Shown: one piece after another, positions 1 through 40,670 of the stretch
Layout: the number at the start of each line of letters is the position of its first letter
Position numbering within the stretch: the stretch's first letter is position 1
Assembly (NCBI GenBank): GCA_003963125.1
Contig: RXJK01000046.1
Span: 1 to 40,670 of the forward strand
DNA from: Hyphomicrobiales bacterium
Lineage (GTDB): Bacteria; Pseudomonadota; Alphaproteobacteria; Rhizobiales; Hyphomicrobiaceae
Direction: 5' to 3'
Length of the DNA stretch: 40,670 nucleotides
Notes under the pieces: generated by a model
Told to the model about the DNA's origin: nothing
Seen by the model: the letters and a program-made list of their open reading frames with translations, nothing else
Database searches by the model: none
Translations under genes and position numbers: made by a program

Positions 1-1
1 G

Positions 2-271
2 AATTCGGAATGGTACCAGCACGCCCACACGCTGCTGAAGACCGGCGGCGTCACCCCGCAGATGAACCAGGGTTCCTGGATCGCCAACACGCTCAAGGCG
101 CTGACGCCGGGTGGCTTCCAGAAGAAGCCCGAGGTCAAGCCGCAGGCCCCGAGCCCCGGCATGCCGACACCCGAGCAGATGCCGGCGCCGCGCGTGCCCG
201 TTCCGTCCGAGGACATTCCGACGGCCTCGACCACCAAGACGAAGCCCGCCATGGGCTTCGCCCAGAACTGA
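2..271 (+). CDS. bamD: C-terminal fragment of BamD-like outer-membrane assembly lipoprotein
   Basis: The 5' end lies outside the window; 89 residues are readable in frame 2 to a TGA. The segment 'EWYQHAHTLLKTGGVTP' followed by 'GSWI' resembles the C-terminal end of alphaproteobacterial BamD (ComL), the TPR lipoprotein that works with BamA to insert outer-membrane proteins. After it comes a proline-rich tail of about 50 residues ending in 'KPAMGFAQN', which looks disordered. BamD upstream of ligA fits the alphaproteobacterial ftsZ-lpxC-bamD-recN-ligA neighbourhood, although recN is absent from the gap here. The signal peptide and TPRs cannot be seen, so the assignment rests on the short C-terminal motif and on context. 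The longer ORF at 10..381 in another frame is a shadow. Confidence 0.6.
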   Translation, partial: NSEWYQHAHTLLKTGGVTPQMNQGSWIANTLKALTPGGFQKKPEVKPQAPSPGMPTPEQMPAPRVPVPSEDIPTASTTKTKPAMGFAQN

Positions 272-317
272 CCGGTTTCCGACGGCGGCGGGCTGCGCCC
301 CGCTGCGCTGTCGATGA

Positions 318-2513
<2,196 letters not shown>

Positions 2514-2682
2514 TCGCGCTTGCCTCAGAAAGTAAGATTAAGCCTCGGAGCCGTACGGTAAATTTTAATCGAAACTCCCTTTTGTATCGTCGGGAACAGC
2601 GCATTCAAACCGCATCCGAAGATAGTCCCCCAAATCCGTCGCAGTGTGCCGTTAGGCTGCACGCGGATGGAAACGCGCTAAC

Positions 2683-3507
<825 letters not shown>

Positions 3508-3687
3508 GCCCTTGCCAAGGCGCCGAACCAGAAGGTTCTGTTGATGCCGCTCGACACCTCCTCGGTGCTCGGCTCGCTGGCCGGCATTGCGGAGATCGCC
3601 AAGGAGGCTTTCCAGCCGAATGGCGCGGGCGGCCCTCCGGCGATCAGCCCGAAGCGCGCGGATCGTGGTAGCGTACCGAGCACGTGA
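3508..3687 (+). pseudogene. Detached conserved C-terminal tail of the SPFH protein
   Basis: Directly after the TAG at 3505-3507 the same frame reads 'ALAKAPNQKVLLMPLDTSS' and then 'VLGSLAGIAEIAKEAF' before ending at a TGA at 3685-3687. This is recognisably the usual C-terminus of QmcA-like stomatins (E. coli QmcA has a similar 'MMPLEASSLMGSIAGIAEL'). There is no frameshift, only the stop codon. A single change from CAG, AAG or GAG would create the TAG. The tail has no obvious start or Shine-Dalgarno of its own, so I treat it as an untranslated remnant, or as evidence of a base-call error. Confidence 0.8.
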
Positions 3688-3759
3688 TCGCGTCGCATGA
3701 GATCAGGGCGGCTTGAGACGGCCGCCCTGCAATCGGGATCGATGCTTGGGAGCAGGGCA

Positions 3760-4218
3760 ATGTCGTCGATCGTCAATTTGCTGGCGGGCTTCGGCCCCTG
3801 GAACTGGTTCATCTTCGCCGTCGTGCTGTTCACGCTGGAGATGATCGTGCCCGGCGTGCATTTCGTCTGGTTCGGCGTCGCAGCCGTCGCGACGGGCGCG
3901 CTGGCCCTGGCGACGGGGCTGACCTGGCCATTTCAACTCCTCGCATTCGGCGCGTTCGCCGTTGCGACGGTCTTCTGGGTTCGCCGCTTCGCGCGTCCCG
4001 ATGCGAGCCCCAGCGACCTTCCCGACCTCAACGCGCGCGGCCAGCAGTACGTGGGCCGCTCAGTCCTGGTCGAGGTCCCGATCGAGAACGGCCGCGGCAA
4101 GGTGCGCGTCGGCGACACGATCTGGAGCGCCGAGGGGCCTGATACGCCAGCAGGTGCGCGCGTGCGCGTGACGGGTGCGCGCGGCATCGTGCTCACCGTC
4201 GAACATGCAGCTGCATGA
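3760..4218 (+). CDS. nfeD: NfeD family membrane protein
   Basis: A 152-residue protein with an N-terminal hydrophobic region of two to three membrane spans ('WFIFAVVLFTLEMIVPG', 'FVWFGVAAVATGALALATG', 'LLAFGAFAVATVFWVRRF'). A soluble C-terminal OB-fold domain follows ('LNARGQQYVGRSVLVEVPI', 'DTIWSAEGPDTPAGARVRV'), as in short NfeD1b proteins. Family knowledge: these partner with SPFH proteins and affect membrane protease activity. I chose the ATG at 3760 because AGCAGGG precedes it; the ORF-track start at 3697 adds 21 unconvincing residues. It lies 72 bases after the end of the SPFH reading frame and overlaps the next gene by 14 bases, so the three genes look like one operon. Confidence 0.88.
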   Translation: MSSIVNLLAGFGPWNWFIFAVVLFTLEMIVPGVHFVWFGVAAVATGALALATGLTWPFQLLAFGAFAVATVFWVRRFARPDASPSDLPDLNARGQQYVGRSVLVEVPIENGRGKVRVGDTIWSAEGPDTPAGARVRVTGARGIVLTVEHAAA

Positions 4219-4624
4219 GCGCCCAACGCCCGGTATCATCGCCTGGCTGATCGCACTGATCAGCCTGATCCTCCCTTGGGCCGGCATCGCCCTGATCGCG
4301 CTCGGCGCCTGGCGCATGAGCACCATCGGAAAGGGCGAAGCTTGGCTTGCAGGACTTGGCGTGCTCCTGATCGGCCTCGACATCCTGATCGACTTCGTCT
4401 GGGCCCACCCCGCGCTATCGCCTTCCGACGAACCGGAACTCAACCGCCGCGGGGCGCAGCTCAAGGGCCGCACGCTCGAACTCTCGTCGCCGATCGAGGG
4501 CGGTCGCGGGCTCGTGCGCTGTGACGACACGGTCTGGCAGGTGGAAGGCCCGGATCTGCCGGCCGGCTGCCGCGTGAAAGTCGTCGGCGTCACGGATATG
4601 CTGCTTCGCGTCGAACCTTTATAG
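4205..4624 (+). CDS. Second NfeD-like small membrane protein
   Basis: 139 residues, starting at the ATG at 4205 inside the 3' end of nfeD, which suggests translational coupling. Two hydrophobic segments ('IIAWLIALISLILPWAGIALIALGAW', 'GLGVLLIGLDILIDFVW') are followed by a C-terminal domain that mirrors the one just upstream: 'LNRRGAQLKGRTLELSSPI', then 'DTVWQVEGPDLPAGCRVKV'. It therefore looks like a diverged tandem copy of nfeD whose membrane half has been remodelled. The ORF-track start at 4175 (GTG) would add ten residues read from inside nfeD, which I consider unlikely. Function is presumed similar, in the envelope with the SPFH partner, but this copy is not one I recognise from characterised systems. 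Confidence 0.75.
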   Translation: MQLHERPTPGIIAWLIALISLILPWAGIALIALGAWRMSTIGKGEAWLAGLGVLLIGLDILIDFVWAHPALSPSDEPELNRRGAQLKGRTLELSSPIEGGRGLVRCDDTVWQVEGPDLPAGCRVKVVGVTDMLLRVEPL

Positions 4625-4656
4625 TTCTGCACGCTTGATGGGATGAGGAGCAGCCA

Positions 4657-4941
4657 ATGGCCGATGTGATCGTCACGAAAGAGGCCCACCGCTACGTGGC
4701 CAAGATCGATGGCATCGATGCCGAGGCCGAACTGACCTTTCGTTCCGGCGCTCCCGGCACGCTCGTCGCGGTGCACACGGGGGTTCCCGACGCATTTCGC
4801 GGCAAGGGCGTCGGCCGCGTGCTGGTGACGCGTCTTGTCGAAGATGCGCGCAAGGACGGTTTCAAGATCGTCCCGGCGTGCTCGTTCGTCGATGCCGAGC
4901 GCCGCAAGCACCCCGAGTGGGCGGATGCCTTCGTGAGCTAG
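4657..4941 (+). CDS. Small GNAT-like N-acetyltransferase (COG2388/YjdJ type)
   Basis: A 94-residue minimal acetyltransferase fold. 'TGVPDAFRGKGVGRVLVTR' carries the acetyl-CoA pyrophosphate-binding signature (R/Q-x-x-G-x-G), followed by 'GFKIVPACSFVDAERRKHPEW', which is typical of this short GNAT family where a C-terminal 'P.C.f...f...hpe' segment is conserved. Substrates of these mini-GNATs are generally unknown. The start ATG is preceded by 'GGATGAGGAGC', a good Shine-Dalgarno. It lies 32 bases downstream of the second NfeD-like gene and may be co-transcribed. Confidence 0.85.
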   Translation: MADVIVTKEAHRYVAKIDGIDAEAELTFRSGAPGTLVAVHTGVPDAFRGKGVGRVLVTRLVEDARKDGFKIVPACSFVDAERRKHPEWADAFVS

Positions 4942-5103
4942 CCGCAGCCTTTGCGCCTGGCACGCGACGGCCTGCCCCAATGCTGTGATTTTCACACCTT
5001 AGTCTGAGTTTCGCAGGCGTTCGCAAAGGCGCCGGCGCAATTCATGGCGCGTTCACGCCGCGACCCGCATCCTCGTGTGCACATCAATCGTGGAGATCTC
5101 CCC

Positions 5104-5367
5104 GTGACCATCCTCACCGCCCGCTTCTGGGGCACTGCCGCCGCAGCAGCCGCCTTCGCCGTCCTCGCTTCGACGGCGCAAGCCCAGGAAAAGAAAGTCG
5201 ACACAAAGACCGCGACCAAGAAGCCACCGGCCTGTAACAGCCTGAAAGTCCAGACGGGTTGCGAAGCCCGCAGCGACTGCAACTGGGTCGGCGAAGTGAA
5301 GGACGGCAAGGGCAAGGTCACGAAGAAGGCCTACTGCCGCGCCAACCCGACCCCGAAGAAGAAGTAA
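5104..5367 (+). CDS. Small secreted Lys-rich four-cysteine protein, copy 1
   Basis: I do not recognise a named family. The GTG at 5104 follows 'GGAGATCTCCCC' and opens a clear signal peptide ('ILTARFWGTAAAAAAFAVLASTAQAQ') with cleavage likely after AQA. The mature part is about 60 residues, rich in lysine, with four cysteines in the pattern 'ACNSL...GCEARSDCNWVGE...KKAYCRA' and a basic tail 'PTPKKK'. The ATG at 5044 in the ORF track would put 20 charged residues before the signal peptide. A paralogue with the same cysteine spacing lies 117 bases downstream, past a terminator. Location is inferred as periplasmic or extracellular; two disulfides are plausible. Function unknown. Confidence 0.75.
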   Translation: MTILTARFWGTAAAAAAFAVLASTAQAQEKKVDTKTATKKPPACNSLKVQTGCEARSDCNWVGEVKDGKGKVTKKAYCRANPTPKKK

Positions 5368-5389
5368 TCGGTCCCGATGGGCGCACGAG

Positions 5390-5424
5390 AAAACCGCGGA
5401 TGGCCAGATCCTCCGCGGTTTTTT
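5390..5424 (+). terminator. Rho-independent terminator after secreted protein copy 1
   Basis: An 11-base perfect stem (AAAACCGCGGA / TCCGCGGTTTT) separated by an 11-base loop and continuing into a run of T on the + strand. It sits 22 bases after the stop codon of the first small secreted protein and before its paralogue, so the two copies are probably transcribed separately. Confidence 0.85.
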
Positions 5425-5484
5425 CATGGGAAGCCGTCGTCGGCTGCGCCATAATTGCTGCGATTCGCTACGGAGGGCTCTCCC

Positions 5485-5763
5485 GTGTCCAAGACGCTTT
5501 TCTCGAAGACCGTAATCGCTCTCGCCACTGCGGCCTTCGCGGCCACGGCCAGCGTCGGCACGATCGCCTACGCGCAAGAGAAGAAGACGACGACGCCCCC
5601 GAAAGCCACGGCAAGCAAGACGCCGTCGGCCTGCAAGGGCCTCGCGGAAGCCGCCTGCAAGGACAAGAGCACCGAGTGCACTTGGGTCTCGGCGAGCAAG
5701 GGCAAGGACGGCAAGGACAAGAAGGCCTACTGCCGCGCCAAGCCAAAAGCGAAGAGCAAGTAA
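5485..5763 (+). CDS. Small secreted Lys-rich four-cysteine protein, copy 2
   Basis: 92 residues from a GTG at 5485 preceded by GGAGGG at a suitable distance; the ORF-track start at 5455 lies upstream of that Shine-Dalgarno. A signal peptide ('KTVIALATAAFAATASVGTIAYAQ') is followed by 'EKK', as in copy 1. The mature domain 'SACKGLAEAACKDKSTECTW' ... 'DKKAYCRAKPKAKSK' conserves the four cysteines, the C-(T/N)-W-V motif and the 'KKAYCRA' end of copy 1, while the linker is Thr/Pro/Lys-rich. The two genes are a tandem duplication with about half the mature residues kept. No enzymatic motif is visible. A basic disulfide-stabilised periplasmic protein is the most I can say. Confidence 0.75.
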   Translation: MSKTLFSKTVIALATAAFAATASVGTIAYAQEKKTTTPPKATASKTPSACKGLAEAACKDKSTECTWVSASKGKDGKDKKAYCRAKPKAKSK

Positions 5764-5874
5764 GCAGCTTTTCGTCCGCAGCACCGGACACGCCTCGCGA
5801 TTGGGCGTTATACGGACGGCCACGGCGAATAGCCGCGTCCCAAGTCCGTTTTGCGCGCGTAGCAGGGTGCACTC

Positions 5875-6225
5875 ATGATCGCCGTCATCTTCGAGGTCTG
5901 GCCGGCCGACGGAAAGCGCGAGGCTTATCTCGACCACGCCGCGAAGCTGCGTCCCGCCCTGGAGAAGATGGACGGCTTCATTTCGGTCGAGCGGTTTCAG
6001 AGCATCACCAATCCCGGCAAGATGCTCTCGCTCTCCATCTGGCGTGACGAGGCAGCGGTTGCCGGCTGGCGCAAGCACATGGGCCATCGCGGCATGCAGC
6101 AGCTCGGTCGCGACGGCGTCTTCCGGGATTACAGGCTGCGGGTTGCCGGCATCATTCGAGACTATGGCCTGACGGACCAGCGGGAGCAGGCTCCTGAAGA
6201 CAGCCGGAAAACGTTCGGCAAATAA
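5875..6225 (+). CDS. ABM-domain (antibiotic biosynthesis monooxygenase-like) protein
   Basis: 116 residues with the dimeric alpha/beta-barrel ABM pattern: 'MIAVIFEVWPADGKREAYLD' at the start, 'LEKMDGFISVERFQS' in the middle and 'MLSLSIWRDEAAVAGWRKH' towards the end. Many members are small cofactor-free oxygenases or stress-related proteins of unknown substrate; nothing here fixes the substrate. The tail after about residue 95 ('YGLTDQREQAPEDSRKTFGK') is charged and probably disordered. The ATG at 5875 follows 'GCAGGGTGCACTC'. It is a single gene, facing the minus-strand YdcH gene across a minus-strand terminator. Confidence 0.85.
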   Translation: MIAVIFEVWPADGKREAYLDHAAKLRPALEKMDGFISVERFQSITNPGKMLSLSIWRDEAAVAGWRKHMGHRGMQQLGRDGVFRDYRLRVAGIIRDYGLTDQREQAPEDSRKTFGK

Positions 6226-6251
6226 CTTTCGCGGCGGTCCGCCCGCATTCC

Positions 6252-6286
6252 AAAAAAAAACACCGGCGGAAGTCGCTTCCACCGGT
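6252..6286 (-). terminator. Rho-independent terminator of the minus-strand YdcH gene
   Basis: Read on the minus strand, CACCGGTGGAAG-CGA-CTTCCGCCGGTG forms a 12-base stem with one G-T wobble and a 3-base loop, followed directly by nine T residues (the A run at 6252-6260). It lies 28 bases after the stop codon of the 55-aa gene at 6315-6482, which supports that gene being real. Confidence 0.9.
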
Positions 6287-6314
6287 GCGTCTGGCGCTTC
6301 AGTCGGTTTCCCGA

Positions 6315-6482
6315 TCAGTGCGGCCTCAACTTGATCATCTGGTCTTTTATTCGGAGTTTCTCTTTCTTCAACTTGCTGATTTGAGCGGCGTCCGATCCGG
6401 GTCTCGACAGTTCTTCCTGGATCTTCGTTTCCAGAATGCGATGCTTCTCGGAAAGCTCTGCGATATGTGCAGCAAGTGACAT
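6315..6482 (-). CDS. YdcH/DUF465 family small protein (55 aa)
   Basis: Too short for the ORF track. On the minus strand, ATG at 6482 to TGA at 6315 encodes 'MSLAAHIAELSEKHRILETK' ... 'ISKLKKEKLRIKDQMIKLRPH'. This matches the DUF465/YdcH pattern of a short helical hairpin with 'L..kH..Le..I' and a C-terminal 'LKk.KLriKDqi' motif. GGAGGG stands six bases before the start, and a strong terminator follows the stop. A second member is encoded divergently at 6739. Role unknown; these small charged proteins are common in alphaproteobacteria, often near purE or in stress-related contexts. Confidence 0.88.
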   Translation of the reverse strand: MSLAAHIAELSEKHRILETKIQEELSRPGSDAAQISKLKKEKLRIKDQMIKLRPH

Positions 6483-6738
6483 ATTGCCCTCCTGATGGAG
6501 TTGAAGGGCTCCAAGACTGACATGGACCTGTCACCTTGTCTAACCCCTCGAATGGGGAAAGCATCGGAGCCTACGGACAAGGTCAAGCAACAATGCAGCA
6601 CGCTCGCGGCGTTTTACGAAACACCTCAAGCATTTAGACACCTTTCATGCACAGGCTTGCGCTCGCCCTCTGGTTGGGGCACAAGGTCCCGCAAACTCAA
6701 GGTGCAGGCGGCTTCGCAGTTGAGAGCCCCAAGGGCCG

Positions 6739-6948
6739 ATGCAGCAGAAACCGGACGAAACAGCTCTGCGCGAGCAACTCGCGGCACTTCGCACCGAGCA
6801 CCGTGATCTCGATGAGCAGATCGCCGTGCAGGAACAGGCCCTGATGGCCGATCAGCTTCTCATTCGCCGGCTGAAGAAGCGCAAGCTGGTGCTGAAGGAC
6901 CAGATCACCTCGCTCGAGGACCAGCTTTTCCCCGACATCATCGCCTGA
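6739..6948 (+). CDS. YdcH/DUF465 family small protein (69 aa)
   Basis: 69 residues, nearly all helical and charged: 'LREQLAALRTEHRDLDEQIA' then 'LLIRRLKKRKLVLKDQITSLEDQL'. The 'LkkrKL.LKDqI..LE' end is the DUF465 signature shared with the divergent gene at 6315-6482. The ATG follows 'AAGGGCCG', a moderate Shine-Dalgarno. It lies 117 bases before purE, a neighbourhood I know from Hyphomicrobiales genomes. The spacer of about 255 bases between the two divergent YdcH genes should hold both promoters, but I see no convincing -35/-10 pair there. Confidence 0.88.
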   Translation: MQQKPDETALREQLAALRTEHRDLDEQIAVQEQALMADQLLIRRLKKRKLVLKDQITSLEDQLFPDIIA

Positions 6949-7065
6949 AGCCGGAGCTACCGGGCGAGTTCGCGCTTGCGTCCGCCGCCGCGCTCGATTG
7001 AAACTTCCGTCTTTCCGCTCGGCGATCGACGCCGGCACGCTTTTCCAAGGATCTGATCGGCAGCC

Positions 7066-7578
7066 ATGCCCAAGGACACAGCCAAGGCGCCTCTCGTGGG
7101 CATCATCATGGGCAGCCTCTCGGACTGGCCGACGATGAAGAAAGCGGCCGACGTCCTCGACGAATTGAAGGTGCCGTACGAGGCCAAGGTGGTGTCCGCG
7201 CATCGCACACCGGACCGCCTCTACGAGTACGCTAAGACTGCCAAGGAGCGCGGGCTGAAGGTGATCGTTGCGGGAGCCGGCGGCGCGGCGCATCTGACCG
7301 GCATGGCCGCCTCGATGACGACCTTGCCGGTTCTTGGCGTGCCGGTGGTCAGCAAGGCGCTCGCCGGCCAGGACAGCCTCCTGTCGATCGTCCAGATGCC
7401 GGCCGGTGTTCCCGTCGGCACGCTCGCGATCGGCGAACCCGGCGCCCACAACGCCGGCCTTCTCGCCGCCCAGATCCTTGCGCTGAGCGACGCAGGCCTA
7501 GGCGACCGGCTCGAAGCCTTGCGTGCGCGTCAGACGGCCTCCGTGCCTGAGGCGCCGAAGACCGAGACCGAGGGCTAG
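7066..7578 (+). CDS. purE: N5-carboxyaminoimidazole ribonucleotide mutase PurE
   Basis: Converts N5-CAIR to CAIR in purine synthesis. At 170 residues it is a class I PurE: '[20 protein letters not shown]' near the N-terminus, '[15 protein letters not shown]' with the catalytic His, '[17 protein letters not shown]', and '[14 protein letters not shown]'. The usual 'HLPGM' is 'HLTGM' here, a minor variation. The last 20 residues are a loose tail. It is separated from purK by 3 bases, so the two pathway-adjacent genes are translated from one message. Confidence 0.97.
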
Positions 7579-7581
7579 CCG

Positions 7582-8673
7582 GTGTCCGTGCCGCTTCCTC
7601 CTGGGTCCACCGTCGGCATCTTGGGCAGCGGCCAGCTCGGCCGCATGCTCGCCATGGCGGCGGCCCGCATCGGCCTCAAGACGCACATCTACTGCCCCGA
7701 CAGCGGCCCCGCCTTCGACGTCGCTGCCAAGGCGACCAAGGGCAGCTTCTCCGACGCCAAGGCGCTGGCGCAGTTTGCTTCCGAAGTGCAGGTCGTCACC
7801 TACGAGTTCGAGAACGTGTCGAGCGAGACGGCCCGTTTGCTCGCCCCGCACGTGACGCTGCGTCCATCGCCTCGCGCGCTCGAAGTGGCGCAGGACCGCC
7901 TTCTGGAAAAAACCTTCATCTCGGATCTCGGATTTCCCGTCGCCCCGTTCCGCGCCGTGTCGGGCGTGTCGGATCTCGAGCAGGCGCGACAAGACCTAGG
8001 GCCCACCGCAATCTTGAAGACCCGCCGGCTCGGTTACGATGGCAAGGGCCAGGTGAGGCTGGGCGCTAGCGGCGATGCCGCCTCCGCATGGGCCACGGTC
8101 GGCAAGGCGCCGAGCATCCTCGAAGGCATGGTCGCGTTCGAGCGCGAAGTCTCCGTGCTCGTCGTGCGAGCGGTCGATGGCGGCCTCGCCTACTACGACA
8201 TTCCGGCCAACACGCATGCCGGCGGAATTCTCCGGCGTAGCGAGGTACCCTGCGGCTTGCCCGAGGCGGACCTCGCGCGCGCGCGCCAGATCGCAGCCGG
8301 CGTCGCCAACGCGCTCGACTACGTCGGCGTCCTCGCCGTCGAGATGTTCCACCTCGGCGCGCGCGTGCCTCTGGAGCAGCGCCTGCTCGTCAACGAGATC
8401 GCGCCCCGCGTCCATAACAGCGGCCACTGGACGCTCGAGGCGTGCGGCATATCCCAGTTCGAGAACCACATCCGCGCCGTCGCCGGATGGCCCCTCGGGT
8501 CGACGCGGCGCCACGCCGACGCCGTCATGCTCAACCTCATCGGTGCCGAGGCCAACGCGTGGGAGAAGCTCGCCGCCGACGACGGCGCATGCCTGCATCT
8601 CTACGGCAAGAACGAGGCGCGCGACGGCCGCAAGATGGGCCACGTCACGTACCTGATGCCCCTCACCGCGTAG
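7582..8673 (+). CDS. purK: N5-carboxyaminoimidazole ribonucleotide synthase PurK
   Basis: An ATP-grasp enzyme making N5-CAIR from AIR, ATP and bicarbonate, the substrate for PurE just upstream. 363 residues: an N-terminal Rossmann-like domain ('GILGSGQLGRMLAMAA'), 'VVTYEFENV', the ATP-grasp core ('ILKTRRLGYDGKGQVR', 'EGMVAFEREVSVLVVR', 'NEIAPRVHNSGHWTLEAC') and a C-terminal domain ending 'GRKMGHVTYL'. All expected motifs are present. The GTG start at 7582 comes 3 bases after the purE stop, which indicates translational coupling. Confidence 0.97.
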   Translation: MSVPLPPGSTVGILGSGQLGRMLAMAAARIGLKTHIYCPDSGPAFDVAAKATKGSFSDAKALAQFASEVQVVTYEFENVSSETARLLAPHVTLRPSPRALEVAQDRLLEKTFISDLGFPVAPFRAVSGVSDLEQARQDLGPTAILKTRRLGYDGKGQVRLGASGDAASAWATVGKAPSILEGMVAFEREVSVLVVRAVDGGLAYYDIPANTHAGGILRRSEVPCGLPEADLARARQIAAGVANALDYVGVLAVEMFHLGARVPLEQRLLVNEIAPRVHNSGHWTLEACGISQFENHIRAVAGWPLGSTRRHADAVMLNLIGAEANAWEKLAADDGACLHLYGKNEARDGRKMGHVTYLMPLTA

Positions 8674-8682
8674 CCGATCCCC

Positions 8683-9444
8683 ATGCTCACCGCCCACGTC
8701 GACGGCCGCGCCATCGAGTACCGGATGATCCCCGGCGACGCGCTGGCCCGCCCGACGCTCGTCTTCCTGCACGAGGGGCTCGGCTGCGCGGCCCTGTGGC
8801 GCGATTTCCCGGACAAGATCGCAAGCCGGTTGGGCGCCCGCGCGCTCGTCTATTCGCGCTTCGGGTACGGCGCCTCGGATGGTCTCAGTGCGAAACGCGA
8901 ACCGGACTTCATGCACACGGAAGCCCTCGACGTTTTGCCCCAACTTCTCGATCAGCTTGGGATCGACGAACCTGTCCTCGTCGGGCACTCCGACGGCGCC
9001 TCGATTGCGTTGATCCATGCGGGCAAGGCCGCGCGCCCCGTGAAGGGCGTGGCGGTTCTCGCCCCGCATGTCTTCGTCGAGCCCATCACCATCGACAGCA
9101 TCGCCGACATCCGAGCGAAGTACGAGACGAGTGGGCTGAGGGATCGGCTCGCGCGCTACCACACGCGTGTCGACGATGCTTTCCTCGGCTGGGCCGACAT
9201 CTGGCTCGATCCGCGCTTTCGCACCTGGTCCATCGAGGACGTCGTTCCCGGCATTACCGCGCCGCTACTCCTGATCCAGGGCAAGCAGGACGAATACGGC
9301 ACGCTGGCCCAACTCGACCGGATCGAAGCGCGGGCCACGGCCCCCGTCACCCGCCTCGACCTCGACGCCTGCGGCCACGCCCCCCAGCGCGACCAGGAAG
9401 CCGCCGTCATCGACGCCATCGTCCGCTTCGTGCAACGCGCGTAA
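8683..9444 (+). CDS. Alpha/beta hydrolase
   Basis: 253 residues with the alpha/beta-hydrolase layout: oxyanion region 'FLHEGLGCAALWRDFP', nucleophile elbow 'LVGHSDGASIAL' with the Ser at about residue 104, a late Asp in 'QGKQDEYGTL', and the catalytic His in 'DACGHAPQRDQ'. The cap region around 'ITIDSIADIRAKYETSGL' resembles putative esterases and 2-hydroxymuconate-semialdehyde-hydrolase-like proteins. The substrate cannot be told. It starts 9 bases after purK and is probably the last gene of the purEK operon. Confidence 0.9.
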   Translation: MLTAHVDGRAIEYRMIPGDALARPTLVFLHEGLGCAALWRDFPDKIASRLGARALVYSRFGYGASDGLSAKREPDFMHTEALDVLPQLLDQLGIDEPVLVGHSDGASIALIHAGKAARPVKGVAVLAPHVFVEPITIDSIADIRAKYETSGLRDRLARYHTRVDDAFLGWADIWLDPRFRTWSIEDVVPGITAPLLLIQGKQDEYGTLAQLDRIEARATAPVTRLDLDACGHAPQRDQEAAVIDAIVRFVQRA

Positions 9445-9518
9445 CGCGGATCACCGCAATCGTCTGCAGCCGTGACCACGGTGCCGTGGAATCAAAGGCA
9501 AGCGTTCGATCGCGTATA

Positions 9519-9562
9519 GCCCTGGATCCCGGCTCTCCGCTTTGCTCCGGCCGGGATGACAG
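9519..9562 (-). repeat. Dispersed repeat family R2, copy 1 (reverse)
   Basis: 'CCCTGGATCCCGGCTCTCCG' ... 'CCGGCCGGGATGACAG' is the reverse complement form of the TGTCATCCCGGCC...GCCGGGACCCAGGG element seen at 23353 and 31275. It is imperfectly palindromic. Confidence 0.7.
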
Positions 9563-9605
9563 CAGGAGTGCGCGACAATCCCGTCGACCTTCACCCCCAC
9601 CACCT

Positions 9606-9650
9606 GTCATCCCTGAATTTGCCGAAGGCAAATATCAGGGACCCAGGGGC
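9606..9650 (+). repeat. Dispersed repeat family R2, copy 2 (variant centre)
   Basis: 'TGTCATCCCTGAATTTGCCG' ... 'TATCAGGGACCCAGGGGC' has the R2 ends but a different centre. CCCTGAATTTGCC pairs with GGCAAATATCAGGG as a stem, so hairpin-forming ability is kept although the sequence differs. Confidence 0.65.
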
Positions 9651-9719
9651 GTCGTCCCTCCCGCGCAGCTCAAAAGCACACCCCGGCTTGGCTTTCCGCC
9701 ACCAGCCTCTCCCCTCAAT

Positions 9720-9767
9720 GCGTTCCCGGAAGCCGTGCGCGAGCACGGCTTCCGGGACCTTGCAGCG
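9720..9767 (+). repeat. Palindromic repeat family R1, copy A
   Basis: 'GCGTTCCCGGAAGCCGTGCG' then 'CGAGCACGGCTTCCGGGACC' folds as a long stem: TCCCGGAAGCCGTGC pairs with GCACGGCTTCCGGGA perfectly. Copies B to E are at 16419, 29120, 31420 and 33473. It lies between the ends of two convergent genes. Confidence 0.85.
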
Positions 9768-9807
9768 TGGAGTTCAGTTTCAACCGGGCAATTGCGCCCA
9801 TCGCACT

Positions 9808-10860
9808 TCAAACAGCCTCGTACTTCGCGACGAGCGCCGTGGCATCCGCGAGCAGCCGCTCGCCATCCACCCCTTTGGCCTTCATGTCGGCGAGCCACGT
9901 ATCCGTCACCGGCTTGCACGCGGCCTTCCAGCGGGCTGTCTCCTCCGCACTCAGGACGTGGATGGCATTTCCTCGCTTCTCCACCATCTCACGCACGGGC
10001 ACGCCCGACGTATCCCAAGCGTTGCCCGCAAGCTTCGCGCCCGCCATGCCGGCGTGATCGTCAATGATCTTCTTCAGGTCGGCCGGCAGCGCGTTGTACT
10101 TCGCCGTGTTCATCGCGAACACGAACGTTGCGACGTAGAACGTCGGCGTGCCCGGGATCTCCGTGTGGTTCTTGACGAGCTCGTGCACCTTGATGGCCGG
10201 CACGACTTCCCACGGGACGACGCAGCCGTCGATCACGCGCTGCGCGAGGCTCTCCGGCACCTGCGGCACCGGCATGCCGATCGAGGTCGCCCCCAGGGCC
10301 TTGAGCGCCTGCCCCGCGAGCCGCGTCGGGAAGCGCAGCTTGAGGCCGGCCAGATCCTCCATCTTCGTCACGGGTTTGTTCGTGTGCAGGACGCCGGCAT
10401 CGTGCGCCCAGAGCGCGATGGGGCGCACCTCCTTGTACTCGTCCTTGAGATGCGTCTCCGCGAACTCGGTCAGCGCCTGCGCATTCACGACCGAGCGGCG
10501 CGAAGCGACGAACGGCAGCTCGAACACTTCGGTCTTGGGGAAGCGCCCGCCCGTGTAGCCCTGCACGGTCCAGATCAGATCGGCGACGCCGTCACGCACC
10601 TGGTCGTAAAGTTGCGGCGGCGTCCCGCCCATCTGCATGGACGGGAAGATGTCGATCTTGATCCGCCCGTCGGACGCCTTCATCACCTGGTCGGCCCAGG
10701 GCGCAAGGAAGGCCCGGTGGCCGGACGCGGCGGGCGGCAGCATGTGATGCAGCTTGAGGTTGACCTGCGGCCCCTGCGCCCGCAGCACGGCCGGCATAGC
10801 GGGTGCCATCGCCGCCGTTGCGGAAGCCTTGAGAAAAGTGCGTCGCGAAAAAAGTGTCAT
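9808..10860 (-). CDS. TRAP transporter solute-binding protein (DctP family), orphan
   Basis: 350 residues with a Tat-type signal ('SRRTFLKASATAAMAPAMPA') ahead of a periplasmic binding domain. The DctP/TAXI-like pattern is visible in 'LKLHHMLPPAASGHRAF', 'MQMGGTPPQLYDQVRDGVADL' and 'DLAGLKLRFPTRLAGQALKALGA', including the conserved Arg at the carboxylate-binding position of the family. Such proteins deliver organic acids to DctQM permeases. No DctQ or DctM gene lies nearby; the neighbours are a J-domain gene and a repeat gap. It may work with permeases elsewhere or have become a sensor component. The start ATG follows 'GGGAGGATATGC'. Confidence 0.92.
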   Translation of the reverse strand: MTLFSRRTFLKASATAAMAPAMPAVLRAQGPQVNLKLHHMLPPAASGHRAFLAPWADQVMKASDGRIKIDIFPSMQMGGTPPQLYDQVRDGVADLIWTVQGYTGGRFPKTEVFELPFVASRRSVVNAQALTEFAETHLKDEYKEVRPIALWAHDAGVLHTNKPVTKMEDLAGLKLRFPTRLAGQALKALGATSIGMPVPQVPESLAQRVIDGCVVPWEVVPAIKVHELVKNHTEIPGTPTFYVATFVFAMNTAKYNALPADLKKIIDDHAGMAGAKLAGNAWDTSGVPVREMVEKRGNAIHVLSAEETARWKAACKPVTDTWLADMKAKGVDGERLLADATALVAKYEAV

Positions 10861-10964
10861 GCATATCCTCCCGGGCGCCGCGTTATGGATCGCGGTCGTT
10901 GCCGATAACCCTAATCGGGAGGATGCACGCCGACAATGTCAGGCTTTGGCCACGAACGGCCGCC

Positions 10965-11501
10965 TCAGTGCGCCTGCTGCGCCTTCTCCGAGAAGTCGGC
11001 TCGCGCCGCCGACTGGGCCGAGACCTGCGCCTTGCGGACATTCTCGAGCGCCGCATGTGCCGCGTTGATACGGCGAACCATGGTAAACAGGTACTCGAGC
11101 ACCTCGGGCGGCAGCTCCGCCGTCGCATAGCGGTCGGGATGGTAGGCCTTCGCGAGGGCCACGTAGGCCTTGCGGATCTGCTCGTAGCCGGCGTTGGCCG
11201 GCACGCCGAGCACGGCATGCGGATTGAGGGGCTCGCTCGCCGCCAACCGCGCCTTCAGGTTGATGCCCTTGGGCACGCCCAGCGGCCGCACTTCGGCAAT
11301 CCGGGTCTTGGCCAGGAAGGCCGGTTCGCCGCCATAGGGTTCGAATTCCACGAAGTTCCCCGGCCCGTTAAGGACGTCGGCGAGGCTCCGGTTGACCCCC
11401 GAGGCCACCACCTTCCCCTTCGCGATCCCGCCGTCCGTCATGCGGATCTCCACGGGGATGGCGAGAGGATTGACGCTTTCCGCTGTCAGACGCTCGAACA
11501 T
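10965..11501 (-). CDS. J-domain (DnaJ-like) protein with C-terminal J domain
   Basis: 178 residues from the ATG at 11501; the ORF-track start at 11594 adds 31 residues that do not look like protein. The N-terminal half ('IPVEIRMTDGGIAKGKVVAS' ... 'AKTRIAEVRPL') resembles a small beta domain. The J domain is in the C-terminal half: 'NPHAVLGVPANAGYEQIRKA', then 'YHPDRY' with the HPD motif at about 121-123, and 'RRINAAHAALEN'. J domains stimulate the ATPase of DnaK-type Hsp70s; the client is unknown. It is divergent from typA, with a 235-base spacer that must hold both promoters. Confidence 0.88.
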   Translation of the reverse strand: MFERLTAESVNPLAIPVEIRMTDGGIAKGKVVASGVNRSLADVLNGPGNFVEFEPYGGEPAFLAKTRIAEVRPLGVPKGINLKARLAASEPLNPHAVLGVPANAGYEQIRKAYVALAKAYHPDRYATAELPPEVLEYLFTMVRRINAAHAALENVRKAQVSAQSAARADFSEKAQQAH

Positions 11502-11736
11502 GGCCTTGGCAACTCCACTGTCCCCGTTTGGGGCAATCTCCTGTCGTGAGGCCAACGTTGCAAGGCGCGTGCTAGCTCGCGGGGGATTGAGCAAAAAAGC
11601 CAGTCGGGGCTGGGGCCGCGGCTGGCTTATGGCCGAGAAGTGTGCTACGTCGCGCCCAACTTATTGCACTGCAGCATGGGCTGCGGCGCACGATGCCCTG
11701 TCGGATGGCATCCTCACCCCACCTAGGACCCCTTCG

Positions 11737-13557
11737 ATGGACCTTCGCAATATCGCGATCATCGCGCACGTCGACCATGGCAAGACCACGCTCGTTGATG
11801 CGCTGCTCAAGCAGTCCGGCGCCTTCCGCGACAATCAAAAGGTGGAGTCCCAGGCCATGGACTCCAACGACCTCGAGCGCGAGCGTGGCATCACCATCCT
11901 GGCGAAGTGCACGTCCATCGTCTGGAAGGACACGCGCATCAACATCGTCGACACGCCAGGCCACGCCGACTTCGGCGGCGAAGTCGAGCGCATCCTGAAC
12001 ATGGTCGACGGCGTCGTGGTGCTCGTGGACGCCTCCGAAGGCCCGCTGCCGCAGACGAAGTTCGTGGTCTCCAAGGCGCTGCGCCAGGGCCTGCGCCCCA
12101 TCGTGGCCATCAACAAGATCGACCGCCCGGACGAGCGCCACGACGCGGTCCTCAACGAGATCTTCGACCTGTTCGCCTCCCTCGATGCGAGCGACGAGCA
12201 GCTCGATTTCCCCGTCGTCTACGGCTCGGGCCGTGACGGCTGGATGGCGACCGATCCGTCGGGCCCCAAGGTCGATCTCGCGCCGCTCTTCGATCTGATC
12301 CTGCGCCACGTGCCGCCACCGACGGTTGAGCCCGGCCCGTTCAAGATGCTCGCGACGACGCTCGAGGCAGATCCCTTCCTCGGCCGCATCCTCACGGGGC
12401 GCGTGCGCTCGGGGAGCGTAAAGCCGAACCAGACCATCAAGGCGATCAGCCGCGACGGGAAGCTGATCGAGAACACGCGCGTCACGAAGGTTCTGGCCTT
12501 CCGCGGGCTGGAGCGGACGTCCGTCGATTCAGCTGAGGCAGGCGACATCGTTGCGATTGCCGGCGTGACCGACGCGACGGTTGCCGACACGCTGTGCGAT
12601 CCAACGGTCGAAATTCCATTGCCGGCACAGCCCATCGATCCGCCGACGCTCGCCATGAACTTCCGCATCAACGACGGCCCGTTCGCCGGCCAGGAAGGCG
12701 ACAAGGTGCAGAGCCGCGTCATCCGCGACCGCCTCATGAAGGAGATCGAGCGCAACGTCGCGATCCGCGTGCGCGACAATGCCGACAGCGACAGCTTCGA
12801 GGTTGCGGGCCGCGGCGAGCTGCAGCTCGGCATCCTCATCGAGAACATGCGCCGCGAGGGCTTCGAACTCACCGTGTCGCGCCCGCAGGTCGTGTCGAAG
12901 ATCGACGAGAAGACCGGCCAGAAGCTCGAGCCCGTCGAGGAAGTCATCATCGACGTCGACGAGGCGTTCTCCGGCGTGGTCGTGCAGAAGCTGTCCGAGC
13001 GCAAGGGCGAGCTGCGCGAGATGCGTCCCTCGGGCGGCGGCCGCACCCGCCTCGTGTTCTACGTGCCGACGCGCGGCCTCATCGGCTACCAGGGCGAGCT
13101 CTTGACCGACACGCGCGGCACCGCGGTCATGAACCGCCTGTTCCACGAGTACGCGCCCTTCAAGGGCGAGATCCCCGGCCGCCGCAACGGCGTGCTCATC
13201 TCGAACGGCATGGGCGAGGCGACCGCCTATTCGATCTTCTACCTGCAGGATCGCGGGCAGATGATGATCGACCCGCAGACGCGCGTCTATGAGGGCATGA
13301 TCGTGGGCGAGCACAGCCGCGACAACGACCTCATCGTCAACATCATCCAGGGCAAGAAGCTGTCGAACGTGCGCGCCGCCGGCAAGGACGAGGCGCTGAC
13401 GCTGACGCCGCCCCTGCGCATGACGCTCGAGCGCGCCATGAGCTACATCCAGGACGATGAGCTGGTCGAGATCACGCCGAAGTCGATCCGCCTCCGGAAG
13501 CGCTGGCTTGATCCCAACGAGCGCAAGAAGCGCGAACGCTCGAAGGAAGCTGCGTAG
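11737..13557 (+). CDS. typA: Ribosome-associated GTPase TypA/BipA
   Basis: 606 residues, the normal length for this translational GTPase that binds 70S ribosomes and affects 50S assembly at low temperature and under stress. G1 'HVDHGKTT', switch I '[12 protein letters not shown]', G3 '[14 protein letters not shown]' and G4 '[13 protein letters not shown]' are intact. The C-terminal half has '[20 protein letters not shown]' and the BipA-specific '[21 protein letters not shown]'. I chose the ATG at 11737 ('[16 protein letters not shown]'). The ORF-track extension back to 11392 overlaps the divergent J-domain gene and has no family support. Confidence 0.98.
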
Positions 13558-13613
13558 GCGCAGCGTTCGGCGCTAAACTGCCGGTCTTTGCGCAGGTAGG
13601 CAGCGGCACGATC

Positions 13614-14063
13614 ATGCAACTCGCATTTCGTAAGGCGAACCCAGGCGATTTCGACTACTGCGCGTCGCTCTATTTCAGTTGGGCGGGCGACGTCATCCGC
13701 GACGTGAGCCTGGACATGGGTGCGCAGGTAGAGAATTTTCGCGAGCGCTGGAAGCCGGCTGAAGTTCGCGTCATCACACTGGACGGCGCCGATGCCGGCT
13801 GGCTGCAGAGCCGCGATGAAGAGGGGGCGCTGTACCTGGTCCAGCTCTTCGTCGAGCAAGCCGTGCAGCGCAAGGGCATCGGTACTTGGGTACTCGGCCG
13901 TCTGTTCGACGAAGCCTCAACGCGTCCCGTGACACTCGGCGTGGTCAAATCGAACCCGGCGCGTTTCCTTTACGAGCGCTTAGGTTTTCGCACCACGCAC
14001 GAGGACGACCGCAAATTCTACATGCGGCGCGAGCCTGACACCCACGTGCGCGGCTCCCCCTAG
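13614..14063 (+). CDS. GNAT family N-acetyltransferase
   Basis: 149 residues with a standard GNAT fold: 'LAFRKANPGDFDYCASLY' as strand 1 and helix 1, 'LYLVQLFVEQAVQRKGIGTW' carrying the Q/R-x-x-G-x-G acetyl-CoA motif, and 'NPARFLYERLGFRTTHEDDR', the usual 'A..fYe.lGF' end. The acceptor substrate is not evident. It is 56 bases downstream of typA and may be read through from it. The last ten residues are a loose tail. Confidence 0.9.
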   Translation: MQLAFRKANPGDFDYCASLYFSWAGDVIRDVSLDMGAQVENFRERWKPAEVRVITLDGADAGWLQSRDEEGALYLVQLFVEQAVQRKGIGTWVLGRLFDEASTRPVTLGVVKSNPARFLYERLGFRTTHEDDRKFYMRREPDTHVRGSP

Positions 14064-14158
14064 ACCACGGGCGGGTGTTTCGCGGCTGGACCTCCTGGAC
14101 CGGCTGGCTATAGTTCTGCGACGCGAACAAACAGACAACTAGTCGGGAGACGCCAGCC

Positions 14159-14911
14159 GTGTCCAAGATCATGCTGATCACGGGAGGGAGCCGCGGCATC
14201 GGCGCGGCGACGGCACGGCTCTCCGCGGCGGAGGGCTATGACGTCGCCATAACCTACGTCAGCGCGGAAGCCGAAGCGCACGGCGTCGTCCGGGACATCG
14301 AAGCCAAGGGCCGCCGCGCGATCGCCATCCAAGGCGATGTCGCCAAGGCCGAGGACGTCGCGCGCATCTTCAAGTCCCTGGACCAGAAGCTCGGCACGCT
14401 GGATGCCTTCTTCAACAACGCCGGCATCTTCGGGCCCGCGGTCGCCTTTACGGAGATCGACGCCGACCGCATTCAGCGCATGCTGGCCGTGAACGTCTGT
14501 GGCGCCTTCCTCTCCGCGCAGGAGGCCGCGCGCCGTATGATGAAAAGCCGCGGCGGCAAGGGCGGCGCCATCGTCAACATGTCGTCGATCGCCTCCAAGC
14601 TCGGCGGCGCCACCGGCTACGCCGACTACGGTGCCTCGAAGGGCGCCATCGATGCCATGACGGTCGGCATGGCCAAGGAACTCGCGGGCGAAGGCATCCG
14701 GGTGAACGCCGTCCGTCCCGGCCTGATCGACACCGAGATCCATGCCCGCGTCGGCGATCCGGGCCGCATCGCCCGGCTGGCGAGCAGCATTCCTCTGCAG
14801 CGCGGCGGCAAGGCTGAGGAAGTGGCCGAAGCCGTGCTGTGGCTGTGCTCGGACAAGGCGTCCTACGTGACGGGGCAGCTTGTCGATGTCGCCGGCGGGC
14901 GCGGGCTGTGA
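14159..14911 (+). CDS. SDR family oxidoreductase
   Basis: 250 residues, a classical short-chain dehydrogenase. The NAD(P) motif 'TGGSRGIGAATA' (TGxxxGxG) is followed by 'NNAGIFGP', the catalytic Ser in 'VNMSSIASKLGG', and Tyr/Lys in 'YADYGASKGAIDAM'. The C-terminal 'VNAVRPGLIDTEIHARVGDPGR' and 'CSDKASYVTGQLVDVAGGRGL' are typical of glucose-dehydrogenase or FabG-like SDRs. The dinucleotide-binding Rossmann end 'ITYVSAEAEA' does not settle NADH versus NADPH. The GTG start follows 'GGGAGACGCCAGCC'. The substrate is unknown. The helicase gene begins 34 bases downstream. Confidence 0.92.
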   Translation: MSKIMLITGGSRGIGAATARLSAAEGYDVAITYVSAEAEAHGVVRDIEAKGRRAIAIQGDVAKAEDVARIFKSLDQKLGTLDAFFNNAGIFGPAVAFTEIDADRIQRMLAVNVCGAFLSAQEAARRMMKSRGGKGGAIVNMSSIASKLGGATGYADYGASKGAIDAMTVGMAKELAGEGIRVNAVRPGLIDTEIHARVGDPGRIARLASSIPLQRGGKAEEVAEAVLWLCSDKASYVTGQLVDVAGGRGL

Positions 14912-14945
14912 ACCGCTCCGTGTCAGCGACAGCGCGCGAGATGCG

Positions 14946-16286
14946 ATGAGCGAGAAGACGACCAGCGTCCCCGTGATCCAGCCGCGGCCCAAGGGCTGGC
15001 CCGCCGGCGTCGAGCCGACGCGCGAGCACATCGCCGCATACGACTACATGCGCGAGGGCGAGGGCCACCTCTTCGTCACGGGGCGCGCCGGCACGGGCAA
15101 GTCGACGCTTCTCACCTCCCTGCGCGATATGATGTCCGACGAGATCGTCGTGGTGGCGCCGACGGGCCTCGCGGCCGTCAACGTCGGCGGCCACACCATC
15201 CATTCCTTTTTCGGCTTCCCACCGCGCCTCATCCGGCCCGATGACATCCGTCGCAGCCGCAACGGCCGCGTCATGCGCAAACTGAAGTTCCTCATCATCG
15301 ACGAGGTGTCGATGGTGCGCTCCGACATCATGTGGGCCATCGACCAGTCGCTGCGCATCAACCGTGGCAAGCCGCGCGAACCGTTCGGCGGTGTGCGCCT
15401 CGCCATGTTCGGCGACTTGCACCAGCTCCCGCCCGTGATCGACGAGGGCGAAGTCGCCGAGCATCTCGAAAACGCGCACGGCGGGCCGTTCTTCTTCTCG
15501 ATTCCCTCGTTGAAGGAGGGTGCCGGCACCGCGCTGGTGGAACTGTCGCAAGTCTTCCGCCAGAAGGACGAGGCGCTGATCCGCGTGCTCAACCGCGTGC
15601 GCGAAGGCGACGTCGACGAGGAGGATCTCTCGGCCTTGAACGATCGCGTCCACCCCATCCGCACGCTGGCCGAAGGCGCAGACTACGTCATCCTTACGCC
15701 GACCAATGCCGCCGCCAAACGCATCAACGAGGCTTATCTCGCGCGGCTGGAGGGCAAGCTCTTCCAGTACAAGGCGACGACCACCGGGGATTACAACGCT
15801 TCGGCGCAGCCGACCGACGAGGCGCTCGCCCTCAAGGTCGGCGCAAAGGTGATGCTGCTGCGGAACGATCCCGACAAGCGCTGGGTTAACGGCACGGTCG
15901 CGAAGGTCTCGCGCCTCGAGGAGAAGCGCGTCTGGGTCGAAATCGACGGCGACGAGCACGAGATCGAGAAGGCCGCGTGGGAGAGCCGCCGCTACGCCTT
16001 CGACACCGAGCAGGGCAAGATCGTGGAGGCCGTGGTCGGCGAGTTCCACCAGTTCCCGCTGCGCCTCGCCTGGGCGCTTACGATCCATAAGAGTCAGGGC
16101 CTGACGCTCGACAAGGTGTATATCGACTTGGGCCGCGGCACCTTCGCCCACGGACAGGCCTACGTCGCCCTGTCGCGCTGCCGGTCCCTCGAGGGCTTGG
16201 CCCTAGCGCGTCCCCTAAAGCCGTCCGACATCCTCTTCGACCCCGCCGCCATGGGCTACCGCCGCGCGTTCGAACTGCTGGGCTGA
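14946..16286 (+). CDS. Pif1-like / RecD-like superfamily 1B DNA helicase
   Basis: 446 residues from the ATG at 14946; the longer ORF-track start lies inside the SDR gene. Walker A 'VTGRAGTGKSTLL' (about 45-57) is followed by 'VVAPTGLAAVNVGGHTIHSFF' (motif Ia, typical of Pif1), Walker B 'LIIDEVSMV', 'AMFGDLHQLPPV' (motif III) and 'VFRQKDEALIRVLNRVR'. After these come 'ILTPTNAAAKRIN', 'WALTIHKSQGLTLDKVYIDL' and 'AYVALSRCRSLEGL' (motifs V/VI). Known Pif1 enzymes unwind DNA 5' to 3' and resolve G-quadruplexes and R-loops. Bacterial short versions like this are little studied. It has no obvious partner in the operon. Confidence 0.9.
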   Translation: MSEKTTSVPVIQPRPKGWPAGVEPTREHIAAYDYMREGEGHLFVTGRAGTGKSTLLTSLRDMMSDEIVVVAPTGLAAVNVGGHTIHSFFGFPPRLIRPDDIRRSRNGRVMRKLKFLIIDEVSMVRSDIMWAIDQSLRINRGKPREPFGGVRLAMFGDLHQLPPVIDEGEVAEHLENAHGGPFFFSIPSLKEGAGTALVELSQVFRQKDEALIRVLNRVREGDVDEEDLSALNDRVHPIRTLAEGADYVILTPTNAAAKRINEAYLARLEGKLFQYKATTTGDYNASAQPTDEALALKVGAKVMLLRNDPDKRWVNGTVAKVSRLEEKRVWVEIDGDEHEIEKAAWESRRYAFDTEQGKIVEAVVGEFHQFPLRLAWALTIHKSQGLTLDKVYIDLGRGTFAHGQAYVALSRCRSLEGLALARPLKPSDILFDPAAMGYRRAFELLG

Positions 16287-16418
16287 TCGAACCTGTTGGC
16301 ACGTCTGCATCCAGGCAAGCAGCGCGTCCGTGCGCTCAAGAAACTCCAGGGACCACCTTTTTTGATTGATCGGTCTTGGGAAGATTGTGCAGCACGCTGT
16401 TGCCCCATCCTCGACGCT

Positions 16419-16528
16419 GCATTCCCGGAGGCCGTGCGCAAGCACGGCTGTCCGGGATCTTGCCGCATGGAGTTTCACCACAACCGTGCAAGTTCCCGGC
16501 TCTCGCTCCGCTCGGCCGGGAATGCATG
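16419..16528 (+). repeat. Palindromic repeat family R1, copy B (full two-part element)
   Basis: 'GCATTCCCGGAGGCCGTGCG' ... 'GCACGGCTGTCCGGGATCTT' makes the first hairpin. About 25 bases later 'TTCCCGGCTCTCGCTCCG' ... 'CTCGGCCGGGAATGC' makes a second one, and the outer ends GCATTCCCGG / CCGGGAATGC also pair. It lies in the convergent gap between the Pif1-like and DUF2130 genes. I see no gene in the rest of 16287-16557. Confidence 0.85.
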
Positions 16529-16557
16529 AAGGAAAGTCGAACCCAACTGTAAATCGC

Positions 16558-17754
16558 CTACGCCGCCTCGTCGGCCTCGGGACCATTGCCCGCAGTCCCG
16601 ATGATCCGGTCGACCTCGAACGACAGATCGCTGCGCGCCTTTTCCACCGAGCGGATCAGCTTGTTGCGCTGGTCCCAGAGGCGGCGATGCGCCTCCTGCT
16701 CCTTCTGGTCGAGTTCCAGCATGCGCTTGGTCTGCGTTTCGACCTGATCGACGAGCTGCTTGAAGTGCTCCGAGGTGACGAAGCGATACAGCTCCTCGGA
16801 CTTCTGCCCGCGCTCTTCGCTGCTCGCCCTCAGGGCATGCATGCGCAGCACCTGCCCGCGCAGGATCTGCGCCAGCGCCACCACCCGTGACGGCGCCGCG
16901 ATGATCACGCCGTCCTGCGGATGGATCTGCTGCTTGTCCTTGGGGAATTTGTTGCTCGACAGGATGGCGTGGTCCGCGCCCTCCGCAATCTTGTCCGCGC
17001 GCAGCTTGTTCACGAACTCGTTCTGCCACGCATTGCGGTTCTTGCTGTCGTAGATGAGCTTGCCGCACTCCTGGCCGTTGTGCTGCACCACATGGATCAC
17101 GTCCGCGCCGTTGACGCCTTTGCCCACGCGCCAGATGCGGTCGCCCGGAAACGCCTCGCGCAGCGCCTCGAACAGATCGACCTCGGAGCCTTCGCCCAGT
17201 TCGTTGGACGTCTTGGCCTCGAGCTGGCGCTGCAGATCCTGCAGCTTCTGCTGCAGGCGCTGGGTCTCCTCGAACGCCTTCGATTTCTCGGCCAGAACCG
17301 CCGTGTCGCGCTCGCGCTGCAACGCCTCCCGCGCCTGCGCGATCTTCTCCGCGATCGCCGCCTCCTGCTCCGCTTTGAGCGTCGCCATCTGCTGCTGCAG
17401 GGCGCTGCGCGCGGCTTCGGCAGCTACGATCTTGTCCTGGAACTCGGCAAGCTTCGCCTGCTGCGCGGCTTCGGCCGCGGCCAGGATCTTCGCGCGCTCT
17501 TCGGCGAGCCGCCGCTGCGCGTCCACTTGCGCATGGCGCTGCGCCGCCTCGACGGCGGCCGTCGCCTCGGCGCGCATTTGCGCGGCCTTCTGCTCGTGCT
17601 CCGCCGTCAGCGCGGCAAGCCGCTCGTTCTGCTCCTCCGTCATGCGCTGACGGATTTCCTCGAATTTGTCGTGCGAAATCGGTTGCTCGCACCAGGGGCA
17701 GAATTCCCCCGCATTCGGATGGCTATGCACCACAGCCCCGTCGAGACCTGCCAT
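16558..17754 (-). CDS. DUF2130 coiled-coil protein with PD-(D/E)XK-like signature
   Basis: 398 residues from the ATG at 17754, preceded by the strong Shine-Dalgarno GAGGAGGGG; the ORF-track start at 17844 lies upstream of that and of the promoter. The N-terminus has a CxxC knuckle ('EFCPWCEQPI', Cys19/Cys22). Residues of about 30-185 form a long Ala/Glu/Gln-rich coiled coil. The C-terminal DUF2130 domain starts at 'NELGEGSEVDLFEALREAFP'. Within it 'GADVIHVV' (Asp218) and 'KLIYDSKNRNAW' (Asp236, Lys238) have the spacing of a PD-(D/E)XK nuclease core, and I recall the family having been placed in that superfamily. The biological role is undescribed as far as I know. The promoter carries a LexA-type box, so DNA-damage control is likely. 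Confidence 0.85.
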   Translation of the reverse strand: MAGLDGAVVHSHPNAGEFCPWCEQPISHDKFEEIRQRMTEEQNERLAALTAEHEQKAAQMRAEATAAVEAAQRHAQVDAQRRLAEERAKILAAAEAAQQAKLAEFQDKIVAAEAARSALQQQMATLKAEQEAAIAEKIAQAREALQRERDTAVLAEKSKAFEETQRLQQKLQDLQRQLEAKTSNELGEGSEVDLFEALREAFPGDRIWRVGKGVNGADVIHVVQHNGQECGKLIYDSKNRNAWQNEFVNKLRADKIAEGADHAILSSNKFPKDKQQIHPQDGVIIAAPSRVVALAQILRGQVLRMHALRASSEERGQKSEELYRFVTSEHFKQLVDQVETQTKRMLELDQKEQEAHRRLWDQRNKLIRSVEKARSDLSFEVDRIIGTAGNGPEADEAA

Positions 17755-17793
17755 TCGCCCCTCCTCGATCAACCCGATCACCCGCCGACCTAC

Positions 17794-17822
17794 ATAATGT
17801 TCTCTTTTTGTTCCAAGCGCAA
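17794..17822 (-). promoter_or_regulatory. Sigma70-type promoter of the DUF2130 gene
   Basis: On the minus strand, TTGCGC (-35), a 17-base spacer and CATTAT (-10) precede the DUF2130 start by 39 bases. The geometry is exact and the whole spacer is occupied by the LexA-type box. Identified by eye; no start-site data. Confidence 0.65.
17799..17813. promoter_or_regulatory. LexA-type SOS box GTTC-N7-GTTC
   Basis: The + strand reads GTTC-TCTTTTT-GTTC (minus strand GAAC-AAAAAGA-GAAC), which is the direct-repeat LexA operator known from alphaproteobacteria. It lies between and touches the -10 of the DUF2130 promoter, the position expected for repression by occlusion. The divergent flavoprotein gene at 17903 begins 89 bases away and could be co-regulated. 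Confidence 0.75.
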
Positions 17823-17836
17823 GACCAAACACGACA

Positions 17837-17860
17837 TGTTCCAACCCGCGCTCTGGAACA
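17837..17860. promoter_or_regulatory. Inverted repeat TGTTCCA-N10-TGGAACA, possible operator
   Basis: A perfect 7-base inverted repeat 42 bases upstream of the flavoprotein start at 17903 and 23 bases from the LexA-type box. It could be an operator for the flavoprotein gene or a fortuitous palindrome; I see no second copy in the window. Confidence 0.35.
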
Positions 17861-17902
17861 GGCTTTCGAAGCGTGGCATCACCTGATTCTCAAGGAGAAA
17901 CC

Positions 17903-19021
17903 ATGGCCAACGCAGTGGATGTTGATATCGTCGTGGTCGGCGCGGGGGCTGTTGGGCTCGCTATCGGCCGCTCCCTGGCCGAGGCAGGGCACGAGGTGCT
18001 TGTCCTGGAGCAGCACGCGCTGATCGGCTCGGAGACGAGTTCGCGCAACAGCGAGGTCATCCACGCCGGCATCTACTACCCGACCGGCAGCCTGCGCGCG
18101 AAGCTGTGCGTCGCCGGCAAGCACATGCTCTACGACTTCTGCCGCGACCACGCCGTCCCGCATGCCCGCTGCACCAAGCTCCTCGTCGCAACGCACGACA
18201 GCCAACTCAAGAAGCTTGCCCAGCTCCAGGCCACCGCGAAGGCCAACGGCGTGGACGATCTCGAGCCCCTCGACGGCGCGGCGGCAAAGGCCCTCGAGCC
18301 GGAACTCTCCTGCGTGGCGGCCCTCCTGTCCCCGTCAACCGGCGTCATCGACAGCCACACCTACATGCTGACGCTGCAGGGCCTGATAGAGGCCGCCGGC
18401 GGATCGGTGGTCCTACGCTGCCCTGTCCTCGGCATCGACAGGCAGCCGGACGGAACGTTCCGCCTCACCACCGGCGGCGACGACGGCGGAAGCCTGACCT
18501 GCCGGCGCCTCGTACTGTCGGCTGGCCTGCACGCCTCGAAGCTCGCCGCAACACTCACAGCCTCCACCGGCTACACGCCGCCGCCGACCTACTACGCCAA
18601 GGGCCAGTACTACGCGCTGTCTGGCCGCTCGCCGTTCAGCCGGCATATTTATCCGATGCCGGACGGTGCCTGGCTCGGCCTGCACGCGACGGTCGACATC
18701 GGCGGCCGCTGCAAGTTCGGCCCGGACATCGCCTGGATCCCCGACATCGACTACACGTTCGAGCCCGAGAAGCTCACCGCCTTCCTCGATTTCATCCGCT
18801 CCTACTATCCGGGCCTCGATGTATCGCGCCTGCATCCCGACTACACGGGCATCCGCCCGAAGCTCTATCGCGAGGGGGAAGCGGTACCGGATTTCTTCAT
18901 CCACGGATCGGACGTGCACGGCATCGACGGTCTCGTGGCGCTGTACGGCATCGAAAGCCCCGGCCTCACGGCGTCGCTCGCCATCGGCGCGATGGTGGCG
19001 CAGATGCTGGCGCACGGCTAA
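17903..19021 (+). CDS. FAD-dependent oxidoreductase, L-2-hydroxyglutarate oxidase (LhgO)-like
   Basis: 372 residues starting at the ATG after AAGGAG. The FAD motif 'IVVVGAGAVGLAIGRSLAEA' is at the N-terminus, followed by 'SRNSEVIHAGIYYPTGSLRAKLC', which closely parallels the '[22 protein letters not shown]'-type segment of LhgO/L2HGDH. 'VDSHTY'-like substrate-domain sequence ('TGVIDSHTYM') and a C-terminal 'GLVALYGIESPGLTASLAIG' complete the DAO-family fold. LhgO oxidises L-2-hydroxyglutarate to 2-oxoglutarate, passing electrons to the quinone pool. The exact substrate here is inferred from this segment alone. A second flavoprotein follows after 45 bases, probably in the same operon. Confidence 0.85.
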   Translation: MANAVDVDIVVVGAGAVGLAIGRSLAEAGHEVLVLEQHALIGSETSSRNSEVIHAGIYYPTGSLRAKLCVAGKHMLYDFCRDHAVPHARCTKLLVATHDSQLKKLAQLQATAKANGVDDLEPLDGAAAKALEPELSCVAALLSPSTGVIDSHTYMLTLQGLIEAAGGSVVLRCPVLGIDRQPDGTFRLTTGGDDGGSLTCRRLVLSAGLHASKLAATLTASTGYTPPPTYYAKGQYYALSGRSPFSRHIYPMPDGAWLGLHATVDIGGRCKFGPDIAWIPDIDYTFEPEKLTAFLDFIRSYYPGLDVSRLHPDYTGIRPKLYREGEAVPDFFIHGSDVHGIDGLVALYGIESPGLTASLAIGAMVAQMLAHG

Positions 19022-19066
19022 CCTTCCCCCAACGACCCGGCACGGGCGCCAGACGCAGGGGGAAGC

Positions 19067-20782
19067 ATGCACGGGGAAGGCGAAACGATCAGGACGGTCA
19101 CGACCGACGTGCTCGTCGTTGGATCTGGCGCGGGCGGGCTTGCCACCGCCGTGACCGCCGCCAAGCGTGGCCTCGGCGTCATTGTGGCCGAGAAGGAGTC
19201 CGTCTTCGGCGGCACCACCGCGCGATCGGGCGGCTGGCTCTGGATCCCCGGCAGTCCGCATGCCGTCGCAGCGGGCGTAAAGGACAGCCGCGAGGCAGCC
19301 CGCCGCTATCTCCAGCACGAAGCCGGCAATCAGTTCAACGCCGAAACCGTCGACGCCTTCCTCGAGAACGGTCCCAAGGCCATCCAGTTTTTCGAGAACG
19401 AAACGGCGCTGCAGTTCGAGCTGGGGCCGGGGTTCTCCGACTATCATCCCGAGGCACCGGGCGCACTGCCCGGAGGCCGCTCGATCGTGGCGAAGGCGTT
19501 CGACGCGCGCGCCCTCGGCAAGGAGGTGAAGCGCCTGCGCCCACCGCTGCGCGAAATCACCTTCGTCGGCATGATGATCGGATCGCAGCGCGAACTCCTC
19601 CACTTCTTCAACGTCACCCGGTCGGTGAAGTCGGCGGGCTACGTCGCGGTGCTGCTCGCCCGCTACCTGCGCGATCTCGCGTTCCACGGCCGCGCCATGC
19701 GGCTGACCAACGGCAACGCGCTCGCAGCGCGCCTCGCGAAGTCCGCCTTCGATGCCGGTGTCGACATCTGGACGTCCTCTCCCGTGACCGAACTGATCCG
19801 CGACGGCAACCGCGTGACGGGTGCGCGCGTGCGCACCGCAGACGGTGATGTGCGTGTCGAAACGCGTCGCGGCGTCGTCCTCGCCGCCGGCGGTTTCCCG
19901 TGGGACATCGCCCGCCGCAAGGCGATGTTTCCGCACGCCCCGACGGGACAGGAGCATTGGTCACCGGCGCCCGAAGGCAACACAGGAGACGGCATCCGTC
20001 TCGGCGAGACGGTCGGCGGCAAGGCCGTCGAAGGCTATCCCAACGCCGCCGCATGGGTGCCCGTCTCGCGCGTACCGCGCCGCGACGGCACCTTCGGCGT
20101 CTTCCCGCATTTCATCGACAGGGGCAAACCCGGCGTCATCGCCGTCCTGCGCAACGGCCGCCGCTTCACCAACGAGGCCAACTCCTACCACGACTTCATC
20201 CAGGCGATGGTGCGCGCGACACCCAAAGGCGAGGCGCCCGCTGCGTGGCTCGTGTGCGACCATCCCACATTGCGCCGCTATGGCCTGGGCTTCGTGAAGC
20301 CCTTCCCGGTTCCGCTCGGGCCGGTCTTGAAGTCCGGCTATCTCGTGCGCGGCCGCACGCTGCGCGAACTCGCGCAGACCATCGGCGTGGACCCGTCCGG
20401 GCTCAGTCAAACCGTCGGGACACTCAACGAGGGCGCCGCGCGCGGCATAGACCCCGAGTTCAACAAGGGCTGCAACGCCTACAACCGCTATCTCGGCGAT
20501 CCGACGGTGCAACCGAACCCCTGCGTCGGTCCGGTGGCGAAGGCGCCGTTCTATGCCGTGAAGGTCGTCCCCGGCGACCTCGGCACCTTCGCGGGTCTGC
20601 GCACCAACGGACACGGCCAGGTTCTCGGAGATAACGGAGCGCCGATCGAAGGCCTCTACGCCTCCGGCAACGACATGGCCTCCGTCATGGGCGGCAACTA
20701 CCCCGGTGGCGGCATCACGCTCGGCCCCGCCGTCACCTTCGGCTACATCATCGGCAACCATCTGGCCGCCACCAAGTCGTAG
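19067..20782 (+). CDS. FAD-dependent dehydrogenase of the 3-ketosteroid dehydrogenase / fumarate reductase type
   Basis: 571 residues. The N-terminal FAD-binding motif 'VLVVGSGAGGLATAVTAAKRG' and 'FGGTTARSGGWLWIPG' are typical of FAD_binding_2 proteins such as KstD and fumarate-reductase flavoproteins. 'RGVVLAAGGFPWD' and the C-terminal 'GLYASGNDMASVMGGNYPGG', 'GPAVTFGYIIGNHL' complete the family. Related enzymes introduce a 1,2-double bond in 3-ketosteroids, but many such relatives in non-steroid degraders have other substrates. No other steroid gene is present, so I do not assign KstD activity. The start ATG follows 'AGGGGGAAGC'. It ends 13 bases from the stop of the convergent glycosyltransferase gene. 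Confidence 0.88.
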   Translation: MHGEGETIRTVTTDVLVVGSGAGGLATAVTAAKRGLGVIVAEKESVFGGTTARSGGWLWIPGSPHAVAAGVKDSREAARRYLQHEAGNQFNAETVDAFLENGPKAIQFFENETALQFELGPGFSDYHPEAPGALPGGRSIVAKAFDARALGKEVKRLRPPLREITFVGMMIGSQRELLHFFNVTRSVKSAGYVAVLLARYLRDLAFHGRAMRLTNGNALAARLAKSAFDAGVDIWTSSPVTELIRDGNRVTGARVRTADGDVRVETRRGVVLAAGGFPWDIARRKAMFPHAPTGQEHWSPAPEGNTGDGIRLGETVGGKAVEGYPNAAAWVPVSRVPRRDGTFGVFPHFIDRGKPGVIAVLRNGRRFTNEANSYHDFIQAMVRATPKGEAPAAWLVCDHPTLRRYGLGFVKPFPVPLGPVLKSGYLVRGRTLRELAQTIGVDPSGLSQTVGTLNEGAARGIDPEFNKGCNAYNRYLGDPTVQPNPCVGPVAKAPFYAVKVVPGDLGTFAGLRTNGHGQVLGDNGAPIEGLYASGNDMASVMGGNYPGGGITLGPAVTFGYIIGNHLAATKS

Positions 20783-20795
20783 GCTCCCAGATCGG

Positions 20796-21635
20796 CTACT
20801 TCGGAAGCAGCGGCCGACCCTCGGCGAGCAGCGCGGCGCGGCTGTCGTCGATCAGAAGCCCCAGTTCGCGGTCCGCATCGGTCTCGTGTGACAGCGGCAC
20901 GTAGCAATCGCTGCGCAGCGACCAATCGGGCTCGAGCAGCGGCGGCGCCACGTACCAGGCGGGAAACGCCCGGCGCTGCTGCATCAGCACGCGGCTGATC
21001 TGGTGATCGACGTGCCGGTCCGGCGCCTTGATGTGCGACAGCAGAAACCGGCAGCCCGCCGGCGTGATCATGTACGCGAACGTGCCGTTGAAATAGTAGA
21101 GCCGCGCAAGGTCACGGCCTTCGCTCGGCCGGTCTGCGAGACCACCCATGATCAGGCAGCCGGGAAACACCAGGTTGTCCTCCGGCGTCAGCGATCCGAC
21201 AACGCGGGCAAAGCGCGCCCCGTCGAAGTGCGCGCCGGGATGCGCATCGTCCTCAAGCACCATCACCCGCGGCAACTCGTGCGCGACGACCCATTGCCAG
21301 ATCGCCACGTGCGACAGGAAGCAACCGACCGCCGGCGGCGTGAGCGACAGGTGATCGCGGGGCGTCTCGCGGATCGACGGCCCTCTGGGCCCGAGCAGCG
21401 CGGTGAGTTGCGCGTCGCTGAGATCGGCGCCCAGCACGGCCGGCGCCTTCGTCAGCTTGGTCAGCCCAACGGCGCCGAGCCGCGTCGAGATCGCGTCCCA
21501 ACGGTCCGTACGGTGCGGGAGATTGATGACGATGGACGGCAGGTCGAACCCCAGCGCCTGGCGCGCGTCGCCATCGTAGGGGATCTCCATCTTCGGGACG
21601 TGCGCGAGCCACGCGTCTTCCGCAATGCCGGGCAT
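20796..21635 (-). CDS. Glycosyltransferase family 25 (LPS/glycan type)
   Basis: 279 residues from the ATG at 21635, where 'AGAAAGGTTCCT' precedes it; the ORF-track extension overlaps the divergent ALDH gene. Family features are 'SIVINLPHRTDRWDAISTRL' at the start of the fold, 'AVGCFLSHVAIWQWVV', and the acidic 'MVLEDDAHPG' (the DD-type metal/nucleotide motif). GT25 enzymes transfer galactose or related sugars in lipooligosaccharide or capsule synthesis. The residues after about 200 include 'APDRHVDHQISRVL', also typical. It is isolated from other polysaccharide genes here. Confidence 0.85.
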   Translation of the reverse strand: MPGIAEDAWLAHVPKMEIPYDGDARQALGFDLPSIVINLPHRTDRWDAISTRLGAVGLTKLTKAPAVLGADLSDAQLTALLGPRGPSIRETPRDHLSLTPPAVGCFLSHVAIWQWVVAHELPRVMVLEDDAHPGAHFDGARFARVVGSLTPEDNLVFPGCLIMGGLADRPSEGRDLARLYYFNGTFAYMITPAGCRFLLSHIKAPDRHVDHQISRVLMQQRRAFPAWYVAPPLLEPDWSLRSDCYVPLSHETDADRELGLLIDDSRAALLAEGRPLLPK

Positions 21636-21790
21636 AGGAACCTTTCTGGAGCCGCCGACGAAACCGGGCGCTCGGGATAGCGCGGCTTTATGACATTTTT
21701 CATCCCGGCTTGCGGCCGGGGTGGTTGGGCGATAGCGAAGGCTCCTGATCTGTGCAAGCAAGCATTTGGGATCGGGCAAGGAGGCACACC

Positions 21791-23323
21791 ATGGCGGCGA
21801 CGGGCATGCAATCACCCCTGGCTTCGGACGTCGCGTCGATCCTGGAACGCCTCGGCGTCGACAAGACGCTGTACACGCGTGGCACCCGCTGTGTCGTCAG
21901 TCCGATCGACGGGGGCGAGATCGCCCACGTGGCCGATGCGACGGCTGACACGGCGAAAGCGCTCATCGGGGAGGCGCACGAGGCCTTCAAGGCCTGGCGC
22001 AGCGTCCCGGCCCCGCGCCGCGGCGAATTGGTCCGTCTCCTCGGAGAAGAGCTGCGCGAGGGCAAGGAAGACTTGGGCACCCTCGTTTCGATCGAGGTTG
22101 GCAAGGTCCCCTCCGAAGGCCTCGGCGAAGTGCAGGAGATGATCGACATCTGCGATTTTGCTGTCGGCCTCTCGCGCCAGCTCTATGGCCTCACGATCAA
22201 GTCCGAACGCCCCGATCACAAGCTCACCGAAACGTGGCACCCGGCTGGCGTCGTCGGCGTCATCTCTGCGTTCAACTTTCCCGTCGCTGTCTGGTCGTGG
22301 AATGCAGCCCTCGCCCTCGTCTGCGGAGATGCCGTCGTCTGGAAGCCGTCGGAAAAGGCACCGCTCACCGCCCTTGCCACGGTGGCCTTGTTCGAGCGCG
22401 CCGCGCGCAAGTTCGGCGCCGACGCCCCCGCAGGCCTCGTCTCGCTGCTCCTCGGCGGCAGCGACGTGGGCGAGATCCTCGTGGACGACGCGCGCGTCCC
22501 CGTCGTCTCGGCGACGGGCTCGACGCGCATGGGCCGCATCGTAGGCGAACGCCTCGCCCGCCGCTTCGGCCGCGCCATCCTGGAACTCGGCGGCAACAAC
22601 GCCTCGATCGTTACGCCTTCTGCGGATCTCGACCTCACGCTGCGCGCCGTCGCCTTCGGCGCCATGGGCACCGCCGGCCAGCGCTGCACGACGCTGCGGC
22701 GCCTGATCGTCCACGAGAGCGTCTATGATCGGCTCGTGCCGCGGCTCATCGAGGTCTACCGCAACATCGCGGTCGGCAATCCGCTCGCGAGTTCCGCCCT
22801 TGTCGGCCCGCTGATCGACGGCCCCGCCTTCGAGCGCATGCGGGCGGCCCTCGCGAAGGCGGTCGAACACGGCGGACGCGTCCACGGCGGCGAGCGCGTC
22901 GACGTCAACGGCGCGGCCTCGTTCTACGCACGGCCGGCCCTCGTCGAGATGCCCGCGCAGGTCGGCCCGGTCGTCGAGGAGACCTTCGCCCCGATCCTCT
23001 ACGTGCTCAAGTACCGTACCCTCGACGAGGCCATCGCCCTGCAGAACGCCGTGCCGCAGGGGCTCTCGTCCTCGATCTTCTCGACCGACATCCGCGAGGT
23101 CGAGCGCTTCCTGTCCGAGCGCGGCTCCGATTGCGGCATCGCCAACGTCAACATGGGCACCTCGGGCGCCGAGATCGGAGGCGCCTTCGGCGGCGAGAAG
23201 GAGACGGGCGGCGGCCGTGAGAGCGGCTCGGACGCCTGGAAGGCATACATGCGCCGCCAGACCAGCGCCGTGAACTACGGCAATGCGCTGCCCCTGGCCC
23301 AAGGCGTCAAATTCGACGTCTAG
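21791..23323 (+). CDS. Aldehyde dehydrogenase, ALDH7 (alpha-aminoadipate semialdehyde) type
   Basis: 510 residues from the ATG at 21791, with AAGGAGG in front. The ALDH core is intact: 'PAGVVGVISAFNFPVAVWSW', 'VWKPSEKAPLTA', 'VSATGSTRMGR', general base 'ILELGGNNASIV' (Glu), nucleophile 'GTAGQRCTTLRRL' (Cys), and 'EETFAPILYVLKY'. 'GQRCTTLRR' with 'NVNMGTSGAEIGGAFGGEKETGGGRESGSDAWKAYMRR' is characteristic of antiquitin-like ALDH7A1/AmaB, which oxidises alpha-aminoadipic semialdehyde in lysine catabolism. The substrate is inferred from the subfamily pattern. The LhgO-like gene 2.8 kb upstream would suit a lysine/2-hydroxyglutarate route, but this is only suggestive. Confidence 0.92.
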   Translation: MAATGMQSPLASDVASILERLGVDKTLYTRGTRCVVSPIDGGEIAHVADATADTAKALIGEAHEAFKAWRSVPAPRRGELVRLLGEELREGKEDLGTLVSIEVGKVPSEGLGEVQEMIDICDFAVGLSRQLYGLTIKSERPDHKLTETWHPAGVVGVISAFNFPVAVWSWNAALALVCGDAVVWKPSEKAPLTALATVALFERAARKFGADAPAGLVSLLLGGSDVGEILVDDARVPVVSATGSTRMGRIVGERLARRFGRAILELGGNNASIVTPSADLDLTLRAVAFGAMGTAGQRCTTLRRLIVHESVYDRLVPRLIEVYRNIAVGNPLASSALVGPLIDGPAFERMRAALAKAVEHGGRVHGGERVDVNGAASFYARPALVEMPAQVGPVVEETFAPILYVLKYRTLDEAIALQNAVPQGLSSSIFSTDIREVERFLSERGSDCGIANVNMGTSGAEIGGAFGGEKETGGGRESGSDAWKAYMRRQTSAVNYGNALPLAQGVKFDV

Positions 23324-23352
23324 GGGACCTGCGCCCGCGCACTCCGACCTAA

Positions 23353-23401
23353 TGTCATCCCGGCCAGAGCGCGCCAGCGCGCAGCGCCGGGACCCAGGGG
23401 C
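23353..23401 (+). repeat. Dispersed repeat family R2, copy 3
   Basis: 'TGTCATCCCGGCCAGAGCGC' ... 'GCGCAGCGCCGGGACCCAGG'. Nearly identical to the copy at 31275. Contains an inner CCCGGC / GCCGGG stem. It lies just after the ALDH gene. Confidence 0.8.
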
Positions 23402-23498
23402 GGTGCGCACCACGTCGAGTGAGGGCGCCCGTCTCCGGTTGCAGGAAAACGCGCGGCATGGCATGCCGGAGCCCGAAACCCATCCGGAGAACAGCACC

Positions 23499-23609
23499 AT
23501 GCCCAAGATGTCCAACACGCGCCGCAAGAAGATCCAGGCTCGCCAGCGCCAGGCCCTCAACGCCAAGCGCCGCGAGAAGAAGGCCGCCCGCCGCGCCGCC
23601 AAGGCCTGA
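23499..23609 (+). CDS. Very small, highly basic protein (36 aa)
   Basis: 36 residues, 'MPKMSNTRRKKIQARQRQAL' followed by 'NAKRREKKAARRAAKA'. Over half the residues are Lys, Arg or Ala, and no acidic residue except one Glu is present. The ATG at 23499 follows 'CCGGAGAACAGCACC', a usable Shine-Dalgarno. The ORF-track version starting at 23283 runs through the repeat and ALDH end and is unlikely upstream of this start. Possibly a nucleic-acid- or ribosome-binding peptide, but I do not recognise a named family. The gap to the DUF924 gene is 31 bases. Confidence 0.6.
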   Translation: MPKMSNTRRKKIQARQRQALNAKRREKKAARRAAKA

Positions 23610-23640
23610 CGCAACGCAAGAGGGCGCCGTCGAGCGGGCC

Positions 23641-24219
23641 ATGCCCCATCCCGAGGCCACCGCCGTCCTGGATTTCTGGTTCGCGACAGGCTCGCCGGAA
23701 GCGGATCAGCCGCGCAAGGCCTGGTGGACTCATGACGATGCTTTCGACGCGGACATCCGCAAGCGCTTCGGGGCTCTCCACGCCCGGGCCGTGCGCCGCG
23801 ACCTGGAAGACTGGCGCGCAGAACCCGAGACGGCGCTGGCCCTCGTCATCGTTCTCGACCAGTTCTCGCGCAATCTCGGCCGCGGCACGCCCGCTGCTTT
23901 TGCCGCGGACCCTTACGCACGCGACGTCGTCAAGGTTGCCATCGCCAAGGGGTTCGACAAGGCCCTGTCGCCGATCCGCCGGCAGTTCTTCTATCTGCCG
24001 CTGATGCACAGCGAGCATCTGCCGGACCAGGACCATTGCGTGGCCCTCTTCGAAGCCCTGACCGATCTGCCCGACCAGGCCAACTCGCTCAAGTCGGCCC
24101 TCCGGCACCGCGAGATCATCGCGCGCTTCGGCCGCTTCCCGCACCGCAATGCAGTTCTAGGACGTGCGGCCGCCCCGGATGAGACGGCCTTCCTGAAGGA
24201 GCCGAACTCATCCTTTTGA
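23641..24219 (+). CDS. DUF924 family protein
   Basis: 192 residues matching DUF924: 'VLDFWFATGSPEADQPRKAWW' at the start, 'DADIRKRFGALHARAVR', the strongly conserved 'VIVLDQFSRNLGRGTPAAFA', and 'RQFFYLPLMHSEHLPDQDHC', then 'HREIIARFGRFPHRNAVLGR'. The family adopts an all-helical TPR-like fold and occurs in bacteria and eukaryotes; its function is not established. I chose the ATG at 23641; the ORF-track start at 23419 overlaps the small basic gene in another frame. Downstream, 24220-24428 has no gene that I can support. Confidence 0.93.
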   Translation: MPHPEATAVLDFWFATGSPEADQPRKAWWTHDDAFDADIRKRFGALHARAVRRDLEDWRAEPETALALVIVLDQFSRNLGRGTPAAFAADPYARDVVKVAIAKGFDKALSPIRRQFFYLPLMHSEHLPDQDHCVALFEALTDLPDQANSLKSALRHREIIARFGRFPHRNAVLGRAAAPDETAFLKEPNSSF

Positions 24220-24428
24220 CGTAGCCCGGCGAAGCGCGGGCGCCCCAGCGCCTGCCCGTTCCCGATGCAGAGCCGCTGGGCAACGGCCCAATGCGATCGC
24301 AATCGACGCGCTAACCATTTCAAACCCGCGGCCGACGCGCATTTCGCCCTAGCGGGCCTGGGCGACGATACGATAGCCTTCGCCCCGTCCGCCCGGCAGG
24401 CCCGGGTCAGTTCGTTAGGGGGATCAGG

Positions 24429-25256
24429 ATGATTGCATCGATTGCCGCCCGTCTCGTGGGCGTAGTTCTGGCGCTGGGAGCCATGATCGGCGCCGCGCAG
24501 GCCGACCAGCTGGCCGACATCAAGGCCAAGGGCGTCCTCGTCGTCGGCACCAAGGCGGACTATCCGCCCTTCGGCTTTCGCGACGCTTCGGGCGGCGTCA
24601 TCGGCATCGAGCCCGATCTCGGCGCAGAGATCGCCAAGCGCCTCGGCGTCAAGCTCGAGCTCGTGCCCGTCGTCAGCTCGAACCGCATGCAGTTCCTGCA
24701 GCAGGGCAAGATCGACCTGATGATCGCGACCATGAGCGACACGCCCGACCGCCGCAAGGTCGTGGGCTTCATCGAGCCGCTCTACTACGCGTCAGGCGTG
24801 GCGATCCTCGCCAACAAGAAGGCGAACATCAAGACGGCGGCCGACCTCAAGGGCAAGCCCGTCTGCGCCATCCAGGGCGCCTTCTACAACAACGACCTGC
24901 AGTCGAAGTACACGGGCCAGGACCTGATCGCCTTCAAGGCGGTGGCCGAGGCCCAGCAGGCCCTGCTCGACGGCCGCTGCGTCGGCTTCGTCTACGACGA
25001 CGCCGTCCTCTTCTGGCAGAAGAACAGCGACGAGAAGCGCTGGGCCGAATTCGAATGCCTGCAGCTCAACGAGTGGCCGATCGTGCCGTGGGGCATCGCC
25101 GTGAAGCTCGAAGAGCGCGACGGCGCCTGGGGCAAGCTCGTTTCCGAAACCGTGACCGACTGGCTGAAGTCCGGCAAGCTGCTCGAGATCGAGAAGAAGT
25201 GGGTGGGCTCCAACTCCAAGTGGCTCGTCGACGCCTCGGCAAAAGCCAAGCAGTAA
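24429..25256 (+). CDS. Amino-acid ABC importer, periplasmic binding protein
   Basis: 275 residues. The signal peptide 'LVGVVLALGAMIGAAQA' is cleaved before 'DQLADIKAKGVLVVGTKADY', followed by 'PPFGFRDASGGVIGIEPDLG', the classic family-3 solute-binding opening. 'VVSSNRMQFLQQGKIDLMIA', 'RKVVGFIEPLYYASGVAIL' and 'DLKGKPVCAIQGAFYNNDLQ' complete the two lobes. The Arg in 'NRMQFLQ' and the Asp-rich lobe interface would bind the alpha-amino and carboxylate groups. It is the first gene of an SBP-permease-permease-ATPase-aminotransferase cluster, preceded by 'TTAGGGGGATCAGG'. The gap before the first permease holds a stable hairpin. Confidence 0.93.
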   Translation: MIASIAARLVGVVLALGAMIGAAQADQLADIKAKGVLVVGTKADYPPFGFRDASGGVIGIEPDLGAEIAKRLGVKLELVPVVSSNRMQFLQQGKIDLMIATMSDTPDRRKVVGFIEPLYYASGVAILANKKANIKTAADLKGKPVCAIQGAFYNNDLQSKYTGQDLIAFKAVAEAQQALLDGRCVGFVYDDAVLFWQKNSDEKRWAEFECLQLNEWPIVPWGIAVKLEERDGAWGKLVSETVTDWLKSGKLLEIEKKWVGSNSKWLVDASAKAKQ

Positions 25257-25270
25257 CGCGCGCATCGTGC

Positions 25271-25294
25271 CTCCCCGGGGCTCGTCCCGGGGAG
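25271..25294 (+). promoter_or_regulatory. GC-rich hairpin between binding-protein and permease genes
   Basis: CTCCCCGGG-GCTCGT-CCCGGGGAG forms a perfect 9-base stem with a 6-base loop, 14 bases after the binding-protein stop, and no T run follows. Such intercistronic hairpins often protect the binding-protein part of the mRNA or reduce read-through into the permeases. That reading is inference. Confidence 0.55.
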
Positions 25295-25346
25295 CCTGCC
25301 TCCAGGCTTCTTTCGGATCAGAAATCGGGACGTCCAGACCCCTCGC

Positions 25347-26093
25347 ATGGATAGCTTCTGGGAATTCCTGCGCCACGTCCACGACGCCTACGGCATCAAT
25401 CTCGTCCACTTCTACGACAGCTTCGAGCGTGGCCGCCTGCTCAAGGGCATGCTGACCACGCTGCAGCTGTCCGTGCTGTGCATCGGCTTGAGCATCCTCA
25501 TCGGCATCTTCGGCGCGTGGCTGCAAGGCAGCCGCTTCCGCGTGCTCAAGACGCTGGTGCAGGCCTACATCCAATTCTTCCGCAATACGCCCCCGCTCGT
25601 GCAGATGTTCTTCTTCTACTTCGCGCTGGGGCCTCTGATGCCGCGCGTCGTCAACGACTACGGCATCGCGCAACCTATGCTCGGCAGTTTCGCCTGGGCG
25701 ATGATTTCGCTCTCGTTCTTCGCCGGCGCTTTCAACATCGAGATCTTCCGCTCCGGCATCGACGCCGTGCAGTCGGCGACGGTGGAAGCGGCGGACGCCC
25801 TCGGCTTCAGCCGCTGGCAGGCCTACCGCTACGTCATCCTGCCGCTGGCCGTGCGCATCTGCCTGCCCGCGCTCAACAACAATCTCGTCAATCTCGTGAA
25901 GACGACGACGCAGGCCTACGCCATCGCCGTGCCGGAGACGCTGTTCGTGGCGAGCCAGATCTGGTCCGACCGCATCAACGTGCTGGAGATGATGATCACG
26001 CTCCTGCTGTTCTACCTGTTCCTCGTCGGCATCCTCGTGTGGGGCATGATCCGTCTCGAGCGCGCGCTCGCGATCCCGGGTTTCGGCCGATGA
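25347..26093 (+). CDS. Amino-acid ABC importer, permease 1
   Basis: 248 residues, HisM/GlnP type. The membrane segments include 'LSVLCIGLSILIGIFGAWLQG' and 'GSFAWAMISLSFFAGAFNIE'. The EAA-loop signature is 'AVQSATVEAADALGFSRWQAY'. 'IQFFRNTPPLVQMFFFYFAL' is the usual TM2-3 motif of this family. The stop TGA overlaps the ATG of the next permease in ATGA, so translation is coupled. It pairs with the second permease to form a heterodimeric channel. Confidence 0.94.
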   Translation: MDSFWEFLRHVHDAYGINLVHFYDSFERGRLLKGMLTTLQLSVLCIGLSILIGIFGAWLQGSRFRVLKTLVQAYIQFFRNTPPLVQMFFFYFALGPLMPRVVNDYGIAQPMLGSFAWAMISLSFFAGAFNIEIFRSGIDAVQSATVEAADALGFSRWQAYRYVILPLAVRICLPALNNNLVNLVKTTTQAYAIAVPETLFVASQIWSDRINVLEMMITLLLFYLFLVGILVWGMIRLERALAIPGFGR

Positions 26094-26968
26094 CATCGCT
26101 CGAGGCCTGCGTCCGGGAGAGCAAGGCGCGCATCTCCGCTGCCGCGAGCGGAGAGAGGTTTGCTTCCGCGTTCACGCCGACGGCCGCTTTCGTTATCCTT
26201 GTCGCCTGCGCGATCCCCATTTTGACACTGGAGGCGCGTGCCCAACTGCAGTCCACCGTCGGCACGCAAAGTGTCCTGCAGAGCCTCATCAAGTGGTTCC
26301 CGCTCATCCTGTTCGGCCCCCCGCGCGAGTTCGGCGGCTTCGCGCTCAACATCGCGGTGAGCTTCCTCGCCATGGCGCTCGGCACTGCCGTCGGCATCGT
26401 GCTGGGCCTCGGGCAGATCTCGATCCACCGCCCGCTGCGCAACCTCGCCTGGGCGCTCACGCAGTTCTTCCGCAACGCCCCGTGGCTCGTCCTGCTGTTC
26501 TTCGTGATGTTGCTGACGCCGTTCCAGATCCGCCTGTTCGGATTCTCCATTCCCCTGCCGGGCTGGCTGAAGGCGAGCGTCGGCCTGTCGCTGCCGATCA
26601 TGGCCAACATGTCCGAGATCGTGCGCGGCGCGGTGAATTCCATCCCGACTGCGCAATGGGAGAGCGCGGAGAGCCTCGCCTTCACGCGGCTGCAGACCTT
26701 GTGGCGCATCATCCTGCCCCAGTGCGTCCGCCGCATGATTCCGCCGTGGATGAACTGGTACGCCATCCTCACCATGGCGACCCCGCTCATTTCCATCGTC
26801 GGCGTCAACGACGCCATGACCCTGACCCAGGATGCCCTCTCGGCCGAACAGCGCACGGACCTTCTCATGCCCATGTATTCCCTGCTTCTGGCGCTGTTCT
26901 TCCTCTACTGCTACCCGATCGCGCGCTGGACGCTGTGGCTGGAGCGCAAGTATGCCGTCAAGATCTGA
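26090..26968 (+). CDS. Amino-acid ABC importer, permease 2
   Basis: 292 residues from the ATG at 26090, overlapping the previous stop by 4 bases; the ORF-track start at 25478 is inside permease 1. The N-terminal extension of about 70 residues has one extra hydrophobic segment ('TAAFVILVACAIPILTL'). The core shows 'LTQFFRNAPWLVLLFFVML', 'EIVRGAVNSIPTAQWESAES' (EAA loop) and 'WMNWYAILTMATPLISIVG'. It is longer than permease 1. Both belong to the polar-amino-acid uptake family. The ATPase starts 10 bases downstream. Confidence 0.93.
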   Translation: MTSLEACVRESKARISAAASGERFASAFTPTAAFVILVACAIPILTLEARAQLQSTVGTQSVLQSLIKWFPLILFGPPREFGGFALNIAVSFLAMALGTAVGIVLGLGQISIHRPLRNLAWALTQFFRNAPWLVLLFFVMLLTPFQIRLFGFSIPLPGWLKASVGLSLPIMANMSEIVRGAVNSIPTAQWESAESLAFTRLQTLWRIILPQCVRRMIPPWMNWYAILTMATPLISIVGVNDAMTLTQDALSAEQRTDLLMPMYSLLLALFFLYCYPIARWTLWLERKYAVKI

Positions 26969-26978
26969 GGCCGGCGCA

Positions 26979-27737
26979 ATGCAAGCCAACGCCGCGTGGA
27001 CCCCGGACCAGCCCATCGTCAGCGTCCGCGACGTGCATAAGTCCTACGGCAAGGTCGAGGTGCTGAAGGGCGTGAGCCTCGATGTCCGCAAGGGCGAGGT
27101 CGTCTGCATCATCGGGCCGTCGGGCTCCGGCAAGTCGACGCTCCTGCGCTGCATCAACGCGCTCGTCGGCATCGACAAGGGATCGATCCTGGTCGAGGGC
27201 CAGGAAGTGCACGACCCCAAGCTCGACAAGCTCGAGCTGCGCAAGAAGGTCAGCATGGTCTTCCAGCAGTACAACCTCTTCCCCCACAAAACGGCGCTGG
27301 AAAACGTGATGATGGCGCCCATACTCGTCCTCAAGCGTCCCAAGGAAGAAGTGGAGGCGCAGGCCCGCCGCCTGATCAAGAAGGTGCGGCTCGAGGGCAA
27401 GGAGAACTCCTATCCAGGCGAATTGTCGGGCGGCCAGCAGCAGCGCGTCGCCATCGCCCGCTCTCTCGCCATGACGCCGGACGTGATGCTGTTCGACGAA
27501 GTGACATCGGCACTCGATCCGGAGACGGTGAAGGAAGTCTTGTCGACCATCCGCGAACTTGCCGACGATGGGATGACATGCATCCTCGTCACGCACGAAA
27601 TGGGCTTCGCGCGCGAAGTCGGCGACCACATCTACTTCACCGAGAAGGGCGTGATTGTGGAGCACGGCCCCCCCGCGACGTTCTTCAAGGAAGCGCGCGA
27701 TCCGCGCACGCGCGAATTCCTGAGCCAAATTCTATAA
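26979..27737 (+). CDS. Amino-acid ABC importer, ATPase (GlnQ/HisP type)
   Basis: 252 residues from the ATG at 26979; the longer ORF-track frame is inside permease 2. Walker A 'GPSGSGKST' is at about 46-54, the Q-loop is 'MVFQQYNLFPHKTALENVM', the signature is 'LSGGQQQRVAIARSLAM', and Walker B is 'VMLFDEVTSALDPE'. The H-loop sits in 'ILVTHEMGFAREV'. This is a typical GlnQ-like importer ATPase. It energises the two permeases encoded just upstream. The aminotransferase gene begins 38 bases downstream. Confidence 0.96.
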   Translation: MQANAAWTPDQPIVSVRDVHKSYGKVEVLKGVSLDVRKGEVVCIIGPSGSGKSTLLRCINALVGIDKGSILVEGQEVHDPKLDKLELRKKVSMVFQQYNLFPHKTALENVMMAPILVLKRPKEEVEAQARRLIKKVRLEGKENSYPGELSGGQQQRVAIARSLAMTPDVMLFDEVTSALDPETVKEVLSTIRELADDGMTCILVTHEMGFAREVGDHIYFTEKGVIVEHGPPATFFKEARDPRTREFLSQIL

Positions 27738-27775
27738 GAGGTCGCTGCGCACCACGGCGCCCGGGAGACGAAAGC

Positions 27776-29080
27776 ATGCAGAAGCCGACGCGCAAGACCG
27801 AAGCCGAACTCTGGGACAGCGCCAATCGCCATCTCGTTCGCTACGGGCACTTCTTCCAGCCGGCGATCATCGAGCGTGCGCAGGGCTCGTACATGGTCAC
27901 GACCCAGGGCCAGAAGCTCCTCGATTTCGCCTCCGGGCAGATGAGCGCCATCCTCGGACACAGCCACCCCGAGATCACCGAAGTGATCCGCGAGCAGGCC
28001 GGCGAACTCGTTCATCTCTACAGCCAGCTCCTGTCGCGCCCCGTGATCGACCTCGCCGAGGCGCTGGCGAAGATCGCGCCGGGCGATCTCGGCCGCGTGC
28101 TGCTGCTCTCCACGGGCGGCGAATCCAACGAGGCCGCCCTGCGTATGGCGAAGACTGCGACGGGCGGGCACGAAGTCCTGGCGCTGTCGCACTCCTGGCA
28201 CGGCGTGACCGGCGGCGCGGCGTCCGCGACCTACAACAGTTCGCGCCGCGGCTATGGCCCGGCGCTTCCTGGCTCCTTCGCCCTGCCGGCCCCCACGCCC
28301 TACCGCCCGCGCTTCATGAACGGCGAGACCTACGACTGGAAGGCCGAGCTGCAATTGGGCTTCGAGATGTTCGATCGCCAGTCGACCGGCGCACCGGCGG
28401 CGCTCATCATCGAGAGTATCCTTTCATCTGGCGGCGTGATCGTCCCGCCGCAGGGCTACCTGAAGGCAGCGGCCGAAATGGCGCGCGCACGCGGCATGCT
28501 CGTCATCGTCGACGAGGCCCAGACGGGCCTGGGCCGCACAGGCACGCTCTTCGACTGCGAGCACGATGGCCTCGTGCCGGATTTCGTCACCCTGTCGAAA
28601 ACACTCGGCGCCGGCCTTCCCCTATCGGCCGTGATCACCACGCCGGCGATCGAGGACACCTGCTTCGAGAAGAAATTCCACTTCTACACCACGCACGCCT
28701 CCGACCCGCTGCCGGCCGCCGTCGGCCTTAAGGTCATCGAGATCATCCTGCGCGATCGCCTGGCGGATCGCGCCCGTGCCGCCGGCGCGCGCCTCAGGGA
28801 AGGCTTCGAGGCCATGCAGCAGCGCTATGAAGTCATCGGCGACGTGCGCGGACGCGGGTTGCTGATGGGCATCGAGCTCGTCAAGGATCGCAAGTCGAAG
28901 ACGCCGGCCCCGGACATGGCGCAGAAGGTGATGAATCGCTGCCTCGAACTCGGTCTCTCGACCAGCATCATTCGCGGCGGCTGGGGCGTCTTCCGCATCG
29001 CGCCCCCCATCACCATCAGCAACGAGGAGATCGACCTCGGCCTCTCGATCTTCGACCAAGCCTTCCGCGAAAGCGTCTGA
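27776..29080 (+). CDS. dgdA: 2,2-dialkylglycine decarboxylase-like class III aminotransferase
   Basis: 434 residues from the ATG at 27776 (the ORF-track start overlaps the ATPase gene). The protein follows the Burkholderia dialkylglycine decarboxylase closely: 'LVRYGHFFQPAIIERAQGSY', 'FASGQMSAILGHSHPEI', 'LLLSTGGESNEAALRMAK', 'SHSWHGVTGGAASATY', 'IIESILSSGG', 'VIVDEAQTGLGRTGT', 'VTLSKTLGAGLPL' (PLP Lys at about 275), 'FYTTHASDPLPAAVGL' and 'VFRIAPPITIS'. The Gln of 'SGQMSA' (Gln52 in DGD), the Trp of 'SWHG', the Ser pair and the Arg of 'FRIAPP' are all kept, which favours decarboxylating transamination over plain transamination. DGD releases CO2 from dialkylglycines such as 2-aminoisobutyrate and gives a ketone, then transaminates pyruvate. 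Co-location with the amino-acid importer suggests its substrate is what is imported. Confidence 0.9.
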   Translation: MQKPTRKTEAELWDSANRHLVRYGHFFQPAIIERAQGSYMVTTQGQKLLDFASGQMSAILGHSHPEITEVIREQAGELVHLYSQLLSRPVIDLAEALAKIAPGDLGRVLLLSTGGESNEAALRMAKTATGGHEVLALSHSWHGVTGGAASATYNSSRRGYGPALPGSFALPAPTPYRPRFMNGETYDWKAELQLGFEMFDRQSTGAPAALIIESILSSGGVIVPPQGYLKAAAEMARARGMLVIVDEAQTGLGRTGTLFDCEHDGLVPDFVTLSKTLGAGLPLSAVITTPAIEDTCFEKKFHFYTTHASDPLPAAVGLKVIEIILRDRLADRARAAGARLREGFEAMQQRYEVIGDVRGRGLLMGIELVKDRKSKTPAPDMAQKVMNRCLELGLSTSIIRGGWGVFRIAPPITISNEEIDLGLSIFDQAFRESV

Positions 29081-29119
29081 GGCATTCACGGTCGCCGTCG
29101 CAGCGAAGACCTTTCTCTT

Positions 29120-29228
29120 GCGTTCCCGGAAGCCGTGCGCCAGCACGGCTGTCCGGGATCTTGCCGCATTGAGATAAACCTCCGCCGGGAAAGGCCCCGG
29201 CTCTCGCTTCGCTCGGCCGGGAACGCAC
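29120..29228 (+). repeat. Palindromic repeat family R1, copy C (full two-part element)
   Basis: 'GCGTTCCCGGAAGCCGTGCG' ... 'GCACGGCTGTCCGGGATCTT', then 'AGGCCCCGGCTCTCGCTTCG' ... 'CTCGGCCGGGAACGCAC'. The same two-hairpin arrangement as copy B, with outer ends GCGTTCCCGG / CCGGGAACGC. It sits between the ends of dgdA and the convergent hydratase-like gene. Confidence 0.85.
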
Positions 29229-29266
29229 AAAGGAAGCAGGTGGTCGACCCGGTCAGGGGAAAGGGG

Positions 29267-30040
29267 CTACACCGCCGACATCGACACGTCGCCGACGCCG
29301 TCGATGCTGAAATCGAGGCGCTCACCGGGGGCGATGTCGACCGTGACGATCAGGCTACCGGTGATCACGACCATCCCGGCCCTGATCGGCCGCCCTCGCT
29401 CGACGGCAAGATTGGCGAGCCACGCCAGCGCCCCGAACGGATCATCCGTCTTGCCCGTCAGCTCGACTTGGCCATTGCGACGCAACGTGCCCGCGATGCC
29501 GTTGGGATCGACCTTGGGATCATAGGCTTTCGCCGCGCCGATCACGATGCCGCCGTTCCAGGCATTGTCCGCAATCAGCGAGAGCGCCTTCGTCTCCTTG
29601 TAAACCGCGTTGCGATCCTCGATGAGTTCGAACGCGGCCATCACCTCGCCGACGCTGGCACGAACGCTGTCGCGTGTGTAGGGCGCGCCCGCAGCGCCCA
29701 AATCCCGGCCGAGCCGCACAGCCAATTCGCATTCGACCCGCACGTTCACGTAGTCCGCCTTCCGCACGGTAGCGGGCGACCGATGAATGCGCGCGCCATA
29801 GATCATCCCGCCGCAGGGATGGTCGATCCCCATCAGCGCCTGCATGACTTTCGTCGTGGTCGCGATCTTGAGGCCGGCGACAGGGCCGAACCGCTGCTCC
29901 CAGATCCGCGCCAGCGCCTCCTGGGCGGCATAGGCCTCGGCGAGGCTGGACGGCGCGATGTCCGCGGGAAGATTGCGGTAGGCCTCCCGCGACGCGTGCG
30001 CGTCGGCAATGAACCGTGCGGCTGCCTCGCTCGAGAACAT
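29267..30040 (-). CDS. 2-keto-4-pentenoate hydratase / FAH-type family protein
   Basis: 257 residues of the MhpD/FAH fold. The N-terminal cap 'AEAYAAQEALARIWEQRFG' precedes the core, where 'YVNVRVECELAVRLGRDL' supplies the E-x-E metal ligands and 'AAFELIEDRNAVY' the third acidic ligand. 'GGMIYGARI' and 'GSLIVTVDIAPGERLDFSIDG' complete the family pattern. Members hydrate 2-oxopent-4-enoate or decarboxylate oxalocrotonate in meta-cleavage pathways. No other aromatic-degradation gene is adjacent, so the substrate is open. It diverges from the core-MetE gene and ends in the R1 repeat gap facing dgdA. Confidence 0.9.
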   Translation of the reverse strand: MFSSEAAARFIADAHASREAYRNLPADIAPSSLAEAYAAQEALARIWEQRFGPVAGLKIATTTKVMQALMGIDHPCGGMIYGARIHRSPATVRKADYVNVRVECELAVRLGRDLGAAGAPYTRDSVRASVGEVMAAFELIEDRNAVYKETKALSLIADNAWNGGIVIGAAKAYDPKVDPNGIAGTLRRNGQVELTGKTDDPFGALAWLANLAVERGRPIRAGMVVITGSLIVTVDIAPGERLDFSIDGVGDVSMSAV

Positions 30041-30151
30041 CGCTTTTCCTCCTGCCGCCTTTGCTCTAACGGTCTCTTGAACTCGGCCCGCTGTTGCTGC
30101 GTATAGAAATCACGGGGCCGAAACACTGTCACGCATCGGGAGGAACAAGAG

Positions 30152-31171
30152 ATGTTCGAGACGACGATCGCCGGGAGCCTGCCCAAGCCGTCTTGGCTCG
30201 CCGAGACCAACAAGCTCTGGGCGCCCTGGAAGCCCACCGGCACCGATCTCGAAGCGGCCAAGGGCGACGCGACGATCCTTGCCGTCAAGCTGCAAGAGGA
30301 CGCGGGCCTCGACATCGTGGGCGACGGCGAGCAGGCCCGCCAGCATTTCGTGCACGGCTTCCTGGAGCGCGTCGACGGCATCGATTTCGCCAACAAGGTC
30401 GAGATGGGCATCCGCAACGACCGCTATAAGGCGATGGTGCCTCAGGTCGTGGGCCCGCTCCGGCTCAAGGGCCGCGTTCATGCGATGGAGGCGAAGCTCG
30501 CCCGCGCCCACACCAAGCGCAAACTCAAATTCACGCTCCCCGGCCCCATGACGATCGCCGACACGGTGGCCGATCGCCACTACGGGGACCGCATCGCCAT
30601 GGCGATGGCCTTCGCGGAGTTGCTGAACCAGGAGGCCCGCGCCCTGCAGGCCGACGGCATCGATGTCGTGCAGTTCGACGAGCCCGCCTTCAACGTCTTC
30701 ACCACGGAAGTCGCCGAGTGGGGCATCCCGGCCTTGGAAAAGGCTGCGAGCGGCCTCACGTGCACCACCGCCGTCCACATCTGCTACGGCTACGGCATCA
30801 AGGCGAACATCGACTGGAAGGCATCGCTCGGCACCGAGTGGCGCCAGTACGAGGAGATCTTCCCGGCCATCGCGCGGAGCAGCATCAAGCAGGTGTCCGT
30901 CGAGGCGCGCAACTCGCGCGTGCCCTTGAGCCTGCTGTCGCTTCTCGAAGGCAAGACCATCCTGGTCGGTGCCATCGACGTTGCGAGCGACACCGTCGAG
31001 ACGCCTGAGGAGGTTTTGGCCGTCGCCGAAGCCGCCATGAAGGTCGTGCCGAAGGAGCGCATCCAGCTCTGCACCAACTGCGGCATGGCCCCGATGTCGC
31101 GCGAGATCGCCTACGCCAAGCTCGCCAACCTCGCGAAAGGCGCCGCCCTTGCCCGCCAGAAGTTCGCCTGA
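30152..31171 (+). CDS. Core MetE-like cobalamin-independent methyltransferase
   Basis: 339 residues homologous to the C-terminal catalytic half of MetE and lacking its N-terminal half. The start follows GGAGGAAC. The opening is 'TTIAGSLPKPSWL', then 'FTLPGPMTIADTV', 'DVVQFDEPAF', 'VHICYGYG', 'SVEARNS' and 'CTNCGMAPM'. The zinc ligands expected from MetE are present as His209, Cys211, Glu251 and Cys310. The family includes the short 'core-MetE' enzymes, some of which make methionine using a methylcobalamin-linked donor. Whether this one is a methionine synthase or acts on another thiol is inference. It stands alone as a transcription unit. Confidence 0.88.
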   Translation: MFETTIAGSLPKPSWLAETNKLWAPWKPTGTDLEAAKGDATILAVKLQEDAGLDIVGDGEQARQHFVHGFLERVDGIDFANKVEMGIRNDRYKAMVPQVVGPLRLKGRVHAMEAKLARAHTKRKLKFTLPGPMTIADTVADRHYGDRIAMAMAFAELLNQEARALQADGIDVVQFDEPAFNVFTTEVAEWGIPALEKAASGLTCTTAVHICYGYGIKANIDWKASLGTEWRQYEEIFPAIARSSIKQVSVEARNSRVPLSLLSLLEGKTILVGAIDVASDTVETPEEVLAVAEAAMKVVPKERIQLCTNCGMAPMSREIAYAKLANLAKGAALARQKFA

Positions 31172-31274
31172 CCTGTCATCCACTGCGAGCTACCTCCGGC
31201 AGGTCGCATCCACACCGTTGTCAAGAAGAGCGGGTGCGGCGAGTGAGCCAAACCACGTGCCGGTACCCCCCATG

Positions 31275-31321
31275 TGTCATCCCGGCCTGAGCGCGCAACG
31301 CGCAGAGCCGGGACCCAGGGG
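31275..31321 (+). repeat. Dispersed repeat family R2, copy 4
   Basis: 'TGTCATCCCGGCCTGAGCGC' ... 'CGCAGAGCCGGGACCCAGGG'. The closest relative is the copy at 23353-23401. Confidence 0.85.
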
Positions 31322-31339
31322 CAAAGGATGCGCCCGCTG

Positions 31340-31382
31340 CCCTGGGTCCCGGATCGGTGCTGCGCACCGTCCGGGATGACAG
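31340..31382 (-). repeat. Dispersed repeat family R2, copy 5 (reverse)
   Basis: 'CCCTGGGTCCCGGATCGGTG' ... 'CACCGTCCGGGATGACAG' is an inverted R2 copy 18 bases after copy 4. CCCTGGGTCCCGG pairs with CCGGGACCCAGGG of copy 4, and the two ends TGTCATCCCGG / CCGGGATGACA also pair. Confidence 0.8.
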
Positions 31383-31419
31383 ATTTAAGCGCACACCTCT
31401 TTATCCCGGCCCTCTTCTT

Positions 31420-31466
31420 GCGTTCCGGGAAGCCGTGCGCAAGCACGGCTGTCCGGCAACTTGCTG
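31420..31466 (+). repeat. Palindromic repeat family R1, copy D (first half only)
   Basis: 'GCGTTCCGGGAAGCCGTGCG' ... 'AGCACGGCTGTCCGGCAACT'. Shares the hairpin core but lacks the second hairpin of copies B, C and E. It is the one R1 copy not located between convergent genes. Confidence 0.8.
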
Positions 31467-31567
31467 CGTGAGGTAGATCCCCACACCCTCCACAGCGGCT
31501 TTTGCCCTCCACCCCCGAATCGATGTCGTCTTGCCTGTCGCAATCGGGGCAAGGCCGGGCGGAGGCT

Positions 31568-33400
31568 ATGGGGGCAGCGCGCAAGAAGGCAGCGGTGGAA
31601 GCGGCGGAGGGCGCACCCTATCTGGGCGTGACCTCTTCCGCGCGCGGGCTGCAGTGGCGCGAACGCCTCGCACCGCAAGCCGCCAAAACGGCGGCCGCCA
31701 TCAGCCAGCGCCACAATCTGCCAGAGCTTCTCGGTCGCGTGCTGGCCTCCCGCGGCGTGGGCATCGACGACGTGGCCGTCGCACTCGACCCGACCATCAA
31801 GGCCCTCATGCCGGACCCAAGCGTCCTGCGCGACATGGATGCTGCAGCCAAGCGCATCGCGGATGCCATCCAGAAGCGCGAGCGCATCGCGGTGTTCGGC
31901 GACTACGACGTCGATGGCGCCTGCTCATCCGCTCTGATGCGGCTCTTCTTCGCCCATCATGGCATCGACGCGCGCATCTACATTCCCGATCGCCTGCTCG
32001 AGGGCTACGGCCCGAACCCGCAGGCCATCGACATGCTGGCGCGCGAGTCTGATCTCATCGTCACGGTCGACTGCGGCACGACCAGCTTCGAAACGCTCGA
32101 CGCCGCCAAGCCGCACGGCACCGAGGTGATCGTCGTCGACCACCACCAGGCCGACGAGCGCTTGCCGGCCGTTGCAGCGGTCGTCAATCCCAACCGCCAG
32201 GACGATCTCTCGGGCCTCGGCCACCTGTGCGCGGCCGGCGTCGTCTTCATGCTCCTCGTCGGCACGGCCCGCGAGTTGCGCGCGTGCGACGCCTACACGG
32301 GCGAGATCAAGCCGCCGAACCTGCTGCAGTGGCTGGATCTCGTGGCCCTTGCCACCGTCTGTGACGTTGTCCCGCTGAAGGGCCTGAACCGCGCCTACGT
32401 GACGAAGGGCCTGCAGGTCATGCGCGGCCGCACGAACACCGGGTTGAAGGCCTTGGCCGACGCCTCGGGGCTCGCCGTCGCCCCGACCGCCTATCACCTA
32501 GGTTTCGTGCTCGGCCCCCGCATCAACGCAGGCGGCCGCATCGGCGACGCCGCCCTTGGCGCGCGCCTGCTCTCGGGCCACGACGAACTCGAAGCCGCGC
32601 GCATCGCCGTCCTCCTCGACAAGCTCAACCGGGAGCGCAAAGCCATCGAAACGGCGACGCTGGAAGAAGCCAACGCCACCGCCGACCGCATGGTCGAGGA
32701 GAACCCGGACTGCGCCGTGCTCATCGTCGGCGGCGATGCTTGGCACAAGGGCGTCGTCGGCCTCGTCGCGAGCCGCCTGACCGAACGCTTCCGGCTTCCC
32801 TCCTGCGTCATCGCCTGGGACGAGGCGGGCCGCGGCACGGCCTCGCTCCGCTCCATCGACGGCGTCGACATCGGCGAGGCGGTGCGCGCCGCCGTCGCCG
32901 AGGGCATTCTCGAGAAAGGCGGCGGGCACGCCATGGCCGCCGGCCTCACCGTCAAGCGCGACCGGCTGGCGGATCTCACGGTCTTCCTCCAGGCGCGCCT
33001 CGTGGCGCGCACGGACGCCGCGCGCACCGCCGCGGCCTTCGATCTTGACGGCGCCCTGACACCGTTGAGCGTGAACGACGACCTATTGGGCCTCATCGAG
33101 CGGGCGGGGCCCTATGGCCAGGGCAATCCGCAGCCCCGGTTCGCCTTCCCGGCCCACCGCGTCCGTTTCGCGAAAGTCGTGGGCGAGGCGCACGTGCGCT
33201 GCACGATCGAGGCTGGAGATGGTTCGAAGCTCAATGCGGTCGCCTTCCGCGCCGCGGGTCAGCCCGTCGGTGACGCGATCCTCGCCTCGGCCGGCCTGCC
33301 GCTGCACATCGCCGGACATCTGCGCCGCGATACGTGGAACGGCCGCAACAAGCTCGAACTCGTCATCGAGGACGTGGCCGATCCGCGTCGCCAGGGCTAG
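31568..33400 (+). CDS. recJ: Single-stranded-DNA-specific exonuclease RecJ
   Basis: 610 residues from the ATG at 31568, where GGGCGGAGGCT precedes; the earlier ORF-track start is possible but lacks support. RecJ degrades ssDNA 5' to 3' in recombination and mismatch repair. The DHH motifs are 'VFGDYDVDGACSSAL' (Asp112/114/116), 'LIVTVDCGTTS', 'VVDHHQADE' and 'AVVNPNRQDD'. The DHHA1 domain carries 'EKGGGHAMAAGLTV', and the C-terminal OB fold lies near 'PYGQGNPQPRFAFPAHRV'. All catalytic residues are visible. Its 3' end converges on the peroxiredoxin-like gene across an R1 repeat. Confidence 0.96.
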   Translation: MGAARKKAAVEAAEGAPYLGVTSSARGLQWRERLAPQAAKTAAAISQRHNLPELLGRVLASRGVGIDDVAVALDPTIKALMPDPSVLRDMDAAAKRIADAIQKRERIAVFGDYDVDGACSSALMRLFFAHHGIDARIYIPDRLLEGYGPNPQAIDMLARESDLIVTVDCGTTSFETLDAAKPHGTEVIVVDHHQADERLPAVAAVVNPNRQDDLSGLGHLCAAGVVFMLLVGTARELRACDAYTGEIKPPNLLQWLDLVALATVCDVVPLKGLNRAYVTKGLQVMRGRTNTGLKALADASGLAVAPTAYHLGFVLGPRINAGGRIGDAALGARLLSGHDELEAARIAVLLDKLNRERKAIETATLEEANATADRMVEENPDCAVLIVGGDAWHKGVVGLVASRLTERFRLPSCVIAWDEAGRGTASLRSIDGVDIGEAVRAAVAEGILEKGGGHAMAAGLTVKRDRLADLTVFLQARLVARTDAARTAAAFDLDGALTPLSVNDDLLGLIERAGPYGQGNPQPRFAFPAHRVRFAKVVGEAHVRCTIEAGDGSKLNAVAFRAAGQPVGDAILASAGLPLHIAGHLRRDTWNGRNKLELVIEDVADPRRQG

Positions 33401-33472
33401 CGGCTTTCTGACATGCATGGGATCGTCGGGCGATCCGCGCCGCGATCGGAAGATACTCAGCCCCACCGGAAT

Positions 33473-33589
33473 GCATTCCCGGAAGGCGTGCGCAAGCACG
33501 GCTGTCCGGGATCTTGCTGCGTGCAGCAGAATCGCAACCGGGCAAGGTCCGGACAATCGCGCTTGCGCGCGATTTCCGGGAACGCAAAC
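33473..33589 (+). repeat. Palindromic repeat family R1, copy E (full two-part element)
   Basis: 'GCATTCCCGGAAGGCGTGCG' ... 'GCACGGCTGTCCGGGATCTT' and, further on, 'AATCGCGCTTGCGCGCGATT' followed by 'TCCGGGAACGC'. The second hairpin has a different loop from copies B and C. It is located between the ends of recJ and the minus-strand peroxiredoxin-like gene. I see no gene in the rest of 33401-33640. Confidence 0.8.
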
Positions 33590-33640
33590 TGTGTGATGCC
33601 TATTTTCGCAAGGCCCCAAACATCGCCAAATTGACCTGGA

Positions 33641-34186
33641 TCAGCAATCCGCTTCGCCGCGCGCGGGATATTTGTTGGCGACGGTCCACTCGACCATGCG
33701 CAGCACTTCCGACAGGATCGGCCGGGCGAACGGCATGTTCTGGATCGAGGCAAAGAACAGCGTGCGGTCGGGGCGCACAAGAAACAGCCCCGGCTCCACG
33801 AACAGGGAAGGCTCATCGATGCCGAGCCCAGTCTTGCCCCGGCCGCGCGAAATGAAGAGGCCGTAGGAGCGGCCCTGCTGCTCGGTCAGCCCCCAGGCTA
33901 AGGGGAGATACGTAAGCCCCCAGTCGCGTTCGGCTGCACACCCGCGCTCTTCGCTGTCGCACGACAGCGCGATGACGCTGACGCCCGCGGATTTGAACTG
34001 CTTCAGCCGCGCCTCAGCATCCTTCAGGTAGCTGCGGCACTCGGGACAATGCAGGCCGCGGTAGAAGATCAGCATGGTGAAATGCTGGGGTTTCTGGTCG
34101 CACAGCCGCCATCGCGGCCCGCCCACGAGAGGCACGGACAGATCCGGCACCAACTGCCGGGGGATGAGATGTTGCGGTCCTGCCAT
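33641..34186 (-). CDS. AhpC/TSA-type peroxiredoxin-like protein
   Basis: 181 residues from the ATG at 34186; the ORF-track start 13 codons upstream is also possible. Thioredoxin fold: 'LVPDLSVPLVGG', 'FTMLIFYRGLHCPECRSYLK', 'AGVSVIALSCDSEERGCAAE', 'LFLVRPDRTLFFASIQNMPF'. The 'YRGLHCPEC' site is a CxxC variant in the position of the peroxidatic cysteine, as in AhpC/TSA-like proteins that are not classical AhpC. It presumably reduces peroxides or acts as a thiol oxidoreductase; the reductant is unknown. It lies alone on the minus strand. Confidence 0.87.
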   Translation of the reverse strand: MAGPQHLIPRQLVPDLSVPLVGGPRWRLCDQKPQHFTMLIFYRGLHCPECRSYLKDAEARLKQFKSAGVSVIALSCDSEERGCAAERDWGLTYLPLAWGLTEQQGRSYGLFISRGRGKTGLGIDEPSLFVEPGLFLVRPDRTLFFASIQNMPFARPILSEVLRMVEWTVANKYPARGEADC

Positions 34187-34353
34187 GCCTGGAGCGGCTC
34201 CGCCGTGCTGTTCGACTTGAGGCACAAATGCTCACGAGCGCCCTCCCTATTTCAAGTCAGAGGTTCGTGAAGGCGCAAGGGTCAGCGCACGAAACCGCGT
34301 GATGGAGCCGCGCCGTCGCTCTTGTGCAGTGCGAATGACGCCTCGATGCGGAG

Positions 34354-35190
34354 CTATCGCTCGCCCCGGCGCACTTCGCGCTGGAACACGTCGAGGCAGT
34401 GCGCCTTGATCCGCACGAACTCCGGATCGGACAAGGTGGCGATCCCCCGCGGACGCGCACCCGCAAAGGACACGTAGTCGGCGATCTGCGTTGGCCGCCG
34501 CGTCAGCAGCAAGATCCGGTCAGAGAGGTAGACGGCCTCCTCGAGGTCGTGGCTCACCAGCACTGTCGTCGTGCGCGTCGCCATGAACACCTTTTCGAGC
34601 TGATCGCGCATCTGCAGCGTCATCTCGTAGTCGAGCGCCGAGAACGGCTCGTCGAGGAACAGCACCTCCGGCTCCACCACCAGCGCGCGGATGATCGAGA
34701 CCGTCTGCTGCTGCCCGCCGGAGAGCTCATAAGGATACTTGTTGAGGTCGAACTTCAGTTCGAAGGAAGCGAGGGCCTTCTCGACCGCCCGCCGCTGGGC
34801 ATCCTTGCCTAGCCCGCGCCGCTTCAGCGGGTAGTAGATGTTGTCGATCGCCTTGAGCCAAGGAAACAGCGCCTCCCTGTAGTTCTGGAACACGTAGCCG
34901 ATCTTGGTCTCCTTGATCGGCTTGCCACCGACGGCGATGCCGCCCGCGTCGTACGGCAGCAGCCCCGCGATCATGTTGAGCAGCGTGCTCTTCCCGCAGC
35001 CGTTCGGGCCGAAGATGGTGACGATCTCCCCGCGCGGAAACTGCGCGTTGAAACCCTGGTAAAGGGGCGCGCCGCCGAACGTCTTGACGAGCCCCTCGAC
35101 CCGGATGTGCGGGTCCGTCACCATGCCGGAGGCCGGCTCGACACTGCGCAGCGAGACGAGGTTCACGGGAACGCTCTCGGCCGCACTCAC
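34354..35190 (-). CDS. Taurine/nitrate/sulfonate-type ABC importer ATPase
   Basis: 278 residues. A leader of about 25 residues is followed by Walker A 'FGPNGCGKST' (about 60-69), 'GYVFQNYREALFPWLKAIDN' (Q-loop), the signature 'LSGGQQQTVSIIRALVVEP' and Walker B 'VLFLDEPFSALD'. The H-loop is in 'TTVLVSHDLEEAVYLSDRI'. The family is SsuB/TauB/NrtD-like. The signature has T where most ABC proteins carry R after 'SGGQxQ', a variation I recall from part of this family. Its ATG overlaps the TGA of the binding-protein gene by 4 bases, so translation is coupled. It is the last gene of the three-gene operon. Confidence 0.93.
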   Translation of the reverse strand: MSAAESVPVNLVSLRSVEPASGMVTDPHIRVEGLVKTFGGAPLYQGFNAQFPRGEIVTIFGPNGCGKSTLLNMIAGLLPYDAGGIAVGGKPIKETKIGYVFQNYREALFPWLKAIDNIYYPLKRRGLGKDAQRRAVEKALASFELKFDLNKYPYELSGGQQQTVSIIRALVVEPEVLFLDEPFSALDYEMTLQMRDQLEKVFMATRTTTVLVSHDLEEAVYLSDRILLLTRRPTQIADYVSFAGARPRGIATLSDPEFVRIKAHCLDVFQREVRRGER

Positions 35191-36170
35191 ATCCCGAGAT
35201 CCTTCTTCGCGAGAATGATCTCGCCGACCTCGACCTTCCGCTTCAGCGCACCTTCTTTGACGAACACGTCGATGAGCGCCTGGTAGGAGGCGAGATCGAC
35301 GGCATCGAGTTCGCCCCAGGCCCTGAGGTAGGGCTGCGCGACGAGGCTGACCTGGTCCGCCGGGATCGGCGTGTACTTCGGGATGATTGCCCGGTACTTC
35401 TCGAAGTTGCTGTTCGCCATCTTCGTCGCCTCGTCGAGTACCTCAACGACCTTGCGCGCCACCGCGGGGCGCTCCTTCATGAACTTCGTCGTCAACACCG
35501 ACACGCCCGAATAGAACGGATCGGCGATCGCGGCCGCGACCGGGTTGGTCATGGCGCGCTTCGCTTCCTTCGAGGCGAGCGCGATCGAGCCCACGGGCTC
35601 GAGCGACAGGGTGGCATCGACCGTCTTGCCGACCACCGCCGGTACTTGCAGGCCGACCGCCAGTTCCTTCAGCGTCACGTCCTTGTCGGGGTCGAGACCG
35701 GCGCTGCGCACCATGTGCCGGGAGATCGTGCGCCATTGGATGCCCGGCAGATGCCCGAGCGTCTTGCCCTTGAGGTCCTTGAAGCTCGCGATCGTGGAAT
35801 CGTTGGCGACGATGAGCCCGTCGTTGATCCGGTTCACCTTGATACCGCCGCCCTGCAGCCCGAACACCTTGAACGTGCCCGGGAACTCGGTCTCCGCGAT
35901 CACCGTGATGCCGGCCGCGGCGCCGGGCGCGCCGAAGTCGGCCCGACCCGACACGAGCGACTCGATGATCTGGTTCGGCGACTGGAACTTGACGGATTCG
36001 ACCTGGATGCCTGCCTTCTCGAACAGCTTCTCCTCGAGCGCGACGTAGTAGGCCATGGTCTGCATGATCGGCAACCAGGAGACAGTCACCTTCTCCTGGG
36101 CGTGCGCAGCCCCGGTCATGGCGACGGCCACCGCTAACGCGATTGCCCCAGTGAGATACTTCTTCAGCAT
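35187..36170 (-). CDS. Taurine/nitrate/sulfonate-type ABC importer binding protein
   Basis: 327 residues. The signal peptide 'KKYLTGAIALAVAVAMTGAAHAQ' precedes the NMT1/SsuA-like fold: 'VSWLPIMQTMAYYVALEEKLF', 'FQSPNQIIESLVSGRADFGA', 'IASFKDLKGKTLGHLPG' and 'FMKERPAVARKVVEVLDEA'. Such proteins bind small anionic or heterocyclic solutes: taurine, sulfonates, nitrate, bicarbonate, thiamine precursors. Nothing in the sequence or neighbours points to one of them. It lies between the permease (41-base gap) and the ATPase (4-base overlap). Confidence 0.92.
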   Translation of the reverse strand: MLKKYLTGAIALAVAVAMTGAAHAQEKVTVSWLPIMQTMAYYVALEEKLFEKAGIQVESVKFQSPNQIIESLVSGRADFGAPGAAAGITVIAETEFPGTFKVFGLQGGGIKVNRINDGLIVANDSTIASFKDLKGKTLGHLPGIQWRTISRHMVRSAGLDPDKDVTLKELAVGLQVPAVVGKTVDATLSLEPVGSIALASKEAKRAMTNPVAAAIADPFYSGVSVLTTKFMKERPAVARKVVEVLDEATKMANSNFEKYRAIIPKYTPIPADQVSLVAQPYLRAWGELDAVDLASYQALIDVFVKEGALKRKVEVGEIILAKKDLGM

Positions 36171-36211
36171 GAACCCGGTCCTTTCGAGTGTCGCGCAACG
36201 GAGGGCCGCGA

Positions 36212-36952
36212 TCAGCGGCCGGCCCAGTGCACCAGTTTGTGTTCGGTGAGGAGGAAGAGGAGGTTGAGCCCGTAGCCCAGCACGCCCGTCATGAGGATCG
36301 TGGCGTACATCTGCTTCAGGTTGAAAACGATCTGCATGTCGATGATGCGATGGCCGAGGCCGTTGTCGGAGCCGATGAACATCTCCGCGACGATGATCAC
36401 GACGAGCGCCAGGGACACCGCCGTTCTGAGGCCGATGAACGTCTGCGGCAGGGCTTCGAAGAACAGCACATCGCGGAACACCTGGAAGCGCGATGCGCCC
36501 ATCACCTTCGCGGCCAGCATGCGCGTCTGTCGCGCATTCATCACGCCATAGGCGACATTGAAGAACACTATGAGGAAGGCCGCGAAGGCCGCGACCGCAA
36601 CCTTGCTCACGTCGCCGAGACCGAAGATCAGCAGGAACAGGGGAAACATCGCCGTCGCCGGGGTCGACCGGAAGAAGTCGACGAGAAACTCCAGTGAGGC
36701 GTAGATGCGGGCGTCAGCCCCGGCGACGATGCCGAGCGGGATCCCCAGCAGGCTGGCGATCGCGAAGGCGTAGAACGTGCGCGTGACCGTGTAGCCGAAA
36801 TCGACCAGCATCGAGCCATCGAACAGGCTCTGGACCAGCGACTCCACGGTCCCGATCGGCGACGGCAGCAGCCGCGGGCTGACGAGCTTCAACTCGAAGG
36901 TCACCCACCAGATCAGGAACAGCGCCAGCGGGCCGACCATCGCCCGCAGCAT
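36212..36952 (-). CDS. Taurine/nitrate/sulfonate-type ABC importer permease
   Basis: 246 residues from the ATG at 36952, which has a perfect GGAGGT ten bases before it; the ORF-track start at 37069 adds 39 Arg/Ala-rich residues. Membrane segments include 'VGPLALFLIWWVTFELKLVS', 'FYAFAIASLLGIPLGIVAGA' and 'SLALVVIIVAEMFIGSDNGLG'. The EAA motif lies in 'MLAAKVMGASRFQVFRDVLF'. SsuC/TauC type. It is the first gene of the operon; the 210 bases upstream to the PncC gene hold no recognisable gene. Confidence 0.92.
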   Translation of the reverse strand: MLRAMVGPLALFLIWWVTFELKLVSPRLLPSPIGTVESLVQSLFDGSMLVDFGYTVTRTFYAFAIASLLGIPLGIVAGADARIYASLEFLVDFFRSTPATAMFPLFLLIFGLGDVSKVAVAAFAAFLIVFFNVAYGVMNARQTRMLAAKVMGASRFQVFRDVLFFEALPQTFIGLRTAVSLALVVIIVAEMFIGSDNGLGHRIIDMQIVFNLKQMYATILMTGVLGYGLNLLFLLTEHKLVHWAGR

Positions 36953-37162
36953 CTTGACCAGGACCTCCACTGCCCCCTCGCTTCCGATCGGAACCCTGAT
37001 CCGAGGCAGCAAGGAGCATGCCACCCGTGCGGCGGCTCGGGCCCCGAAGAACGGCGCTCCGATCTGCACTCCGGCCGCTCGCTCTGATGCAGGCGAGCGC
37101 TTTTCATGCAGGGCCTGCGGACGAAGTGGTGATAAGCGCCGCTGATGAGGGACCGCGCCGGC

Positions 37163-37666
37163 CTACGCAGGCCGGCTTTCCAGCACCTCCAGCAACGAGC
37201 TCAAGGCCTTGGCGGCAAAGGCGTGCATGTTGGCGCGCCGGTCCGACTCGCCGGTTTCGAGCGTCAGGGTCTTCTCGACGGGACCGGAGAGCGCAATGCA
37301 GCAGTGCCCGGCCGCATCCCCGTAGCGGTTCCCGCTGGGCCCCGTGGCGCCCGTTTCGGCCAGCCCCCAGGTCACCCGGTGCTGCTCCCGCACGGTGCGC
37401 GCGACGATGGCTGCGTACGGCTCGCTGGCGGAGCGGACGTGCGCCACGGCCTCGTTGGGGATCTGCAGCAGCGCCCGCCGGGCGCGCCGCGTATAGACCA
37501 CGGCCCCTCCGTAAAAGTAGGCCGATGCCCCGGGTACCGACAGCAAGGCCGCGCTGATCAGGCCGCCGGTGGAGCTTTCGCCGACCGCAATTGTCTCCTT
37601 CCGAGCGATGAGCTCCTTGGCGATCCGCTCGGCCAGGGCCACCAGGGCATCCATCGTCGGGTCCAT
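37163..37666 (-). CDS. pncC: Nicotinamide-nucleotide amidase, CinA C-terminal type
   Basis: 167 residues from the ATG at 37666, preceded by GGGAGGA. It is the CinA C-terminal domain as a separate protein: 'IAVGESSTGGLISAALLSVP', 'YFYGGAVVYTRRARR', 'RVTWGLAETGATGPSGNRYG', 'GHCCIALSGP'. The catalytic Ser/Thr site 'ESSTGG' is present. PncC deamidates nicotinamide mononucleotide to nicotinate mononucleotide in NAD salvage. It is a single gene, divergent from the biotinyl-carrier gene. Confidence 0.93.
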   Translation of the reverse strand: MDPTMDALVALAERIAKELIARKETIAVGESSTGGLISAALLSVPGASAYFYGGAVVYTRRARRALLQIPNEAVAHVRSASEPYAAIVARTVREQHRVTWGLAETGATGPSGNRYGDAAGHCCIALSGPVEKTLTLETGESDRRANMHAFAAKALSSLLEVLESRPA

Positions 37667-37778
37667 ACAGTCCTCCCGGATCTCGATTTCGCCGCCCACG
37701 TCGCGCTCTGGACAAAGGCCGCCGGGCCAATGCTAGTACGCCCAGCCGATCGAAGCACAGAAATTGGGGGAAACGAGC

Positions 37779-38000
37779 ATGGCAGACATTGAGGCGCGCA
37801 CGGAGGTCTCGGGCTCCGTCTGGAAAATCCTGGCCGAGGTCGGGCAGCGGGTCGAGGCCGGCGACACCATCATGCTCATCGAGTCCATGAAGATGGAGAT
37901 CCCCGTCACGGCCGACGCGCCGGGGACCCTCGCCCGCATCCTCGTCGCCGAGAAGGCGCCCGTTACGGAAGGGCAGCTCGTCGCCGTCCTGACCGCCTGA
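37779..38000 (+). CDS. Stand-alone biotin/lipoyl carrier protein
   Basis: 73 residues from the ATG at 37779 (Shine-Dalgarno GGGGGAA); the ORF-track TTG start adds five residues. The protein consists of only the biotinyl/lipoyl domain: 'ARTEVSGSVWKILAEVGQRV', 'AGDTIMLIESMKMEIPV' with the biotin-accepting Lys38 in MKM, then 'APGTLARILVAEKAPVTEGQ'. MKM favours biotin over lipoate. No carboxylase or carboxyltransferase gene is near. It resembles short biotin/lipoyl attachment proteins that serve carboxylases encoded elsewhere. It is convergent with trxA. Confidence 0.9.
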   Translation: MADIEARTEVSGSVWKILAEVGQRVEAGDTIMLIESMKMEIPVTADAPGTLARILVAEKAPVTEGQLVAVLTA

Positions 38001-38011
38001 CCCCAAAAGCA

Positions 38012-38038
38012 AAGGGGCGAGCCAAAGGCCCGCCCCCT
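38012..38038. terminator. Hairpin between convergent carrier-protein and trxA genes
   Basis: AAGGGGCGAGCC-AAA-GGCCCGCCCCCTT pairs as a strong GC stem with one mismatch and one bulge, flanked by A/T-rich bases on the carrier side (CAAAAGCAAA). It lies in the 63-base gap between two convergent stops and could end transcription both ways. The T run is weak. Confidence 0.55.
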
Positions 38039-38063
38039 TCGAAATCCGACAGTCCGCCGAAGT

Positions 38064-38390
38064 TCAGATCGACTGCGCGATCCAATCCTGCAGCTGCTTC
38101 TTCTGCGTCAGGGCGCCGACGCGCTGCGCGGCCACCTTGCCGTCCTTGAAGATCATCAGCGTCGGCATCGCCTGGATGTGATACTGCTGCGTGATCCCGG
38201 GGTTCTGGTCCACGTCGATCTTGGCGATCTTGACCTTGCCCTTCATCTCCGTCGCGACCGCGTCGAGCGCAGGCGCCATGGCCTTGCAGGGGCCGCACCA
38301 CTCCGCGAAGAAGTCGACGAGAACGGGCTCCGACGACTGCAGCACGTCCTCTTTGAAGCTGGCGTCGGAAACGTGCACGGTGTCGCTCAT
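38064..38390 (-). CDS. trxA: Thioredoxin TrxA
   Basis: 108 residues with the redox site 'VDFFAEWCGPCKAMAPAL' (Cys32 and Cys35), 'KIDVDQNPGITQQYHIQAMP' with the cis-Pro loop, and 'TLMIFKDGKVAAQRVGAL'. It is a cytosolic protein disulfide reductant for ribonucleotide reductase, peroxiredoxins and others. The start is preceded by 'AAAGGAGACAGATC'. It lies 87 bases downstream of addA, a placement conserved in alphaproteobacteria. Confidence 0.97.
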   Translation of the reverse strand: MSDTVHVSDASFKEDVLQSSEPVLVDFFAEWCGPCKAMAPALDAVATEMKGKVKIAKIDVDQNPGITQQYHIQAMPTLMIFKDGKVAAQRVGALTQKKQLQDWIAQSI

Positions 38391-38477
38391 GATCTGTCTC
38401 CTTTGTGCTCCCTGGGGAGCCTATGCACCCGTCGCATCAGCACGGGCTGATTTGCCCGGAAGGTAGGGAGCGGCCCA

Positions 38478-40670
38478 TCAGGCGTCAAGGACGACCGGGT
38501 CGAGCTCCCACAAACGTGCTTGGTAGGTATCTAGCGTCCCTTCCGCGATTTCCATGATGCGCGGTCCGTCCGTCCAGAGAATGGCGCAGCGCACCGGCGT
38601 CTTGGGAAATATGCTTTGCACCGCAAGCCGGTAGGCGGAAAGTTGCAGAAGATAGGCGTCGGCAACGTCGTCCGCATTTTCGGGCGGCGGCCTGTTCGTC
38701 TTGAAGTCGACGATCATCACCGCGTCCTTGGTCCTGACCAGCCGATCGATCTTGCCGCTGAGCCGCAGCGACGGCCCCTTTTGCCCGTTCGGCCGCGGGA
38801 TCTCCGCCGACAGGGCGACCTCGGCCCGGCTGTCCGGCCCGAACAGCGGGGCGAACGTGGCATCTCTCAGGATCGTGATCGTTTCGGCGACGATGCCGTC
38901 GCGGGCGGCTGCCGAAAGCTTCGGGGCCTGCGCCGCCAGGAACGCCTTGGCTGTCGCCTCCTGCTGCCCCGTTGGCAGCGAGGGAAGATGCTCGAGCAAG
39001 GCGTGGGTCAGCGTGCCGCGCAGGAAGCGCGCTTCGTCCGCCAGCACGGCCGGCGCCAGGATGACGGGCTCCCGCGGGCGCTTGCCCGTGGGCGGCTTCG
39101 CCTCCCGCTTGCCCGTACCCGTCGCCTCCATTTCCAGCGGTGCTAACCGGGACGGCGAGAGCGGCATCGTCAGCAGCGGCTCGACGGGCGCCGGCCGGCT
39201 GGCCCACGCAGGCATCGGGCCCGGATCGCTCACCGCGGCCGCCCTGTCCTTTTTCACGGAGGCCGCAACCGCTTGCTTGCTCTTCAGGACGACAACCGGC
39301 CGCCCGTCCTTGGCCGTCTCCGCCTGCCCCACATCATCGAGGCCTGCTTTGATGAGATTGTACCAGCAGTCGTCTGCCGGATCCTTTGCGCCTTTGAAGC
39401 CCGCAACGTAGAGCCGGTCCCGCGGCCGCGTGAGCGCCACGTAGAGCAGCCTGTTGCGCTCCTCCGTCTCGGCATCCTGGATCGCCTGCCGCGCAGCCGC
39501 GACTGCCGCGACACCCGATGTCCCCTTCACGGGCCACAACAGCGGCGGCGCCGCCTCTTCGTCGTCCGTCACCATCTCGATCAGCGTGCCGGGCGGACGC
39601 CCCGCTGCCGAGTGGCAGGTATCCGGCAGGAACACGATCGGCGCCTCAAGCCCTTTGGCGCCATGCACCGTCATCACGCGCACCTCGTTGCGCCCCTGCT
39701 CCATGTCGCGCTTGATCTCGTGCCGCACCTCGCCGAGCGAGATCAGGAAGCCCTGCAGCGTCGGCGGCGCGTGCTCGCCATAGGCGAGCGCGAGATTGAG
39801 GAACTCGTCGATGGGATCCGCCGCATCGGGCCCGAGCCGCGCCAGCATGGCCGCACGTTGGCCCTCGGCATCGAGCAGGGCCGCGAAGAACTCGTACGGG
39901 GGAAGCTGCCGCGACAGCCGTTGCCAGCGCAGCAGCCGGTCAACGGCATCCTGGTACTTCGCGGCGCTCCTCCCGTGCTCGCGCAGGGCCTGCCACAGCG
40001 TACCCGATCGCTTCGGCGCAAGGACGAGAAGATCGTCGTCATCGAACCCGAACAGCGGTGATTTCAGCACGCAGGCGAGCGACAGGTCGTCTTCCGGCAG
40101 CAGCATCACCTGCGCCAGCGCCATCAGGTCCATCACGGCGATCTGCTCGGTGATGAGCAGGCGATCGGCGCCGGCGACCGGAATGCCCTTCGCCTTCAAG
40201 GCGGACACCATCACCGGCGCGAATGGCGCCCGCTTGCGCACGAGGATGAGGATGTCGCCCGCGCGGATCGGCCGCGCCTCGGACGCCAGCATCTCGCCGG
40301 ATGCGAGCCAGCCGGCGATGGTCTCGGCGATGCGCGCCGCGAGCCGTGCCGCGGGCTTGCGCGACATCGGCGAGGACAAGGGCTCCCAGGGCTTGCTCTC
40401 GTCCTGCACGGCGTCGGGAGCTTCGAGATCCCAGACCTCGACGTGGCCGGCGTGCCCCGCGCGATACGCGATGTGGCGAACGGGCGCGTCGCCGACACCC
40501 GGCGTCCGCGCCCGGTTCGCGAACACCTTGTCGACCGCCGCCAGGATCGGCGCCGTGGATCGGAACGACAGCAACAGTGGGATCGTCCGCCACTTGAGCC
40601 CCGAGCCCTTTGTCGCGTGCTCGAAGCGCTCGCCCGTCTTCCGGAACATGTGCGGCGCCGCGCCCTGGAA
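38478..40670 (-). CDS. addA: Double-strand break repair helicase-nuclease AddA (C-terminal two-thirds)
   Basis: The gene runs off the window; 730 residues are visible and the ORF-track ATG is internal, since the frame is open to 40670 with 'FQGAAPHMFRKTGERFEHA'. UvrD-family helicase motifs are 'LSFRSTAPILAAVD' (IV), 'VRVMTVHGAKGLEAPIVFLPD' (V) and 'NRLLYVALTRPRDRLYVAG' (VI). The C-terminal RecB-type nuclease domain starts near 'FLRGTLTHALLEHLPSL' and carries 'AVMIVDFKTNRPPP', the D...D-x-K catalytic core. AddAB resects double-strand ends for RecA loading. The upstream partner addB would lie beyond the window edge. Confidence 0.95.
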   Translation of the reverse strand, partial: FQGAAPHMFRKTGERFEHATKGSGLKWRTIPLLLSFRSTAPILAAVDKVFANRARTPGVGDAPVRHIAYRAGHAGHVEVWDLEAPDAVQDESKPWEPLSSPMSRKPAARLAARIAETIAGWLASGEMLASEARPIRAGDILILVRKRAPFAPVMVSALKAKGIPVAGADRLLITEQIAVMDLMALAQVMLLPEDDLSLACVLKSPLFGFDDDDLLVLAPKRSGTLWQALREHGRSAAKYQDAVDRLLRWQRLSRQLPPYEFFAALLDAEGQRAAMLARLGPDAADPIDEFLNLALAYGEHAPPTLQGFLISLGEVRHEIKRDMEQGRNEVRVMTVHGAKGLEAPIVFLPDTCHSAAGRPPGTLIEMVTDDEEAAPPLLWPVKGTSGVAAVAAARQAIQDAETEERNRLLYVALTRPRDRLYVAGFKGAKDPADDCWYNLIKAGLDDVGQAETAKDGRPVVVLKSKQAVAASVKKDRAAAVSDPGPMPAWASRPAPVEPLLTMPLSPSRLAPLEMEATGTGKREAKPPTGKRPREPVILAPAVLADEARFLRGTLTHALLEHLPSLPTGQQEATAKAFLAAQAPKLSAAARDGIVAETITILRDATFAPLFGPDSRAEVALSAEIPRPNGQKGPSLRLSGKIDRLVRTKDAVMIVDFKTNRPPPENADDVADAYLLQLSAYRLAVQSIFPKTPVRCAILWTDGPRIMEIAEGTLDTYQARLWELDPVVLDA

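Follow-up and report, generated by a model that had tools for sequence, protein, structure and literature searches.

The DUF2130 (PF09903) gene analysed here lies in a 40,670-nucleotide stretch of DNA from a member of the Hyphomicrobiales (the whole stretch, hereafter the window), and is probably a LexA-repressed gene for a hook-and-rod nuclease, in which a cysteine motif, a long coiled coil, and a PD-(D/E)XK-type domain are predicted on a single chain (Table 1). DUF2130 is a family without an assigned function. In the open-access literature, no title or abstract on DUF2130, PF09903, or COG4487 dealt with an SOS or nuclease function, and a full-text search of the same literature found no link between DUF2130 and SOS; in the matched part of one paper, the family appears in a metagenome correlation table. 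An earlier fold assignment for DUF2130 may have been published, since the literature searched was open-access only. The combination of predicted LexA control in several lineages, an apparently intact PD-(D/E)XK site, and a hook-and-rod layout makes the function of this family testable and, if our reading is true, would extend the SOS response of a large bacterial order by one nuclease.

Table 1 Features of the DUF2130 gene, its promoter, and its divergent neighbor (window coordinates).
Feature	Position	Strand	Basis
DUF2130 (PF09903) CDS, 398 aa, ATG start	16558..17754	-	ORF reading, Pfam
PD-(D/E)XK-type domain (predicted), residues ~190-300	16855..17187	-	AlphaFold model, structure search
D236-S-K238, putative (D/E)xK motif, end of strand 3	17041..17049	-	Alignment and AlphaFold model
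D218, invariant putative "PD" Asp, start of strand 2	17101..17103	-	Alignment and AlphaFold model
E191, invariant Glu immediately ahead of helix A	17182..17184	-	Alignment
Long helix / coiled coil, residues 28-180	17215..17673	-	AlphaFold model
CPWC motif, residues 19-22	17689..17700	-	Alignment; only invariant Cys pair in the family
ATG start codon of the DUF2130 gene	17752-17754	-	Sequence
Ribosome-binding site GAGGAGGGG of the DUF2130 gene	17758..17766	-	Sequence
-10 hexamer CATTAT, first base shared with the box	17794..17799	-	Sequence
LexA-type box GAACAAAAAGAGAAC, GAAC-N7-GAAC on the gene strand	17799..17813	-	Sequence and promoter comparison
-35 hexamer TTGCGC, 17-nt spacer to the -10	17817..17822	-	Sequence
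Divergent FAD-dependent oxidoreductase, sharing the intergenic region with DUF2130	17903..19021	+	ORF reading

The original prediction described a TTGCGC-17-CATTAT promoter with GTTC-N7-GTTC in its spacer, and direct reading of the sequence agrees with both the coordinates and the description. The box at 17799-17813, given as GTTCTCTTTTTGTTC, sits inside the 17-nt spacer between the -35 and -10 elements of the DUF2130 promoter and reads GAAC-N7-GAAC, the reverse complement of GTTC-N7-GTTC, on the strand of the gene. Taken alone, a single box in this window does not exceed chance (GAAC-N7-GAAC is present twice in the window where 1.1 occurrences would be expected, a number equalled in 27 of 100 shuffles); it is the recurrence across relatives that decides. 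Other repeats were also noted in this region. An inverted repeat, TGTTCCA-N10-TGGAACA (window 17837-17860), lies upstream of the DUF2130 promoter, orthologues from the genus carry instead a GTTCC about 14 bases downstream of the box, and a similar extra GTTCC is present in some lexA promoters of the window genus. These additional elements near the box might correspond to a third LexA half-site.

To place the box in a broader context, DUF2130 genes were gathered from the order and family, and 250 bp upstream were scanned for each of 51 promoters. The expectation that orthologous Hyphomicrobiales promoters would carry GTTC-N7-GTTC was borne out in 26 of these 51 promoters, where the exact pattern was found within 250 bp of the gene, compared to 0.34 boxes on average and 3 at most in 300 dinucleotide-preserving shuffles of the same sequences. 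Nearly all of the boxes (25 of 26) were in gene orientation. Other spacer lengths (N3-N6 and N8-N12) yielded 0-1 matches each, and the backward pattern yielded 1. Across three separate clades, the half-sites were 95-100% identical vs. 33-44% for the 40 bases on either side. When mapped on the DUF2130 gene tree, the box label required at least seven changes and was fixed within clades (10/10 and 7/7), which suggests that the box state switched repeatedly and was then kept within clades. In the window genus, the exact box is present at five of the six DUF2130 genes, including that of the window, and the box of the remaining gene has a single mismatch; genus g10 includes several near-boxes 79-84 bases upstream of DUF2130. 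Promoter geometry also varied: in genus orthologues L061 (-35 of TTGTGC) and L063 (TTGCCT), the box fills a 17-base spacer as it does in the window, while 11 of 25 boxed promoters have an exact TTGAC at a distance of 23 or 25 nt on the upstream side of the box (0.7 by chance), meaning that in other clades the -10 falls on the box itself. These differing geometries suggest separate gains of the box.

The same box is found upstream of lexA in five genomes of the genus and in one other genome of the family (L039-L044; lexA genes found by PF01726 matches). In the window's own genome, the promoter of a gene that we take to be imuA from reading its ORF carries GAACAAAAAGCGAACA, identical to the DUF2130 box at 15 of 16 positions. 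Together with these promoters, the published Caulobacter motif, GTTC-N7-GTTC (PMC12700426; PMC9578287), matches the box, which is thus of the known alphaproteobacterial LexA operator type, as originally predicted. The regulatory part of our reading, i.e., repression of the DUF2130 gene by LexA, is well supported by computation, with LexA binding predicted from promoter comparison, and damage induction would be expected from the predicted box. Not every SOS gene carries the exact pattern, however, since eight of nine recA promoters (L198-L206, window genus included) lack an exact GAAC-N7-GAAC and only G451, from another family, has one; for this reason, lexA and imuA were used as positive controls. 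A separate set of three tandem GAAC half-sites (GAACTTTATGAGAACAATACGAGAAC) was observed in the window's own genome (G000:C64:30607-30633; L016/L017), about 73 bases upstream of an ORF presumably encoding a vitamin-B12-type ribonucleotide reductase. SOS control of the whole DUF2130 family was considered and rejected, as the box is limited to several Hyphomicrobiales lineages. No convincing CTGT-N8-ACAG or other SOS box was found upstream of the non-alphaproteobacterial DUF2130 members checked, nor any convincing SOS box upstream of most of the more distant alphaproteobacterial members scanned. Given this lack of local-type SOS boxes outside of Alphaproteobacteria, the core activity of DUF2130 probably did not evolve for SOS.

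The encoded protein contains the parts originally listed for it, namely a CxxC knuckle (CPWC, residues 19-22), a coil of about 150 residues (helix 28-180), and a DUF2130 domain (PF09903 at residues 157-374 in the Pfam scan, E 6e-32, 111.3 bits vs. a cut-off of 26.7), and the translation has GAD(218) and YD(236)SK(238) at the predicted positions. AlphaFold modeled the whole protein with a pLDDT of 82, and the domain alone with a pLDDT of 88 and a pTM of 0.82. In the full-length model, the long helix is followed by an alpha-beta-beta-beta-alpha-beta arrangement (H194-201, E206-209, E219-225, E228-236, H245-258, and E262-266), and the same core was obtained in the domain-only model. Within this core, D218 marks the beginning of strand 2 and D236-S-K238 is found where strand 3 ends, which corresponds to the PD-(D/E)XK layout. 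Top Foldseek matches were archaeal Hjc resolvases (prob 1.00, E 5e-4 and 1e-3), followed by HindIII (prob 0.99), and then by AF1548, BstEII, a RecU-type resolvase, McrC, and other superfamily members. Foldseek E-values were modest and TM-scores ranged from 0.4 to 0.5, so that the fold was assigned from the consistency of the matches as a set and from the placement of the motifs. Across 27 diverse aligned members, down to 14% identity, residues C19, P20, C22, G187, E191, F202, G216, D218, K238, D254, and R299 do not vary, and position 236 is always either Asp or Glu. The predicted fold therefore includes the restriction-endonuclease-like core proposed for the DUF2130 domain in the original prediction, with Hjc and HindIII among its top matches, and a PD-(D/E)XK fold is well supported by these models. 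Catalysis on DNA is likely; its substrate can be no more than guessed at from the Hjc-like core, and "DNA-end-processing factor", as first suggested, is one among several possible roles. A profile search against the PDB returned mostly coiled-coil matches, and the sequence similarities seen in Pfam and the PDB to a clostridial toxin translocation domain (E 0.13-0.17), lamin, and myosin were discarded as chance coiled-coil matches.

Among the aligned members, C19 and C22 are the only Cys or His residues shared by at least half, hence two chains would have to contribute to a zinc site, as they do in the Rad50 hook. The motif, along with weak coiled-coil matches, suggests that the N-terminal CPxC may form a zinc-hook-like dimer site. 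The Pfam match to Rad50_zn_hook reached just 10.4 bits, below the cut-off, and PHROG SbcC-like and defense SMC-like profiles aligned from residue 10-18 onward, with scores of a kind that coiled coils inflate. An SMC-like, SbcC-like, or Lamassu identity (PADLOC, NCBIfam, PHROG) was rejected on the grounds that these matches are driven by the coil, and they were kept as a hint of a hook.

Overall, we propose that LexA would occupy the GAAC-N7-GAAC box that lies between the -35 and -10 elements, thereby blocking the promoter until DNA damage leads to RecA filaments and LexA self-cleavage, upon which the DUF2130 protein would be made. Two protomers would be joined by their N-terminal CPxC pairs sharing one zinc, in a Rad50/SbcC-like manner, and would also be held together by the ~150 residues of coiled coil. 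The resulting dimer would present two PD-(D/E)XK domains (E191, D218, D236, and K238) able to cut DNA in a metal-dependent reaction, for which the most likely targets would be branched or abnormal structures at stalled or broken forks.

Parts of this scheme can be read differently. The domain could have the fold but no nuclease activity, and instead bind DNA as a structural bridge or recruiter: this would be consistent with the rod-and-hook architecture and with a fold that includes non-nucleases, e.g., the TBP-interacting protein 2czr found among the fold matches. Nevertheless, we consider an inactive domain unlikely given that even very distant members retain the four putative catalytic positions and show the D/E exchange that a (D/E)xK motif would predict. 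As for the promoter, the box is located between DUF2130 and a divergent oxidoreductase which we take to be L-2-hydroxyglutarate-oxidase-like (lhgO), so that the oxidoreductase could be co-regulated, and regulation of both genes from one box is possible. The box might even serve lhgO, with DUF2130 a bystander, as lhgO is the divergent neighbor of solo DUF2130 genes both in the window genus and in two boxed genomes of genus g21. This we find very improbable, however, since 20 boxed DUF2130 genes of the other subfamily have no lhgO nearby and the box holds its orientation and promoter spacing relative to DUF2130. On the other side of the gene, the convergent downstream neighbor (window 14880-16286), presumably a PIF1-like helicase, had no match in the other DUF2130 loci compared.

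The main rival to a repair function is a defense-like or self-destructive effector under SOS control. In 24 of the 33 loci of the window's subfamily, the gene directly after DUF2130 encodes a protein of about 315 aa with a ParB_N match (Pfam E 2e-10 to 3e-5; e.g., L078:7285-8232; loci L066-L069, L072-L087). Copies of this protein from Pseudomonadota, Actinomycetota, Myxococcota, and Acidobacteriota share 59-78% identity with that of L078. Boxes were found at 7 of 9 solo loci, one of them with a mismatch, vs. 2 of 24 partnered loci, one exact and one with a mismatch (Fisher p 2.6e-4 across the 33 loci, kinship ignored). The possibility of a box further upstream of the ParB-partnered operons was discarded, as none was found within 1 kb except for L082 and a GC-rich, probable chance match at L069. 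The partnered copies have varied neighbors, including a type I restriction enzyme, AbiD, E1-E2/JAB, and phage-defense candidates, DUF2130 is found on plasmids, many of them conjugative, and an RmuC-domain nuclease, ShdA, was co-opted for phage defense (PMC10270631). All of these observations would fit a mobile two-gene defense-like module (nuclease and ParB-like protein) that lost its partner and was taken over by LexA, with a nuclease that, instead of serving chromosome repair, would target incoming or replicating foreign DNA or bring about the death of a cell that is damaged or infected. Yet, coiled-coil matches aside, PADLOC has no model for the DUF2130 or the ParB-like protein, and it yielded no match over the nuclease domain, its weak matches falling in the coiled coil and C-terminal helices. 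In addition, each defense neighbor was met just one to three times, and in two genera the solo gene keeps the same chromosomal setting next to lhgO, unlike a mobile island. We consider a defense role possible but doubtful. The DUF2130-ParB pair is in itself a candidate horizontally moving two-gene system outside of PADLOC, and a midpoint-rooted tree suggests a direction from partnered to solo and boxed. A tentative scenario, which we offer with reserve, is that DUF2130 is a widespread hook-rod-nuclease family, that the window subfamily was once a mobile DUF2130-ParB pair, and that repeated LexA capture in Hyphomicrobiales, accompanied here by the loss of ParB, produced an SOS-triggered nuclease from a re-used defense-like module. 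One putative nuclease family is seen in both a ParB-partnered, presumably mobile form and a chromosomal form under predicted SOS control.

Read as a LexA-repressed hook-and-rod nuclease, the interpretation we favor, the DUF2130 protein can be set beside several known systems. In Rad50, two CxxC motifs from two chains hold one zinc (PMC9569753), and Rad50/SbcC and DUF2130 both have a CPxC beside a long coiled coil; in DUF2130, however, the putative hook is N-terminal instead of mid-coil, there is no ATPase head, and the predicted nuclease is on the same chain. RmuC (PF02646/COG1322; layout from PMC1189080) and the Shield nuclease ShdA are of similar size and likewise combine, in the same order, a long coiled coil, a PD-(D/E)XK domain, and a helical or coiled C-terminal part, although RmuC opens with a membrane helix where the DUF2130 protein opens with CPxC. 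Membership in RmuC was rejected, with no RmuC match in the Pfam scan and an hhalign probability of 4.5 outside the nuclease core, and an RmuC gene is also present at another place in the window's genome. Without a profile relation over the nuclease domain, the DUF2130 protein may work like RmuC but is not classed there. Archaeal Hjc (and RecU) are the best structural matches to the predicted nuclease core, but are small stand-alone enzymes without a coiled coil or CPxC, and share ~20% identity with DUF2130 over 100 residues.

On the regulatory side, ImuA-ImuB-DnaE2, lexA, and other alphaproteobacterial LexA-regulated genes have the same operator as DUF2130, but ImuA-ImuB-DnaE2 and lexA encode parts of mutagenic repair polymerases and the repressor, not a nuclease of this kind. 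BapE, as cited in PMC4211646, is an SOS-regulated, LexA-controlled DNA endonuclease of Caulobacter. The Caulobacter vibrioides control genome had no DUF2130 match, so BapE is not of the DUF2130 family; what the two would have in common is LexA control, predicted in the case of DUF2130, of an endonuclease in an alphaproteobacterium.
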